Assembly: GCF_000969885.1 (NCBI RefSeq)
Contig: NZ_CP009501.1
Coordinates: 62,001 to 126,000, forward strand
Length of the DNA stretch: 64,000 bases
Direction: 5' to 3'
From: Methanosarcina thermophila TM-1
GTDB lineage: Archaea; Halobacteriota; Methanosarcinia; Methanosarcinales; Methanosarcinaceae
In this document: one piece after another, positions 1 through 64,000 of the stretch
How the letters are laid out: each line of letters begins with the position of its first letter
How positions within the stretch are numbered: the first letter of the stretch is position 1
Translations under genes and position numbers: made by a program
The notes under the pieces: model-generated
Databases searched by the model: none
Told to the model about the DNA's origin: nothing
What the model saw: the letters and a program-made list of their open reading frames with translations, nothing else

Positions 1-1
1 T

Positions 2-892
2 GAGAGGCTCTACAGAGGAATCCGAAACTCAGCCCCGGAATTGTCGGTGCTCCATATGGACAATGCAAACCCGATAACCCTTGCAGCTTACCCTGAAGAG
101 TCCGAGCAAATCCTGAAAACCATAATTAAATATCATACACCAGGAGATGTGTCAGCTTTTGGAATGGAGAGTGCCGATCAGGCAGTAATTGAGGCAAATT
201 TCCTAAAGGCATCTTCTGAGGAAGTCTTTGAGGCAATCAAACTTGTTAACAGGTTTGGGGCAGTACGAGGAGCAAACGGGCTTCCTGAAATTCTTCCTGG
301 CATTAATTTCGTGCATGGGCTGATGGGTGAATCCAGGAAAACCTTCCAGCTTAATTATGACTTCCTGAAGCAAGTGCTCGATTCTGGACTGCTCCTGCGC
401 AGGATCAACATCCGCCAGGTCATGGCTTTTCCAGGGACTTCAATATATGGAAAAGACGAGGCTGCAAGGAAGCATAAAAAACTCTTTCTGGATTACAAGG
501 AGCGGGTACGGAAAAATATTGACCTTCCTATGCTTCGGCGTGTTGTGCCCGAAGGGACTGTACTCAGGGACGTAATGTGTGAGGTACATGAAAATGGAGT
601 TACTTTTGGAAGACAGCTTGGGTCTTATCCTCTGTTAATAGGGATTCCTGCTCCCTTGCCTTTGCGGAAATTTATCGACGTAACGGTCACAGGACATGGA
701 ATGCGCTCGATTACCGGCATCCCTTACCCTCTGCCTATCAACACCGCTTCTCCCAATCTAATCAGGGAACTCCCCGGGCTTGGCAGGAAAGCTGCGGATC
801 GTATAATTGCCGGTCTTCCCTATACCGACAGAGCTGATTTTCTTAAGCGAGTGAGTGAAGGAGACAAATTGAACCGATTTATTGAGATTTAA
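2..892 (+). CDS. Radical SAM family protein with C-terminal helix-hairpin-helix (5' end outside window)
   Basis: The reading frame is open from the first bases of the window, so only the C-terminal part (about 297 residues) is visible and the CxxxCxxC cluster motif must lie upstream. The segment AFGMESAD is the strand and loop typical of radical SAM barrels, where a GxES/GMES motif helps bind SAM. The C-terminus (IRELPGLGRKAADRIIAG) is a helix-hairpin-helix, a non-specific nucleic-acid-binding element also found at the end of archaeal radical SAM proteins of unknown substrate. The middle part (VVPEGTVLRDVMCEV) looks like a small beta domain of the TRAM type. No neighbour follows in the same direction within 1.3 kb, so the gene context gives no function. 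The family call is fairly safe; the substrate is unknown. Confidence 0.75.
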   Translation, partial: ERLYRGIRNSAPELSVLHMDNANPITLAAYPEESEQILKTIIKYHTPGDVSAFGMESADQAVIEANFLKASSEEVFEAIKLVNRFGAVRGANGLPEILPGINFVHGLMGESRKTFQLNYDFLKQVLDSGLLLRRINIRQVMAFPGTSIYGKDEAARKHKKLFLDYKERVRKNIDLPMLRRVVPEGTVLRDVMCEVHENGVTFGRQLGSYPLLIGIPAPLPLRKFIDVTVTGHGMRSITGIPYPLPINTASPNLIRELPGLGRKAADRIIAGLPYTDRADFLKRVSEGDKLNRFIEI

Positions 893-1108
893 TTATTTAT
901 TAAAATTTGAATTGTTAGAATTTGAGTTGTTGGGCTATCACAGTTGATACATGTATGAATTATATTACAATGTAGATAACTCAAGCAGCTACTTCTAATA
1001 AAGGAGATATACAATTTAAAAAAATGTTTGGATTAAATAAGGTAAACTCATTAATAAAGTAAACCCAATCAAATTATACTGCCTTGATTATAACTGTCTC
1101 ACGAAAAT

Positions 1109-1645
1109 TCATTTCTTCTCGATGACCCCGCAGGCAATCCGCGCCCCACTGTTACCAGATGGATTCGTCATCTGGTCGTCAGGATCGGAATGGATAATCA
1201 GCGCAGTGCCGTTGGCTGAGAACAGCGTTGTCGGTCCGGGTGAGAGCGTCACAAGGTCTGTGGTGACGTTCATCTGTCCCCTGCCGTCCTTGCCAACCTT
1301 TAGATTGGGCAGGTCACCGGCATGAGGACCTTTAGGGTTATTGAGGCCGTGCTCTTTACCCAGAGGATTATAGTGTCCGCCAGCAGAGGCGAAGTCTGGT
1401 CCGGTACAGTTCCCTTTCTCGTGGATATGGATTCCATGCATGCCCGGCGTCAGGCATTTTACGTTGACATTGATGCGGACAAGCCCATCACACTCCTCGG
1501 TAAAAGTTGCCAGTCCTACAGTATTGCCCTTTGCATCTTTCATGACAGCTACGGCACTATTTGTGGTGTTTTCACGGGCATAGACCGTAGTCGCAGATAT
1601 CAATGCTGCCGAAATGATCAGTATTGTTATCAATCCAGCTCTCAT
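1109..1645 (-). CDS. sodC: Secreted Cu,Zn superoxide dismutase
   Basis: Converts superoxide to oxygen and peroxide outside the cytoplasmic membrane. The 178-residue precursor starts with a basic residue and a hydrophobic segment to about residue 22, a typical signal peptide. The mature part carries the full metal site: copper ligands in the HIH motif (His73, His75), the bridging His91 in GGHYNP, zinc ligands His99, His108 and Asp111 (HAGDLPN), and a last copper His in LIIHSDPDD. Cys80 and Cys172 are placed to form the conserved disulfide, and GNSGARIACGVI is the family's C-terminal signature. A GGGGG run lies at ribosome-binding-site distance from the ATG. The ATG overlaps the stop of a 70-codon upstream ORF by four bases. 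SodC is uncommon in methanogens, which usually carry iron SOD, so the gene may be acquired. Function assignment is strong. Confidence 0.95.
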   Translation of the reverse strand: MRAGLITILIISAALISATTVYARENTTNSAVAVMKDAKGNTVGLATFTEECDGLVRINVNVKCLTPGMHGIHIHEKGNCTGPDFASAGGHYNPLGKEHGLNNPKGPHAGDLPNLKVGKDGRGQMNVTTDLVTLSPGPTTLFSANGTALIIHSDPDDQMTNPSGNSGARIACGVIEKK

Positions 1646-1854
1646 AGTTTGTTCCCCCCAGAAAAATGATTATCTTGACGTAAGAGAAGTTTGCCTGCTA
1701 AAATCCTGGATGATAAGATAATGGCTTCCTTTTCTGTAACGGTTGATGCAGGACGCCCCATCTCAGTTCCAATCCATTGCATATGCCCAGTCTCCGTTCC
1801 AGAATCGGTATAACTGCAGTAATAATATACCATCTGAATGCCGGATGTCTGCAA
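1642..1854 (-). CDS. Possible small ORF coupled to sodC
   Basis: A 70-codon ORF directly upstream of sodC on the same strand. Its TGA overlaps the sodC ATG (ATGA), the usual arrangement for translational coupling. The sequence has no recognisable domain, no signal peptide and no membrane segment, and contains several Thr/Ser-rich stretches that do not look strongly coding. It may simply be an open frame in the sodC leader, between the presumed promoter and sodC. The overlap is the only real support for it. Confidence 0.3.
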   Translation of the reverse strand: MQTSGIQMVYYYCSYTDSGTETGHMQWIGTEMGRPASTVTEKEAIILSSRILAGKLLLRQDNHFSGGNKL

Positions 1855-1869
1855 TTCGAAGAATGTCTG

Positions 1870-1885
1870 TTAGGCATACGCCTAA
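1870..1885 (-). promoter_or_regulatory. Palindromic operator-like site upstream of sodC
   Basis: A 16-bp inverted repeat, TTAGGC-atac-GCCTAA, about 225 bp upstream of sodC. Read on the minus strand, an AT-rich stretch with a TATA-like sequence (around 1897-1912) lies roughly 25 bp before it, so the palindrome would sit near the transcription start, where a repressor would act. The TTAGGC/GCCTAA half sites resemble those of DtxR/MntR-family metal-dependent repressors. The palindrome is seen; the regulator is inferred from memory of the family's motif. Confidence 0.5.
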
Positions 1886-2227
1886 GAAAAATAAATGTAT
1901 TATACTATAAATTAATTATTATAAATATTAAATTTATAATCTAATCCCAGTAAGCGTTTTATTCATAATCTTTTGCTCTGATTGTGCTCCAGGTGTTCTA
2001 CTGAATGTCCTGAATCAGTACTGGCGCCTACTAAAAATGGAAATTATCCGGTCTCTACCGGATGCTGAAGGCTCAATTTATCATTGTTGGGCTCAGAATT
2101 CGCCCAGGTTTCAGGTGACTTTTTACAGTGCTTTTTATATTCGTATTTTCTCAAGATCTGTCATTCCAATAAACACATATTTATTCAATCAAGAATTATT
2201 TTTATTCGGGATCTTTGGAGGGGTTCT

Positions 2228-2452
2228 TTGAGGGGGATTTTGTTAAGCAAAAGCGAGGAGAATTTATACAGGGTAAAGATTGCTCTTCAACTCAGTTTCA
2301 TCGTCTGGGTCATGCTTGCAATTTTCATGTTTTATGCTACTTTTGAGGCAACGACCCGAATGTACGGTACTTTTCTGCTACTATTTATGGTAGTCATTTT
2401 CACTCCTTTCCTGCCAGATGGGGCAGGTTATGAGGAAGGAAAACCAGAGTAG
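2228..2452 (+). CDS. Small membrane protein, two transmembrane segments
   Basis: The longer frame beginning at 2084 is unlikely at its 5' end. A GGAGGGG ribosome binding site at 2217-2223 points to the TTG at 2228, giving 74 residues. The protein has a short basic N-terminus (LSKSEENLYRVK), two hydrophobic segments (about residues 19-38 and 44-60) joined by a short polar loop, and an acidic C-terminal tail. This is a hairpin membrane protein with both ends probably cytoplasmic. I do not recognise a family. Its upstream region is AT-rich and its stop is followed by a 22-bp direct repeat. Confidence 0.6.
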   Translation: MRGILLSKSEENLYRVKIALQLSFIVWVMLAIFMFYATFEATTRMYGTFLLLFMVVIFTPFLPDGAGYEEGKPE

Positions 2453-2505
2453 CAGGGCAGATAAACCTGATTTGTAGTTGCAGGGCAGATATACCTGATT
2501 TTTTT
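2453..2505. repeat. 22-bp direct repeat, two copies
   Basis: The sequence GCAGGGCAGATAAACCTGAT and a copy with one change (AAA to TAT region) follow each other at about 2453-2474 and 2480-2501, directly after the small membrane protein gene. The second copy ends in a T run, so the pair could act in transcription termination. Confidence 0.5.
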
Positions 2506-2709
2506 CTGTCAATCCAGCTGTTTGTGAAGACAGCTCTCAAAATTTTACCTTTTTATAAAAATTCTCTTTATTATCTCAGTCGTTTATCTAGTCGTAACTG
2601 AACTGCTCTGTACTTCATGGCATAAGGAAAAGTAGAACCTCTAAACTTTCTTCTCATTGTTTGTTCTGTTCTTAGTGTTACTATCTCTTAGTACCTGACT
2701 GTTTTTTAG

Positions 2710-3857
2710 TCAAGCATCCGATACTCTTAAAAGTGCAGCTAGTTCTTTTCCTTCGCTTCCGAGGGTTGAGAGTTCCCTGTAAATCTCCGACTTCTCAAGA
2801 TATTTCTCGGTCCTGATCCCGACTGGCTCTTCAATTTTTATGGTAATTTCCCCTTCGGTATATCCCCTCTCAAGGCACTCTGTTACCAGTTTTCCGTATA
2901 TTGAGGCAATTAGTTTCAGGCAGTCAAAGATTTTATTCTCCTCAACTGCATTTCTCCCGTCAATTGTTATACGCCTGAGACTTTCCGACCCCACAGATTC
3001 TCTGAAAAAATTTTTTAGCTTTGATATGAATGCATCGACCGAATTCTTGTTTAATGCGGCTGCCAGATCTGGGTCCCGTGTAATCTCGTAATCTCTGTGC
3101 GCAATCAGAAAGGCTTTCTCATCCGATGAGATTATGAACCTGTTTTCCGAGTCTTTGTCTTCAATAACAGCTCTCAGGTTATTTCCCTCATACTCGATAT
3201 TCGTTATATAAAAATCGGATACATCGAAGCTTTTTACTTTCTTCTCTCTGGACAGAATTCCACTCTTTGCCCAGATCGGCAAAGAAAGGTTTTGCAGGTC
3301 TTTTACCTTCAGGGTGTCCTGTGTAAAAAGAAGGTCAAACTCATACTGCATGTTCTCAATGGAACCAATATGCTTTCCCCTCAGTACCTTATCCTCAATA
3401 TACACATAATATGTATTTTGAGCTCCATATATGCTGTCTTCGAAAAATGGACCGAGAACTGAGAGTATCCTTTCATAAAGCTGCTGTGTCTCCATAAGAT
3501 CCAGTTTATTCTGCCGGTCAAGCTCCGCAAGTTTTTCATTTTTCATCTCCAGCGCCGCGCTTGAGGAGGTTTCTAATATCCTTTTCCTGAGCTCAAGAAT
3601 CTCAGGTGCATCGATTCCGGCTGTACGGCTTTCAATATAATCCCTGATATCCTTCTCTAATCTATTGATTTCTTGAATTCTCCTCTCGAAAACTCCAAGC
3701 TTTTCTTGGTTCTCTTTTTTTATTTTGATAGCTGACTTTTCCAGAGGTATGACTTCCTTTGAAATCTTTATAAAATCCTGTAGGTCACCAATAAAATCTC
3801 TCTGGATAGGAAAATCCGTATAATCCTGAAAAGTATATCGAATTTTAAGCCCCCCAT
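2710..3857 (-). CDS. Unrecognised coiled-coil protein; start out of frame across a G6 run
   Basis: The first ATG in frame gives 278 residues (start 3546), but the same frame stays open and clearly protein-like for about 100 further codons upstream. That stretch includes a heptad-rich region (KKENQEKLGVFERRIQEI) that reads as coiled coil. No ATG, GTG or TTG exists in this frame upstream of 3546. An ATG at 3855-3857 sits immediately before a run of six G (3850-3855 on the complement) and would enter the long frame exactly if the run had seven G. The true protein is therefore probably about 380 residues and is either frameshifted in this strain, phase-variable, or affected by a homopolymer error. 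The C-terminal part has no motif I recognise. Gene reality is likely; function is unknown. Confidence 0.6.
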
Positions 3858-3880
3858 TCCTTCCGCATAGAAAGCGTTTT

Positions 3881-4705
3881 TATTAAATTATGTTTTTCCG
3901 GACTTTAAGCTTGTGAGTTTAAATTTTGAAAATTTATGCTCTCTAAGAATCTCTATTTGCGAAATTTTACAATCATAAGATAATTTATCCTTTGCCGGAC
4001 GCTCTGAGCTTTTCTATAAACTGACATAATATAATCATTTCTATCTTTTACTGTCTAAGTAATTTCTATGGAATAACCTGAAGTTTCTTTTTATAACTAT
4101 CTAAATTTAATTACTCTATTCTTTTAGAAAGATTTATATCAGTTATTGTGTAATCTTAGCTATATTATCGTCACAAGATAATATACAGAGATATGTGCAC
4201 CGCGTCAAAACATTATGTTTGCCGTTGGCGAAATTTCAGTTTGTGACGATTTACGCCTTGCGGTATTGGCACGTATCTCACGCACAGACTGATAGTTCAG
4301 AACTGGCACAAAAACAGGTTCAATAGCCTCCCTGTATGCAGCAAAATCCTTTGAGGTTATTGCTTGCCGCATCAGGATCTAAATGTTACCGCACTTCATC
4401 CAAAAACGAACTATGGAGAAGTGTTGAGTTCCTTGTAATTGCACATATCAAATTATCTCAACTCATTTATATTAAGGGGGTTTGATTGAAAAATTGGGGG
4501 TAAAATATAAACTGCAATTGCCAAATAGTCTTAACTTATTTATTAAATGAGTGTCCCACTAACTCATAATTCATATACTGTTTGGAGGAAATATTTTAAT
4601 AGCTAAGATTTGCTATATCTTTCAACATAAAAATTTTATTTAATAAGATATAATATTCAATGTTTAATCTGGAACAAAATGGATATTAGAGGTAAGGTGC
4701 AGAAC
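3881..4705. other. AT-rich intergenic region with one short ORF
   Basis: This region separates the coiled-coil gene from the surface-protein operon. Apart from a more GC-rich island at about 4195-4400, which holds a 55-codon minus-strand ORF (listed separately), it is AT-rich and I see no gene. The last 200 bases, with TATA-like stretches such as the one near 4640-4660, probably carry the promoter of the surface-protein operon. Confidence 0.4.
4205..4372 (-). pseudogene. 55-codon ORF, likely gene remnant
   Basis: An ATG-to-TGA frame of 55 codons in a patch of higher GC content than its surroundings. The translation (RQAITSKDFAAYREAIEPVF... ending TANIMF) has balanced amphipathic composition and looks coding, but there is no ribosome binding site and I recognise no family. 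It is most simply a fragment of a larger gene that has otherwise decayed. Confidence 0.3.
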
Positions 4706-7700
4706 ATGAAACGAATAATGAAATTTAGTGTGCTGCTCATGATATTTCTACTCTTTGGAATGGGGAATGCACTTGCTGCAGAAACAAAGAGTATTGCATT
4801 ACAGAACATGAGCGCTAATATCACATACGACAAAACCGATGTTGTACCGGGAGATATTGTAAATATCACCGTTGATTTCAATACGTCTGTCAAGTACGCC
4901 AATATAGCAATTGACAACTCTTCTGGTTCACGTATATTGAACAATGTGTCAATGGAAGGTTTGGCAGCAGATAATTCATTTGCTTACAACAACTATACCA
5001 TCCCACCGGACATAATAAGTGGTCCTCTGGCTGTAAACATCTATGCGTTTGATGCAGAAAACAATCCGCTGCTGGATGGTGAACCTGTAAAAGACCCTGA
5101 AGCATTTAAGTTTGATATTGATAGATATCTAGACATTGATATCGGATTCAACGACACCGGTCCTTTCATACCGGGAAAAATTGTAAACATCATTGCCAAT
5201 TTCAGTAAACCTGTCGATAAAGCCAAAATATTGATTAAAGAAGGTGGTTTTCCTAATGCCAGTAATGCAAGCCTAGTAGGCACTACTCCAGTGACTGAAG
5301 CTGAGATGTATCCAATAGGTGACGATGGTAAAGCCTTTGGTTATGACTATGAGATTCCACAGGACATAAGTGGTCCTTTAGACATAGATGTCTTTGGCTA
5401 TGACGAGCTCGGAAATTTACTGGGTGATAAATCTTTCCCTGGCGGGATTAATTTTGATCCGAGCTTTGATTACTGGAGCCCACAATTTAAACTGGTTACA
5501 CCTGAGTCAGAGTTTGCCAATAAGAAATGTGTAAAGTTCAATTTCAGTGCTTTTTACTATGACTACAGGTCTAATGATATTACCTACACTTTCGAGCTCA
5601 ATGGTATCCAGAAGTTTAACGGAGTTTTGAAACCCGGGTCATATAAGCAATTTGAGCTTGATCTGGCTGACGGCAAATACACCTGGGAAGTCAAACTGAG
5701 GGACGAACAAGGAAACATAGGTGGCAGTGGTCTCAGAACTCTGTATGTGGATACAAAATGCCCCACTGTGAAACTTGTTTCTCCTGCAGACTGCTACAAA
5801 GAGGTAATAGGTCCTGAAACTAAATTCAACTTCATCTGTGAAGATGAATTAGCTGCTCAGTATAAAGATGATCTTAAGCTCAAATACACACTCTACATAG
5901 ATGGAAAACCTGCTGGAAAATATGACCAAATTCCTGGCTATGTTCCCGGGTATAACTATGATGAGGATGACTATGGGCAGATTCCCTGGGATCAGATATT
6001 CCCCGACGGTATTCCATGGAATGAACTATTCCCTGGTATGTCCTTGGATGAACTATTCCCTGGTATGTCCTTGGATGAACTATTCCCTGGTATTCCTGAG
6101 GGTCAAATCCCTGAAAATGGTATTCCTGAGAGTGGTATTCCTGAAGAATATTGGGATGACCTGTTCCCAGATGATGTAATCTCCGGGGCAGTTGTATCTG
6201 GAGATTCAGTCACCGAGAAAATCCACCTTGCAGATGGCGCTCACAACTGGTCGGTTGAAGTTGAGGACGCAGCCGGAAACAAAGCTAAAAGCGAAGTCCG
6301 GAAATTCTATGTCAGCCTCGACGGACTTGTAGTCACTCTCGAGAAACCTGACGGAGGATACGTCACCTCAACCCCGACATTCATATTCAGAGTTGAAGGA
6401 AAGAATGGAGAAGGAGCAGGACTGCCTTTCCACTACAAGCTTCTTATTAACAACACACAGGTAGATTCAAGCTGCGATGAAAAAGATAAGAATGTCTGCA
6501 GTGGAGTTTCCTGTGAAGGAGGCGCTTGCGATGAATGCGATTTCCTTGTTGGTGCAGACAACTATTCAGTAAAAGCGTCGGTGAAAGACGGGGAGCAGGT
6601 ATCCTGGACGGTACTCGTTACTGACTGTACAAGCGGCAGGACTTACCAGCCTGATCCGAAGTACTTCTCAGTTGACAGCAAGTGCCCGGCTCCTGTGGCA
6701 AACCTGACTGTTGAAGACGCACTTGGCCTTACTGATTGGTTCTTAGTGAGAGATTATCCAGGGTTGATGGTTAGCTGGAGTGCAAACACCGAAGAAGATC
6801 TTGACTCTGACGAGCCATATGAAGTTTACATCAGCACATCTAAGCCGACTTGCATTGAAGATATGAAGAAGGTAATCATAGACGGGTCAGAGACTCACAC
6901 AGATGGCACAGACACTCCAAATCAGAAATTAAAGAGTTCAGAAGATAAGAGTGTATACTATCTGTGTATTGAAGCAGTCGAAGGTAAGGACCTTGTCTTC
7001 GGCAAGGACTACTGGGTAGCTGTTATTGCTCGTGATAAAGCCGGCAACTACGATCCTAAGTTTGCCATGTGCGGTCCTGTACAGACATATGAAGATATGA
7101 CCATCACGCTCGAGCAGGGCTGGAACCTTAAATCCGTGCCGAAGAGACTTATTGATTCAAAGGCATGTCCTGAAGATGTCTTTGGCGCTGGTAACTATGT
7201 TATCTACTGGAACGGCTCATGCTGGGAAATTCCAAAAACAATTGAACCTTGCAAGGGCTACTGGGTCTATGCTAAACAGCCTTGCGTGACCAATGTTAAG
7301 TTCAAGGGAATGGCTTCTGACAGCGCTAACCCAGATGTTCCAGCTTCTCTGACTCTGAGCCGTGGATGGCACATGATAGGTCACACCTCTTCATACTTTG
7401 CACCCTGGTCAACAGCTCTGGCTTCGCTCAATGAGTTCAATACCGATAATGCTCAAAACTACAAGTTCTCCAACCTCATAACTTTCCAAAATAATGAAGG
7501 TTGGGGCGGCATAATCCCTGGTGCGAGCGCTGTAAGCGGAGTTGCCAAGTACGTCGGTGAATCAGATCCCAGACCAGTCGGAGCACTTGAGACTGATAAC
7601 TGTATGGTTCCCGGACAGGGCTACTGGATCTTCATGAAGAGTGAAGGTACCTACGCATCCATAGAAAACTCGTACAAACCGAATTTAGGTCAGGATGAGG

Positions 7701-7816
7701 GAGGTTTTAATCCGTTTGATCCGTCTACATGGCCAGAAGACTTTGACCTGAATGATCCATCTACTTGGCCAGATGGCTTTGATTTGACGGACCCATCCAC
7801 CTGGGGAATCTTCTAA
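4706..7816 (+). CDS. Large secreted surface protein with Ig-like domains
   Basis: About 1036 residues. The frame opens at 4679, but the Met at 4706 gives a clean signal peptide (MKRIMKFSVLLMIFLLFGMG, then ALAAE). Two N-terminal repeats share the phrase PGDIVNITVDF / PGKIVNIIANF. Then come Ig-like or fibronectin-like sandwich repeats, each ending in a D.AGN-type turn. Near residues 435-480 there is a low-complexity Pro/Gly linker with FPGMSLDEL repeats. The C-terminal part has two modules starting GWNLKSVP and GWHMIGHT and ending KGYWVY and QGYWIF, then a tail of three DPSTW repeats. No transmembrane anchor is visible, so it is either released or held by partners. It is the first gene of a four-gene secreted cluster and is followed by a terminator-like hairpin. 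Likely role: cell-surface structure or adhesion (inferred). Confidence 0.85.
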   Translation: MKRIMKFSVLLMIFLLFGMGNALAAETKSIALQNMSANITYDKTDVVPGDIVNITVDFNTSVKYANIAIDNSSGSRILNNVSMEGLAADNSFAYNNYTIPPDIISGPLAVNIYAFDAENNPLLDGEPVKDPEAFKFDIDRYLDIDIGFNDTGPFIPGKIVNIIANFSKPVDKAKILIKEGGFPNASNASLVGTTPVTEAEMYPIGDDGKAFGYDYEIPQDISGPLDIDVFGYDELGNLLGDKSFPGGINFDPSFDYWSPQFKLVTPESEFANKKCVKFNFSAFYYDYRSNDITYTFELNGIQKFNGVLKPGSYKQFELDLADGKYTWEVKLRDEQGNIGGSGLRTLYVDTKCPTVKLVSPADCYKEVIGPETKFNFICEDELAAQYKDDLKLKYTLYIDGKPAGKYDQIPGYVPGYNYDEDDYGQIPWDQIFPDGIPWNELFPGMSLDELFPGMSLDELFPGIPEGQIPENGIPESGIPEEYWDDLFPDDVISGAVVSGDSVTEKIHLADGAHNWSVEVEDAAGNKAKSEVRKFYVSLDGLVVTLEKPDGGYVTSTPTFIFRVEGKNGEGAGLPFHYKLLINNTQVDSSCDEKDKNVCSGVSCEGGACDECDFLVGADNYSVKASVKDGEQVSWTVLVTDCTSGRTYQPDPKYFSVDSKCPAPVANLTVEDALGLTDWFLVRDYPGLMVSWSANTEEDLDSDEPYEVYISTSKPTCIEDMKKVIIDGSETHTDGTDTPNQKLKSSEDKSVYYLCIEAVEGKDLVFGKDYWVAVIARDKAGNYDPKFAMCGPVQTYEDMTITLEQGWNLKSVPKRLIDSKACPEDVFGAGNYVIYWNGSCWEIPKTIEPCKGYWVYAKQPCVTNVKFKGMASDSANPDVPASLTLSRGWHMIGHTSSYFAPWSTALASLNEFNTDNAQNYKFSNLITFQNNEGWGGIIPGASAVSGVAKYVGESDPRPVGALETDNCMVPGQGYWIFMKSEGTYASIENSYKPNLGQDEGGFNPFDPSTWPEDFDLNDPSTWPDGFDLTDPSTWGIF
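6021..6096 (+). repeat. 27-bp in-frame tandem repeat
   Basis: Two exact 27-bp units (6021-6047 and 6048-6074) plus a third partial unit to 6096 inside the surface protein gene. They encode repeated DELFPGMSL. The near identity at DNA level indicates recent slippage or recombination in a linker of the protein. Confidence 0.9.
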
Positions 7817-7843
7817 GTGGGTGTAATTTCAGAACAACTGACT

Positions 7844-7878
7844 GTTCAGCCTCTGCAGGCTGAACGGTTTTTTTCTTT
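7844..7878 (+). terminator. Hairpin plus T-run terminator
   Basis: An 8-bp perfect stem (GTTCAGCC 7844-7851 with GGCTGAAC 7858-7865) followed by a run of T. It lies 27 bp after the first surface-protein gene and just before the ribosome binding site of the second. It can end transcription or attenuate read-through, making the first gene the most strongly expressed. Confidence 0.75.
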
Positions 7879-7908
7879 TTGTTGTTCACGTATATTTGGA
7901 GGTCTACA

Positions 7909-8682
7909 ATGGATAAAAAATTAAAAAGCTGCCTGGTAACAACATCCGTATTATTGTTGTTTTTCCTGGCATTACCCCTGGGATGTATGGCAGCAGCGGA
8001 TGTTCCTCCCTCTCCCCCAATACTTCCGATGACAGTAACAGGGGTAGCTCTCATTAACGGCACTCCTGCTCCCGACGGGACTGTCGTTGCAGCTTATCTT
8101 GATGAAAAGGAGTATCTTGCAAATACCTCCTCAGGAAATTACTCCCTCTTTATTCCTGGTACTGCCGAAGATGTAGGAAAACTGGTTACTTTTAAGGTGG
8201 ATGGAAAGGCTGCTTCGAGCAGCGTTGCCTGGGAATCCGGCAGTATGGTTACCCTCGAGCTGCCTGATGGTAAGGCAATTTATTCCACAATTGCTGAAAG
8301 TGATTCAAGTAGTGGTTTAAACAGCAATTCAAACAGCAACTCAAATACTAATTCAAACAGCAACTCAAATACTAATTCAAACAGCAACTCAAATTCAAAA
8401 ATAAGTTCAAAACCCCTGGTAGAAGATGAAGAACAGGAAGATTCCGCAGAAAGCTCCAAAGTCGATACCGTTGAAAGTTCAGTCCCTGAGCCGAACATGA
8501 CGGCATTGCAAAATACGAGCGCAAACTCTGAAGATTATGAGGCAGTTGAATCTTCCGAATCTTCCGAAAGTTCCCCTAAACCAGAAAGTGCTCCAGGTTT
8601 CCTTAGTGTTTATGCGGTTGCAGGCATACTTCTGCTCGCTTTTGGATTCAATTTTGGGAGGGGATCCAGAAAGAATCCCTGA
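7909..8682 (+). CDS. Secreted protein with PGF-CTERM-like anchor
   Basis: 257 residues from the ATG at 7909, which has a GGAGGT ribosome binding site at the right distance; the upstream extension to 7879 is not needed. A signal peptide (SCLVTTSVLLLFFLALPLG) is followed by a small beta domain of about 90 residues (TVTGVALINGTPAPDGTVVA...) of the kind that also begins the next gene. Then comes a Ser/Asn repeat and an acidic linker. The end, APGFLSVYAVAGILLLAF followed by basic RGSRK, matches the PGF-CTERM pattern: a PGF tripeptide, one membrane helix and a basic tail. In archaea this is processed by archaeosortase A and lipid-anchored. The protein is therefore probably displayed on the outer face of the membrane. 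Function beyond that is unknown. Confidence 0.8.
   Translation: MDKKLKSCLVTTSVLLLFFLALPLGCMAAADVPPSPPILPMTVTGVALINGTPAPDGTVVAAYLDEKEYLANTSSGNYSLFIPGTAEDVGKLVTFKVDGKAASSSVAWESGSMVTLELPDGKAIYSTIAESDSSSGLNSNSNSNSNTNSNSNSNTNSNSNSNSKISSKPLVEDEEQEDSAESSKVDTVESSVPEPNMTALQNTSANSEDYEAVESSESSESSPKPESAPGFLSVYAVAGILLLAFGFNFGRGSRKNP
8326..8396 (+). repeat. 24-bp in-frame tandem repeat (Asn-Ser linker)
   Basis: Two exact 24-bp units (8326-8349, 8350-8373) and a nearly complete third encode an Asn/Ser/Thr stretch (NSNSNSNT). Such a linker is rich in potential N-glycosylation sites and would act as an extended stalk between the folded domain and the anchor. Confidence 0.9.
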
Positions 8683-8735
8683 AGGACTTTTAAAAAGAGT
8701 CTGCATGAGTAATGGTAAAATTTCAAGGTGACAAG

Positions 8736-9566
8736 ATGACGATCAAGGACAACTACTTAAAAATTTTATCATGCCTGGTTATTCTGCTACTGGGCATGTC
8801 CCTTGTTCCGGCTGCATCTGCCAATAGTGATTCCTCTACTATTCCTTCTCTCCCCAACGTGTTTGGAGGAAATCTGAAAGGAGATGCTGCAAATGCGGGT
8901 GCCGGACTTGTAATCTCTGCGTACATAGATTCAAGGCTTGTTGGCTCAAACACTATTGACGGAAATGGAAGATATCTGGTGACAGTTGACGGTACGAAGG
9001 AAGATAATGGAAAGGCGATAACTTTCAAGCTGGCAGGTGTCCCATCCGAACCAGTTTTAGTGACTTATAAGCATGGAGCTGATCCCGTAGAAATTGACCT
9101 GACGTTCAATGGAGACTTTGAACCCCCAACAATAGAAAGTTTATCAGCGTTCCCTCTATACATCCTGAATGATGGAAAGGACTCCTCAACTGTAAGGGCA
9201 AAAGTTGTGGGCCGACCCTCTGGAGCACCTTCAGTGACTATCGACCTTAATGGCATAGATCAGGGTGTTGTCTCATTGAATCCAGATAGTGGAGGCCTCT
9301 ATTCCTGTGAAATAAAAAGTACTAAAACGGGTAAATTCAAATTCCCCTTTACGGCTGCGAACCCTTCAGGAAGCAGTATTACAGATAAAGAGAGCATTTC
9401 TATCATTATACTGAGTGAAGGTGAACTCGAAGCTGAGTTCGGAAACGCTGACGGAGCTTTCTCCCCTGAAGAAATTATGAATCTTGTAAGTAACAACGAT
9501 GTATCCAGCGGAATCAAATATGCAGCTCTGGGTATATACTTTGCTGATGGGTGGGATAAAATATGA
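8736..9566 (+). CDS. Secreted beta-domain protein of the surface operon
   Basis: 276 residues from the ATG at 8736, preceded by AAGGTG; the ATG at 8712 lacks a ribosome binding site. A signal peptide (LKILSCLVILLLGMSLVPAA) is followed by a domain parallel to that of the previous gene (GNLKGDAANAGAGLVISAYI ... with D.NG turns) and then an Ig-like domain (PPTIESLSAFPLYI...). The C-terminal region (GNADGAFSPEEIMNLVSNND) resembles a dockerin- or cohesin-associated motif with Asp/Asn-rich turns, but only loosely. No anchor is present, so it may bind one of its neighbours. Its stop overlaps the next start by four bases (ATGA), so the two are translationally coupled. Confidence 0.75.
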   Translation: MTIKDNYLKILSCLVILLLGMSLVPAASANSDSSTIPSLPNVFGGNLKGDAANAGAGLVISAYIDSRLVGSNTIDGNGRYLVTVDGTKEDNGKAITFKLAGVPSEPVLVTYKHGADPVEIDLTFNGDFEPPTIESLSAFPLYILNDGKDSSTVRAKVVGRPSGAPSVTIDLNGIDQGVVSLNPDSGGLYSCEIKSTKTGKFKFPFTAANPSGSSITDKESISIIILSEGELEAEFGNADGAFSPEEIMNLVSNNDVSSGIKYAALGIYFADGWDKI

Positions 9567-10669
9567 GACAGCCTAAATTTAAGTTCATTATTATACTGCT
9601 CCTGGCTCTGACTTTGTGTACTGCCCCAGCTTCTGCAGGCAGTGCAAATAGGGCTGTCCCTGCTACGGTCAATCCAGGCCAGGAGTTCCAGGTAACAGTC
9701 ACTGTAGATGAGTATGGTGCTGCCGGGCAGGTTCTTGAAAAGCTTCCAGCTGGCTTCACCTTTGTTAAATCTTCCCTGCCGGAAAGAGCTGTAACTGTAA
9801 ACGGTGATAAAGTTTCTTTCCTGCTCATGGGTGAAAAAAGCTTCACTTATACTCTGAAAGCTCCGGCATCAACCGGTACGTACAAATTTACGGGAATTTT
9901 AAGGGATATCAACAAAGCTGAGTTCGCTATCACTCCTGCCGACTCTTCCATCACTGTCATTCAACCTCCCAGTGGAGGCGGCGGAGGCGGTAAATCACGC
10001 AGTGGAGGCGGCGGAGCAGGAGCTTCCCAGGAGCCTCAGAGCAATGTAGAGGCTAAAGAACTGTCCCAGAAAACAGTTACCACAGGGAAACACATTAAGT
10101 TCGATTTCCCGAAGGGTGCAACCTGCGTAAGATATGTGGAGTTTGATGCCAAGAAGAGTCTTGGAAAGGTTACTACCATTGTCGAGATGCTGAAAGGTCA
10201 GTCCAAGCTTGTTCCTAACCTGCCCGAGGGTTCGGTCTATAAAAACATTAACATCTGGGTAGGTTCAGGTGGAATCGCAAACTCCAATAATATCGAAAAC
10301 GCTGTTGTTGGCTTCAGAGTCGAGAAAGCATGGCTTGAGGAGCGCGGAGTTGACGAGTCGTCTGTGGCTCTCTGGCACTACAACAAAGGCTGGAATAAGC
10401 TCGAGACTGAGAAGGTTGGTGAGGATAACACCTACGTCTTCTACGATGCCAAAACTTCAGGCTTCGGCTGCTTCTCAATTGTAGTACCTGAGAAGATAAT
10501 AGAGCCTTCTATCGAGGAAGACACCAGCTCTCCCACTCCTGAAAACGACACAAAACCACCGGCTAATGAAACACGAAAACCCCTTGGATGGAGATCTATT
10601 CCTGGCTTTGAGTCTGTAATAGCCATCGGCGTTCTCGGAGCTGTGTATCTGGTTCTGAGAAGGAAATAA
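9563..10669 (+). CDS. PGF-pre-PGF domain surface protein with PGF-CTERM anchor
   Basis: 368 residues. Signal peptide to about residue 25. An N-terminal beta domain (VNPGQEFQVTVTVDEY...) resembles adhesion-type DUF11 repeats. A Gly-rich linker (GGGGGGKSRSGGGG) follows. From about residue 175 to 310 there is a domain with GKHIKFDFPKG, ARYVEF-like strands, WVGSGGIAN, AVVGFRVEKAWLEE, WHYNKGW and TSGFGCFSIV; this is the pattern of the methanogen PGF-pre-PGF domain. The end IPGFESVIAIGVLGAVYLVL then RRK is a classic PGF-CTERM signal for archaeosortase A. It is the last gene of the operon, coupled to the previous gene and followed by a terminator. Surface display is well supported; the ligand is unknown. 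Confidence 0.85.
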   Translation: MRQPKFKFIIILLLALTLCTAPASAGSANRAVPATVNPGQEFQVTVTVDEYGAAGQVLEKLPAGFTFVKSSLPERAVTVNGDKVSFLLMGEKSFTYTLKAPASTGTYKFTGILRDINKAEFAITPADSSITVIQPPSGGGGGGKSRSGGGGAGASQEPQSNVEAKELSQKTVTTGKHIKFDFPKGATCVRYVEFDAKKSLGKVTTIVEMLKGQSKLVPNLPEGSVYKNINIWVGSGGIANSNNIENAVVGFRVEKAWLEERGVDESSVALWHYNKGWNKLETEKVGEDNTYVFYDAKTSGFGCFSIVVPEKIIEPSIEEDTSSPTPENDTKPPANETRKPLGWRSIPGFESVIAIGVLGAVYLVLRRK

Positions 10670-10699
10670 AAAGTACCGAATTAGAAACAAATTTCAATT

Positions 10700-10736
10700 A
10701 AAGCAGCTTCCAAAGCTGCTTTTCTTTCTTTTTTAA
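10700..10736 (+). terminator. Terminator of the surface-protein operon
   Basis: Inverted repeat AAAGCAGCT (10700-10708) and AGCTGCTTT (10714-10722) with a 5-base loop, followed by a pyrimidine and T-rich run. It lies 30 bp after the stop of the last operon gene. Confidence 0.75.
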
Positions 10737-10897
10737 CCTGCCCACCAGCAGTCCCCTGTTTTTCAAATGCATCTCTTCTGGAGTTCTCATAATTGAGGCA
10801 ACGATCGAGAATACTGAAAAACTTAAAATAAATATATTCATTCAAAATCTCAAAATTAACTTCTTAAGGAATAAAAAACAGCTTATTTTGACTACAA

Positions 10898-10953
10898 ATA
10901 GCCCTCTTGAGCGAAGCGAAAAGGGCACCGTCCTCCCGAGATGGGACTCGGGT
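10898..10953. other. Two small hairpins downstream of tRNA-Gly
   Basis: GCCCTCTT...AAAGGGC and CCCGAG-atggga-CTCGGG form two stems immediately 3' of the minus-strand tRNA. They may assist 3' processing or termination of the tRNA transcript. No gene is visible between 10737 and 10898. Confidence 0.4.
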
Positions 10954-10955
10954 GA

Positions 10956-11027
10956 TACATCAGCCGGGATTCGAACCCGGGTTCGAGCGTTGGCAACGCC
11001 CGGTGATAACCGCTACACTACTGATGT
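10956..11027 (-). tRNA. tRNA-Gly (GCC)
   Basis: A full cloverleaf can be drawn on the minus strand: a perfect 7-bp acceptor stem (ACATCAG with CTGATGT), a D arm containing TAGTGTAGCGGTTATCAC, an anticodon stem GGGCG/CGCTC with loop TTGCCAA (anticodon GCC), and a T arm CCGGGTTCGAATCCCGG. CCA is not encoded. There is no intron. AT-rich sequence upstream (11050-11075) contains a TATA-like box. Confidence 0.95.
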
Positions 11028-11229
11028 TCGAAGCTTACAGGATGCCCTGCCTTTTTTATTGTATATATTTTCTCATTAATTAATTTGACCCTTGATAGAT
11101 CTTCGAGGCATTTTTTTATATTATCACGCCGGTATAGTCTGACATCCCTTATGCTCTGGCAGCATTTACTAATTCAACATCTTAAATTGGGCTTTTGACT
11201 TTGTTACTGAATCTCTTGAGTGATGGATT

Positions 11230-12567
11230 TTGAGCGAGCTTGAGAAACTGATAAATCTTGCAAAAAATGCAGCCGAAAAAATCCGGAAATACAGATTTGC
11301 ACGTGTAGTCTCACACAATGATGCGGATGGGCTGACCTCAGCCGGGATAATGGCACAGGCACTGCTGCGGGCAGGCATTTGTTTCCAGATTTCTATAGTT
11401 GGAAGGCTGGATGAAGCTGTGATTGAGGAAGTGAACCGAAGTATCTCCGTGGAAGAAGTTGTTATTTTCTGTGATATGGGCAGCGGGCAGCCTGAACTTA
11501 TAGGCAAGGTGGCGGCTGACGTTATAGTGCTTGACCATCACCAGCCTGTAGGGCAGTCGCCGGCAAAGGCAATCGTAAACGCCCATCTTGCAGGAATTGA
11601 TGGAGCCACTGACATCTCGGCTTCCGGAACCTGCTATCTTGTAGCCAGAGAACTGTCAGCCGATAACATTGATCTTGCAGGGCTTGCGCTTGCAGGCGCA
11701 GTCGGTGACAAGCAGCTTTTCCGCACAGCTAATGCCTTCATTCTGGGAGAGGCTCTAAAAGCAGGGGTCGTGTCCATCAGGAAGGGGCTCAAAGTAGGAG
11801 ACGGAGACCTTGTAGACGTGCTTGCATATACTATTGAGCCTTTCATGGATATAACCGGCTACCCTGAGAAAACTAAAGAATTTCTGGACCTGCTGGAGCT
11901 TTCAGGAAGGATTGAAGATCTTTCTGAGGAGGAAGTCTCAAGGCTTGCCAATGCTGTCGCCCTCAAACTTGTAAGGCAGGCAAGCCCGGAAGCTATCGAA
12001 GCTGTCATAGGAGAAGTTTTACTCCTGAACCGGGAGCTTGTAAGAAATGTTTACGATTTTAACTCTATTCTTAGCACATGCGGAAAGCAAAAAATCTATG
12101 GACTGGCTATTTCACTCTGCCTGAAAGACCGGGAAATTGTCAATGAAGCTCTCTCTCTTAAAAAAGAATACGAGAAGAAACTTGTACTGAATATCAGGGA
12201 AAATGTTGAAAAAATTCGCAAAGGAGAAAACATCTGGTATGTTATTACCGCTGATGCCATTTCTACAGGCAGCCTTGCAAGTACAGTTGTCCGTTACCTT
12301 CATCCCGAACTCCCTTTCATCTGCGTAAACGAATCTGAAGGTATCCTGAAAGTCTCCGCAAGAGGCACCCGTGAACTCGTCTCAAAGGGTCTTGACCTTG
12401 CTTTTGCCCTGAGAGAGGCAGCAAGCGCAGTTGGAGGAAGCGGAGGTGGGCATAATGTAGCTTCTGGAGCTGTACTCCCTATAGGGAGTGAAGAGGAATT
12501 CCTGAGCATTGCAGATCGGATAATAGGTGAGCAGCTCCGAAAGCCTGGAAAAGGAAAAGCAAGATAA
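11230..12567 (+). CDS. recJ: DHH family phosphoesterase, archaeal RecJ-like exonuclease
   Basis: 445 residues with the motifs of the DHH superfamily in order: SHNDADGLTSAG (about residues 27-38), FCDMGSG, the DHH motif in VLDHHQPVG (about residue 102), GDKQLF, and the DHHA1 substrate-binding motif GSGGGHNVASGA near residue 410. This is the archaeal RecJ-like form without the bacterial OB domain. Relatives bind GINS (GAN) or the Hel308 helicase and degrade single-stranded DNA or RNA. The start is a TTG at 11230. The downstream pcc1 gene follows in the same direction; recJ, pcc1 and rps3ae are frequent neighbours in archaea. Here pcc1 is adjacent, while rps3ae lies 10 kb away. Confidence 0.9.
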   Translation: MSELEKLINLAKNAAEKIRKYRFARVVSHNDADGLTSAGIMAQALLRAGICFQISIVGRLDEAVIEEVNRSISVEEVVIFCDMGSGQPELIGKVAADVIVLDHHQPVGQSPAKAIVNAHLAGIDGATDISASGTCYLVARELSADNIDLAGLALAGAVGDKQLFRTANAFILGEALKAGVVSIRKGLKVGDGDLVDVLAYTIEPFMDITGYPEKTKEFLDLLELSGRIEDLSEEEVSRLANAVALKLVRQASPEAIEAVIGEVLLLNRELVRNVYDFNSILSTCGKQKIYGLAISLCLKDREIVNEALSLKKEYEKKLVLNIRENVEKIRKGENIWYVITADAISTGSLASTVVRYLHPELPFICVNESEGILKVSARGTRELVSKGLDLAFALREAASAVGGSGGGHNVASGAVLPIGSEEEFLSIADRIIGEQLRKPGKGKAR

Positions 12568-12640
12568 AATGATAAAAAATAAAGGAAAAACAAAATCAAA
12601 AGTTATTAAGATAAAAGCCACAAAGCGGCGAGGAATGCTT

Positions 12641-12895
12641 ATGAAAATAACAGGTACAATTGAATTTCCCGATCCTGAATCAAGAAAGGCTGCTGCGAAA
12701 ATTCTTCAAGCTCTCTCTCCTGATAATCTTAGAAGTATGGAAAGTGAGATCAGTGATGAAAAAGTTGCTGTCCGGTTTCACGCGGAAAAAATAGGCTCTT
12801 TGCTTGCAACTGTCGATGATTTTCTCATGAATGTTAAAATCGGGGAAGGAATTGAGCAGGTTTTAGAAAAAGAAGAGATAGCCAGCGAGATTTGA
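12641..12895 (+). CDS. KEOPS complex subunit Pcc1-like protein
   Basis: 84 residues from the ATG at 12641, which has GCGAGGA six bases upstream; the frame extends back into recJ but that part is only lysine-rich and not conserved-looking. The sequence (TGTIEFPDPESRKAAAKILQ, then ALSPDNL, then DFLMNVKIGEGI) has the length and alpha-beta pattern of Pcc1. Pcc1 is the dimerisation subunit of the KEOPS complex, which works with Kae1 to add threonylcarbamoyl to A37 of tRNAs. It is probably co-transcribed with recJ, 73 bp upstream. The second half is somewhat divergent, so a Pcc1 paralogue is possible. Confidence 0.75.
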   Translation: MKITGTIEFPDPESRKAAAKILQALSPDNLRSMESEISDEKVAVRFHAEKIGSLLATVDDFLMNVKIGEGIEQVLEKEEIASEI

Positions 12896-12978
12896 GTTTA
12901 TTTCTCAGCTTATCTCTTCCTTATTTCACTCCTCTATTGCCTTTAAATTTACTGGCGGAAGCTATTTCCTGCTGAACC

Positions 12979-15222
12979 TTATTTCCTGCCTGAACCTTCC
13001 TGCCAGAGTAAAATAAGCTCTTTAAGTCTCTCTTTCGTGAGTTCTGCTCCGGTTTCGGGGATTTGCAGCCCATTGAGGTAGATACGGATAGCTTCCTGCA
13101 ATTCTTGGGTGCTTATCTTTTCTCCTTCTTGAGAATCCGGGCTATCCCAGGGATTCCAGGAGCGAACTGTCCAGTTCCAGCTCTGTATAACTTTCTCACT
13201 TCTGGTTTCGGCAACTACTGTGACTTTACAAAGCCCAGTAGAATTGATGGTCTCTTTATGTGAACTATTCTTGACACAGGATTCGGATTTCCTGTTCTCT
13301 CCGTTAAGATACCAGCTTACATTACAGGCAGAGTTTGTACTGATATTAAAAATTTGTTCCTCCCCCCTGAAGGTTATAATATCCTTCTCAGGGCTGGCTG
13401 AGTTAATTGAGAAGGGAACAACTTCAATGTAACCCGGTTTTATTATAGTATCCGATCCTTCACTATTACTGCTGGTAAGCGAAACTGTATAACATCCGTA
13501 AGAGCAGTAGGTATAAACTGGGTTCCTGGCAGTTGAGTCAATTTTTCCATCACCATTCATATCCCATTTCCAGGAAGAGGCATTGCGGGAACGGTCTGTG
13601 AACTGGACTGTTAGAGGGGAAATCCCTGCTGTAACGTTTGAAGAAAAATCAGCTTCAGGAAGTTTGTTAACGGTTGTGAAAGCTTTAATGCAGAGATTTG
13701 CCTCCGAGCTGCCGGCGGATATATCCTCCCATTTTATCCCGTCAGGGCTAACATAACTTTCTCCGGGATTAGCCTGTGCCTTGCTGCTGTAAAAAACTAT
13801 AGGCTGTTCGACTGCAAGAGGACCAGGATTCGAAGGGTTAATGAACTTTATAACTATTGAGAATCTTTCTCCAGCACTTATTGCTACACCAGAGCGCAGC
13901 ACATGTGTATGATATCCTGGGTAGGTATATCTCCCGCTTTCCTGCGCAACGAATCCCTGTTCCAGATTAACGGGACCGGAGACAGGATTTTTGTAAACAT
14001 ATATCTCATAAGCAGTATTAAGGTCTGTAGTATAGAATCCTACGGCTTTGAGTGTCTCATTTCTCTCCGACAAGAAAACATTGCCTCCCCAGGCAACCAG
14101 GCTCCCTGGATATTCTTTCGATATTATCCATCCCAGTGGATCATACTGGTAGATATGGTCATAATTGTCCACACTTTCGGCTGTGAACACGGCATTCTCT
14201 TCATATCCAAGTTTTGTGTCGTAGTATGAGACATAGAAATACCCATCCTCACCCCAGGTCTCTCCCCAGCTATTCTTGACTATAAAAGCACCGTCTCCGG
14301 GCGGAACTCGTGCAAACGAATTTCTGTCAAAATAATCGTTCCAGCCCACGATAGTTACAGCGTGATTAACAGGCTGATATCCTGTATACCGATATGTGTG
14401 ATTTTTCTCCTGATAGTAAGCAGGATTCCAGTACATTGTTGTATACACAGCTCCATATTCCAGAAGCGCCCTTTTGAGAACCTCATTATTTAGCGGCTCG
14501 GTCTTTCCTGGAAGGAGAAGTACCTCCTGTACATGTTTCTGTACGGGAAGTCCTGTGGGCGAATAGACAGAGGAGTCATTATAAGGATCTTGAGATTCAT
14601 CTACAGGCCCACTCCAGCGGGAAAGGTATGCTGTTGATATTAATGCGTTGCCACCTTCACTCGGAGTAAGGTCAAAACCCTGAGGATAGCTGTTTGTGAC
14701 AAGATTTTTTATGTTATTTTCGGAAAAATCATAGGTTTTTCCTTCTTTTCCCAGGATATAAGACTCAAGAGAAGCAATAGTTGAAAAAGCCCAGCAACTT
14801 CCGTCTTTTCCCTGGTTTTTTGCGGATGTTACCTTCCCTTCACTCCGCAAATCATAAACTGGCGGAAGATTTGAACCTGAAGCTCTCACTAACTGTCTTC
14901 CTTCAGGGGTTACAGGTTCTGGAAGTTTGACAGGTGAAGGCTTATACCCTGTACCTGAAATCTGTCCGTTCCTATCCACCAGAGACAGGGGTTCAATTGG
15001 ACAGGGCTGCAAGCTTTCCAGGAAATCGGGATTTATCGGTACCGTTTCAATCACAGGTTCAACGGTGGACTCAGTGGAAGCTGTGCAGTTCTGCAGCATT
15101 TCAGGGTTTTCTGCATTTCCTGCAGCAAAACCCGGGCTACCCGGCAGGCACAAAAACAAGACCATTAAAACAGGCAGAAAAAATTTTAGTCTTCTAAGCA
15201 GGGAGAGTTTAATTCTTTTCAA
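12979..15222 (-). CDS. Secreted papain-like (C1A) cysteine protease with PKD domain
   Basis: 747 residues, TTG start. A signal peptide (LKFFLPVLMVLFLCLPGSPG) precedes a pro-region of about 100 residues. The protease domain runs from about residue 120 to 345. It has LPPVYDLRSEG, then KNQGKDGSCWAFS with the catalytic Cys and the Gln of the oxyanion hole. HAVTIVGWND carries the catalytic His, and IVKNSWGETWGEDGYFYVSY carries the Asn. A lectin-like beta domain (about 350-510) is followed by a PKD domain (ADFSSNVTAGISPLTVQFTD ... WKWDMNGDG, about 515-600), a further Ig-like segment and a short helical C-terminus (YLNGLQIPETGAELTKERL) resembling the second half of a dockerin. No membrane anchor is seen, so it is probably released or bound to the S-layer. 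Likely role: degradation of extracellular protein. Confidence 0.9.
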   Translation of the reverse strand: MKRIKLSLLRRLKFFLPVLMVLFLCLPGSPGFAAGNAENPEMLQNCTASTESTVEPVIETVPINPDFLESLQPCPIEPLSLVDRNGQISGTGYKPSPVKLPEPVTPEGRQLVRASGSNLPPVYDLRSEGKVTSAKNQGKDGSCWAFSTIASLESYILGKEGKTYDFSENNIKNLVTNSYPQGFDLTPSEGGNALISTAYLSRWSGPVDESQDPYNDSSVYSPTGLPVQKHVQEVLLLPGKTEPLNNEVLKRALLEYGAVYTTMYWNPAYYQEKNHTYRYTGYQPVNHAVTIVGWNDYFDRNSFARVPPGDGAFIVKNSWGETWGEDGYFYVSYYDTKLGYEENAVFTAESVDNYDHIYQYDPLGWIISKEYPGSLVAWGGNVFLSERNETLKAVGFYTTDLNTAYEIYVYKNPVSGPVNLEQGFVAQESGRYTYPGYHTHVLRSGVAISAGERFSIVIKFINPSNPGPLAVEQPIVFYSSKAQANPGESYVSPDGIKWEDISAGSSEANLCIKAFTTVNKLPEADFSSNVTAGISPLTVQFTDRSRNASSWKWDMNGDGKIDSTARNPVYTYCSYGCYTVSLTSSNSEGSDTIIKPGYIEVVPFSINSASPEKDIITFRGEEQIFNISTNSACNVSWYLNGENRKSESCVKNSSHKETINSTGLCKVTVVAETRSEKVIQSWNWTVRSWNPWDSPDSQEGEKISTQELQEAIRIYLNGLQIPETGAELTKERLKELILLWQEGSGRK

Positions 15223-15510
15223 GATTTTTGGCCTCAGTTAGATTGTCTCCGGACAGCTTTTGGATAATTTCTTGAAGCTTGCCGGGATATAAATTCCTAT
15301 CATTATTTTTACAGAAAGTCTGTAAAAATATTTATGATATTTGTCTATATATCTTTTTCCAACTGGGCACAATTTTTTATTATATCCGGACAGCTTATTC
15401 ATCTACATTGTCTCTACAAGCTAACTGGGATTATTCTCTAGCGAAAAACCGCATTCTTTCTAGAAAAATTTCCAATAGAAAGAAACATTACTCTTGCCTT
15501 TCCATACTTT

Positions 15511-15816
15511 ATGGGGGAGCATTTTAACGGGGGTGAAAATCTGCTTTCGGAAGCACTTGCAGACCTTGAGAAAATCAAGCCTGAGGACCTTGATAAGGAG
15601 ATCCTTAGAGCTGCCATGATTGCTGAACTGGACGCTATCAATATTTATGAGCAGATGGCAAACCTGACAAAAAGCGAAGAGATACGCAAAATCCTGCTTG
15701 ACGTTGCCAGAAAAGAAAAAATTCACGTAGCGATGTTTGAAACCGTACTGCTGCAAACCGACCAGGAGTTTTTGAGAATCTACTCAGAATATGCTCTTGC
15801 CAGAAGTAGAGAATAA
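15511..15816 (+). CDS. Small ferritin-like protein (rubrerythrin/EncFtn-like)
   Basis: 101 residues. The core reads AAMIAELDAINIYEQMA ... RKILLDVARKEKIHVAMFET, a pair of long helices with E...Y and E..H ligand spacing. This is the half-ferritin fold in which two chains make one di-iron site, as in encapsulated ferritin. In encapsulin systems such a protein is normally adjacent to, or fused with, a shell protein. No shell gene is visible here, so it may be free-standing or the shell may be elsewhere. Likely role: iron or peroxide handling. The start at 15511 has no clear ribosome binding site and the transcript may be leaderless. Confidence 0.75.
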   Translation: MGEHFNGGENLLSEALADLEKIKPEDLDKEILRAAMIAELDAINIYEQMANLTKSEEIRKILLDVARKEKIHVAMFETVLLQTDQEFLRIYSEYALARSRE

Positions 15817-15998
15817 ACTTTATTTTCTCCATTTTTTTCAGTTTTTCCTTATTTTTTCCCTACTTCTGTCCTGTCCTTACGAGGTTAGCCAATCTTAACA
15901 CCAGATCAGCCTGTTTTTAACCAATTACCCTGCCATACCCAGACTGACCTTCCACATTAACTTTATCTCGTCAGAACCACATTTTCTATTGATCCTCC

Positions 15999-16454
15999 AT
16001 GTTTGATGAATACGAGAAGAAGAGAAATTTTAAGAAGACTCCTGAGCCTCCAGTCAGCGATCTTAAGAAAAGCTCTGACAAACTGATTTTTGTGGTTCAA
16101 CGCCATGATGCACGTAATCTTCACTACGATCTACGCCTGGAGATGGATGGGGTTCTGAAAAGCTGGGCTGTGCCAAAGGAACCCCCTAAAGAAGCAGGCA
16201 TACGAAGGCTCGCTGTCGAGACTGAGGACCATCCTCTGGAATATGCCGATTTCGAGGGAGAAATCCCTGAAGGGGAGTACGGAGCCGGCACGGTCGAGAT
16301 ATGGGATAAGGGAACCTTTGAACTTTTGAAGCGTGAGGAAAAGGAAATTGTGGTAGCGCTTGAAGGAGAAAAACTGAGAGGGGATTATGTTTTGATCAGG
16401 ACAAAGTATGGGAAAGGGGAAAAAGGTTGGCTTTTCTTTAAAAAGGCTAACTGA
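15999..16454 (+). CDS. Stand-alone LigD-type 3'-phosphoesterase
   Basis: 151 residues that correspond to the N-terminal phosphoesterase domain of bacterial LigD. Diagnostic motifs are FVVQRHDARNLHYDLRLEMD (His and Asp/Arg metal and phosphate ligands), LKSWAVPKEP, VETEDHPLEYADFEGEIPEG (His ligand) and YGAGTVEIWDKG. The enzyme removes 3'-phosphate or a 3'-terminal ribonucleotide at primer ends, cleaning DNA ends for ligation. In bacteria it is fused to ligase and polymerase for non-homologous end joining. Methanosarcina carries it as a single-domain protein. No ku or ligase gene is adjacent. The stop codon lies inside the first unit of an 11-bp tandem repeat. Confidence 0.92.
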   Translation: MFDEYEKKRNFKKTPEPPVSDLKKSSDKLIFVVQRHDARNLHYDLRLEMDGVLKSWAVPKEPPKEAGIRRLAVETEDHPLEYADFEGEIPEGEYGAGTVEIWDKGTFELLKREEKEIVVALEGEKLRGDYVLIRTKYGKGEKGWLFFKKAN

Positions 16455-16549
16455 AGATTGGCTAAAGATTGGCTGAAGATTGGCTGAAAATGGGCTGAAG
16501 ATCAGCTGAAGATCAGCTGAAGATCGGCTAAAACTCGGCTGAAGCCCGG
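16451..16549. repeat. Nine tandem 11-bp units
   Basis: Nine consecutive units of exactly 11 bp with consensus CTGAAGATTGG (variants CTAAAGATTGG, CTGAAAATGGG, CTGAAGATCAG, CTGAAGATCGG, CTAAAACTCGG, CTGAAGCCCGG). The first overlaps the stop of the phosphoesterase gene. Unit length is not a multiple of three, so this is a non-coding minisatellite, sitting between that gene and the STAS-like/PIN cassette. Confidence 0.95.
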
Positions 16550-16557
16550 TATGCAGG

Positions 16558-16665
16558 GTTACTCAAACCGTGTGACGAGAATAAGGCATAAAGCGAAGCT
16601 ATCAACGAAGCACATTAATGAAAAATAGGTTTGAGATACCCTGGATTAGGGCTCGAACCCTGACC
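16558..16665. other. Inverted repeat with tRNA T-arm-like sequence
   Basis: GGTTACTCAAACC near 16559-16571 and GGTTTGAGATACC near 16628-16640 are imperfect inverted copies (11 of 13). Just inside the following gene's leader, AGGGCTCGAACCCT (16648-16661) looks like a tRNA T arm on the minus strand, but no acceptor, anticodon or D arm can be drawn around it. This could be a relic of a tRNA-targeted integration or a structured leader. Confidence 0.35.
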
Positions 16666-16678
16666 TTTTTAAACTATT

Positions 16679-17068
16679 ATGAATAATAATCATATGGGGA
16701 TACTTACGGAAGAAAGGGTAAAAATCAATGTTTCTGAAACTGCTGGGGAAAACTGCTGCGTTGCCGCGCGTGATGGACAGAAGGTTTATAATAAAATTGC
16801 AGCTGCACTCTGCGAAAATAAGAAAATTGAACTTTCTTTTGCAGAGACGGCTGAGCTGACGCCTGCCTTTCTGAACTCAGCAATAGGGCAGCTTTATGGC
16901 TGTTTTCCCGCAGAACAGATAGAGAGCAGCCTTTTATTCACGGATATCTCCGATGAAGACGAGGTTATTCTTAAAAGGGTCATCGAACGGGCAAAAACCT
17001 ATTTTGAGCACGCGTATACCTGCAGAAAGGCGTTGAAAGACGTGCTTGGAGGAGAAGAGGATGCGTAA
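16679..17068 (+). CDS. STAS-like domain protein (DUF4325 type), partner of a PIN protein
   Basis: 129 residues. The stretch QKVYNKIAAALCENKKIELS, then FAETAELTPAFLNSAIGQLY, then GCFPAEQIESSL matches the DUF4325 STAS-like pattern: a beta strand, then a helix that starts after a conserved phrase like LTPAFLNSAIGQLYG. This family is usually encoded next to a histidine-kinase-like ATPase or a PIN/toxin-like protein and is thought to act in signalling or phage defence. Here the next gene is a PIN-domain protein and overlaps by 8 bp, so they form a tight operon. No ATPase gene is present. The protein may be the antitoxin or sensor of the pair; this is inference from arrangement. Confidence 0.75.
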   Translation: MNNNHMGILTEERVKINVSETAGENCCVAARDGQKVYNKIAAALCENKKIELSFAETAELTPAFLNSAIGQLYGCFPAEQIESSLLFTDISDEDEVILKRVIERAKTYFEHAYTCRKALKDVLGGEEDA

Positions 17069-17696
17069 GAGCATTCACCGTGCAACCGTTTATCCTGTGA
17101 GACGCCGCCCGAGGCTTCGCGCCGGAGCATCCAGACCGGCAGAACCTCTCCCTGTAAAAGAAGTCCATTCCATAGACGAATATGATTTTCCCGAAGGAAA
17201 AGGCTACTTCTTTGACACCAATATCTGGCTGTACATCTACGGCCCGATCGGCTGGCCTGACCCGAGGTCGGACGCCTACTCCAAAGCCCTGAAGGAAATC
17301 CTGAACTCAGACGGCACGATCTATATAAACTGCATGATAATCTCAGAATTCATCAATGCCTTCGCCAGAATAGAATTCAAGCAGCAGACTGATTTTACGC
17401 GGTTCAAGGATTTCCGAAACTCCCTTGCCTTCCGGGCAATCGCCCAGGATATTGCCTACAACGTGAGAAAAATCCTTAAAAGCACCCTTGCCTGCGACCC
17501 CGAACTTCAGGCAATAGACCTTCCAGAAGTCATGGACTTTTTCGAGCAAGGAAAATACGATTTCAACGACCTCCTCTTTGCCCAGATCTGCCGCGCAAAA
17601 AATATGGTTTTCGTAACCCATGACAAGGATTTCAGCGAACTCGGAGTCGAGATCCTGACCGCAAACGAGAAGCTGGTGAATACTGGAAGAAAGTAA
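17061..17696 (+). CDS. PIN-domain ribonuclease-like protein
   Basis: 211 residues from the ATG at 17061, which has GGAGGAGAAGAGG just upstream and overlaps the previous stop. The first 45 residues are basic and Pro/Arg-rich (HRATVYPVRRRPRLRAGASR). The PIN domain follows. It has FFDTNIWLYIYG with the first catalytic Asp, INCMIISEFINAF with the Glu, then YDFNDLLFAQICRA and VFVTHDKDF with two further acidic residues. The full acidic tetrad is present, so it should be an active metal-dependent RNase. The unusual basic N-terminal extension could bind RNA or the partner. It is co-translated with the STAS-like gene, which suggests a toxin-antitoxin or defence-like unit. Confidence 0.85.
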   Translation: MRKSIHRATVYPVRRRPRLRAGASRPAEPLPVKEVHSIDEYDFPEGKGYFFDTNIWLYIYGPIGWPDPRSDAYSKALKEILNSDGTIYINCMIISEFINAFARIEFKQQTDFTRFKDFRNSLAFRAIAQDIAYNVRKILKSTLACDPELQAIDLPEVMDFFEQGKYDFNDLLFAQICRAKNMVFVTHDKDFSELGVEILTANEKLVNTGRK

Positions 17697-17705
17697 CCGA
17701 TTTTT

Positions 17706-17838
17706 TTACTTTTGGGGCTTAACCTCAAGATAGAGTTCAATTGCTTTTTTCATTCTCCTGTTCAATTCGCCAAGAATTTTTGATTGTGTGTGGCAGCCTG
17801 GGAGTTCAGGTACAGAGGCTACATAAATTTCAATACTT
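17706..17838 (-). pseudogene. Remnant of a HicB-type antitoxin
   Basis: About 44 codons ending at a TAA (17706-17708) read IEIYVASVPELPGCHTQSKI followed by LGELNRRMKKAIELYLEV. This is the middle and end of the HicB partial RNase-H fold (canonical YVASVPELPGCHTQG...EEALENIKEAIELYLE). The N-terminal strand is missing and the frame begins after a stop with no start codon. No hicA gene lies nearby. It overlaps by a few bases the 3' end of the next relic. Confidence 0.75.
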
Positions 17839-18495
17839 CTTTAAATCTATTTTGTAAATGTGCTGCGGAGCGAACTGCTTTTTATCATTAAGAATGATCC
17901 CTCCGTTGTAGAACTGAAAATCAGGAAATACGGCAAAATAAACCACTGTTCCCAGTTTCAAGAAATACCCGGGAATCAATCTTTTGTTTGAATTTTTCTG
18001 AACCTGCTTGATGGAAAAATAACTTTGTGCCAGCCGAGATCCAGGCCGCCTCTCCCATCTGGAAAATTCTTCCCTTCAAAGAAATAAATACAATTTTCCG
18101 TAAATATCGAGTAGTCCAGGTCTTCCATCACTTCATACCTGAAAATCTTAATGATTTCCTGTGTCCTTTTATCCTTGAAATAGACGCAAAAGCCGATCTT
18201 TTACCTCCTCTCGGACCGATATAATACTCGTTTTCCGAACTTATCCTGCCTATTATTTGCTTAAAAACCCCTAAAAACCATAAATGCTCTATAGAGAAAT
18301 TCTCAATCAGATTTTCCTTAAGGCATCTTCCAGATGTCCAAAATTCTCTGGGATTTCATAATCCAGTTCTTCCGCCCTGGATAAGTCCAGATCTAAATAG
18401 GGTTTTTCAAACCGATTTTCATCAAAAATGACAAAATTACCTTTTCCAGTCCTTATTACAAAATAGTTTTTGTCCCTTAGCTCTTTAGACTGCAT
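17830..18495 (-). pseudogene. Decayed gene of about 225 codons with three frameshifts
   Basis: Four pieces in different frames join into one protein. They are 18495-18307 (MQSKELRDKNYFVIRTGKGN ... HLEDALRKI), then a piece reading FSIEHLWFLGVFKQIIGRIS, then one reading CVYFKDKRTQEIIKIFRYEV ... GGLDLGWHKVIFPSS, and a last piece reading GYFLKLGTVVYFAVFPDFQF ... KKQFAPQHIYKIDLKKY with a stop at 17830. All pieces follow in order on the minus strand with protein-like composition. I do not recognise the family. The first piece alone could pass for a 62-residue gene, but its continuation shows it is the N-terminus of a dead longer gene. Confidence 0.7.
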
Positions 18496-18987
18496 GGAGT
18501 AAAAATCAATTGAAAGATAATTTGGAGTGCGACCTTGCAGTTTTAATCGGTGCTTAGTTTTATATTCGGAAAAATTTCTTTCTTTAGAGTGACCCTGTGT
18601 TGAGAGTTCTTTGAGAAATTTGGGGTCGTTGATGAGTGGAAGCCAAACAGTATTAATTATGAAAGACAGTTGGCGAGGGAGTTAATAAATTTTTTTGATT
18701 TAGTTGTGAGTGGGAGTTTTGGGATGATTTTATTGGTTAATAGTTTCTATTCTAGATTTTTTACAGGAATAATGGTTCACGAAGTTTAATGATCTATTGG
18801 AAATTGAACTAATTCGAGTAAATAAAATTTTATAGGCTAAATAAAGTTGATGAATTTATTATAAAATAACTTTTTTATTAATCAGATCTCTTTATTGATT
18901 CTTTAATCTTTGGCTATAATATATATTATTATAATTCTCTATAAAAAAACCAAAAAATTTATTAATTTAGTAAGTTTCCCCGTATAC
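18496..18987. other. AT-rich intergenic region
   Basis: No ORF or RNA gene recognised. The last 150 bases are strongly AT-rich (for example the TATA-rich stretch at 18915-18950) and probably hold the promoter of the HNH nuclease gene. Confidence 0.4.
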
Positions 18988-19794
18988 ATGCTGCTTTTCA
19001 AAAATTCAGCTAAAACTATGGAAGGAGTTCTCAGTAACGCAAAGCATGCTACAGATGGGAAGCCACATTATGTCAAACCGGGCGATATAATATTGACAGC
19101 TCAAACTAAAAGCACGTTGTTGCCTGGACAAAAGCCAATAAGATGGATAATGAATTATGTGTCTTGTGAAGAAGATGTAAATAATCTAAGCGACAAAATC
19201 TGGGGTAAGCACTGGAGATATATAATAAACGGGAAAAACGTGAGATCTGTGGAGCCTTTCGATATAAACGATATAAAAGTTACTTCAAAAAATTACGATG
19301 CAGTCCAAACTTTTGCTATAGTTGAACCTGAAGATGAAGAAAAAGTGCTTAATTGGATAAACGAGCCTACAATCACTTATGCATATGATTCTGGTATCTT
19401 CTCCGAAGAATTTAAAGAAGGACAAATCCTAGATTACGATGAAGTAATACAAAAATTAGACTTGAAATATAGAAATACTCCTGAGTTCAAAGAAACTGTC
19501 ATTAATCTAATACAAAGACCTTCTCTACTATCTAATGCTATTAAAGAAAAATATGGATATAAGTGTATGATTTGTGGATATCCCGGATTTGTGAAAAAAG
19601 ATGGAGAAAAGTATGCAGAAGTTCACCATATGATAGAGCTAAATAAAAAAGCTCCAGAAACACTTCAGAGCTGGAATTTGCTAGTTGTTTGCCCACTTTG
19701 CCATAAGAAACTTCATTATGCAGAAGTGAGATCAGATTATTTAAATCCAGGATGGAAAATAGTGATTGATGGTGAAGAGCACATTATTAAGTAA
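18988..19794 (+). CDS. HNH endonuclease with an N-terminal PUA/EVE-like domain (tentative)
   Basis: 268 residues from the ATG at 18988; the open frame reaches 18910 but that part is AT-rich and implausible. The C-terminal 75 residues form a zinc-binding HNH domain: YKCMICGYPGF, EVHHMIELNKK with the catalytic His pair, and VVCPLCHKKLH. The N-terminal 130 residues (HYVKPGDIILTAQTKSTLLP ... IWGKHWRYIINGKNVRSVEP) form a beta-rich domain. It starts like PUA/EVE-type modified-base readers, where a GD.I...T pattern is common, but the resemblance is weak. Such fusions often are modification-dependent restriction enzymes. The gene stands alone and is AT-rich compared with neighbours, which fits horizontal transfer. 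HNH call strong, reader-domain call tentative. Confidence 0.8.
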   Translation: MLLFKNSAKTMEGVLSNAKHATDGKPHYVKPGDIILTAQTKSTLLPGQKPIRWIMNYVSCEEDVNNLSDKIWGKHWRYIINGKNVRSVEPFDINDIKVTSKNYDAVQTFAIVEPEDEEKVLNWINEPTITYAYDSGIFSEEFKEGQILDYDEVIQKLDLKYRNTPEFKETVINLIQRPSLLSNAIKEKYGYKCMICGYPGFVKKDGEKYAEVHHMIELNKKAPETLQSWNLLVVCPLCHKKLHYAEVRSDYLNPGWKIVIDGEEHIIK

Positions 19795-19861
19795 CGTTTC
19801 TTAAAGTGTCAAAAATTATTTAAAGAAAATTCAGTGAAATCTCTCTGATCTTTCTTGTAAG

Positions 19862-20170
19862 TCATAAAGATATCACTTCATTGAGAACACGTTTCCCAAT
19901 GTTGGGTTTAAGCCCTGTCCTGGTAACAAGGTCTACTTTCACTCCCAGCAGGTCACTCAGATAATACTCAAGTTCAATGTACTTAAGGAGCCCAGGAGTT
20001 TCATCAAATTCTACCAGAATATCAAGATCGCTTTCACCTGTTTGTTCCCCTCTTACATATGACCCGAAAACTCCGAGATAGCTCACGCTGTACTTTTCTC
20101 TAATCTCCGGCAGGTGTTGCCTGAGTATTCTTATGAAATAGTCAACATCTTTAAGTTGTTGGGAAGGCAT
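19862..20170 (-). CDS. Minimal nucleotidyltransferase (MNT/MntA-type antitoxin), orphan
   Basis: 102 residues with the pol-beta-type nucleotidyltransferase core YLGVFGSYVRGEQTGESDLD: GS motif followed by D-x-D, and a third Asp in VKVDLVTRTGL. MNT proteins normally sit next to a HEPN toxin (HepT) and inactivate it by adding AMP. No HEPN gene is found on either side, though a separate CBS-HEPN fusion occurs at 56.0-56.7 kb. The ATG is at 20170. The active-site acidic residues are intact. Confidence 0.88.
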   Translation of the reverse strand: MPSQQLKDVDYFIRILRQHLPEIREKYSVSYLGVFGSYVRGEQTGESDLDILVEFDETPGLLKYIELEYYLSDLLGVKVDLVTRTGLKPNIGKRVLNEVISL

Positions 20171-20673
20171 TTTTATTCTTCTTATGTTTCATTCTTTATT
20201 TACTAGATAAAGATGGCTACTTTATTATGATATTGACTTCATGTTATCTGGCTTTTCTGCTGTCCAGCCTTTTATACAAAATATGCATTCAAGCTAAAAA
20301 GAGTAATAGCTGCATAAAGTATCGGATGAGAATTCGGATGAAAATTATGCAACGATTTCGTCAAAGATGTAGCTAGCTATTTTTCCAGACGCTAAATATA
20401 TAAATAGCTGGTCAGGTTTTTATGTAGGTGACACAAGTATAAGCGGGTTACAGATATCTATAACTAATTCTATGTCTGAATTATAGGTGTAAACTCTTAA
20501 ACTATAACTACAATGTTTCAAAACTCGATATCCTCTATCTGAGTTACGAATACTCGCCATAGAATAGGCATTTATATTAGAAACAGGATTTAGACTCTGT
20601 TTACATCCTTATTCCAATCCACATATTACATTATATTACATTATTTCCACATCACACAAAAGAGGCTTAAACT
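20171..20673. other. Intergenic region before serS
   Basis: No gene recognised. A good archaeal TATA element (AAATATATAAATAG near 20394) lies about 275 bp before serS. It would give a long leader for the synthetase mRNA, or serve an unseen short transcript. Confidence 0.4.
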
Positions 20674-22182
20674 TTGGAATTAAAGTTCAATCTCAAGGCT
20701 TATTTTAAAACAAGTGCAGACCCCACTCCTGCAAAGGACACCATAGCTGCGCTTTTCGAAGAGGCAAATAAGACCCTTCTTACAAAAGGAGCGCCTGAAG
20801 GACAGGGAGCAAAGGTTACGGAATGGAAGCTCGGGGAGGATAGGATCGAGCTTGCGCTTGTATCCGGCAGGTATGTCAGGGTGCACGATGCGATATTCAG
20901 GCTGAGGAAACAGTTAGCTGAGGCTCTGGGAAAGAAATACAAGATCGGGATTCGCGGAATCGAGGTTGAATCCTTTATCATTCAGGTGCCGGCTGAACAC
21001 GAGCTCAGAATGCTGAAGGTACCCTACATAAAAGGCATGGAATACATAGAAGGTGGGATTCAGCTTGAGCTTGAGGTCGGGGAAACTGAGATGAAGAATC
21101 GGGTGCCGGACAGAATTCTCACGCTCCTTGAAGAGAAAATCGAGGCTTTGCAGTACGGGGCAAAAGCCGAGCACTGGAATTTGCTCTGGCAGAGAGAGCC
21201 TATGGAACACCCTTTCAAGGAAGACCCAACCCAGGCAATGATAAAAGAAGGCTGGATCAAGCGAGGTTCAAGCCGTGGGCAGTGGATCCACGGGCCGCAG
21301 TCCACAAGGATCTTCCGGACTTTCGAAAAGATTGTCCTTGAAGAGCTTCTTGAGCCTCTCGGATACAGGGAGATGATTTTCCCGAAACTTGTAACCTGGG
21401 AAGTCTGGATGAAATCTGGACATGCCAAGGGTGTATACCCTGAGATATATTACATATGCCCACCGAAGACAAGGGACCCCGATTACTGGGAAGAAGTTGC
21501 CGATTATTATAAGGTCACCCATGAAGTGCCCACGAAACTCATCAAGGAAAAAATCGGAGAACCCATCGGGGGCATGGCTTATGCCCAGTGCCCTCCTTTC
21601 TGGATGTATCTGGCAGGGGAAACCCTTCCAAATGAAGAGATCCCTATAAAGGTCTTTGACAGGTCAGGCACCTCACACAGGTATGAAAGCGGTGGAATCC
21701 ACGGGATCGAAAGGGTGGATGAGTTCCACAGGATAGAAATCGTATGGGTCGGGACAAAGGAAGAGGTAATAAAGTGTGCAGATGAACTCCATGAGCGTTA
21801 TGCACATATCTTCAATAATATCATGGATATTGAGTGGAGAAAAGCAAGAGTTACCCCCTGGTTCATGGCACAGGAAGGGCTTCTCGGGCTTGCTGAAGAA
21901 AACACTGTGGGAACTACGGATTACGAAGCCTGCCTGCCTTACCGTGGCCCTGATGGAGAGTGGCTTGAGTTCCAGAACGTGAGCATCAACGGAGACAAGT
22001 ATCCCAAAGGCTTCAATGTCAAACTCCAGTCAGGAGAAGAACTCTGGTCTGGCTGTTCTGGAGTGGGGCTTGAAAGATGGGCTGCGGTCTTCCTCGCACA
22101 GAAAGGACTTGATCCTGCAAACTGGCCTGAGGAATTCAGAAAGAGGGTAGGTGAGATGCCGAAAGGTATCCGCTTCCTCTAA
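20674..22182 (+). CDS. serS: Seryl-tRNA synthetase, methanogen type (type 2)
   Basis: 502 residues, TTG start. It attaches serine to tRNA-Ser. The sequence is of the rare methanogenic class, not the common bacterial type. The N-terminus is a compact alpha-beta domain instead of the long coiled-coil arm. The catalytic core has class II motif 2-like [20 protein letters not shown], a zinc-site region including [15 protein letters not shown] (Cys), [20 protein letters not shown], and motif 3 in [19 protein letters not shown]. The length matches the family. The gene stands alone, with AT-rich flanks. Confidence 0.96.
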
Positions 22183-22662
22183 ACTTCTTCTTTTAAACTT
22201 TCTCATATCCCTCTTTTAGATAATAGGCAGGAAGCGTTTCTGACCGATTTGTTTATATACTGAAATGATATGTATAGTGAGCCATTAACTAGTATAGATA
22301 CCGCTAATTTCTGAGAACTTCTGGCATTTCCCGAATCATATTTTTGATTATCAGGAGCCTTTAGCTGCCGGAAGATAGGGGACGGGTTCAGTTCGGAAGC
22401 CTGTGGAAGCTCGGAAATTTATCTCGAAAGAGAGACTATAGTGTTGAAAGCACCATAAACTGCGCCGAGCAGCGTAAGATCTGTGCAAACGCGCTGAAGG
22501 TCATTCATTATCATTGATTAAGGAGAAAGCTCACCTGAGCATCCGGAAGAAGAAACTGAAAGGCTTGAGGGCCGCAGGACAAAAGCAGCATACAAAACTG
22601 CACGACAACACCTATAAAATAAAAAATAAGAATAAAAATGAGCATCACTTCGGAGGAATCAC
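22183..22662. other. Long leader region before rps3ae
   Basis: No complete gene recognised. The stretch 22370-22620 has higher GC than typical intergenic DNA here and contains short open frames, for instance one ending in ETERLEGRRTKAAYKTARQ before a stop near 22613, without start codons or ribosome binding sites. It may be a decayed small gene or a structured RNA leader. A GGAGGA ribosome binding site for rps3ae is at the end. Confidence 0.35.
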
Positions 22663-23274
22663 TTGGCAAGAAAGAAAGTACAGAGAAAGCTTGACGGATG
22701 GAAATCCAAGGAATGGTTTAATATTGAAGCCCCCGTTTATTTAAACAGGGCTATTGTCGGCACCACTATGGCATCAGACCCTTCCCTGCTCATAGGGCGC
22801 AATGTTGAAACCACTGTTGGGGAACTCACTAACGATATCACCAAGAACAATACAAAGGTCATCCTCAGGATCAACAATGTCGTCGGGGATGTCGCAACCA
22901 CGGACCTTATAGGTCATGAACTAACAACCGACTATGTCCGCTCAATCGTGAAGAGACAGACCTCAAGGATAGATGCAAACATCGATGTCACAACAAAAGA
23001 TGGCTATGTCATCCGTGTAAAGCCCACCTGCTTCACCATCAAAAGGGCACGCTCAAGCCAGATTAAAGCTATCAGGGAAATAATGGTCGACATCGTCCAG
23101 AAGCGCGCATCTGAAACCGATTTCGAAACCTTCATGCAGGAAGCAATCCTTGGCAGGCTCTCAGCAGCCATTTACAGGCAGGCAAAATCCATTTATCCGC
23201 TCCGCAGAGTCGAAATCAGAAAAACCCAGGTCAAAACCGCGCCTGCACTTGCACCCGCACCTGCAGCAGCATAA
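22663..23274 (+). CDS. rps3ae: 30S ribosomal protein S3Ae (eS1)
   Basis: 203 residues starting at a TTG that follows GGAGGA at proper distance. The N-terminus [20 protein letters not shown] matches the family (K..KDPFAKKEWY pattern), followed by [36 protein letters not shown] and [17 protein letters not shown]. The protein is an archaeal and eukaryotic component of the small subunit near the mRNA exit. The last 15 residues are an Ala/Pro tail ([11 protein letters not shown]). It appears to be a single-gene unit between serS and the converging topA. Confidence 0.95.
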
Positions 23275-23406
23275 TTTCGTTTCGGTTTAATACAAAGAAG
23301 CAGGAGAAAATCCTTTCGGATTTTCTTAATCTCTTTTCTCAATCTCTTGCTGATAATTTTGAAGTTTTTCCACTTATCAGGCTTTTGTTTAAGTTTGCTG
23401 TTGAAC

Positions 23407-25827
23407 CTACCTCTGAGCTTGCTTCTGGGCTTGCAGAAGCTTTTTCCTTCCTGATTCTAGTTTCTCATTTCCTTTGCCTGATTTTTTCCAGTATTCTCTA
23501 CCTTCTTTGCAGCGCCGGTTTACACAAAAAATCATTTCAGTGCTTTGATCCCCTTCTTCTTTTAATCTGAAGAGCTTCCAGCCGCAGCTCTCACAGGTTC
23601 TATCAACAAGGGTCAATTTTCCGGTTTTGGGGACAGAGTGAGTATACCCGCAGCGTTTCGTACAGCCCAAGAATCGGGTATCTTTATAGGTGATCAGGAA
23701 CATGCTTCCGTCACATTCAGGGCAGGGACCGACTGTTTCGGGAGGGTAGCATTCTTTTTCAAGGTCGCAGGTAAAGCAGGGACCTATACCTACAGCCCAG
23801 TTATACTTGTTTCCGACTTTCAGGACAGCGATTCCTTCCTTCTTGCATTCTTTACTCCTTAACACGGTAAGAGCCCCGGCTTTGGGCAGGGGATAGGAAT
23901 TCCGACAATCAGGATAGCCTGTGCAGCCCACGAAACGTCCCGATTCTGTCTGTACTATCCTGAGCACATGCCCGCAAGCTTTGCACGTTCCTATGTAATT
24001 TTTTTTGTCTTCAAGGGCAGCTTCGTCCTTTATCGCGCCTGCTATGCTTGAGGTCAGTTCCTTTTTGTTTGCTTCAAGCTGGGCGTACATCTCCCGAATA
24101 AGGGCTGTACCTTCCTCAAGGGCAGCTTCAAATTCTTTTTTCCCGTCTTCGACTTCCTGGATTAAAGCCTCAATCTTTGCTCTTATATCCGGCTTGATAA
24201 GAATTGGGACGGTAAGAGAGAGCCCTTCCATAAGGGTAAAACCTGTATCCAGGATAGAAATTGTTTTTCCCTTTGTCTCGAAATACCCTCGCTTCTTGTT
24301 TGTTTCTATATGTGTAGGAGCTGTTGCCTTTGTCCCAATCCCATTTTTGTCCATAAGGGTCAGAAGTTCGGCTTCGGTCAGCTTTTTTGGAGGGCTGGTT
24401 TTGGATTTTGTGTTGCTTAGTTTTTTTATGCCCACTTTCTGTCCTTCTTCCACAAACGGGAGAAGCTTATCCTTCTTATTTTCAAAGGGATACGCTTCAA
24501 GCCAGCCCATTTCCTTGAGCACAGTTCCCGATGAGTCAAAGGGTTCTTCCTGCACAAGCAGGTGAAGATGGGTTTTTTCGAAAACTGCTGCCGGCATAAG
24601 ATTTGCCAGGAAATGCCTTGCTATAAGGTCATAGACTTCAGAAGCCTGAGGGATGTTTACTGCCGAGCTTACCTCTTCTCTTGAAGCTGCCCTTATTGGG
24701 TGGATAGGAGGATGGTCATGTGCATCTTTTTCTCCATTCTTCGGAGCAATCGGGGCTATAAGTATACTCTCTGCAAAAGGTTTGTACTCCTTCTGGCGTG
24801 CAAAATCAAGGACAAGAGATTTGAAATCGAAGTCATCGGCGTACTTGTTAGTCTCGGTTCTGGGATAACTGGTAAACCCTGCAAGGTAAAGCTGTTCTGC
24901 AACCTCAAGGGCTAGCTCGGGGCTTATCCCAAGGTACTTGGATGACCGTTTCAGAAATTCGGTAGTATTTAATGGGCTGGGAGGGCTGGTCTTTGTCTCC
25001 TTCACCGTTTTCTTCGCGACCACCCCTTCTTTTGCTCCTTTCAGCCGCTTGAAAATCTCAGCAGCTTTTTCCTTGTCATGAATATTTCCTGCTCTGTGGG
25101 TGCCTTCGAAATCTCCCCCTTCTTTTCCGCCTTCTGCCGAGAAAATAGCGGTTATCTTCCAGAAGTCCTTTGCCTGGAAAGCCCGGATTGCCTTTTCCCT
25201 TTCGTATACAAACCCGCAGGTAGGCGTCTGGCAGGGACCAATTGAAAGAATATCCTTTGTCCTGGTTTTTTCCCTGACTGAAAGCGTGACAAAACGCGTA
25301 AAAGCAGCTCCCATTTTCAGGTCAAGAATCTGCCTTGCTTCGGCAGCCATTGCCATGTTATAATCCGGCTCTACCAGGCTCTCAAAGGCTTTTTTTACCT
25401 CTCTTGGGGACAGGGCTGAGAAGCGTGCCCTTGCAATCGGTACATCTGTCACTTCCTCGGCAAGCGTTTTGGCTTCGAATCCTATGTTTTCTCCTTCCCT
25501 ATCATAGTCGCAGGCAAGCACGATCTTATTCGCCCTTTTTGCAAGGGTCTTTATAGCAGCCGCATAATCGGCTCGCGTTACAAGCTTTTGAGGGTCAATT
25601 TCAAAGAGTACACCCGGGTTGACATCACTCCATTTATTATACTGCTCCGGAAAATCATAATTCATAATATGCCCGGACAACCCCATTACCAGCCATTCTT
25701 CCCCTTTCCACTTAAATTCGTATACTGGCAGCCCTTCCACTGTAATTTTCTCGACTTCTCCTTCGCCCAGAATGCTGGCAATCTGGGCTGCTGCCTTATT
25801 TTTTTCCGCAAATGCTACAATTGTCAT
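23407..25827 (-). CDS. topA: DNA topoisomerase I (type IA, archaeal)
   Basis: 806 residues. The TOPRIM domain is at the N-terminus (VAFAEKNKAAAQIASIL, then LACDYDREGENIGFEA with the acidic Mg site). The active-site Tyr is in LAGFTSYPRTETNKY. DHPPIHPI and GIGTKATAPTHIETNKKRGY are further type IA signatures. The C-terminal 200 residues carry zinc ribbons of the topoisomerase type (CKACGHVL ... CTGYPDC; CPECDGSM ... CTKRCGY; CESCGWKL ... CVNRRC). The enzyme relaxes negative supercoils by passing a single strand. The ATG at 25827 is followed directly by the expected N-terminus, so this start is well supported. Confidence 0.97.
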   Translation of the reverse strand: MTIVAFAEKNKAAAQIASILGEGEVEKITVEGLPVYEFKWKGEEWLVMGLSGHIMNYDFPEQYNKWSDVNPGVLFEIDPQKLVTRADYAAAIKTLAKRANKIVLACDYDREGENIGFEAKTLAEEVTDVPIARARFSALSPREVKKAFESLVEPDYNMAMAAEARQILDLKMGAAFTRFVTLSVREKTRTKDILSIGPCQTPTCGFVYEREKAIRAFQAKDFWKITAIFSAEGGKEGGDFEGTHRAGNIHDKEKAAEIFKRLKGAKEGVVAKKTVKETKTSPPSPLNTTEFLKRSSKYLGISPELALEVAEQLYLAGFTSYPRTETNKYADDFDFKSLVLDFARQKEYKPFAESILIAPIAPKNGEKDAHDHPPIHPIRAASREEVSSAVNIPQASEVYDLIARHFLANLMPAAVFEKTHLHLLVQEEPFDSSGTVLKEMGWLEAYPFENKKDKLLPFVEEGQKVGIKKLSNTKSKTSPPKKLTEAELLTLMDKNGIGTKATAPTHIETNKKRGYFETKGKTISILDTGFTLMEGLSLTVPILIKPDIRAKIEALIQEVEDGKKEFEAALEEGTALIREMYAQLEANKKELTSSIAGAIKDEAALEDKKNYIGTCKACGHVLRIVQTESGRFVGCTGYPDCRNSYPLPKAGALTVLRSKECKKEGIAVLKVGNKYNWAVGIGPCFTCDLEKECYPPETVGPCPECDGSMFLITYKDTRFLGCTKRCGYTHSVPKTGKLTLVDRTCESCGWKLFRLKEEGDQSTEMIFCVNRRCKEGREYWKKSGKGNEKLESGRKKLLQAQKQAQR

Positions 25828-26486
25828 AAAATACCCTGATTTTGTTCTTGAGATCGCCTTCAGACCTAAAATAGTGTAAATTAAGAGATCTGTAAAAAGT
25901 AATAATCGAATTTATGATTAAATTCGTAAGTTAACACATAAATAAATATATAATTGAGTAACAATCAAATGCACAGGTGGATAATGAATTAATGGTTAAC
26001 GATACTACTGATTCGATTTAATTCTGCTGACTCAGTTTAATTCTACTGACTCAGTATAATTCTACAGACTCGATTTAATTTTACTGATTTAATTTAATTT
26101 TACTGTTTTAATTTCATTATACGGGCTATCTGTAAAACCCTTTACTTTTTGAATAATTTCGGCATTTTTCTCTTTGCTTTCTTGCTATACAATATGCTAA
26201 AAAATACGTCTACATTATTTATATATTTGTCTGTTTATACATAATAAACGACTTCCCAGACATGAAAAGATATATCAGTTCACTGTCTGTTCTGCCCTGA
26301 AATAAAGGAGCATCGAGTTAATCTTTACGCTCAGACCTCTGGTCGGGTTGTAAAATATGAGAATTAATTGCAGTCAAGATTATTCATACTATCGCGATGT
26401 GTTTTTATCAAATGTGTTTTTACCAATACACTTTAATTAAATATTAGATTATAGCTGCTTTATTCACCTCACAATCTGGAGTAACA
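25828..26486. other. Long AT-rich leader before thiC, with tandem repeat
   Basis: Holds a six-unit 19-bp repeat (26005-26118, listed separately) and a TATA-like box (ATTATTTATATATTTG near 26215). I looked for a TPP riboswitch core (CUGAGA and the matching P4-P5 sequences) and do not find a convincing one, so thiC regulation is not visible at sequence level. Confidence 0.45.
26005..26118. repeat. Six tandem 19-bp units upstream of thiC
   Basis: Six contiguous units of 19 bp, consensus CTACTGACTCGATTTAATT, with divergence rising toward the 3' copies (26081-26118). They occupy the space between divergent topA and thiC, where a regulator could bind the direct repeats. Confidence 0.9.
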
Positions 26487-27770
26487 ATGACACTGATGGA
26501 AGATGCGAAGAGGGGAATTATTACTCCCACAATAGAAGCCGTGGCAAAAGCTGAAGGAATAGACCCTGAAATCGTCCGCTCCTGCGTAGCAAAAGGGTTG
26601 ATAACGATTCCTTTAAATAATAGACGAGAGACCCGTCCAGTCGGCATTGGCAAATATATGAGCACAAAAATCAATGCCAATGTGGGAACTTCAAGGGATT
26701 GCATAGACATTGAAGCCGAAATCGAAAAAGCAAAAGCTGCAGAAGCTTTTGGCGCTCATGCAGTAATGGATCTTTCCACAGGCGGGAACCTGGATGAAAT
26801 CCGCACCCGCATCCTGAAATCCGTTAATATTCCTGTCGGAACAGTTCCGATTTATCAGGCTGCAGCTTCCAGAAAAGTTGTTGTGGAGATGACCTCGGAT
26901 GATATGTTCAATGCTGTCCGGAAACACGCCGAACAGGGTGTGGACTTCGTAACCGTGCATGCCGGAATCAATTTAAATTCCCTTGAGCGCCTGCGCCAGA
27001 GCGAGAGGATAATGAACATTGTAAGCCGGGGAGGTTCTTTTACCCTTGCCTGGATGCTGCACAATGGGGAAGACAATCCCTTCTATGCCGAATACGATTA
27101 CCTCCTTGAAATCGCAAAAGAATATGATATGACCCTGAGCCTCGGAGACGGTATGCGCCCGGGCTGCATTGCCGATGCCTCCGACCGTCCGAAATTCATG
27201 GAATTTATTACACTCGGCGAACTTGTAAAGCGGGCAAGGGCAGCTAATGTCCAGACCTTTGTGGAAGGTCCTGGTCATGTGCCTCTGAACGAGATTGAGC
27301 TAAGTGTCAGGGGTATGAAAGAACTTTGTAACGATGCTCCCCTCTATCTACTGGGTCCCCTCGTAACCGATATTGCTCCAGGCTTCGATCACATTACTGG
27401 CGCAATAGGGGGCGCAGTTGCAGGTATGCATGGCGCGGATTTCCTCTGCATGGTAACCCCATCCGAACATCTTGCCCTTCCGACTCTCGATGATATAAAA
27501 GAGGGCTTGCTTGTAACAAAGGTTGCAGCTCACACCATTGATCTTATAAAAGAAGGTCCTAGAGAACGCGCCTGGGAAAAAGACCTGGCAATGGCATATG
27601 CTCGCAGGGATCTTGACTGGGAAAAGCAGTTCGAGCTGGCAATCGACGGCAACAGAGCTCGAAAAATCCGGAACGCCAGAAAAACCGAGAGCGATACCTG
27701 CTCGATGTGTGGGGATCTCTGTGCCCTGAAAATCGTAAAGGAAGCTTTTGAGGACAAGAAAAAGGGATAA
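26487..27770 (+). CDS. thiC: Phosphomethylpyrimidine synthase ThiC
   Basis: 427 residues. This radical SAM enzyme turns aminoimidazole ribotide into the hydroxymethylpyrimidine phosphate of thiamine. Visible signatures are [68 protein letters not shown] and the C-terminal cluster motif CSMCGDLC (CxxCxxxxC read with the flanking Cys). The length is that of the shorter archaeal and clostridial form. There is no strong ribosome binding site; the ATG at 26487 fits the N-terminal [13 protein letters not shown]. Confidence 0.97.
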
Positions 27771-27971
27771 TGAGTTTTTCTCAATTCTTTTCTATTTTAG
27801 TTCTTCTTTACTTCATTTTATCTCATATTATCTCTTTTTTAGATCTTTTTAACTCTTTTTTAGACCTTTTTAACTCTATCTTTATTTTTAATTCTCATTT
27901 GAATCTTTTTTAATCCTTTTTCAAACTTGCTGTCTGAAAAATAAAGTTCATTTGATAGATGGAAAACAGGT

Positions 27972-28862
27972 TCACTGTCTGAGCGAATAAACCTCAACCA
28001 TATGATGAGGGTGGTATCTCAGCTTTGCCTTTCGAAGCCCGTCGATGCCGAGATCGCTTTCGCGGTTGATAAACTCCACCTCGCTGGCAAGAACTGCTGC
28101 GGTCTCGGTATTGATTACCTTGTAAATTCCTTCATATTCAGGCAGACCTTTCTCGAAATGAATCAGTGCTGTGTTAGCGTTAAGACGTTCAAAAAGAGAG
28201 ATAGCTGCTACCTCTGAATCTACCCTTATCATAAGACCTCTTAGGGGCAGTTCGGTGAAATGCTCTATCGCGTAAGAGATTGCCTCTATCTCGTGGGCAA
28301 GGAAGAGATTATCCTCGCACTTTTTGCTCTCACACCATTTTACCAGGAACTCCATTATCTCTTCCCGGTTACCGGGTTTTATCGGCTCGACCGTATGCCG
28401 ATATTTTTTTCGGAATCTGTTAATCTGGCTGCGGATCTTGAGATATTTTTTTCCCGGAAGCTTCACAAGGTCTGAAGCCCGGTATACGTAATCGAAGTGG
28501 TTCAGGTCTGGAACCAGCAAAAGCTCAGGTTCAAGTCTCTTAATCCACTTTGCAGTCTCAGGGTCAATCCGTATAAGGGGCTTCTTATCGTCGCCTATAT
28601 CAAGTGCGAGCCGTATTACCTCCCGCATGAGTTCAGGATCGCGGGGACCGATAGGCGGATGCAGCCGGGTCACTCCTGCGGCAGTACACGCAAGAATCAC
28701 GTTTCCTTTCACATACGCATACCTGTGATGCATAAAACTGTTCCAGCAGACCATGCTCGTGAAAGTATAATCGCTATGAGTTTGCGGGTAAAGCGCATAA
28801 TGCCGCTCGAAAAAGGCCCGATCTGCAAGTGTGACCGGTTTGAAATCTTCCTGACAAAGCAT
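27972..28862 (-). CDS. DUF2156 family protein, GNAT-like (LPG synthase C-terminal type)
   Basis: 296 residues from the ATG at 28862. The sequence matches the DUF2156 group, which adopts two fused GNAT folds and includes the C-terminal domain of bacterial phosphatidylglycerol lysyltransferase. Typical phrases are FTSMVCWNSF, HPPIGPRDPEL, SDLVKLPGKKYLKIRSQINR FRKKY (conserved basic helix), HFEKGLPEYEGIYKVINTE and FINRESDLGIDGLRKAKL. Family members transfer an aminoacyl group from tRNA to a lipid or peptide, but the soluble archaeal versions are untested. No membrane part is present. The gene converges with thiC; a T-rich stretch lies between them. Confidence 0.85.
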   Translation of the reverse strand: MLCQEDFKPVTLADRAFFERHYALYPQTHSDYTFTSMVCWNSFMHHRYAYVKGNVILACTAAGVTRLHPPIGPRDPELMREVIRLALDIGDDKKPLIRIDPETAKWIKRLEPELLLVPDLNHFDYVYRASDLVKLPGKKYLKIRSQINRFRKKYRHTVEPIKPGNREEIMEFLVKWCESKKCEDNLFLAHEIEAISYAIEHFTELPLRGLMIRVDSEVAAISLFERLNANTALIHFEKGLPEYEGIYKVINTETAAVLASEVEFINRESDLGIDGLRKAKLRYHPHHMVEVYSLRQ

Positions 28863-29430
28863 TTTAAACAAGACTTTTTAGCTATTAAATAAATTTTTTA
28901 ATCTCAAATCTATTTTTCTGTTGATAAAAATCGTATACAGTTGATTACTCTTACTTTTGAGGTAATATAATTTTTACTAAATATTTCTTTTTATGAGAGT
29001 TTAAGATGAGATTTACTTAAAATTAAATTGGAATATTTTACGATCCTTTTTTCATAACTTTTTTACCTTCGCAGGAAAGCCGGCGATCTGTATCGGGTAG
29101 ATTTTCATAAAATCTGAATTATGGGGAAAAGAAGCAGGAAAAGCGGTATTTCTTCACTATGTAAGGCTTGCAAAAAGGAAACTGAAGAAGAGTGGAATGG
29201 GCAGCCCCTTTCTGGAATCCTGCCAGAAAATTCTATGAACATTCTGGAGGATGCCCTGTTTTGAGGGCTGGCATATCTACAGATCGGATGCGGATAAGTT
29301 CGAGAATATCATTGAAAAATAAAAAATCGACCTTTTCTAGCCCTGACCGTACTCCTGACCGTACTTACTTTGAGTCCCACATTTTTACAGTTGATTTCAA
29401 CCTACTGAAATCAAGGTGACACTTTCCAGT
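28863..29430. other. Intergenic region with a short ORF
   Basis: AT-rich to about 29080. A 47-codon ORF from ATG 29121 to TGA 29264 contains LCKACKKETEEEWNG and may be a remnant of a small Cys-rich protein. Another frame (from 29192) reads FWNPARKFYEHSGGCPVL, as if the original frame continued after a shift. Too little remains to name it. Confidence 0.35.
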
Positions 29431-29838
29431 TCAGGTAACGTCTTCCTGCTGGATAAAAGAATGCCGTTCGAGATGTTCAATCCTCTTTTCAAGTTTTTCT
29501 ATTTCTTGCAAAATATCTTTTACTGCCGCTTCTTTACCCTGTTCAGCACCCGGCTCTTTTCCTTCGGTTTTTTCTACAAATTCCTGAGCCAGCTGCATAA
29601 AATGGTCAAGTTTCATGACCGGAAAGGTCTCGAACCTGCACAGCCCAATAAAAGGTATCACTGATTCTGCATAAGTTTTTTCATTCTCAGATTCATAAAT
29701 TACAAATGTTCGATAGCCCCTAAGATCGGTCCATTCATCAATTACTTTTATGCCCTTCGGATATTTGTAATTCTTATAGAGTTCTGCAACTTTTAAGGAA
29801 TCTTTCGGCTCCCAGGTAATGATATCCATTAGCAGCAT
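29431..29838 (-). CDS. DUF3303-type protein
   Basis: 135 residues from the ATG at 29838 (MLLMDIITWEP); the frame is open further but the start fits the family. The first 95 residues match the DUF3303 pattern: MDIITWEPKD, WTDLRGYRTFVIYE, FETFPVMKLDHFMQLA. This is a ferredoxin-like alpha-beta fold found in many methanogens. The remainder is a charged tail that includes a probable coiled coil (ILQEIEKLEKRIEHLERHSF). Biochemical role unknown. Probable monocistronic gene. Confidence 0.75.
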   Translation of the reverse strand: MLLMDIITWEPKDSLKVAELYKNYKYPKGIKVIDEWTDLRGYRTFVIYESENEKTYAESVIPFIGLCRFETFPVMKLDHFMQLAQEFVEKTEGKEPGAEQGKEAAVKDILQEIEKLEKRIEHLERHSFIQQEDVT

Positions 29839-30160
29839 TTCATTATACCCCACGTAAAAAATGATCCAGATTCTCTCTTATTTTTTTTCATTGAATCGGA
29901 AACGGATTAAAAAGTACATCTGGCAAAGTTAAGTATCGTTTCTTTCCAAATAGTATATACTTTTAGGAACAAATATTCAGGAAAAAAGGTTCAGGAAAAA
30001 TCTTATTTTTAAATCTGTATTTAAAATCTCTATTTATATTCTTTATTTTGATTTCCCGATTAAGTTTACTCTCAGGTTTTTCCTGTTGGAGTAAAAGTAT
30101 ACGAGCTTTTTGAGTTAAAAAAACGAGAGTCTGGATCACTTTTGTCTTCTATCCGAAAGT
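29839..30160. other. AT-rich intergenic region
   Basis: No gene or RNA recognised. It probably contains the promoter of the DUF3303 gene and the 3' end of the DUF1232 transcript. Confidence 0.35.
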
Positions 30161-30436
30161 TCACTTCTTTAAGACCTGAACATAATTATCTATGTATACA
30201 TTTTTAGGTACTGTTCTTATTGCAATGTAGATAAGAATAGGAACGATTATCATGTCGTCAAGATGTCCAATTACAGGTATGAAATCCGGTATTAAATCAA
30301 TCGGAGATACTGCATAGCCTATGGCTATCCATAACAGTATTTTTGCACGCCTGGGAGTTCGAGGATCTGCGTATATAAGCTTGCACAATTCTATGTACTT
30401 TTTTGCATTAATTTTTATTTCTCTTAATTTTAGCAT
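30161..30436 (-). CDS. DUF1232 (YkvA-like) small membrane protein
   Basis: 91 residues from the ATG at 30436. The sequence ADPRTPRRAKILLWIAIGYA, then VSPIDLIPDFIPVIGHLDDM, is the DUF1232 signature: a helix containing the invariant SPIDLIPDFIPV..DD. The middle is hydrophobic, followed by another membrane helix (IIVPILIYIAIRTVP). The family is widespread in bacteria and archaea and has no proven function, though it is often linked to envelope processes. Flanks are AT-rich, and no operon partner is seen. Confidence 0.9.
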   Translation of the reverse strand: MLKLREIKINAKKYIELCKLIYADPRTPRRAKILLWIAIGYAVSPIDLIPDFIPVIGHLDDMIIVPILIYIAIRTVPKNVYIDNYVQVLKK

Positions 30437-31057
30437 GACTAACAATAGATACAAAATTCATTGTTTATAAATAATTATCTGTATTATTAATAGTATATAA
30501 TCATTAATATGTAAAAACAAAATTTGTTCATTGATGATAGCCTGATTTAGCTAAGATCACGAATTTTAATCAGAGCACGCGTTAAATCTATTCAAAACTA
30601 ATTTTTTTCATTACTCAATATAAAAAGCAGGCATGGAATAATTTGCATAGACTGATAAGGGAGAAGGACTAACTTGTGAGATTCAGGTGGCACTTCGCCT
30701 AATTCCACTCCCCAGATCAGTCGGCTTGAACGCAAATAAAAACAATCAGTTTTTTCTGCTAATCTGTTCTAAGTTCTGAAAAAAAAGCTAATCTAAAATA
30801 ACTACATATATTTTAAAAAATAGTGACAATGTCCCTTCGTTCATCTTCGAAAAAATTAATATTCTGCTGATCTTTATATGTCCTAACTCGCTTTCTGCAC
30901 GCTTGTAACTGGAAGATCAGCGGAAAACGCCAAAAAATATGTGCAAATAAATTGATCTATTTCGAAACAGAAGCAGAATAAGGCTTTTTGAAACCCTATT
31001 ACAAAACAGCCTCCAGCAAAACAGGGATCGAGACAATAAAAACATGGAGAAAAACAT
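30437..31057. other. Intergenic region with a possible structured RNA
   Basis: Mostly AT-rich. At 30650-30722 a GC-richer island is closed by the stem GACTGAT/ATCAGTC and contains a second hairpin AGGTG-GCACTT-CGCCT. This could be a small RNA or a terminator-like structure. The region also has a copy of a 25-bp sequence (31011-31035) that recurs imperfectly at 31211-31235 on the other side of the following small gene. Confidence 0.4.
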
Positions 31058-31195
31058 ATGAAGGGAAATGAATATGACTGGGATAAGGAACTTAAGCCAG
31101 ACATGAAGTACTATCGCGGCTGGCATTTGATAGCTCTTATCATTCTTATGCTTGCTAATATATATCTAGAAATTAAATGGCTTTTCTTTAGTTAA
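31058..31195 (+). CDS. 45-residue single-helix membrane protein
   Basis: A short ORF with a GGAGA ribosome binding site before the ATG. The N-terminal half is soluble and charged (KGNEYDWDKELKPDMKYYRG); the second half is one membrane helix (LIALIILMLANIYLEI) with a short tail KWLFFS. The clean ribosome binding site and domain split support a real gene. No family recognised. It is flanked by two related 25-bp direct repeats. Confidence 0.55.
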   Translation: MKGNEYDWDKELKPDMKYYRGWHLIALIILMLANIYLEIKWLFFS

Positions 31196-31408
31196 ATATC
31201 ACAAAACTGATTCAAGCAAAACAAGGATTGAGACTTGCTATCATCTCTAAATTCTTTGAAGCATCTCTTAAGAGAGTTAAATGTTGAAAAACAGCTCCCA
31301 GCAATACGAGAAAGAAAATATAATCAGTGAGAAAATCTTTTTAGAAATAAAATCTTTTTAGAAATATTATTTTTCTTTTCTTTAGATTCGATTTTATATC
31401 TTTACTAA

Positions 31409-31702
<294 letters not shown>

Positions 31703-31931
31703 TATATTCTCAACTAAGTTTCTATCCACACTTAATTACTTTCTTATCTATAGAGAAAAATAATCTATTAATCCCACTTCCCGCATCTATACACAAAGTT
31801 GCCACTTTTTTAAAATAAAAGTGAATTTTGAAAAAAGAGATATTTATTAGTGACTAATTATGACCCCTTTGAAAAAAGGAGATCTAAAATAGACTCTTTC
31901 TGCCTCTCAATAATCTCTCCCCAGAAAAACC

Positions 31932-34900
31932 TCAGTACAGTTCTTCTTCAAAATCTTCCTCATTTTGAATACACTTTAACACTTCAAGTTTCCTTTTCGC
32001 ATCTGCCATATCGGGGTAGAGGCGCAGGATCTCATTGAAGGTTTTTATAGCTTCTTCATATCTTTCCATCTTTCCGAGGATAACTCCTCTGTAGTTCATG
32101 GACTGAACATCGCGCGGGTTTATCCTGAGCAACCTGTCAAAGGTTCGCAGGGCGTCTTCGTACTTTCCGAGTTTTGCAAGGGAAATTCCCAGATATTTCA
32201 GGGACTTCTCGTGCCAGGGGTTGAGGGCAAGGGCTTCCCCGAAAGCCCGGCAGGCAGTTTCGTAGAGTTTCTGTTTGAAGCAGACAACCCCTACATTGTA
32301 GATTGCCATGATGTTTTCTGGATCTTTTTCCAGCACAAGACCAAAGGCTTTTAAGGCTTCCCTATACATTTCAAGCGTGCAGAAAGCGATACCTTTGTAG
32401 TTCAGGGCATCAAGGTTTTCAGGGGAGATGTCAAGGATGCGGTCGAGATAGCCAATAGATTCCTGAGCCCGACCGAGTTTGATAAGGGTCGTGGCTGCGT
32501 TGTAAAGGGCTTCTTCGTTTTTCGGGTTGAAAAGGGCTGCTTTTTCAAAGGCTTTCAGGGCTGCTTCAGGGTTTTCGAGTTTAAGCAGGCAGAGCCCGAG
32601 GTAGTTCAGGCATTCAGGATCCTCAGGCGAGGCTTCAAGCAAAACTTCAAAAGTTTCGGCAGCAGCCTCGTATTTCCCAAGGTTGAAAAGCGAAAGTGCG
32701 GTGTGGTAGAGGGCTTCGCTGTGAGTAGGGTCGTGTTTCAGAATCAGGTCAAAAGCCTCAAGGGCTTTTTCATACTCCTGAAGCTCCATTCTGGCAATTC
32801 CAAGCAGGTAGCAGGCTTCAATGGAATCAGGGTAGTCAGGGGTGAACAGGGGCAGCCTTTCAAGGTACTGCACTGCTTCCTCAAAGCGCTGGAGTTTGAA
32901 ATTCGCGACTGACTGGTTGTAGAGCGCGTTTAAGCTCTCAGGGTTCAGGGTCAGGACTGAACTGAAAGCCTGGCATGCTTCCTCGTACCTGCCCATTCCT
33001 AGAAGGGTAAGCCCCATTTGCTCCCAGCCAGCTTCCAGGGCTGGATCGAGTTCCACAGCCTTCTCTAAAAACTCAATAGCTTGCTCGTTCTGGTCAAGCC
33101 CCCTTAAAGCAAGCCCTGATACATACCATAGGTCAGCAGCCTCAGGTTTTATCTCAAGGAGCTTTCCAAATGTCTCAAAAGCAGCTTCATAATATCCCAT
33201 TTTGAGCTGGGAAAGCCCTATTTTCATCCAGGCATCCTCGGTCTCAGCTTCATTTAGTTTATCTTCTAATCTGCGACTTTTTTCCCGGCTTTCCTCATGA
33301 TTCTCTGCTCTGGCTGCTCCCTGTATTTGTCCCTGACTTTCTTCCTTAATTTTTCTATCTAATTCGGATTTATCATCTTCAAGACTTTCCAGATTGTTTT
33401 TTTCAGGGATTTTGGTCTGATTTCCCGTGATTGCTTGCTCGAAAGCCTCCAGGGCTTCAGCATAGTACCCCGCAGAAAACAGGATAAGACCTTTTCTGTA
33501 CCAGGCTTTTTCAAAGTCAGGATAACGTAAAAGGAGCTCGGAAAACACCTCCATAGCCTCTTCAAGCCTTCCGAGTTCCAGAAACACAATTCCTTTACCA
33601 TAAAGAACTTCTTTAGAAGCCATTCCGCTCACTGACAGCTTTTCGAGCGGCAGGAGAGCTTCTTCATATCTGCCAAGCTCTATCAGGGAGAACGCAAGTT
33701 TTTCAAGGAGTTCTTCAAAAGCCCTGCTGTTCTTGAGAGCCAGAGTTTCTTTTGCAGTTTCTCCCTTACCTTCTTCTCCGAGCACTTCAATGCCTTCAAT
33801 ATCAAGGTTCTCAGCTGCAAGTTCAAGAAGAGTGTCAACTGCAGAGACTGCTTCTTCTATCTTTCCGAGTTCGAAAAGGGCAAGGGCTTTTTTGTGCAGA
33901 AGCTCCAGATCGGTACCTTTGACATCAAGGGCAGCATCAAAAGCTTTTACGGCTTTTTCATGTTCTCCGAGCTCGAAGCAGGAAAGCCCTGTATAATAGG
34001 GTAATTCGGGCTTCTGGCAGCCAAGCTCATAGGCATTTTCAAAAGCTTTTACAGCTTCTTCAAAGTTCCCGAGCCTGAAGAAGGCAATACCTTTGTAGTA
34101 ATACAGATCTTCCTTTCTCGAGCAGTGTTTCAGTGCTGTACTAAAAGCTTCGACTGCCTTGTCATATTCCTTAAGTTCAAAATGAGTATGCCCTTTTTGC
34201 TCAAGGGCGAAAGTACAGTCAGGCTTAAGTTTAAGCACGGAATCGAAGATGGCTGAGGCCTCCTTTAGCTTCCCGCGGGTTTTCAAAACAAGCCCTTTCC
34301 TGAAAAGGACAGTTTTCCTCTCTGGATTTCTCTTCAGAACCATATCGAAAAGTTCAAGGGCTTCATCGTAAAGCCCCTGTTTGAAGTAGGTTGTGCTCAG
34401 GTGTGCAAGAGCCTCAATATTTGACGGCTCTCTCTCAAGAACTTCCCTGAAGCCTGAAGCTGATTCTTTATATCTTCCCGACCGCAATAAAGCAAGGCTT
34501 TTCATGTAGAGAGCGTCAAGGTTTTCAAAATCTATTTCAAGCGCGGCTTCAAAAGCCCTTACAGCCTCCTCAAAATTCCCGAGTTCGAAACAGGAAAGCC
34601 CGAACTGGTAACGTGCATCCTTGTAAGCAGGGTCAAGCTCAAGAACCTTTTCAAAGGCTTTTATAGCCTCCTCATGCTGTTTCAACTTTGAATGGGCTGT
34701 GCCTTTAAGGTACCAGGCTTCTCTGGATTCCGGTTTTTTGTTGAGCACTTTGTCAAAAGCCCCAAGGGCAGTCTCATATTCCCCGAGTTCCATTGCAAGT
34801 TTTCCTTTTTTACAGTGTATTTCCGGATTTTCGGCATTTTCCGAAGGAAGCTTCTGAAAAATTTCCAGGGCTTCCTTTAACTTCCCTAGTTCCAGCAGGG

Positions 34901-36776
34901 CAGTCACAAGGTTGTCTAAGAGATCTGGGTAATCAGGATTAATAGAGAACACTTTTTCAAAGCATTCCAGGGCAGCTTCTATTCTTCCGAGCTTGAACAG
35001 GGCTGTTCCCCTGCTGTAAATAAAATCTGGATTCTCTGGGTTTGTTTTAAGCGCTTCGGCAAAAGCTTCGCTTGCTTTTTCATATTCTTCTCTAGCCAGT
35101 AAAATCAATCCCAGATTTTTCCAGGCGTCCTCAAAATCAGGTTTGAGCTTTACAGCTTCTTTGAACGCCTCAATAGCTTTATCCTTTTTTCCAAGTTCTC
35201 TGAGAACAATACCCTTTTTATTCCAGACCTGCTCAAGATAAGGGTTAAGCCGCAGACCTTCTTCAAAAGCGCTCAGGGCTTCCTCATAACGTTCCAGGGA
35301 ATAGAGAGCAAAACCCCTGTTAATCCAGCAGGTATCGCAATCGGGTTTAAATTCTGTAGCTTTCTCAAGAGCTTTAAGGGCAGTTTCAAATTTTCCGCAG
35401 TCAAGCAGAATTAATCCTTGCTGGAGCCACAGCCTGTAGTTTTCAGGTTCTTTTTCGAGACTCTGTGCAAGGGACTTAAGGGCTTCTTCAAAGCGACCAA
35501 GTTTAATAAGCACATCCCCTCTCAATTTCTGGGCGTCTGTAAATTCTGGATTGTGCTCAAGCATGGAATCGAAAGCTTCGAGGGCTTCTTCGTACTTTCC
35601 TATCCTTACAAGCAAACGCCCCTGCTGATACAGGGCATCCCCGTACACAGGATCAAGTTTGGCAACTTCGGAGAAAGCCTGTGCAGCCTCCTCAAAGCGC
35701 TGCAGTTTCACGAGAGCAAGAGCTCGATTGTACTGGATTTCTTTTGCTTTCGGATAGATCTCAAGCATTGCATCAAAGGCTTCAAGGGCTTCATCATAGA
35801 CCTCAAGTTTCATCAGTGCAAAGCATTTGTAATTCCAGGCTTCAAAATAAGTGGGATCCAGCCGGATGGCTTCATCGAAAGCTTCTATGGCATCATTGAG
35901 CCTGAGCAGCTGGATAAGAGCCAGACCTTTCCTGAGCCAGATCTCTTTATTCTCTGGACTGATTTTCAGAACTCTGGAGAAAGCTTTTTCCGCATCTTCA
36001 TAACGACCAAGTTTATTTAAGAGGATGCCCCTGTGATAGAGCGCAGTCTCGCTGGCAGGAAATTTTCTTAAAAATGCATCAGTACATTCCAGAGCTTCTT
36101 CATACTTCCCAAGCTTTGTCAATAAAAGGCATCTTTGTTCCCAGGCATCGGTATGCTTTGGATTTTCACGGATCAGAGAATTGAAGCATTCAAGTGCCTT
36201 TTCATACTGCTCAAGCTTTGCAAGAACCAGCCCTTTTGCATAGCAAACGTCTGCGTTTTTAGGGTCGATTTCAAGTGCATGCTCGAAACACTCCAGAGCC
36301 TCTTGGTAGTTGCCAGCTTTTCCAGCTACAGTTCCGCGCGCATGCCAGGCGTCTCCGCATTTGGGCTCAATTTCAAGTACCTTCTCAAAACAAAGAATTG
36401 AAGCCTCATTCTTTCCTAACTCGGCAAGTGCAAGCCCTTTCCAGTACCAGGCTTTTGGGCTTTCTGGATTTATTTCAAGTGCATTGTCATAAGCTTCCAG
36501 AGAAGCTTCAAATTTTCCAATAGTGGACAGAGCAATTCCTTTTTTGTACAGGGCATCGAAATTCTCTGGCTCGAAGTGCAGGATTTGATCAAAAGAATCG
36601 AGGGCTTCTTCTGTCTTCCCAATTTTCAGCAGGGCTAGTCCTCTGTTAAAAAGAGCTCCTGTGTGACCTGGAGTTTTGTCCAAAATCTTATTGAAAACAT
36701 TAATTGCTTTTTCGTACCTTTTTTGCCTGATCAGGCTAAGGCCTTTTTGAAAGGCTTCATCGTGATTGATAACCAA
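31932..36776 (-). CDS. Giant TPR-repeat protein
   Basis: 1614 residues composed almost wholly of tetratricopeptide repeats, about 44 units of 34 residues. A typical unit reads AWYWKGLALAELGKNEASIL or ALYNKGIALSTIGKFEASLE, with consensus small residues at positions 8, 20 and 27 and a Pro at the turn. The array is broken twice: near residues 995-1035 by an acidic stretch (ELAAENLDIEGIEVLGEEGK), and near 1130-1190 by a charged linker rich in Glu, Lys and Arg (EESQGQIQGAARAENHEESR). No signal peptide or enzyme domain is present, so it should be a cytoplasmic scaffold. TTG start with GGAGGAG directly upstream. A large superhelix of this size could hold several partners, but none is identified. Confidence 0.93.
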   Translation of the reverse strand: MVINHDEAFQKGLSLIRQKRYEKAINVFNKILDKTPGHTGALFNRGLALLKIGKTEEALDSFDQILHFEPENFDALYKKGIALSTIGKFEASLEAYDNALEINPESPKAWYWKGLALAELGKNEASILCFEKVLEIEPKCGDAWHARGTVAGKAGNYQEALECFEHALEIDPKNADVCYAKGLVLAKLEQYEKALECFNSLIRENPKHTDAWEQRCLLLTKLGKYEEALECTDAFLRKFPASETALYHRGILLNKLGRYEDAEKAFSRVLKISPENKEIWLRKGLALIQLLRLNDAIEAFDEAIRLDPTYFEAWNYKCFALMKLEVYDEALEAFDAMLEIYPKAKEIQYNRALALVKLQRFEEAAQAFSEVAKLDPVYGDALYQQGRLLVRIGKYEEALEAFDSMLEHNPEFTDAQKLRGDVLIKLGRFEEALKSLAQSLEKEPENYRLWLQQGLILLDCGKFETALKALEKATEFKPDCDTCWINRGFALYSLERYEEALSAFEEGLRLNPYLEQVWNKKGIVLRELGKKDKAIEAFKEAVKLKPDFEDAWKNLGLILLAREEYEKASEAFAEALKTNPENPDFIYSRGTALFKLGRIEAALECFEKVFSINPDYPDLLDNLVTALLELGKLKEALEIFQKLPSENAENPEIHCKKGKLAMELGEYETALGAFDKVLNKKPESREAWYLKGTAHSKLKQHEEAIKAFEKVLELDPAYKDARYQFGLSCFELGNFEEAVRAFEAALEIDFENLDALYMKSLALLRSGRYKESASGFREVLEREPSNIEALAHLSTTYFKQGLYDEALELFDMVLKRNPERKTVLFRKGLVLKTRGKLKEASAIFDSVLKLKPDCTFALEQKGHTHFELKEYDKAVEAFSTALKHCSRKEDLYYYKGIAFFRLGNFEEAVKAFENAYELGCQKPELPYYTGLSCFELGEHEKAVKAFDAALDVKGTDLELLHKKALALFELGKIEEAVSAVDTLLELAAENLDIEGIEVLGEEGKGETAKETLALKNSRAFEELLEKLAFSLIELGRYEEALLPLEKLSVSGMASKEVLYGKGIVFLELGRLEEAMEVFSELLLRYPDFEKAWYRKGLILFSAGYYAEALEAFEQAITGNQTKIPEKNNLESLEDDKSELDRKIKEESQGQIQGAARAENHEESREKSRRLEDKLNEAETEDAWMKIGLSQLKMGYYEAAFETFGKLLEIKPEAADLWYVSGLALRGLDQNEQAIEFLEKAVELDPALEAGWEQMGLTLLGMGRYEEACQAFSSVLTLNPESLNALYNQSVANFKLQRFEEAVQYLERLPLFTPDYPDSIEACYLLGIARMELQEYEKALEAFDLILKHDPTHSEALYHTALSLFNLGKYEAAAETFEVLLEASPEDPECLNYLGLCLLKLENPEAALKAFEKAALFNPKNEEALYNAATTLIKLGRAQESIGYLDRILDISPENLDALNYKGIAFCTLEMYREALKAFGLVLEKDPENIMAIYNVGVVCFKQKLYETACRAFGEALALNPWHEKSLKYLGISLAKLGKYEDALRTFDRLLRINPRDVQSMNYRGVILGKMERYEEAIKTFNEILRLYPDMADAKRKLEVLKCIQNEEDFEEELY

Positions 36777-37031
36777 CTCCTCCGATCCTTTTTTCTAATT
36801 TTCTTCCTGCAATTTTTCTCAATCATATTCTTAAGTTTTCTATACTCGTTCGTTTTCGCTTACACTGCCATTTATTCATAAAAGTTTTTATAAGATTTTC
36901 TTTCATTTTCTTTCAAGTTAAAACCAGTCTAAATGTAATATACAGGTCTTTTCATGGAGACTTTAATAATATTTTCCCTTTACTTATTACTATTATATGT
37001 GAAAGACTAAATGCAGGATTTCTAAACTTGA

Positions 37032-37562
37032 TTAAACTACAAAACTTTCTGACAATGCTGCCTTAAGATGCCTGCATGTTTCTTCATTGAAGCAAATAAG
37101 GAAGACCTTCTCCGGCAATTGGTTTTCCTGAATAAACTTTTTTATTTCGGAGACTGCAATTCTTGCAGCCCTTTCTGAAGGAAAATTGTATGCTCCTGTA
37201 CTTATGGCTGGAAAGGCAATGGTTCTTACTTCATATTCTCTGGCAAGCTCAAGACTTTTTCTATAACAGGAAGCCAGCAGATTGTCCTCTCCTTTCTGTC
37301 CCCCCTGCCATACAGGACCCACAGTATGTATTACCCATTTTGCAGGCAGGAGATAACCCTTTGTAATTTTTGCCTCTCCTGTAGCACAACCTTTTAAACC
37401 TTTACATTCTTCAAGGAGTCCGGGTCCTGCAGCTCTATGGATAGCGCCATCGACCCCTCCACCTCCAAGGAGAGTAGGGTTTGCGGCATTTACAATTGCA
37501 TCAACTTCCATTTTTACAATGTCTCCCTGGATTATTCTTATCCTGTCCGAAATCTGCAACAT
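37032..37562 (-). CDS. Macrodomain protein, O-acetyl-ADP-ribose deacetylase-like
   Basis: 176 residues forming one macrodomain of the MacroD/YmdB type. Signatures are [20 protein letters not shown] (ADP-ribose binding Asn and glycine loop), [35 protein letters not shown] and [20 protein letters not shown]. This class removes the acetyl group from O-acetyl-ADP-ribose and mono-ADP-ribose from proteins. The catalytic Asn and Asp of the [10 protein letters not shown] loop are present. It is upstream of the TPR gene on the same strand with 255 bp between, which may be one transcript but no evidence ties them functionally. Confidence 0.95.
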
Positions 37563-38072
37563 ATTCCATTCTTTTGCTTTGGTTTCTTTATATTTTATTC
37601 GATTTTTATATTCTCCATTAAAATCTTTTCTAATGTAGTGTATACCTATGTTTATCTGTATGTTCTGTTTTTGCTATTTTCACGCTGTTTCTTGCTTACC
37701 TTCTTGCTTTATAACTACATTATCTGCTCTTGCTTTGTCATTTTGGTTCTATTCGTTTAATCGTCTCTCTCATTTCAATGTTTTAGATTGTGTGCTTTCT
37801 CTCTTTCACTTCAATATCTTAGATTGTGCATTCCCAAACAATCATATAGCATAAAACATAGATAATATTAATCAAATTGGGCATGGGGATTTCGGTTTTC
37901 CGAAGGCAGTTATTTGCCTTTGACGGTAACTCCGAAAATTTTGATATGCTTCAAAGAGGCTCCAAATCTACATTACTGCCGATCTTAAAGCTTGGCAGTG
38001 CCAAAAGTAAGCAACATTGGGAGTAAAAATACCAGAAATTTTCAAATTGAAATTTAATATGGGGAGAAAATT
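37563..38072. other. Intergenic region before mtaA
   Basis: No gene recognised. It contains an imperfect direct repeat (TTCAATGTTTTAGATTGTGT and TTCAATATCTTAGATTGTGC, within 37775-37835), and then paired sequences TTTCGGTTTTCCGAAGGC / GCCTTTGACGGTAACTCCGA around 37890-37940 that may form a structured mtaA leader. A ribosome binding site (GGGGAG) precedes mtaA. Confidence 0.4.
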
Positions 38073-39107
38073 ATGGCTGAAATGACACTTAGAGAGAGAC
38101 TTTTAAACGCACTGGAAGGGAAAGAAGTTGACAAAGTGCCGGTCTGTTCTGTAACCCAGACCGGAATTGTTGAATTAATGGAAGAAGTGGGAGCTCCCTG
38201 GCCAGAAGCTCATTCTGACCCAGATAAGATGGCAAAGCTGGCAATTGCAAATTACGAGCTTAGCGGACTTGAAGCTGTAAGAGTTCCTTACTGTCTGACC
38301 GTACTTGCCGAAGCCATGGGCTGCGAGGTGAACTTAGGCACAGTTAGCAGGCAGCCTTCCGTTACTGGGCATCCTTATCCTAAAGATCTGGAAGACATGA
38401 AGATGCCAGAGAATCTGCTTGATATGGGCAGAATCCGGGCTGTACTGGATTCAATAAAAATAATAAGAGAAAGAGTTGGACCGGATGTGCCCATTATAGG
38501 TGGTCTGGAAGGTCCTATTACCCTTGCTTCCGATTTGGTGAGTATAAAATCCTTTATGAAATGGTCTATTAAAAAACCCGATCTGCTACGGCAGGCACTG
38601 GATTTTGCAACCGATGCAACGATAGCTTATGCGAATGCTATGGCTATTGCAGGAGCAGACGTTGTCTCTGTTGCTGATCCTGTAGCATCTCCTGACCTCA
38701 TGAGTCCGGACTCCTTTAAAAATGAACTCCAACCAAGGCTACAGAGATTTGCTTCAGAAGTAAACTCTGTTAAAGTCCTGCATGTCTGTGGAAATGTCGC
38801 CCCTATCCTTGATTATATGGCTGACTGCGGTTTCGAAGGCTTGAGCGTTGAAGAGAAAGTCGGCAGTATAAAGAAGGCTAAGGAAATACTTGGGGACAGG
38901 GCAAGGCTAGTAGGAAATATCTCCAGTCCATTTGTCCTTCTTCCGGGTCCGATTGAAAAAATAAAGGAGGAAGCGAAAAAGGCTCTTGCCGAGGGTGTAG
39001 ATGTACTGGCTCCAGGATGTGGAATCGCACCTATGACCCCGCTTTCTCACATTAAGGCTATGGTCGAGGCAAGAGACGAGTATTATGCCTCAGGATCCGC
39101 AAAGTAA
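38073..39107 (+). CDS. mtaA: Methylcobamide:coenzyme M methyltransferase, methanol-specific
   Basis: 344 residues. Moves the methyl group from the MtaC corrinoid to coenzyme M, giving methyl-CoM for methanogenesis from methanol. It is of the uroporphyrinogen decarboxylase fold. Visible signatures are VPVCSVTQTGIVELMEEVGA, SVTGHPYPKDL, EGPITLASDLVSIKSFMKW and the zinc ligands in VLHVCGNVAPI (His-x-Cys) with the second Cys in APGCGIAPMTPL. MtaA and MtbA are close paralogues. The sequence closely resembles the methanol enzyme, and the converging mtaC-mtaB pair supports mtaA. A GGGGAG ribosome binding site is present. Confidence 0.93.
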   Translation: MAEMTLRERLLNALEGKEVDKVPVCSVTQTGIVELMEEVGAPWPEAHSDPDKMAKLAIANYELSGLEAVRVPYCLTVLAEAMGCEVNLGTVSRQPSVTGHPYPKDLEDMKMPENLLDMGRIRAVLDSIKIIRERVGPDVPIIGGLEGPITLASDLVSIKSFMKWSIKKPDLLRQALDFATDATIAYANAMAIAGADVVSVADPVASPDLMSPDSFKNELQPRLQRFASEVNSVKVLHVCGNVAPILDYMADCGFEGLSVEEKVGSIKKAKEILGDRARLVGNISSPFVLLPGPIEKIKEEAKKALAEGVDVLAPGCGIAPMTPLSHIKAMVEARDEYYASGSAK

Positions 39108-39134
39108 AACTGATTTAATTACATTTTACCGATT

Positions 39135-39214
39135 TTATTAATTATTTTTTATTAATTATTTTTTATTAATTATTTTTTATTAATTATTTTTTATTAATTA
39201 TTTTTTTATTAATA
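39135..39214. repeat. AT-only 14-bp tandem repeat between mtaA and mtaB
   Basis: About five units of TTTATTAATTATTT in the space between the converging mtaA and mtaB genes. The block consists only of A and T and lies where both transcripts end. It may provide T-rich termination signals for both strands. Confidence 0.85.
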
Positions 39215-39399
39215 GTTTAACTTCTACACAATTTTATATATTTTTGTATATAAATATAAAAAACTTTATATGAATTAAATGAATTTATCAGGAAAATTAA
39301 AGTTTGTATTCCGTATTCTGTATTAAAAAAGGAAAATACACCCAAAAAATGAAAGTACATCCCGTGTTTTAAAAAAGGGAAAAGGAGAAATTGCCTTGA

Positions 39400-40785
39400 T
39401 TAGAGGCCGTAATTCTCCGGCTTAAATACTTTAATTTCCTGTTTGTACTTTGTAAGGCAATCACTCATGAACTGTTCCTTATCATCAGTAAGACTCTCGA
39501 GTGCAGCTTTTGCATCTGAAAGGGCTTTGGATTCGAATCTGGAGAGTTCGAGGTTTTTCTTCGCTCCTTCCTCAATAATATTGATACATTCAATAGCTGC
39601 GTTCTTGGCGCGGAGATAAATATCATCTCCGTTTCTTGTGATTGCCTCTCCGATTCTGTAGGCGTTATTGTATGCTAGTACATAGCCCTGTGCATCTCTG
39701 TTCATGTCGGAAGCCACAAACATGTCTCTCAGGATTTTTTCGTTGCCCGACTGCAGGGCTACATTCATGAGTGCGCAGTCATAAGCAAGGGTCTCGGCCC
39801 AGCACTGGACAGTTGTACCGCCGAATTCTCCGTGATATTCAACGGATTCATTGGACCAGAGGTCACAGCACTGCATAGTGAGGTTACCCATGAGGTCAGA
39901 GTGGGCACAGGTTGAGGTCTTACCTTCCTGAGAAATCGGGACACCTGCAATAGCCTTACAAATGGTGTTTTCGTAACCACAGTCCTTTCCGGGTCCTACT
40001 GCACCTGCTTCATAAGCAACGAGAGATCTGGCGGCAGAAACTGCCCTTGCAATGATTGCAAGTGTGTGAGCGAGGTTCTTATCCAACAACCCGCCTGCAA
40101 TGAACATTGCAGTGTTTGCCTGGGCACAGTCAGTATCACCGGATGCCACTACGTTGTTTTTCTTTGCAATTGATGCAATGTCCTGCCATATCATTTCCAT
40201 ATCCATGCTGCCAAGAACGCCTATGCCATAAAGCACTCCAGCCATATCGTTCCTGAGAATTGCATAGTCAAAGACTTCTTTCCCACCCATTGACTCAACC
40301 GCGAGCATGTCGGCTCCATTCTCGGCACACTGTTCAAATGCCTCCATAAAGACGCTGTACTTGTCTCCTCTGAGTTCGAGGAAATCCCTGCTCTCACGGA
40401 TATCACCAATGGTGTGGCGGAGTGCGCACTTTATGCCATACTCGTCATGGTAATCTTCCATGATAGTCTTCTGGGCATGTGCAACCTCTGCTCCCCAGTC
40501 AGGGTTGTTTGACATCTGCTGAACGTGTTCGGTTTCAAGTACCACAGCAGGAGCTCCGATTTGTACCATCCTTGCCATAATGTCGGTGGTGATCCTTTCA
40601 TATTCTTTTACGAGTTTTTCTTTGGATACTCCGGCTTCAGGTCTTGGAGCATAGTTCACTTCGGGAGTTGTATAACCAGCACCGATCTCAAGTCCCAGTC
40701 CGGCTTTGACGGGATTGACAGCTCTTCCGAAAACCATCTCATCTGCGCTTGAATAAGCCATTTTAGTACATCTTGTTACTGCCAT
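39400..40785 (-). CDS. mtaB: Methanol:cobalamin methyltransferase MtaB
   Basis: 461 residues, the family's usual length. Catalyses transfer of the methanol methyl group to the Co(I) corrinoid of MtaC, using a zinc ion. The N-terminus (KMAYSSADEMVFGRAVNPVK) and the segments GLGLEIGAGYTTPEVNYAPR, VLETEHVQQMSNNPDWGAEV and AVGPGKDCGYENTICKAIAG are typical; zinc ligands are the Cys of GDTDCAQAN, the Cys of GKDCGYEN and a preceding Glu. The ATG has a perfect GGAGGTG site. It lies 13 bp after mtaC, so mtaC-mtaB is a two-gene operon. Confidence 0.96.
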   Translation of the reverse strand: MAVTRCTKMAYSSADEMVFGRAVNPVKAGLGLEIGAGYTTPEVNYAPRPEAGVSKEKLVKEYERITTDIMARMVQIGAPAVVLETEHVQQMSNNPDWGAEVAHAQKTIMEDYHDEYGIKCALRHTIGDIRESRDFLELRGDKYSVFMEAFEQCAENGADMLAVESMGGKEVFDYAILRNDMAGVLYGIGVLGSMDMEMIWQDIASIAKKNNVVASGDTDCAQANTAMFIAGGLLDKNLAHTLAIIARAVSAARSLVAYEAGAVGPGKDCGYENTICKAIAGVPISQEGKTSTCAHSDLMGNLTMQCCDLWSNESVEYHGEFGGTTVQCWAETLAYDCALMNVALQSGNEKILRDMFVASDMNRDAQGYVLAYNNAYRIGEAITRNGDDIYLRAKNAAIECINIIEEGAKKNLELSRFESKALSDAKAALESLTDDKEQFMSDCLTKYKQEIKVFKPENYGL

Positions 40786-40798
40786 CTACTACACCTCC

Positions 40799-41581
40799 TC
40801 AGTGCTTATGGAATTTCTCCCTCAGTTTTACGATGTTGTCCCCATGCTCCCTGATGAAATCGGCTATCTTGGGAGCATCGGCTGCTTCTTCACCATATAC
40901 TCCAAGTTCATACTGGGATACGAAGTCCTGGTTCACAGCACCGCCGCCACATGCAAAAGGAATCCTGTAGCCTTTCTCCAGAAGTTTGTCATTAACTTCC
41001 TTGAATGCATACATGGTCGTGGTCATGAGAGCCGTACCTGTAAGCATAAGGGGATTTTCTCTTTCAACAGCTGCTACCACTTCGTCTACAGGGACATCTC
41101 TTCCAAGATCCACTACATCATAGCCAGCTGCTCTCAATAGTGCGGCTACAATATTCTTTCCAATATCGTGGACATCACCTTCTGCAACATGGCAGACAAC
41201 TTTTCCTTTGGTTTCAGGTGCTTTTCCTGCTTTCTCCTTGACGAATTCTATACCTTCTAACATGGCATCAGCGGACATCATAACATTTGGCAGGAAAATG
41301 ACTCCTTCATCGTAAAGCCTGGAGACTACTCCCATTCCAACCATCAATGCATCGTTAATAAGAGAGATTGGGTCTCTCCCAGCGTCGATGGCTTTTTGCA
41401 GTCCCTCTACGACATCATCTTCTTCGCCTTCAAAGATAGCTTTTGCAATCGGGTAAATCAGTGAATCCTTTGGGTAAAGTTCTTCTGCAGCCTCTTCCGG
41501 TGTCATTTCCTTTTCCATTTTTACATTGTAACGAACCAGAATACTACTGGGATCTATTTCTATCAAATGTTTAACCTCCAT
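40799..41581 (-). CDS. mtaC: Methanol-specific corrinoid protein MtaC
   Basis: 260 residues. Carries the corrinoid that accepts the methyl group from MtaB and passes it to MtaA. The N-terminal four-helix domain includes TPEEAAEELYPKDSLIYPIA, AIFEGEEDDVVEGLQKAIDA and DALMVGMGVVSRLYDEGVIF. The C-terminal Rossmann domain has the base-off cobamide motif DxHxxG in EGDVHDIGKNIVAALL, then LTGTALMTTTMYAFKEVND and CGGGAVNQDFV. First gene of mtaC-mtaB. The TATA-like sequence ATATATAAAAC (41815-41827 region, minus strand) is about 230 bp upstream, which leaves a long 5' leader as known for mta operons. Confidence 0.95.
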   Translation of the reverse strand: MEVKHLIEIDPSSILVRYNVKMEKEMTPEEAAEELYPKDSLIYPIAKAIFEGEEDDVVEGLQKAIDAGRDPISLINDALMVGMGVVSRLYDEGVIFLPNVMMSADAMLEGIEFVKEKAGKAPETKGKVVCHVAEGDVHDIGKNIVAALLRAAGYDVVDLGRDVPVDEVVAAVERENPLMLTGTALMTTTMYAFKEVNDKLLEKGYRIPFACGGGAVNQDFVSQYELGVYGEEAADAPKIADFIREHGDNIVKLREKFHKH

Positions 41582-42330
41582 TTTGGCATTTGAGGAGCAA
41601 GCAATCCCTGATTATCTACAGGAATCAGAGCCGGGTTTAAAGCTAAAATTCTCCCTGAATTAGATCCTACTGTTATTTAGGCATCTAAATATCTGGGTTT
41701 TTTCATAGAGATAACTAAATGAGATCTAATCAGGTATAAATCCCCAAATTCTTCCCAATTTATTAAAGGGACTCTTAACTCCCCTTAATTTAATTGGAAT
41801 CCCGCATATATAAAACTCACTGAGCAAGTTTAACGTTCTAATACTGAGTTACAATTACTATTTTTGTCATTAGGAGGCTTTGTTATCCTCAATGTCATCG
41901 CCTTTACTGAACTCTTTCTAACATATATCCGATTAAATAATATACAGAGTTCTTAACGTTTCGACTACCTCTAACAAAATATACTTTTCAAGTTTCCAGC
42001 AGAATGAGGAACAGCCAGAGGATCTAAGGTAGAAAAAGAAATTTAGCAAGCGTAAAATTAGTTGTTTTATATTAATTGCAGTTCAATATAACAAGTTCTA
42101 ATCCAATAGTGACAGATTTTAAATTACTCATTTTCTCTTGACTTAATGGATACTGGAAATAGTCTCCCGAAAGATAACTGTAGATAGTCTCCCGAAAGGT
42201 ATATGTAGGTAATGCATTTAGGAAATTCCCTGATTTGGATTAATCAGGGTACTAAAAACTATAGCTTTAGTAAATGCATGCATTTGCTGTATTGATCTTT
42301 AGCTGAATGTCCCCTCAACAAAATCTTTAT
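41582..42330. other. mtaC leader and spacer to the rRNA promoters
   Basis: Holds the probable mtaC promoter (TATA near 41815 on the minus strand) and leader. At 42159-42183 and 42184-42208 there are two adjacent copies of a 25-bp unit starting ATAGTCTCCCGAAAG. An inverted repeat CCCTGATT/AATCAGGG lies at 42228-42249. No gene is seen. Confidence 0.45.
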
Positions 42331-42720
42331 CAAAAACTTTATATAAGATTTGTCTTATGTGATTCCTCACAGAAGACAGTTTGTGAACATTCGACTTTCT
42401 TACGATCCTGAAAAATCGTAATGATAATATTCTCTATAAATTCAAACAAATTTTCCTTTTGTTCTGAATTTGTGGAGATAATCGGATGAAAAAGCTTTAT
42501 ATATCAGACTGACCTTGTATCTGATCCTCACACAAATCAAATGTGTTGAGAGGAATGATACAAAGCTTTATATATATGAAATATCTTGTATGAATTCCTC
42601 ATAACTCAAAACGCAATGAGGAATGATACAAAGTTTTATATACAAGAAATGTCCTGTATATATTCCCTTACAGCACGACTGTGTTGAGAGGAATGATGCA
42701 AAGCTTTATATACAAGAAAT
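42330..42720 (+). promoter_or_regulatory. Tandem rRNA promoter array
   Basis: Four nearly identical promoter elements AAAGCTTTATATA (one copy AAGTTTTATATA) lie at about 42491, 42561, 42631 and 42701, exactly 70 bp apart, with a fifth (AAACTTTATATAAG) at about 42334. Each of the four is followed about 45 bp downstream by an inverted repeat, such as CTCACACA...TGTGTTGAG, then AGGAATGAT leading into the next TATA box. This is a duplicated strong promoter for the rRNA operon. Confidence 0.85.
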
Positions 42721-42960
42721 GTCTTGTATATGATCCTGCGCAAGATGATTGCGTGGGTTAAATCATATATCTCTTTCATCTTTTAATGGAGTCAGGAGTT
42801 TTTTCCTGTCTGACGAGGATTTTGTCGGTTCGGTTAATTCTGGGCGGTGAGAGTTTATCATAAACAAATACAGATCATCGCGGAACTGGAATAACTGAAT
42901 TGATAGTTGTTAGTGCAGTTTCTGCGACCAAGCCCTTTAATTTTCAGTGTGCGACACACA

Positions 42961-44438
<1,478 letters not shown>

Positions 44439-44644
44439 AAGCAAAAAACTCACCACCCAGATGCCGATAAACCGAAACAAAATCCTCAAACCATTAAAAT
44501 AATCGATCATAATTCTATGATCAATTCAAACTCATCAAATGCACCCGGGAAGTAAATTTCCGGGGAAGGGCGGATTGCCTGCGTTGACACGCAGGTACAT
44601 GAAGTCATGTACAGGTGCTGTATACTGGACGCTTACTGGACCTG
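44439..44644 (+). other. 16S-23S internal spacer
   Basis: About 206 bp without a tRNA gene. Contains hairpins CCTGCG-ttgaca-CGCAGG (44579-44596 region) and TACATGA-AGTCATGTA, which match the stems used in spacer processing. CTGGAC...TTAGG at 44634-44650 pairs with CCTAA...GTCCAG at about 47553-47568 and forms the 23S processing stem. Confidence 0.7.
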
Positions 44645-47556
<2,912 letters not shown>

Positions 47557-47652
47557 ATCCGGTCCAGGCGAAATCCAGTCTTGCAGCACCGTACATGACT
47601 TCTTGTCTTGCGTTTGTCATAGACAAATTTCATTCATCAATTCCGTTCATAG

Positions 47653-47783
47653 GCGAGTGTGGCGGCCATAGCGGCAGGGCAACTCCTGTACCCATCCCGA
47701 ACACAGAAGATAAGCCTGCCCACGTTCCTGACTGTACTGAAGTGCGCGAGCCTTCGGGAACTCAGGATCGCTGCCATGCTCAC
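47653..47783 (+). rRNA. 5S ribosomal RNA
   Basis: The sequence GCGGCCATAGCGGCAGGGCA, then ACTCCTGTACCCATCCCGAA, then CACAGAAGATAAGCCTGCCC, matches archaeal 5S. The terminal stem is 47653-47663 with 47773-47783 (GCGAGTGTGGC and GCCATGCTCAC, with G-U pairs). Last gene of the rRNA operon. The following 200 bp to the CPBP gene is T-rich without further RNA genes. Confidence 0.92.
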
Positions 47784-47999
47784 CCTATATCACTCTAATC
47801 TTTTTCTAACTAGTTTTTGTTACTCTTTATTACTGTTACTCTTTATTACTGATCGTATTTTGCCAGTTTTGTGTAATACTTTGGACTTGTTCTCTAGCCA
47901 GCCTGTTACATAAGTTTCAGAAATAGTTGAACTGAGGCCGTTTCATAGGCAGCGATTAATGATCTCAGGAATTGACGCTTCAATTTTGAGCTTGAAGAC

Positions 48000-48800
48000 T
48001 TAAGAAGCATACCTGTACCTTGCCAGGGTTTTTGAACCCCATAGGAATATTACGAGTACAGCCGTGATTGCAGTGAGCAGTCCGGTAATAGCTGGATCAT
48101 AATGTGAGCCATTATTCGGGAATAAAGACCAGCTGACATTGTCCATGTCATGAAAGAGTACCACTGCAAATATACTATTTCCGGTATTATTGTAAATCCA
48201 TACAATCAGGATACGAAATGCAACCGAATAGACACCGCGTTGCCATACTATCCATGCTAGATCATGATGAGCCTGGATATCGGGCACAACATGTAATAAT
48301 CCCCACACAAGCCCAAGAACAATGCCGGTCGTCAATGCACTCCACCGACATCGCATAGAATCAGAAGCATATCCCATCCAGCCCAGCTCTTCACATACCG
48401 CGGTAATAAAGAACCCGATGAAAAGGATCGGTATTGTCAGAAATGGAATTTGTGGTTCTGGAAGTGGTCTGTCCAGAAGGCGCATGATCCCATACGACAG
48501 CGAATATATGGCAGGCAGCAGAAAAATAATGAGCAGATACCAGAGCTTTGGCTTGATTTTTTTATAATCAAATATTCTCTTAAATAATTGCTCTATTCCA
48601 GAGAGTTTACTTTTTCTATAGGTAAGGATCAAAGCCGCAATCAAAGGACTAACGAATGAAAGCGCACTCACAGGAAGATTCATTGGAACTGGAAGTCCCT
48701 TCTCAACCATAGAGCCAATTAACCAGAACGGAGTGGAAAGAGCGAAGGTTAATAGAAAGAACTTTAAAGGCGATCTTTTTGCTAAATTGTCGTTGTTCAC
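48000..48800 (-). CDS. CPBP family intramembrane glutamic endopeptidase
   Basis: 266 residues with 7-8 membrane segments. Motif 1 is CEELGWMGYASDSM (the EE pair), motif 2 is LVWGLLHVVPD (His) and motif 3 is VLFHDMDNVS (His), the signature of CAAX-type membrane proteases also called ABI proteins. They cleave membrane-embedded substrates such as prenylated or bacteriocin-type peptides; targets in archaea are unknown. No bacteriocin or CAAX substrate gene is adjacent. The gene converges with the rRNA operon. Confidence 0.92.
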   Translation of the reverse strand: MNNDNLAKRSPLKFFLLTFALSTPFWLIGSMVEKGLPVPMNLPVSALSFVSPLIAALILTYRKSKLSGIEQLFKRIFDYKKIKPKLWYLLIIFLLPAIYSLSYGIMRLLDRPLPEPQIPFLTIPILFIGFFITAVCEELGWMGYASDSMRCRWSALTTGIVLGLVWGLLHVVPDIQAHHDLAWIVWQRGVYSVAFRILIVWIYNNTGNSIFAVVLFHDMDNVSWSLFPNNGSHYDPAITGLLTAITAVLVIFLWGSKTLARYRYAS

Positions 48801-49079
48801 GATTCGCGGTCACCTGGGCGGTTTGATCTGATTTTGACTGGATAAGAAGCTTTTTGCGCTGTACTGCATAAACGAGAATCAAGATGTTGATTTTTTATTC
48901 CTTTCCGGGATCATTATGGTTTTTAATATATGTTTTTATAATTCTTATTATTTGATAAAAAATGTTTAAACCGTGTTTTCTATAATTGAATTAAAGAATT
49001 CATAGAAATTCAAGGGTTCAAAGGGGCAAATCTCATCAAAGAGGATTGTTTCAATGCAGACATAATAAATTATTTATTA

Positions 49080-49283
49080 ATGTTCGCTCAATTACTAGTT
49101 ATGAATAAATATTATTCATACTGGTTAGCTCTGATCATTCTTTCTGGTATATTTTATATCATATTTGGAGCATCGTATGCACTCTTTGGCTTTAATGGCT
49201 TTCTAATTATTGCAGGCACTCTTCTTGTTTTGAGTATTATATACGGTCTATGGTATTCTATTACTCATAAGCCCCATAATTGA
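49080..49283 (+). CDS. Small membrane protein
   Basis: 67 residues from 49080, or 60 from the ATG at 49101 (MNKYYSYW). Two hydrophobic segments (WLALIILSGIFYIIFGASYA and LIIAGTLLVLSIIYGLWYSI) separated by a short turn, then a basic tail HKPHN. No family recognised. The ribosome binding site is weak, but composition is clearly membrane-like. Confidence 0.5.
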   Translation: MFAQLLVMNKYYSYWLALIILSGIFYIIFGASYALFGFNGFLIIAGTLLVLSIIYGLWYSITHKPHN

Positions 49284-49473
49284 AAGAAAGTATAACTGTT
49301 TTTAATTATTACGTTTTCAGGGAAGTGTGGAGATAACAGCAAAAAAGTGAAAAATTAAAAACAATTTAAAAGTTAGAAGTTATTTGTTTGCCTTAAAAAA
49401 TAAAGATTTTGGATCTGTAATAAAATTTGATCCAACTGCACAGAAGACAATTTTTTAAAAAACAATTTTTAAT

Positions 49474-49695
49474 TCATATTCTAAGAGCGTTATCTACGCA
49501 TCTGTTTATTTCGTAAAGGCTCTGACGTGAGTCAACGAAATAGAAGCGTTCTATCAGAATCTTTTCTTCCTTCAGCCTGTTTAATGCATATCTTACTGTG
49601 CGTGAAGGAAGTATTGTTTCACGAATTATGTCTTTCTGTGTCATCTGCCCTTTGGCTTCAAGGGTTTTAAACACCAGCTTTGCCGATGGAGGCAA
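49474..49695 (-). CDS. Winged-helix transcriptional regulator
   Basis: 73 residues from TTG 49695. The frame stays open for about 20 codons upstream (reading ANETLNDINYEKLERLPP) without an ATG, so the real start may be an unusual codon just upstream or the first codons are altered. The visible part is a winged helix: PPSAKLVFKTLEAKGQMTQK (helix 1 and 2), RETILPSRTVRYALNRLKEE (recognition helix) and a wing ILIERFYFVDSRQSLYEI. This is the short MarR-like group frequent in Methanosarcina. It sits upstream of the nitrogenase-like cluster but in the opposite orientation from most of it; no direct link is proven. Confidence 0.7.
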   Translation of the reverse strand: MPPSAKLVFKTLEAKGQMTQKDIIRETILPSRTVRYALNRLKEEKILIERFYFVDSRQSLYEINRCVDNALRI

Positions 49696-50007
49696 TCTTT
49701 CAAGTTTCTCATAGTTTATATCATTCAGAGTTTCATTAGCAACAAAAACGATCCCTCATAGTGAATCACCAACACCTTAAAAGAGTTCTTTGTTTTTAAA
49801 TCTTTTGGCTCAAACTCTCTGTATAAAGACAAAAAGGATATTTTATTATCCGATAATTCAAAAATAACTTTTTTAATTGTGATAAATTATACAATTGTAC
49901 CTTCCAGTATCACAATTGTAGAATATTCTGAAATTCGAGCCTGACACCCGATTAAATAAGAAGGATTTAAGTGAGATTGGCAAGGTCTAAGGATTAACTA
50001 ATAAGGA
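49696..50007. other. AT-rich intergenic region
   Basis: No gene recognised. It contains palindrome-like TACAATTGTACC and CACAATTGTAG motifs near 49890-49920, which could be operators of the adjacent winged-helix gene. Confidence 0.35.
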
Positions 50008-50295
50008 TTAACTAATGATGATAAGTTCAAACGTTCCATCCATACATGAGACTGCAAATTCATGGAAATACTTCATATTATCGGACATTTCTTCGTAAAT
50101 TGAAGGGGAGACATAAATCCTCATATGTGGGCTCTTTTCAGGATTCTTTTTAAGCTCCATATATAAATCCTTAAAAATTTCCATAAGCGTCCTCAAATTA
50201 ATACGCCTGAGTATCCTTATATGGCCTATGCCTTCCGAATCGATCATAATCCGGTAGTTTTTACTCTCCTTTAAATTTTGATCACTCAACCCCAT
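50008..50295 (-). CDS. Small conserved-looking protein of unknown function
   Basis: 95 residues: an alpha-beta pattern beginning LKESKNYRIMIDSEGIGHIR, then a helix NLRTLMEIFKDLYMELKKNP, a strand MRIYVSPSIYEEM and a last strand FELIIIS. This may be a small ferredoxin-like or STAS-like fold, but I cannot place it. It lies 342 bp downstream of the NifH-like gene on the same strand, so it could be part of the same regulon. Confidence 0.5.
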   Translation of the reverse strand: MGLSDQNLKESKNYRIMIDSEGIGHIRILRRINLRTLMEIFKDLYMELKKNPEKSPHMRIYVSPSIYEEMSDNMKYFHEFAVSCMDGTFELIIIS

Positions 50296-50637
50296 TGTTC
50301 CTACCAGGGAAATTTGATCTTTATTTTATATATTGAGGTACTGATAATTAATTTTAAATAATCTAACTTTAATAATCAAATTCACAATTGTGAACTATCC
50401 TTATTACTTAAGTTATAAAAACATTGTGTTTCCATGAAACATTTAAATTGTCAATCTATTGAAGTGTTGATGAGAATTACAACTTATTGAATTATTGCAA
50501 TGAGATTTTATTGCAATGAGAATTATATCATACAAATACTATAAGTTCAAGATTTCTGCTGTATAGAAAGTTACAGCAGAAATTTGTTCAGCGAATTGCT
50601 AACACTGTGGCTCTCAATTTTTTCATGCAAATTTATC
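50296..50637. other. Intergenic region downstream of nifH-like gene
   Basis: AT-rich, without a recognised gene. A T-rich area and an imperfect inverted repeat (TTTCTGCTGTATAGAAAG ... TTACAGCAGAAA at 50550-50582) just after the NifH-like stop probably form the terminator. Confidence 0.4.
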
Positions 50638-51537
50638 TCAGATCTCGATGCCTACAGGGTTTATTTCTCCGATACTGTGTTTCACCTGTCCTTTCTGTTC
50701 GCGCTCCCTGAGAAGTATGTCTGACCAGCTCTCAGCCCAGATTTTGAGTTTTTCGGACTCAAGAGGTGCAGGCACATACTTTTTATCGTTGTTTAAAATG
50801 CTTCTTGCAAGTTCCCTGTATAATTCAGCCTGTTCGGATTCGGGTGCATGTTCGATCACGGTCTGTCCTCTGAGTTCACTTCGGGTAACATCAAGCGAAC
50901 GAGGTATGAAGCCTGCAATCGTTGTCTTTGTCTGTAGTGCAAAGTCATTAATGATCTCTTTTTGAATAGGCTGGTTCATTGAATTTGCAATTATGCCGCT
51001 GAACAGTGCACCGCCGTTGTTTGCATATTTTCTTATTCCCTTGAAGAGGTTATTAGCCGCGTATATTGCCATGAAATCCGACGATGCGACGGTATAGACC
51101 TGTTCTGCAACGCCTTCACGGATAGGTATTGAAAATCCTCCACAGACTACGTCTCCAAGCACGTCGTAGATTACTACATCAGGCTTGAATTCCTTGAAGA
51201 CATTTTTTTGCCTCAGGAGTTCTATTGCAGTGATAATACCCCTGCCAGCGCATCCTACTCCAGGTTCCGGGCCCCCGGCCTCCACACATAAAACCCCATT
51301 GAAGCCTTCATAGACAATATCGCTGATTTCTATTCTTTTCCCACTCCTTAAAGTATCAAGAACCGAAGGAATCGATTTTCCTCCCCTCAGATTATTGGTG
51401 GAGTCACTCTTGGGGTCACAGCCGATCTGCATTACCTTAAGCCCCAGATCTGAAAGAGCTGCTGAAAGGTTTGATGAGGTAGTCGATTTTCCAATTCCGC
51501 CTTTTCCGTATATTGCAATGTTTCTTGCTTTTGTCAT
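50638..51537 (-). CDS. NifH-like iron protein of a nitrogenase-like system
   Basis: 299 residues from the ATG at 51537 (GGTGAT upstream; the frame opens at 51552). An ATP-driven Fe-protein reductase. P-loop GKGGIGKST at residues 11-19; cluster ligands Cys96 in GVGCAGRGI and Cys132 in [10 protein letters not shown], matching Cys97 and Cys132 of Azotobacter NifH; Arg99 in AGRG; switch [12 protein letters not shown]. The C-terminus ([20 protein letters not shown] region) is longer than in CfbC of the F430 pathway. Divergently transcribed from the adjacent NifDK-like pair, the arrangement expected of a dedicated electron donor. It is the only NifH homologue in the window, so it probably serves both NifDK-like pairs. 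Confidence 0.9.
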
Positions 51538-51768
51538 TTCATCACCATACACGGAAACAAATCGAACCGATTTATACGCTTACACTTCAGCAATAATTGA
51601 CAACGAAATTCTGTTTTTCTGAATTTTGCGGCAAAAATTTCATTATTCGAAACTCAGCAGCTTGCATACCCGAGAATTATTGCCGCAAAAATTCGGATAA
51701 TGAGAAACTAGACCACATTTTTGCTGAATTCCCGATTTATATATTCATTAATACGAATGGAGGAGGTG
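51538..51768. promoter_or_regulatory. Divergent promoter region of the nitrogenase-like cluster
   Basis: Two imperfect direct copies lie about 56 bp apart, GCGGCAAAAATTTCATTATT (from 51628) and GCCGCAAAAATTCGGATAAT (from 51684). A TATA-like TTTATATATTC is at 51737. The typical NrpR palindrome of Methanosarcina nitrogen genes (GGTA-N6-TACC) is not seen, which suggests regulation other than by nitrogen status. Confidence 0.5.
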
Positions 51769-51837
51769 ATGCCAGGAGCAGAACATAACGGAGACGAATC
51801 AATTATGAATAATATGTCTCCTACGGAGAAATATTAA
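51769..51837 (+). CDS. 22-residue ORF coupled to the NifD-like gene
   Basis: ATG preceded by a textbook GGAGGAGGTG site; 22 codons reading MPGAEHNGDESIMNNMS and a short end. The TAA shares its last A with the ATG of the NifD-like gene (TAATG). The NifD-like ATG itself has no comparable ribosome binding site, so translation of this leader probably drives it. Could be a leader peptide or a tiny subunit. Confidence 0.55.
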   Translation: MPGAEHNGDESIMNNMSPTEKY

Positions 51838-53381
51838 TGTCAGGAACAGAACTCACTGAAAATAAATTGATCGAGGAAAGAATCGATCTATCGCGGGCCA
51901 CATGTCCCAACAGAGAACAGAGGGCAAGCGGTATTAATGTCTGGTATGGAAAAGCAAGCGACCTTGTAAAAGAAGCCCGCAGCGGTTGTCTCAGGCAAAG
52001 GGAGAGGAATTTCCAGCAGTCAAGTGGTTGTGTTCTGAACTTCTACCTTTCAGTAAGGATAGGAACAATCCGTGATGCTGTGGCAATATACCATGCACCT
52101 GTAGGCTGTTCATCAGCAGCACTCGGATACCGTGAACTCTACAGGCATGTGCCTGTTGAACTCGGGCGCCCTGCAAATTATGACCTCCACTGGATGACAA
52201 CAAATCTCGGGGAAAAAGATGTCGTGTATGGTGCAGGTGACAAGCTTGCAGCAGCAATAAAAGAAGCTGAGAGACGGTACAATCCGAAAGCAATCTTCAT
52301 ACTCACATCCTGTACTTCAGGAATAATCGGAGAGGACATCGAAGGAGTTGTCGCACAGGTTCAGCCTGAAATAAAGGCAACTATAGTCCCGATTCACTGT
52401 GAGGGTTCACGTTCAAAGCTTGTCCAGACTGGGTATGACGCCTTCTGGCATGCAGTTTTGAAATACCTCACAAAAAAGCCGGAAAAGAAGCAGAATGATC
52501 TCGTAAATGTAGCGAGTATGCTCTCGTACACCTGGCAGGACAGGCTGGAGATAAAACGCCTGCTTGGGAAAATTGGCCTGAGAGTGAATTTTGTTCCCGA
52601 ATTCGCATCAGTAGAACAGTTTGAACAGCTCTCAGAAGCTGCTGTTACTGCACCCCTGTGCCCGACTTACACAGACTATCTCGCACGCGGGCTCAAGCAG
52701 GAATATGGAGTGCCTTATTTCCTCTATCCCTCGCCTATGGGTATCGCAAATACGGATGAGTGGCTGAGAGAGATCGGAAGGCACACCGGGAAAGAAAAGG
52801 AAGTAGAAGCCCTCATCGAAGAAGAACATAAAAAGTGGCTTCCAAAACTGAAAGCAATAAAACACGAGTTTGAGAACTTCAAAGGCAATGGAGAGAAAGT
52901 GGAAGTTCTGGGTGCACTTGGTCAGGGAAGACTTCTGGCGCAGGTCCCGTACTTTGACGAACTCGGGCTTAAATCTTCAGCTGCAATGTGCCAGGACTTT
53001 GACAATCTCATCCTTCAGGACTTGGAGAGATTACTCTCTCAGGTAGGGGATTTTGACATACTGGTAAATACCTTCCAGGCTGCCGAACAGACACACATAA
53101 CAAACCATAGGAATCCCGATATTGCAATGACCTGCCCATTCCAGGGAGGCGCATTCAAGCGCGACAAAGGAGTAACAAGGGTGCATGCCTTAAGGTCCGA
53201 TGCGCATCCCTGGAGCGCTCAGAGCGGGTATACGGGAGCGATTGCATTTGGGAATTTCCTTTTGCAGTCTTTAAAAAGCCATTCTTATCAACGGACAATG
53301 AAAGAGAAGACTCAGAGTACATACAAAGACTGGTGGTACAAACAACCTAATCCGCTGTATTATCTAAAAGCGGAGGACTGA
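51837..53381 (+). CDS. NifD-like subunit 1 of a nitrogenase-like reductase
   Basis: 514 residues, close in length to NifD. The P-cluster-type cysteines are Cys65 (SSGCVLNF), Cys91 (YHAPVGCSS) and Cys159 (LTSCTSGIIGEDIEG). The cofactor cysteine is conserved as Cys275 in TAPLCPTYTDYLARGLKQEY, even at the same position as in Azotobacter NifD, whereas CfbD and the chlorophyll-type reductases lack it. The position of the His442 ligand is occupied by Ser in AQSGYTGAIAFG. The enzyme should therefore carry a complex iron-sulfur cofactor, but not one bound as in nitrogenase. Forms the catalytic subunit with the following NifK-like protein. No nifE, nifN, nifB or glnB genes are nearby. Substrate unknown; C-S bond reduction, as in methylthio-alkane reductase, is a candidate. 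Confidence 0.85.
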   Translation: MSGTELTENKLIEERIDLSRATCPNREQRASGINVWYGKASDLVKEARSGCLRQRERNFQQSSGCVLNFYLSVRIGTIRDAVAIYHAPVGCSSAALGYRELYRHVPVELGRPANYDLHWMTTNLGEKDVVYGAGDKLAAAIKEAERRYNPKAIFILTSCTSGIIGEDIEGVVAQVQPEIKATIVPIHCEGSRSKLVQTGYDAFWHAVLKYLTKKPEKKQNDLVNVASMLSYTWQDRLEIKRLLGKIGLRVNFVPEFASVEQFEQLSEAAVTAPLCPTYTDYLARGLKQEYGVPYFLYPSPMGIANTDEWLREIGRHTGKEKEVEALIEEEHKKWLPKLKAIKHEFENFKGNGEKVEVLGALGQGRLLAQVPYFDELGLKSSAAMCQDFDNLILQDLERLLSQVGDFDILVNTFQAAEQTHITNHRNPDIAMTCPFQGGAFKRDKGVTRVHALRSDAHPWSAQSGYTGAIAFGNFLLQSLKSHSYQRTMKEKTQSTYKDWWYKQPNPLYYLKAED

Positions 53382-53454
53382 GCAGGGAAAGAAAGGATAT
53401 ACAGAGATAAATAAAGGAGATAGAAACTGGCCAGATAAATAAAAAGGTGTAATC

Positions 53455-54804
53455 ATGGGAATCAGTGAAACTTTAGAGACTACTAATCTTATATCAGGTG
53501 CAATCGAAGCCCCTCGCTACTCCTGCGCGCTTGGAGGGGCATATGCAACCGCAGTCGGCATATTCGGAACTGTACCTATCCTTCATTCAGGCGCAGGGTG
53601 TGGAATCGGACAGCTTTTCGGCCAGTTCTACGCAGGCGGCCAGAACGCAGGAGGACCCTTCGGAGGTACAAGTACTCCCTGTTCATCTCTGGTTGAGGAG
53701 CATGTTATTTTCGGTGGGGAGAAGAAACTTGAAAATCTCATAAAATCTACAACTGAACTTGTAAACGGGGAATTATTTGCAATCATCTCAGGCTGTGTGC
53801 CCTCCCTCATCGGAGACGATGTCGAATCCGTTGTCAGGGCATTTAAGGAAAAGAATCCAGGAATCCCAATTATACATGTGAATACCTCGGGCTTTGCAGG
53901 AACCTCGTATGACGGTTATGAGTACTTCTTCGATGCAGTCATAAATCAGCTTCTTGAGGAGACTCCAAAAGAGAAAGGGCTTGTAAACGTATTCGGAATA
54001 GTTCCTTCTCAGCATATCTTCTGGAAAGGCGAGGCAAATGCGGTAAAGAAACTCCTTGAAAGAATAGGCTTGAAGCCGAATCTAATTGTAGGGGAATTTG
54101 ACGCGCTCAAAAACCTGAAAAAAATCTCGGCTGCGGAATATAATATCGTACTCTCTTCCTGGATCGGGCATAAAACCGCACAGAAACTGGAAGAAAAGTT
54201 CGGGATTCCTTATATCTCCTTCCCTGGGGTGCCGGTCGGACCTAAACAGACTTCGGAATTCCTAAGAGTCGTCGGTGAAAGATTAGGTGTTTCATCCGAT
54301 CTGATTGAAAACCTGATTGCCACTGAGGAAAAGCGGGCTTATAGGTTTGCAGAATACATCGGGGATGTACTTTTGATCGCCAGGCCTCATCCTTATTTTG
54401 CAGTGGTCGCTGACAGCAATTCCGCTGTAAGCATTACAAAATACCTTGCAAATGAAGTTGGATACCTGCCTGACCTTGTTCAGATAACGGACAATCCACC
54501 TTGGGAAGCCCGTAAACTGATAAATGAGGAACTGACAGTCAATCTTGAAACCCCAGCCTGGCCTGAGATAATATATGAAGTGGATGCCCACAGGATTCGA
54601 GAGAATTTGAAAGACAGGAATTTCATGTTCCTGCTTGCAAGTTCTCTTGAGACTTTCATATCCGGCCCGGAATTTAATGCCATACACCTGACGGTTTCAT
54701 TCCCTTCCTATGACCGTGTGATACTTGAGCGGAGTTACGCAGGGTTCAGCGGAGGGCTTACTTTAATGGAAGACATAATGAGCAAATATGCAGGGCCTCT
54801 GTGA
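53455..54804 (+). CDS. NifK-like subunit 1
   Basis: 449 residues. Partner of the preceding NifD-like protein, 73 bp downstream with its own AAGGTG site. The other three P-cluster-type cysteines are all present: Cys24 in EAPRYSCALGGAY, Cys49 in HSGAGCGIGQL and Cys114 in ISGCVPSLIGDDVES. A glycine-rich segment follows (GQNAGGPFGGTSTP). The C-terminus (FPSYDRVILERSYAGFSGGL) is the pattern of the NifK fold (FP..DR...R..YGY.G). Length is shorter than NifK (about 520), as in non-nitrogenase members. Confidence 0.88.
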   Translation: MGISETLETTNLISGAIEAPRYSCALGGAYATAVGIFGTVPILHSGAGCGIGQLFGQFYAGGQNAGGPFGGTSTPCSSLVEEHVIFGGEKKLENLIKSTTELVNGELFAIISGCVPSLIGDDVESVVRAFKEKNPGIPIIHVNTSGFAGTSYDGYEYFFDAVINQLLEETPKEKGLVNVFGIVPSQHIFWKGEANAVKKLLERIGLKPNLIVGEFDALKNLKKISAAEYNIVLSSWIGHKTAQKLEEKFGIPYISFPGVPVGPKQTSEFLRVVGERLGVSSDLIENLIATEEKRAYRFAEYIGDVLLIARPHPYFAVVADSNSAVSITKYLANEVGYLPDLVQITDNPPWEARKLINEELTVNLETPAWPEIIYEVDAHRIRENLKDRNFMFLLASSLETFISGPEFNAIHLTVSFPSYDRVILERSYAGFSGGLTLMEDIMSKYAGPL

Positions 54805-54841
54805 TATGCCTTGTAAGTTTGCCTCCGTGAGTTTTACCTCT

Positions 54842-54873
54842 ATGAGTGGATCTAACCTCCAGTTTCCACTCAT
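54842..54873 (+). terminator. Hairpin after the first NifDK-like pair
   Basis: ATGAGTGGA (54842-54850) and TCCACTCAT (54865-54873) form a 9-bp stem with a 14-base loop, followed by TTTTG. It may end or reduce transcription before the methyltransferase gene. Confidence 0.55.
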
Positions 54874-54996
54874 TTTGTAAGTTAGGAGTTTCACCATCTG
54901 TCCTTTTCCTTTATCCTTTTTTAAGCCAGGAAAAACAGGAATCGAAAACAATATGCTGGCGGACGCTTTGCAGCCAAAATCCATAGAGTATTGAAT

Positions 54997-55566
54997 ATGA
55001 AAATCAGAGAAAGCGGTATGCCAGCCGAAAACCAGTGGGAAGACTTTTTTGACCCGGGAAAAATCCAGGTGACGATGGGATTTGATCATGGCGTAGTAAA
55101 TGCAATTGATTTTGAATGCGGATACGGAACTTTTACCATACCTGCATCAAAGCTGATAAACGGGACAATATATGCTATTGATATTGAAGAAGAAATGGTA
55201 AAAAGAGTTACTGAAAAAGCAATCAATGAGAATCTAATAAACGTAAAAGCAATGCTCTGTGACTTTATTCTTGAAGGTTCAGGGCTGAAGGACCAGAGTG
55301 TGGACTATGCAATGCTTTTTAATATCCTGCGTGCAGAAAAACCTGAAGGGCTTCTTAAAGAGGCTTACCGTATTTTAATTCCAGGAGGTAAATTCGGCAT
55401 TATACACTGGAGTTATGATCCTGAAACTCCACGGGGTCCACCAATAGCTATACGGCTCAGACCCGAACAATGCATTAAATGGGCTTCTGATCTGGGATTT
55501 AAGTTAGACAGCAGGCATGATCTGAATCTATACCACTATGGGCTTGTCTTTTCAAAGCCAATATGA
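54997..55566 (+). CDS. SAM-dependent methyltransferase
   Basis: 189 residues from the ATG at 54997 (a TTG lies six bases earlier). Class I Rossmann fold: motif I FECGYGTFTIPAS, motif II IYAIDIEEEMVKRV, LINVKAMLCDFI, motif for substrate pocket DYAMLFNILRAEKPEGLLKE and post-core IIHWSYDPETPRG. The N-terminus (ENQWEDFFDPGKI) resembles ubiE-like and arsenite-like methyltransferase subtypes in length only. It follows the NifDK-like pair on the same strand after a hairpin, so it may be part of the same regulon. Whether it acts on the cofactor, the substrate or an unrelated molecule cannot be told. Confidence 0.85.
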   Translation: MKIRESGMPAENQWEDFFDPGKIQVTMGFDHGVVNAIDFECGYGTFTIPASKLINGTIYAIDIEEEMVKRVTEKAINENLINVKAMLCDFILEGSGLKDQSVDYAMLFNILRAEKPEGLLKEAYRILIPGGKFGIIHWSYDPETPRGPPIAIRLRPEQCIKWASDLGFKLDSRHDLNLYHYGLVFSKPI

Positions 55567-55596
55567 AAATAAAGTTACGTTCATTATGTGATTACA

Positions 55597-55977
55597 ATGA
55601 AGCTATTGATGTTTGATACCGAGGATTTCTGGTATAAAAAGTTCAGCAAGACCGTGGACTCTGCTGAGACCTGTGAGGTTGAAAAATCCACAACTGATTC
55701 CCTGGTCATATTTCTTAATGTCGAGAAAGAAGATGAAGACCAGAGGATAGAGTTGTTAAAAAGGCTGTAAATAACATCAGCTGGCTGGCAAAAAAACCGA
55801 CAGAAACAAAGTCATCCTGCATTCTTTTGGGCACCTCTCTGAGAGCAAGTCAGTATCGAATTTGCTGCAGATGAAATTAAAACAATCATGGAAAAACTAA
55901 ATTCAAAGGGATTTGAAACTTCGATGACGCCATTCGGATATCTATTCGAATTTAAAATCCACGTGAAAGGGGAATAG
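55597..55977 (+). pseudogene. Relic of a threonyl-tRNA synthetase editing-domain protein
   Basis: An intact N-terminal piece (MKLLMFDTEDFWYKKFSKTV ... VIFLNVEKEDEDQRIELLKR) is followed in other frames by KAVNNISWLAKK, then NKVILHSFGHLSESKS, then EFAADEIKTIMEKLNSKGFE and MTPFGYLFEFKIHVKGE with TAG at 55975. Together they match the archaeal ThrRS editing domain (D-aminoacyl-tRNA deacylase-like), including the H-S-F-G-H-L-S stretch. At least three frameshifts are needed, so it is dead. Free-standing forms of this domain exist in Methanosarcina. Confidence 0.75.
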
Positions 55978-56023
55978 CTGGCAAAGGTCTGGAAATCAAT
56001 ATGATCCAAAATGGATAAAAATA

Positions 56024-56743
56024 TTATGAGTCCTGCAATAAGATCTCGAGCTTCTGAATCCTATCCAACTGCTTGAACAGATAATGATTATACTCTAGGT
56101 CTGAGTCTATCTTTACTCTGACCTCTTCCCTCGAAGGATGCATGATCCAGTTTCTGAATTTATCCAGACCCCCGAATTGTTCAACATCTCTTATTGACAA
56201 ACCGTATTTTTGCTTAAAAAAATCATAATTTTTCAGGGCTACAAGATAATCGTAAAAGCTGCACTCTTCAAAAACAGAGAGTTCGTACACCTTATTTTGT
56301 GATCTGCATTTGGGTTTTGCGAGTTCTATAAATTCGGCTTCAGACATCCTTTCCTTAAAAAATGCTTTCATCCGGTTCTCCAGCCTGTAAAGCAGTAAAT
56401 AGAAGAACATCCTCACAGCTCCCTTCCTTAAGTCTGCAACAGTAACTATTCCTACAATCTCGTCATGAGTTACAAAGAAAAATGAGTTTCGATCCAGCAT
56501 TTTAATTAAAGACATTATATCCAGGTTTTTTGAAACCACCTTGTTCGGCAATATATAATGTTCTCTGGAACCCTCACTATCATAATATCTAATGATTGAT
56601 CCGTCTTCATTTTTAATAGGAAATATAGTTATTTCTTTATGAAGTTTTGAATCTTGAGGATGGAAATAAAACTCTTCTTTCGGGGTCATTATTTGTTCCA
56701 CAGTTAAGCTCCTGTGAATTTGTTCAAAAATTTCGTCGTTCAC
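56024..56743 (-). CDS. CBS-domain protein fused to a HEPN-type domain
   Basis: 239 residues. Residues 10-110 have the pattern of a CBS pair (SLTVEQIMTPKEEFYFHPQD, then NKVVSKNLDIMSLIKMLDRN, then FVTHDEIVGIVTVADLRK), which binds adenine nucleotides. The remainder is all helical (FFYLLLYRLENRMKAFFKER, SEAEFIELAKPK ...) and contains FRNWIMHPSRE, an R-x4-H motif with the following Asn/Pro spacing that defines HEPN ribonuclease-like domains. A nucleotide-sensing HEPN protein could be a stress-activated RNase. It stands alone; the orphan MNT antitoxin is 36 kb away. The domain assignments rest on short motifs. Confidence 0.7.
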   Translation of the reverse strand: MNDEIFEQIHRSLTVEQIMTPKEEFYFHPQDSKLHKEITIFPIKNEDGSIIRYYDSEGSREHYILPNKVVSKNLDIMSLIKMLDRNSFFFVTHDEIVGIVTVADLRKGAVRMFFYLLLYRLENRMKAFFKERMSEAEFIELAKPKCRSQNKVYELSVFEECSFYDYLVALKNYDFFKQKYGLSIRDVEQFGGLDKFRNWIMHPSREEVRVKIDSDLEYNHYLFKQLDRIQKLEILLQDS

Positions 56744-57229
56744 TTAAACCACCCAGTATTATTGATATCAGCTATGGTGTAGTGCGTCTGATAATCTTGA
56801 TCATTGATATTATAACGTTATCGTAACACTTGATTTTTATTCGGATATATGTTTCATCCTGAAATAATTTCGCCTCAAAACCCAGAAGTTATCTCTTAAA
56901 TTTTAGTAAATATGAAAATCTACTGTTTTGTTAAATTTATAGTGCACTCATGATTAACTTCACATCTTAGTACAATTCAAATTTATCATCTTAAAAACAA
57001 AATTATGGAAAATATTCGATCCAGATTTTATAGCCGCAGAAAACACGGAAGCAACTTTGCCAATAATCAGTATTCTTGAGCAAAATGAAACAGAGCGGAA
57101 AGGATATCTTGCTATTGCGATTACATCGTAGCTCTCAGAAAATATACGATTTCCCGTGGGCCTGAAGCAAAACTCGGGAACCGGATTTATAAAGTAAGAA
57201 TAATCTCTGTGCAGACTAAAATCAATATC
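56744..57229. other. Intergenic region with coding-like scraps
   Basis: AT-rich to about 57000. From 57000 to 57200, plus-strand scraps such as ENIRFPVGPEAKLGNRIYKV appear in an open frame without a start, so an old gene probably decayed here. Not identifiable. Confidence 0.35.
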
Positions 57230-57561
57230 TTATGGACACGAATCGATCTTATCAGTCTGTTTTTTTACCATTTTGTATGCGTCTATTACTGCAAATATCC
57301 AGATAGTGGGAAATGTGAGTAATCCTATAATGAGAGCCATCAAACATAAGCTAATCCCAGTCCTACAAGTAATGCAAGTCCTCTAAGTAAATCACCTGCA
57401 TAGACCTGGCCGAGTCCCGAAATTATAAGAAATAATAACGCGGCAAGTAAAGCATTTTTTCTTTTGCTTCTGGTTTTTTCTATGCTGCATTCAGGGTGTA
57501 TTTCTGCCTCCGGATGAATCTTCAAATCTGTATCGTATTTTTTGTTATATGCTTCTTCCAT
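57230..57561 (-). pseudogene. TM2-domain membrane protein with a frameshift
   Basis: The frame from ATG 57561 reads a 33-residue soluble start and NALLAALLFLIISGLGQVYA, then GDLLRGLALLVGLGLAYV, and stops. One base later, another frame continues it perfectly: LMALIIGLLTFPTIWIFAVI, then DAYKMVKKQTDKIDSCP with a stop at 57230. The joined protein is a TM2-type: two membrane helices around a G.G..YAG...G and a DAY.. signature. So the gene is a recently frameshifted TM2 protein. Confidence 0.75.
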
Positions 57562-58326
57562 AGTATTTACTCCACGGTTAATCTACTAAATAATAATATC
57601 TGTTTGATCGGAGCTTTGAGAATAGAGCTATTGGCATTTATGAAACTACTCAGGATCATTAACAGCATTTTACGCCAAAAAAAACTGATTCAGGGGATAG
57701 AAATATAATTTCTTTTTGGAATGAGTCTATCCCAAAAGCCATTTTTTACTCCCATATTGGGAGGTGCCCATAACTATTTTCCTAATCAGTAGTTCGATTG
57801 TTCCTTTCAAAACAAGATTCAAAGAAGTAGTTTTTGAGTTTTGGGATCAGCTCGAATAAGTTATATCTTAAATTATAAGATAAAAAATGTCTCCAATGTA
57901 TTTGAACAGAGAAGAATAGGTAAATTTTGCCGTAAAATGTGGGTTTAAATATTTAAAAGTGTTATTGGAATTTACCAAACTAAAGATGATCTTAAAATAG
58001 ATAAAGATGTGAAATCGCAGGTATAAGCATGAACTTAAAAGGATTGAAGTATGGTAAATCAGCTAATCTTTTTGTTTTGAATGCAATAGAATCTTTATCC
58101 TTCAGATGTTGTTGATTTAACTCGTCTCTACCTCCCTCCTTTTTTCTTTTTGTATGACTGTACTAATCTACCCAACCAATTACTCTTCCATAAATCTCAA
58201 GACAGAATTAAGCACAAAATATTTTTTGACCGTTAGTAGCTCTAAAAACTTGAATGCTGGCTATTATCGCTCAATATCCTGTAATGTAAATTAATTTTGA
58301 TAATAAAATGTAAAGGAGTAGTTCAA
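57562..58326. other. Long intergenic region before the second NifDK-like pair
   Basis: No gene or RNA recognised. TATA-like sequences occur (for example near 57945 and 58245), of which the second may serve the NifD-like gene at 58327. There is no counterpart of the 22-residue leader found before the first pair. Confidence 0.4.
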
Positions 58327-59800
58327 ATGGCAAAGAGTGTCTATAAAAGTATTTACAAAAGCACAGTTCCTACTAGAGAGGATCGCTTGAACACTACAAT
58401 CACATATGGCGGAACCGCCAGTGAACTTGTGAATTTAACAACAAGGAAGTGTTTGAAGTCAAAAGACCGGGCGTTCTCCCAGACTACTTTCTGTCAGGAG
58501 TGGCTTGCAATATTCACGCTTGCAACCATAAAAGATGCAGTTTTAATTATTCATGCGCCTGTAGGATGTACCAGCTCACTGCCTTATATTAATATATTCA
58601 GCCGCTTTGGACAAATTCTGAGGGGAGAGATACCATTAAATGTTAAATGGATTTCTACAAATCTTACTCATGTAGAGGCCATTCATGGAGGAGAGGACAA
58701 ACTTAAGGAAGCAATCTTAGAGGCAGATAAAAGACACAATCCGAATGTTATTTTTGTATTTTCCTCATGTGTTGCAGGGATTCTCGGGGAGGACATTGAC
58801 TCTATAACAAAACGAGTTCAGGGAGAGGTATCTGCAACAGTAATCCCCGTATACTGTGATGGGTTTAAATCAAAGGTATGGGCATCCGGATACGATGGGT
58901 CATTCCAGGGAGTTTTGAATCATCTTGTTAAGAAGCCTAAAAAGAGAAGGAATGATTTAGTCAATGTGATAAATCCACTTACAGTAGGAAGACTTGATGA
59001 AGTTGAAATCGAACGACTTCTGGCTAAATTAAAACTTAAAGCAAACTTCATCCCAAACTTCACTACTACGGAAGCTATTGGAAAGTCGTCAGAAGCAGCT
59101 CTCACTACAAGTATGTGCCCAACGTTCAGCGAGTACTTTGCAAAATCATTAGAAGAACGCTTCCAAGTGCCTTATACTCAAAAAGTAATGCCAGTCGGCC
59201 TTGATAATACAGATCTGTGGCTTAGAGAGATTGGGAAATTACTTGGAAAAGAAGATGAGGTAGAAACGGTCATAAAAGCGGAAAGAGAAAGAGTAGAGCC
59301 AAAGATAGAAGAACTTAAAGAAAAGCTTGCGGGAAAAAGAGCATTCGTAAGTGCAGGACAATCAAGGGCAGTGGGAATTCCAAACCTTCTTGCAGATCTG
59401 GGGATGGATATTGTAGGAGTCACTGCATATCATTATGACGAAGTAATCTTCGAAAGCTTTGCAAATTTAGAGAAGAGATGTGGAAACTTCTGTACCAATA
59501 TTGCTAATGTACAGCCGTTTGAGCAGACAAATATACTAAATAAAGAACAGCCTGTATTTCTATTTCGGTCACGTGGGGGAGTCAATCTGGGCTGCAAAGC
59601 AGGGATTCCCTACAGCTATGATTTACAATTTATCAGTTATCTATGCTGGCTATAATGGCGTAATATCGTTTGGAAGTAGAATTCTTAACTTGCTCAACAA
59701 TCCTTCATTTAGTAAAAATCTTGCCGAACATTCAAAGCCGATTTATCGTGAAAGCTGGTTAAATGAAAATCCTTTTAAATATCATAAAGGGGAGAACTAA
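58327..59800 (+). pseudogene. NifD-like subunit 2, one-base frameshift near the 3' end
   Basis: The ATG at 58327 follows AAAGGAG. The frame reads 416 residues of NifD-like sequence and then breaks at the G5 run 59575-59579. With one G fewer it continues as RGESIWAAKQGFPTAMIYNL, through AGYNGVISFGSRILNLL, to KYHKGEN and TAA at 59798, giving about 490 residues. Cysteines of the P-cluster type are Cys56 (TTFCQEW), Cys81 (HAPVGCTSS) and Cys148 (SSCVAGILGEDID), and the cofactor cysteine is Cys264 (TTSMCPTFSEYFAK). The His442 position is Ala (AGYNG). It is a diverged paralogue of the first NifD-like protein and more AT-rich. The corrected stop is one base before the next start, so it is coupled with the second NifK-like gene. 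Either a recent mutation or a sequence error. Confidence 0.82.
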
Positions 59801-59801
59801 A

Positions 59802-61070
59802 ATGAGCAACATTATTGAAGCACCACGTTTTTCATGTGCTCTTGGAGGAGCTTTAAGCACTATTACAGCTATAGAAGGCCTTGTTCCGATTATTCATGCC
59901 GGACCAGGATGCGGTGTTCAGTTATTTTACGGACAGAGCTTTGCCGGAGGTTTTAGAGGATCCGGGTGGATCGGGGGAGTGGGCGTCCCAAGTACAAACA
60001 CCTATGAAAAAGAAGTTGTGTTTGGAGGAGAAAAACGGCTAAAAGAGCAAATTGAGAAAACAATTGAGCTTATAGAAGGAAACAGATATGTTGTACTTAC
60101 TGGCTGTACTTCTGAACTTATCGGAGATGACGTGAACTCAGTATTACGTGAATTTAAAGATAAGTCGGTCATCTACGCTCAAACTGCAGGTTTCAAGGGT
60201 TCTAGCTATGTAGGTTATGAAATCCTGTTGGACGCATTCATAGATCAGCTAGTTGAAGAAAAGCCCAGAAAAGAAAGGCTTGTCAATATATTTGGAATAG
60301 TGCCTTCTCAGGATGTGTTCTGGGAAGGAAACCTTGTCGAGATAGAGCGGATACTAAATAGTATTGGTCTGGAAGTAAACACGCTCTTTAATGGAAAGAA
60401 AATCGAAGATTTGTCGTCTGCTGCTCTAAATATTGTATTATCACCCTGGGTAGGTATCAAAGCAGCTGAAAAACTTAAAGATCGATTTGGGACTCCTTAC
60501 ATTATTAATCCGCTTCCTATAGGAGTTATTGAGACAAATTCGTTCTTGAAAAATGTCGGTGCTGCATTAAAAATAGATGTTAGTGATTTCACGGCAAAGG
60601 AAGAGGAGAAAACCTACAAATCTATTGATAAAGTTGCGGATTTTATTGTGGATTTTGATGTACAGCTTCGATTTGCAACCATTACGGACTCAAATTATGC
60701 AATAGCTCTCAATAAGTTTCTTGTAAATGAGTTAGGATGGATTCCTTCACTTGCCATTATAACGGATGATGTGCCGGAAGATTATAAAGATTCCATTAAA
60801 AAAGAATTTAGTTTTAAGAATAATCTGTCCCCGGAAGTCATTTTTGAATCAGATTCCGGAAAAATATGGGACGCTGTGGAAAAAGAAGCTCCGAATTTCA
60901 TTTTTGGCAGTTCGCTTGATAAGGATCTTGCAACAAAGCTTGGAGCAACAAAATTAAGTGTATCTTTTCCATTTACGGATAAAGTCGTAATTGATAGAGG
61001 TTATGCAGGATATAGGGGTGCAATAAGCCTTATAGAAGATGCTTTAAGTGAATTTGTAGCTCCACTTTGA
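59802..61070 (+). CDS. NifK-like subunit 2
   Basis: 422 residues from the ATG at 59802 with AAAGGGGAG upstream. It keeps all three P-cluster-type cysteines: Cys12 in EAPRFSCALGGALST, Cys37 in HAGPGCGVQLFYG and Cys102 in VVLTGCTSELIGDDVNS. The C-terminus SFPFTDKVVIDRGYAGYRGA matches the first NifK-like protein. Paralogue of it, with an intact frame. Follows the frameshifted NifD-like gene by one base. If the frameshift is real, this subunit would lack its partner, unless it uses the first NifD-like protein. Confidence 0.87.
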   Translation: MSNIIEAPRFSCALGGALSTITAIEGLVPIIHAGPGCGVQLFYGQSFAGGFRGSGWIGGVGVPSTNTYEKEVVFGGEKRLKEQIEKTIELIEGNRYVVLTGCTSELIGDDVNSVLREFKDKSVIYAQTAGFKGSSYVGYEILLDAFIDQLVEEKPRKERLVNIFGIVPSQDVFWEGNLVEIERILNSIGLEVNTLFNGKKIEDLSSAALNIVLSPWVGIKAAEKLKDRFGTPYIINPLPIGVIETNSFLKNVGAALKIDVSDFTAKEEEKTYKSIDKVADFIVDFDVQLRFATITDSNYAIALNKFLVNELGWIPSLAIITDDVPEDYKDSIKKEFSFKNNLSPEVIFESDSGKIWDAVEKEAPNFIFGSSLDKDLATKLGATKLSVSFPFTDKVVIDRGYAGYRGAISLIEDALSEFVAPL

Positions 61071-61190
61071 AGGTATATTAATAAAAATCAACACAAACTC
61101 TATCATTCTTTTCCTTTTTAGATCCTCTTCATCTTGAGTTTTTAATAGAGAGAGTAGAGGATGAATGGGCTAGATCCTCTGCCCCATTTC

Positions 61191-61562
61191 TCATTCTTGT
61201 CCCTCAATATGGCTACCGTCACACAAAGGCTTATTCTTCGATTTTCCGCACCTGCAAAGAGTTACACGGTTCCGAATTTCGTACAGTTTGCCATCTGCGG
61301 ATTCTATCGGGATACCGCCACGTACCCAGAGAGGACCTTGTTCGTAGCGCGGAGGAGACTCAACAACAATTGACTTCTCAAATTCAGGCTCAATCGCCTT
61401 TCCGGTAGCATTGTCGATGATCACCAGTCTCCCGGAAGGGCAGTTGCAAGTTTCCTCAATAGTTATTTCCCTTGCCTCGGGATTATTGGATTGTCTAACA
61501 AGATTCCATGTTCCCCCTTCGCGTACACAGAATTCAGTGTGGAAACAGAGGTGCTTATTAGG
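61191..61562 (-). pseudogene. CDGSH iron-sulfur protein, 5' truncated
   Basis: The open frame is 124 codons; a short version from GTG 61424 starts at VIIDNATGKAIEPEFEKS. The complete frame reads FHTEFCVREGGTWNLVRQSN, then NPEAREITIEETCNCPSGRL, then VWVRGG-like and IRNRVTLCRCGKSKNKPLCD-GSH. The C-terminal CDGSH cluster motif (CRCGKSKNKPLCDGSH) binds a 2Fe-2S cluster with three Cys and one His. The usual family member has two such domains in about 220 residues; here the first half is missing. At its 5' end the frame runs directly into a transposase remnant, so insertion and deletion destroyed the N-terminus. Confidence 0.78.
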
Positions 61563-61824
61563 TCAGAGTTAGCACAGGGTCAGGGATAACATTCGCACCT
61601 TCACTAAAGGGTTCATAGTCGTCCGTCTCGGTTTCGTCAAAGTGAACTTTTTCAAGGTCAAGTTTTTCTTTGATATTGTTCATGAGATCAATAAGCTCTA
61701 CAAAATCACGATAGTCTGTACTTATATACTCTTTCAGTAAAACAAGAACCAGAAGCTGATGTTGAGTATAAACACATTTTGAATATTTACAGGAGTAAAG
61801 GTTCAGTCTGGAAGACTGACCGTT
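61558..61824 (-). pseudogene. Transposase N-terminal fragment fused to foreign tail
   Basis: An open frame without a start reads CKYSKCVYTQHQLLVLVLLK, then EYISTDYRDFVELIDLMNNI, then KEKLDLEKV, which matches the N-terminus of a DDE transposase common in Methanosarcina (IS5-like, from memory). After LEKV the expected sequence is lost and the frame continues with FDETETDDYEPFSEGANVIP and a stop at 61558. The fusion point marks a deletion that removed the rest of the insertion sequence and the front of the CDGSH gene. Confidence 0.5.
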
Positions 61825-61950
61825 TTAAGACTGAGATCTATAAAATTAATATACTTATTGGGTTTCAATATATGATGCTCCTTCGTTTTTTGTGAGGACA
61901 AAAAATAAGGAGCAGTTTTACAACTTTATTACTAAGGGAGTGCAGAGGGT

Positions 61951-62645
61951 CACGAATACCCCGTCCTTTAGGTCGGGGATGAAGTGAACCCTCGCCTCTT
62001 CTTTTTTTCACTCTTATTATCTAAACCCTTACTTTTTTTGTAAAACAAGGTTTTTTTTGGCACCATAACCAGAGATGGTGCCAGCCACCTTTGGCTAGGA
62101 TGTGATATAGTTGGAATTACGCAGTTTTAGCCATGGCTATGGTCAGATTACTTACCACATCGTATTGGTGCCTAACTATCGATACAGTAGATACAGTATA
62201 TTCTATAATAAGAGAATTAAAAAGGATTGCGAGTTGATTCTCAGTAACATTTGCGCTAAAAATGGCTACAAAATATATGCAATGGAAGTAGTAGACAATC
62301 ACGTTCATTTGTTTTTAGAATTTCACCCAAATAATTCCCTTTCAGAGGTAATTCAGTATTTAAAAGGAGGTAACTCTTACAGACTATTCAAGCTTCATCC
62401 AGAACTTAAAAAACGATATTGGGGTGGAAGTCTATGGTCAAATGGAAAGTTCTATCGATCCGTTGGAAACGTAACTGCTGATACAATTAAGCATTACATT
62501 AAAGAATCGCAAGGAAAACCGAGTGAAGAGTCTCGATTACATAGGTTCATGAAATCCGAGCAAAAAAGACTTGATGATTTCTAAATATCAGAAAAACCGG
62601 GCGGGCGGCCCGAAGCATACTCCATCTTTAGGGTGGGGTGACCTC
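61951..62645 (+). mobile_element. IS200/IS605-family element, TnpA only
   Basis: Bounded by subterminal hairpins. On the left, CCCCGTCCTTTAGGTCGGGG (61959-61978); on the right, a CCATC/GGTGG-type hairpin in CTCCATCTTTAGGGTGGGG (62620-62638). There are no terminal inverted repeats or target duplications, as expected for single-strand transposition by a Y1 HUH enzyme. Another hairpin GGCACCATaaccagagATGGTGCC (62059-62082) lies just upstream of tnpA and probably limits its expression. No tnpB is present. Confidence 0.8.
62111..62584 (+). CDS. tnpA: IS200/IS605-family transposase TnpA
   Basis: 157 residues, TTG start. Single-strand-specific Y1 transposase. The HUH motif is in VVDNHVHLFLEFHP and the catalytic Tyr in DTIKHYIKESQG, with the N-terminal strand YGQITYHIVLVPNYR. 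All active-site residues are visible, so the protein may be active. The upstream hairpin would control translation. No TnpB nuclease accompanies it. Confidence 0.93.
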   Translation: MELRSFSHGYGQITYHIVLVPNYRYSRYSIFYNKRIKKDCELILSNICAKNGYKIYAMEVVDNHVHLFLEFHPNNSLSEVIQYLKGGNSYRLFKLHPELKKRYWGGSLWSNGKFYRSVGNVTADTIKHYIKESQGKPSEESRLHRFMKSEQKRLDDF

Positions 62646-62733
62646 CCGCGATTTGATTTTTAAGCAGCAAAGTTTACTGTACTCGAATGTACCTCAATTA
62701 TGTAAGTCTAAATACGAAAATACTTCAATAGTG

Positions 62734-62997
62734 TTAATTCGGCTCAATAGTTTTTTCATGTGCAGCGACTACATCCTCGAGCTTCATGGTGATCTTGTCA
62801 TCCGAAACCGTATAAGAAATGCTCTCTTTTGGAAATGCTACACAGCTTCCCTCGATACCCTTGTTTGTTACTGCATCAAAAACAGTGCCGCAAGAATCGC
62901 ACACAAGAGTATCGTTTTTTAGGGAAAATCCTATAGAATTACACGGAAGGCACACATTGGATCTGACAAATAACTTATTATCAAACTGGTATGCCAT
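62734..62997 (-). pseudogene. DUF2318-type Fe-S protein, C-terminal part
   Basis: 87 residues. FVRSNVCLPCNSIGFSLKND, then LVCDSCGTVFDAVTNKGIEG, matches the C-terminal cysteine-rich domain of DUF2318 membrane proteins (CxxC ... CxxC). The full family has an N-terminal membrane part and a longer beginning of the domain (a strand such as DG.IHV). Both are absent here, and upstream of ATG 62997 no frame continues the pattern. Probably a truncated gene whose 5' half was lost when the neighbouring M48 relic decayed. Confidence 0.6.
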
Positions 62998-63024
62998 AAT
63001 TGAAAGATTGCTGCGCAGTTATCC

Positions 63025-63535
63025 ATGCTTTCTGCTATCGGCACTATTGTTGCTGCCATGCAATGTAGCCGGATGCTGACAATTACAATTTATACCGTAT
63101 GTATCGTGCTTTCGACTGCAATAATCATGCTGCTGCCAAAGGTATACTACAGGATCCTGATCAAAACTGATCAAAAGGTACAGAGCCCAGCCAGTTACAG
63201 ATATAATGGACTGGCTTCAGGCATTCGTTAATATCTTGGCTGAAAGGGTAGATGTACTACGAATCCGCAGTCTCTAAAGCCTTTGCTTCGGGAAAATTTA
63301 TTTTTCTATCTCTGGGCATGCTTGAATTAATGGATGACAAGAAATTGAGAGCTGTACTCGCTCATGAAGTCTGACACATTCGCCACAATAACAAAACTCC
63401 TTTGTTAAGACAACTGTCACTTATGACTTTTACAAAAACCGTTCAGAAGGTGAACTCGAACTTCTTGCTGACGCTTTTGCAGGCAAAATTGCTGGCGAAG
63501 CAGCAGTAGAATCTGCAAGGGGAAAGCTACAATAA
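63025..63535 (+). pseudogene. M48-family (HtpX-like) metalloprotease relic
   Basis: First a piece with one membrane helix (TITIYTVCIVLSTAIIMLLP, then KVYYRILIKTDQ). Then, in another frame, YYESAVSKAFASGKFIFLSL, GMLELMDDKKLRAVLAHEV, TGA, HIRHNNKTPLLRQLS. The zinc site HExxH is interrupted by a TGA at the place of the expected Gly codon (HEVGHIRHNN). A further frameshift leads to GELELLADAFAGKIAGEAAV, which holds the third ligand (E..AD..A). The relic contains everything an M48 protease needs but is dead by one stop and two frameshifts. Confidence 0.75.
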
Positions 63536-63762
63536 AAATCCCTTCACTTCGAGTTTTAATATTCTTTTTCTTCTATTAATCGGAATTGATCATAACCTTT
63601 TTAAGCTCACAATAGTTACCATTAATCTATTCACAATTGTTAACATCTTAAAAATACTGATGTTAATGAATTTAATTTCACCATTGAAAACTTCCTGCTG
63701 GTAAACAAGAACCAAACTTAGCAAATACACCATCGCAATATGCTTCTTTAAAGGGTATAACC

Positions 63763-64000
63763 ATGGACGCTGAACTTAATGCATTTATAAAAGCATACCT
63801 GATAAGTATTGGAAGTGTTCGGGTAGACAGCTCGCTTCTTCCTGACCAGCATAGTAGTATGGCTACAGCTGGACCAGGGGCAGGATGCTCCTCAGTTTTT
63901 CTCAGGTCAGGAGACAAACGGGTCAGGCTAGCAATTAATGATTCTTCTCCTTTGTGTATAATGCCTGAAGATGAACATGTTGTCGTTGTTAAAGGTGAAG
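63763..64000 (+). CDS. Unidentified protein, N-terminal part (continues past window)
   Basis: An open frame from the ATG at 63763 (AAAGGGTATAACC upstream) to the end of the window, at least 79 residues: MDAELNAFIKAYLISIGSVR, VDSSLLPDQHSSMATAGPGA, GCSSVFLRSGDKRVRLAIND, then PEDEHVVVVKGE. The phrase ATAGPGAGCSSVFLR and the beta pattern resemble the N-terminal extension of some methanogen radical SAM proteins, but the cluster motif would lie outside the window. Good codon-like composition on this strand; the antisense ORF there is a shadow. Confidence 0.6.
   Translation, partial: MDAELNAFIKAYLISIGSVRVDSSLLPDQHSSMATAGPGAGCSSVFLRSGDKRVRLAINDSSPLCIMPEDEHVVVVKGE

Follow-up and report, generated by a model that had tools for sequence, protein, structure and literature searches.

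A putative VapS–VapC pair without its kinase at a conserved core locus of Methanosarcina

In a 64,000-nucleotide stretch of the Methanosarcina thermophila TM-1 genome (hereafter the window; the genome is a single contig of 3.13 Mb), a small gene for a STAS-like DUF4325 protein runs into a gene for a PIN nuclease. Our comparisons indicate that the two proteins are homologues of VapS and VapC and that the pair is a derived, ATPase-less branch of VapKSC, the three-gene anti-phage operon of a kinase, an antitoxin and an RNase described in June 2026 (Chambers et al., EMBO J 2026; PMC13373217; PDB 9z7o). New here is a core VapS–VapC pair that has neither the kinase nor the phosphosite, within a system that is itself already published. 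In a single clade three changes appear together: VapK has been lost, the phosphosite of VapS has become proline, and VapC has gained an N-terminal extension. On balance, we regard it as probable that the pair is a domesticated module, namely the antitoxin and RNase arms of the partner-switching VapKSC system without the kinase arm.

In the Escherichia system, VapC is a toxic PIN RNase that is bound and inhibited by the DUF4325 protein VapS, and VapK is believed to act on VapS by phosphorylating an absolutely conserved Ser/Thr, S48 (PMC13373217). S48 lies buried in the 9z7o structure. The operon gives E. coli protection from phage Bas42; substitution S48A in VapS abolishes phage protection and S48E abolishes VapC binding (PMC13373217). 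The paper describes bacterial groups only, and its text makes no mention of an archaeal case (PMC13373217).

The features of the window on which the argument turns are the following, with positions counted from its first nucleotide.

15999–16454, plus strand: gene for a LigD_N-type 3'-phosphoesterase (PF13298, 142 bits), upstream of the pair, syntenic with it and outside the unit
16679–17068 from the upstream ATG (129 aa), or 16694–17068 from the conserved ATG (124 aa), plus strand: vapS-like gene (DUF4325/STAS-like)
16862–16864, plus strand: codon CCT (Pro62 in the 129-residue numbering) at the VapS phospho-acceptor position, placed by alignments
17061–17068, plus strand: 8-bp overlap of the vapS stop and the vapC start (PIN ATG at 17061, DUF4325 stop at 17066–17068)
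17061–17696, plus strand: vapC-like gene (PIN nuclease, 211 aa; PF01850)
17061–17207, plus strand: N-terminal extension of VapC, 49 aa, net charge +5, absent from three-gene VapCs
17214–17630, plus strand: span of the PIN active site, with D52 (17214), E96 (17346), D170 (17568), D188 (17622) and D190 (17628)
20674–22182, plus strand: serS (seryl-tRNA synthetase), the conserved downstream neighbour, named from sequence and not from a domain scan

PF14213 (DUF4325) matches the vapS product with an E-value of 1.3e-14 and 54 bits (cut-off 23), and PF01850 (PIN) matches the vapC product with 2e-10 and 42 bits (cut-off 23.6). Thus, the STAS-like and PIN cassette described by the sequence-only reading is real, as is its 8-bp overlap. 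The same short overlap recurs in relatives of the pair, and translational coupling of the two genes through it is likely. The motif MGILTEERV is common to VapS relatives, and the five residues that precede it in the window reading frame are absent from them; for this reason we place the vapS start at 16694, where the conserved start is probably ATGGGG. In the partner of the PIN gene DUF4325 was the sole domain found, with no DNA-binding domain of the VapB type (AbrB, RHH or HTH), and the NCBIfam VapC model reaches 17 bits on the window PIN protein, under its cut-off of 80. Neither PADLOC nor NCBIfam called a system for the pair itself (PADLOC 2.0.0 is older than VapKSC), and literature searched under the Pfam names DUF4325 and STAS-like gave no lead to a described system. 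The VapKSC identity surfaced through a PDB sequence match to VapS: the DUF4325 profile matches chain A of 9z7o (Escherichia VapS) with an E-value of 1.3e-21, and the PIN profile matches chain C (Escherichia VapC) with 1.1e-12. The earlier suggestion of a new toxin–antitoxin-like or RNA-targeting unit therefore stands as regards the kind of unit, which homology supports, but not as regards its novelty, the three-gene form having been published.

To judge from its residues, VapC keeps the complete site of a Mg-dependent PIN RNase. The five acidic residues listed above are invariant among 22–23 relatives (two alignments, A4 and A6), in agreement with the full acidic active site called from the window alone, and the best structural matches of the VapC model are VapC-type folds. 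The basic N-terminus, put at 45 residues in the sequence-only reading, corresponds to the 49-residue extension with its net charge of +5. Between 47 and 49 residues precede the first PIN strand in the Methanosarcina copies, and 63 do so in the sister genus (g5). The tail of core VapC proteins has a median length of 48 residues and a net charge of +7, although it is near neutral in g5, compared with a median of 19 residues and a net charge of −1 in three-gene cassettes. The gain amounts to about 30–45 residues, strongly basic in Methanosarcina. The first ~30 residues of VapC are modelled with low confidence (pLDDT about 50), and the extension is predicted to be largely disordered.

The window VapS is predicted to adopt a STAS fold. 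With Foldseek alone the model had no significant match; VIA-align matched STAS proteins, with Z-scores of 7.5 to RsbV and 6.8 to SpoIIAA, values that lie below 8 and are moderate taken alone. In the model the 129-residue protein consists only of the STAS-like domain and one long C-terminal helix, with no C-terminal wHTH, and its C-terminal region aligns with that of Escherichia VapS. Pro62 is the first residue of helix 2.

The three-gene arrangement extends well into the archaea. A PIN match in Kaistella has a third gene, for a STAS-GHKL ATPase, directly upstream of its DUF4325 gene, and the order VapK-VapS-VapC is found in archaea of the same family as Methanosarcina (L132, L133 and L134) as well as in more distant archaea (L158, with a split ATPase frame, and L159). 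These archaeal cassettes have previously gone unremarked. Outside archaea, three-gene cassettes occur on a Deinococcus plasmid, in many Bacteroidota (L072 among them) and on viral contigs; plasmid and phage collections contained almost no relatives of the pair. In PADLOC, VapK matches only the DrmA model, and weakly.

Several loci met in this survey are of separate interest. Two of the archaeal cassettes (L133, 4571–6425; L134, 5251–7144) adjoin type I methyltransferase genes, intact or truncated, and in L135, from a sister genome, all that remains is a VapS with Ala at the phosphosite and a VapK stub. In the Bacteroidota locus L265 (571–6161), VapS and VapC accompany a VapK decayed to a stub of ~18 residues between hsdS and a RhuM-like gene, the setting being a type I restriction locus. 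Genome G003 holds a truncated second copy of core vapS (L145, 4040–4351), ~64 kb from its intact pair. On a viral contig (L172, 2699–4342) a VapS-like domain with Met at the phosphosite ends an AAA+ ATPase-like frame, and no VapK or VapC was found nearby. Bacteroidota proteins such as L188, L190 and L203 are single chains of ~350–380 aa with an apparent wHTH, a GHKL ATPase and a C-terminal DUF4325, and apparently represent a fusion related to CapK-CapS in which the domains follow another order.

Within Methanosarcina the lack of an ATPase, remarked on for the window pair by the sequence-only reading, holds for whole genomes: searches of all 31 turned up no VapK-type kinase. A single VapK query had no match there, and a profile of 12 VapK members gave only matches of ~16–24 bits, confined to short ATP-binding stretches, almost all of which lie within larger proteins. 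As a positive control, a VapK profile recovers VapK in relatives that carry it.

The target residue of the kinase has gone too. In the alignment with 9z7o, S48 of Escherichia VapS falls on Pro62 of the window protein (S48 being chain residue 66 minus an offset of 18 residues, by our own count). In a survey of this position across 85 distinct DUF4325 sequences, all 34 distinct complete K+S+C cassettes have Ser or Thr (20 and 14, respectively), and all 29 kinase-less core pairs in which the site is present have Pro; one fragmentary MAG copy without the phosphosite region falls outside the latter count. Two solitary archaeal VapS copies have Ala, one of them L135, which lies beside its VapK stub in the gene neighbourhood of intact three-gene cassettes. 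Ser is kept in two kinase-less VapS lineages, L143 and L265/L266, the latter a case of recent decay. In ATPase-DUF4325 pairs without a PIN gene, which have another architecture, N, P and V are among the residues at this position, and the Ser/Thr rule is therefore limited to K+S+C cassettes. The core clade also conserves the residue next to Pro62, T61.

In the VapS tree, the proline-bearing proteins of Methanosarcina and its sister genus form one group (support 100/99) that branches within the three-gene VapS proteins of archaea (97/89). Because of this placement we take the two-gene state to be derived by kinase loss, and the kinase-less proline clade is a single evolutionary event. An independent-pairs test of kinase loss versus phosphosite loss came out in the predicted direction, at 3.5 versus 0 of 5 supported pairs, with a median p of 0.25 that is not significant because there are too few independent events; a collapsed Fisher test gave p 2.6e-4, a value that rests on distant solitary DUF4325 proteins and to which we give no weight. 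Since in Escherichia the S48A protein loses protection and the S48E protein loses VapC binding (PMC13373217), Pro62 rules out triggering of the VapKSC type.

The distribution of the pair is that of a core locus. Each of vapS and vapC is present in 26 of 31 Methanosarcina genomes (22 of the 24 of high quality), and the two genes are adjacent in all 26 genomes that have them, far beyond chance. The search for conserved STAS-like and PIN pairs that the sequence-only reading had recommended thus has a positive answer, and the observation it had named as damaging, a PIN gene conserved alone throughout Methanosarcina, is only half seen: the gene is conserved in those 22 good-quality genomes but never occurs without its partner. 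Two high-quality genomes, G018 and G025, are without the pair, which is therefore not essential; G018 keeps the phosphoesterase gene without the pair, and in G025 that gene is gone too. In 18 of 18 loci examined the 3'-phosphoesterase gene adjoins the pair, and the conserved block runs from a rubrerythrin-like gene through the 3'-phosphoesterase and the pair to serS (the last where the contig reaches), with the same gene order at the pair locus of g5. Pairwise dN/dS against the window genes is about 0.07–0.21 for vapS and 0.07–0.20 for vapC, close to that of the flanking genes. The pair locus is a vertically inherited, selected and non-essential core locus.

The notion of a variable region, also put forward earlier, fails for the pair, and so does that of a mobile unit: the two genes lie within a conserved block, and their evolution resembles that of the genes around them; variation is confined to the vapC–serS stretch, whose spacing differs between genomes. 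The flanking elements on which that notion drew do exist. An 11-bp tandem repeat (CTGAAGATCGG, 8.5 copies, 16451–16544) comes directly after the phosphoesterase stop codon, and a HicB-like C-terminal relic (...IEIYVASVPELPGCHTQSK...AIELYLEV), identified by eye, lies directly downstream of vapC on the minus strand (17703–17843). The variable vapC–serS stretch contains an HNH endonuclease gene (18910–19794, plus strand) whose product weakly resembles type IV restriction enzymes, and a solitary MntA-like nucleotidyltransferase is encoded at 19862–20170 on the minus strand (46.7 bits, where the MntA antitoxin model requires 60).

For the pair itself we computed homology, the active site, the absence of VapK, the loss of the phosphosite, the gain of the tail, synteny and purifying selection; binding, inhibition and release by phosphorylation are taken from the Escherichia homologues (PMC13373217), and we infer the function of the pair from these homologues. 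By analogy with Escherichia, VapS would grip VapC through its STAS domain, with the C-terminal helix reaching the active site and keeping it off RNA, and the window VapS most likely still holds the window VapC inactive. In VapKSC, phosphorylation by VapK of the Ser/Thr with which helix 2 begins would make the complex dissociate. Because VapK is gone and the acceptor residue is fixed as Pro, this route is inoperable in Methanosarcina and its sister genus, where the complex is expected to be locked by default and to have another route of release. The simplest candidate would be a shift in the VapS:VapC ratio through turnover or translation of VapS, as in ordinary type II modules, and the basic tail of VapC might contribute RNA or ribosome targeting.

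The leading alternative to such a locked complex is a housekeeping RNase whose VapS partner has ceased to act as an inhibitor. VapS would then be a structural or activating subunit, and the tailed VapC would process or decay specific cellular RNA, possibly with the 3'-phosphoesterase healing the ends. The near-universal presence of the pair in the genus, its synteny with the 3'-phosphoesterase and serS, its housekeeping-like dN/dS and the new conserved tail of VapC all speak for this account, which we hold to be possible though rather unlikely, as VapS retains in alignment the C-terminal region on which inhibition depends in Escherichia and G018 has the phosphoesterase without the pair. We are more sceptical of an active anti-viral or toxin–antitoxin unit in which infection unleashes VapC and VapS serves as a labile antitoxin. 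Although the homologous VapKSC shields E. coli from Bas42 (PMC13373217) and the archaeal three-gene copies adjoin type I restriction genes, the core pair is vertically inherited outside defence islands and mobile elements, and its sensor-kinase is missing; in Escherichia, S48A is enough to kill protection (PMC13373217).

That the phosphorylation switch still works, through T61 or a kinase acting in trans, we consider very improbable. T61 does adjoin the phosphosite and is conserved in the core clade, but many three-gene VapS proteins have Thr at this position beside a real Ser/Thr and others have Ala or Ile, so that the residue is not the acceptor in three-gene VapS; for a kinase in trans, no VapK-like candidate emerged from the 31 Methanosarcina genomes. 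Scarcely credible is the idea that the pair is a decaying remnant of a mobile cassette. Genuine remnants exist, as in L135 (VapS with a VapK stub), L265 (the ~18-residue VapK stub) and L145 (a truncated VapS), yet the active site is intact in every aligned core copy, and dN/dS is low over saturating divergence at a single conserved locus. Given the intact PIN site, dN/dS of ~0.07–0.2 and the same neighbours throughout, the pair is not a remnant in decay, nor does it belong to a variable region; decay was rejected on dN/dS and synteny.

The domesticated VapS–VapC module that we favour can be set against four known systems. With VapKSC it has in common the homologous VapS and VapC in the same order, the PIN site and the C-terminal region of VapS, but it has no VapK in the genome, carries Pro in place of Ser/Thr at the S48 position, has an extra basic tail on VapC and occupies a fixed chromosomal core locus. 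CapK-CapS likewise employs a STAS protein and the same broad switch logic; however, CapS has a wHTH and represses transcription (PMC13373217), whereas the window VapS lacks a wHTH and is paired with a nuclease. The resemblance to type II VapBC lies in the two-gene format, the toxin-type PIN protein with its VapC-like fold and the overlapping upstream partner gene, yet that partner is STAS-like and not VapB, and the locus is a vertically inherited core one and not accessory. Finally, SpoIIAA and RsbV share the STAS fold with the window VapS (VIA Z 6–7.5), and the family phosphosite lies at the start of helix 2, but the partner of VapS is a nuclease and no sigma or anti-sigma factor, and the phosphosite is Pro62.

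The pair thus amounts to a natural experiment in which a kinase and its target residue have been lost and the nuclease has been preserved under strong selection. It poses a question that is testable in the genetically tractable M. acetivorans: what role a toxin–antitoxin nuclease plays, and how it is released, after its trigger has been lost. In genome surveys, the residue at the S48 position, Ser/Thr or another, may serve as a marker that separates switchable from non-switchable VapS proteins. More tentatively, and with odds that we place somewhat short of even, an immune toxin switch may have been domesticated into core archaeal RNA metabolism, having lost its DNA-damage kinase and phosphosite, been kept throughout the history of Methanosarcina and acquired a basic tail that would retarget the nuclease. 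If true, the two proteins would form an RNase whose control input is new for STAS proteins.
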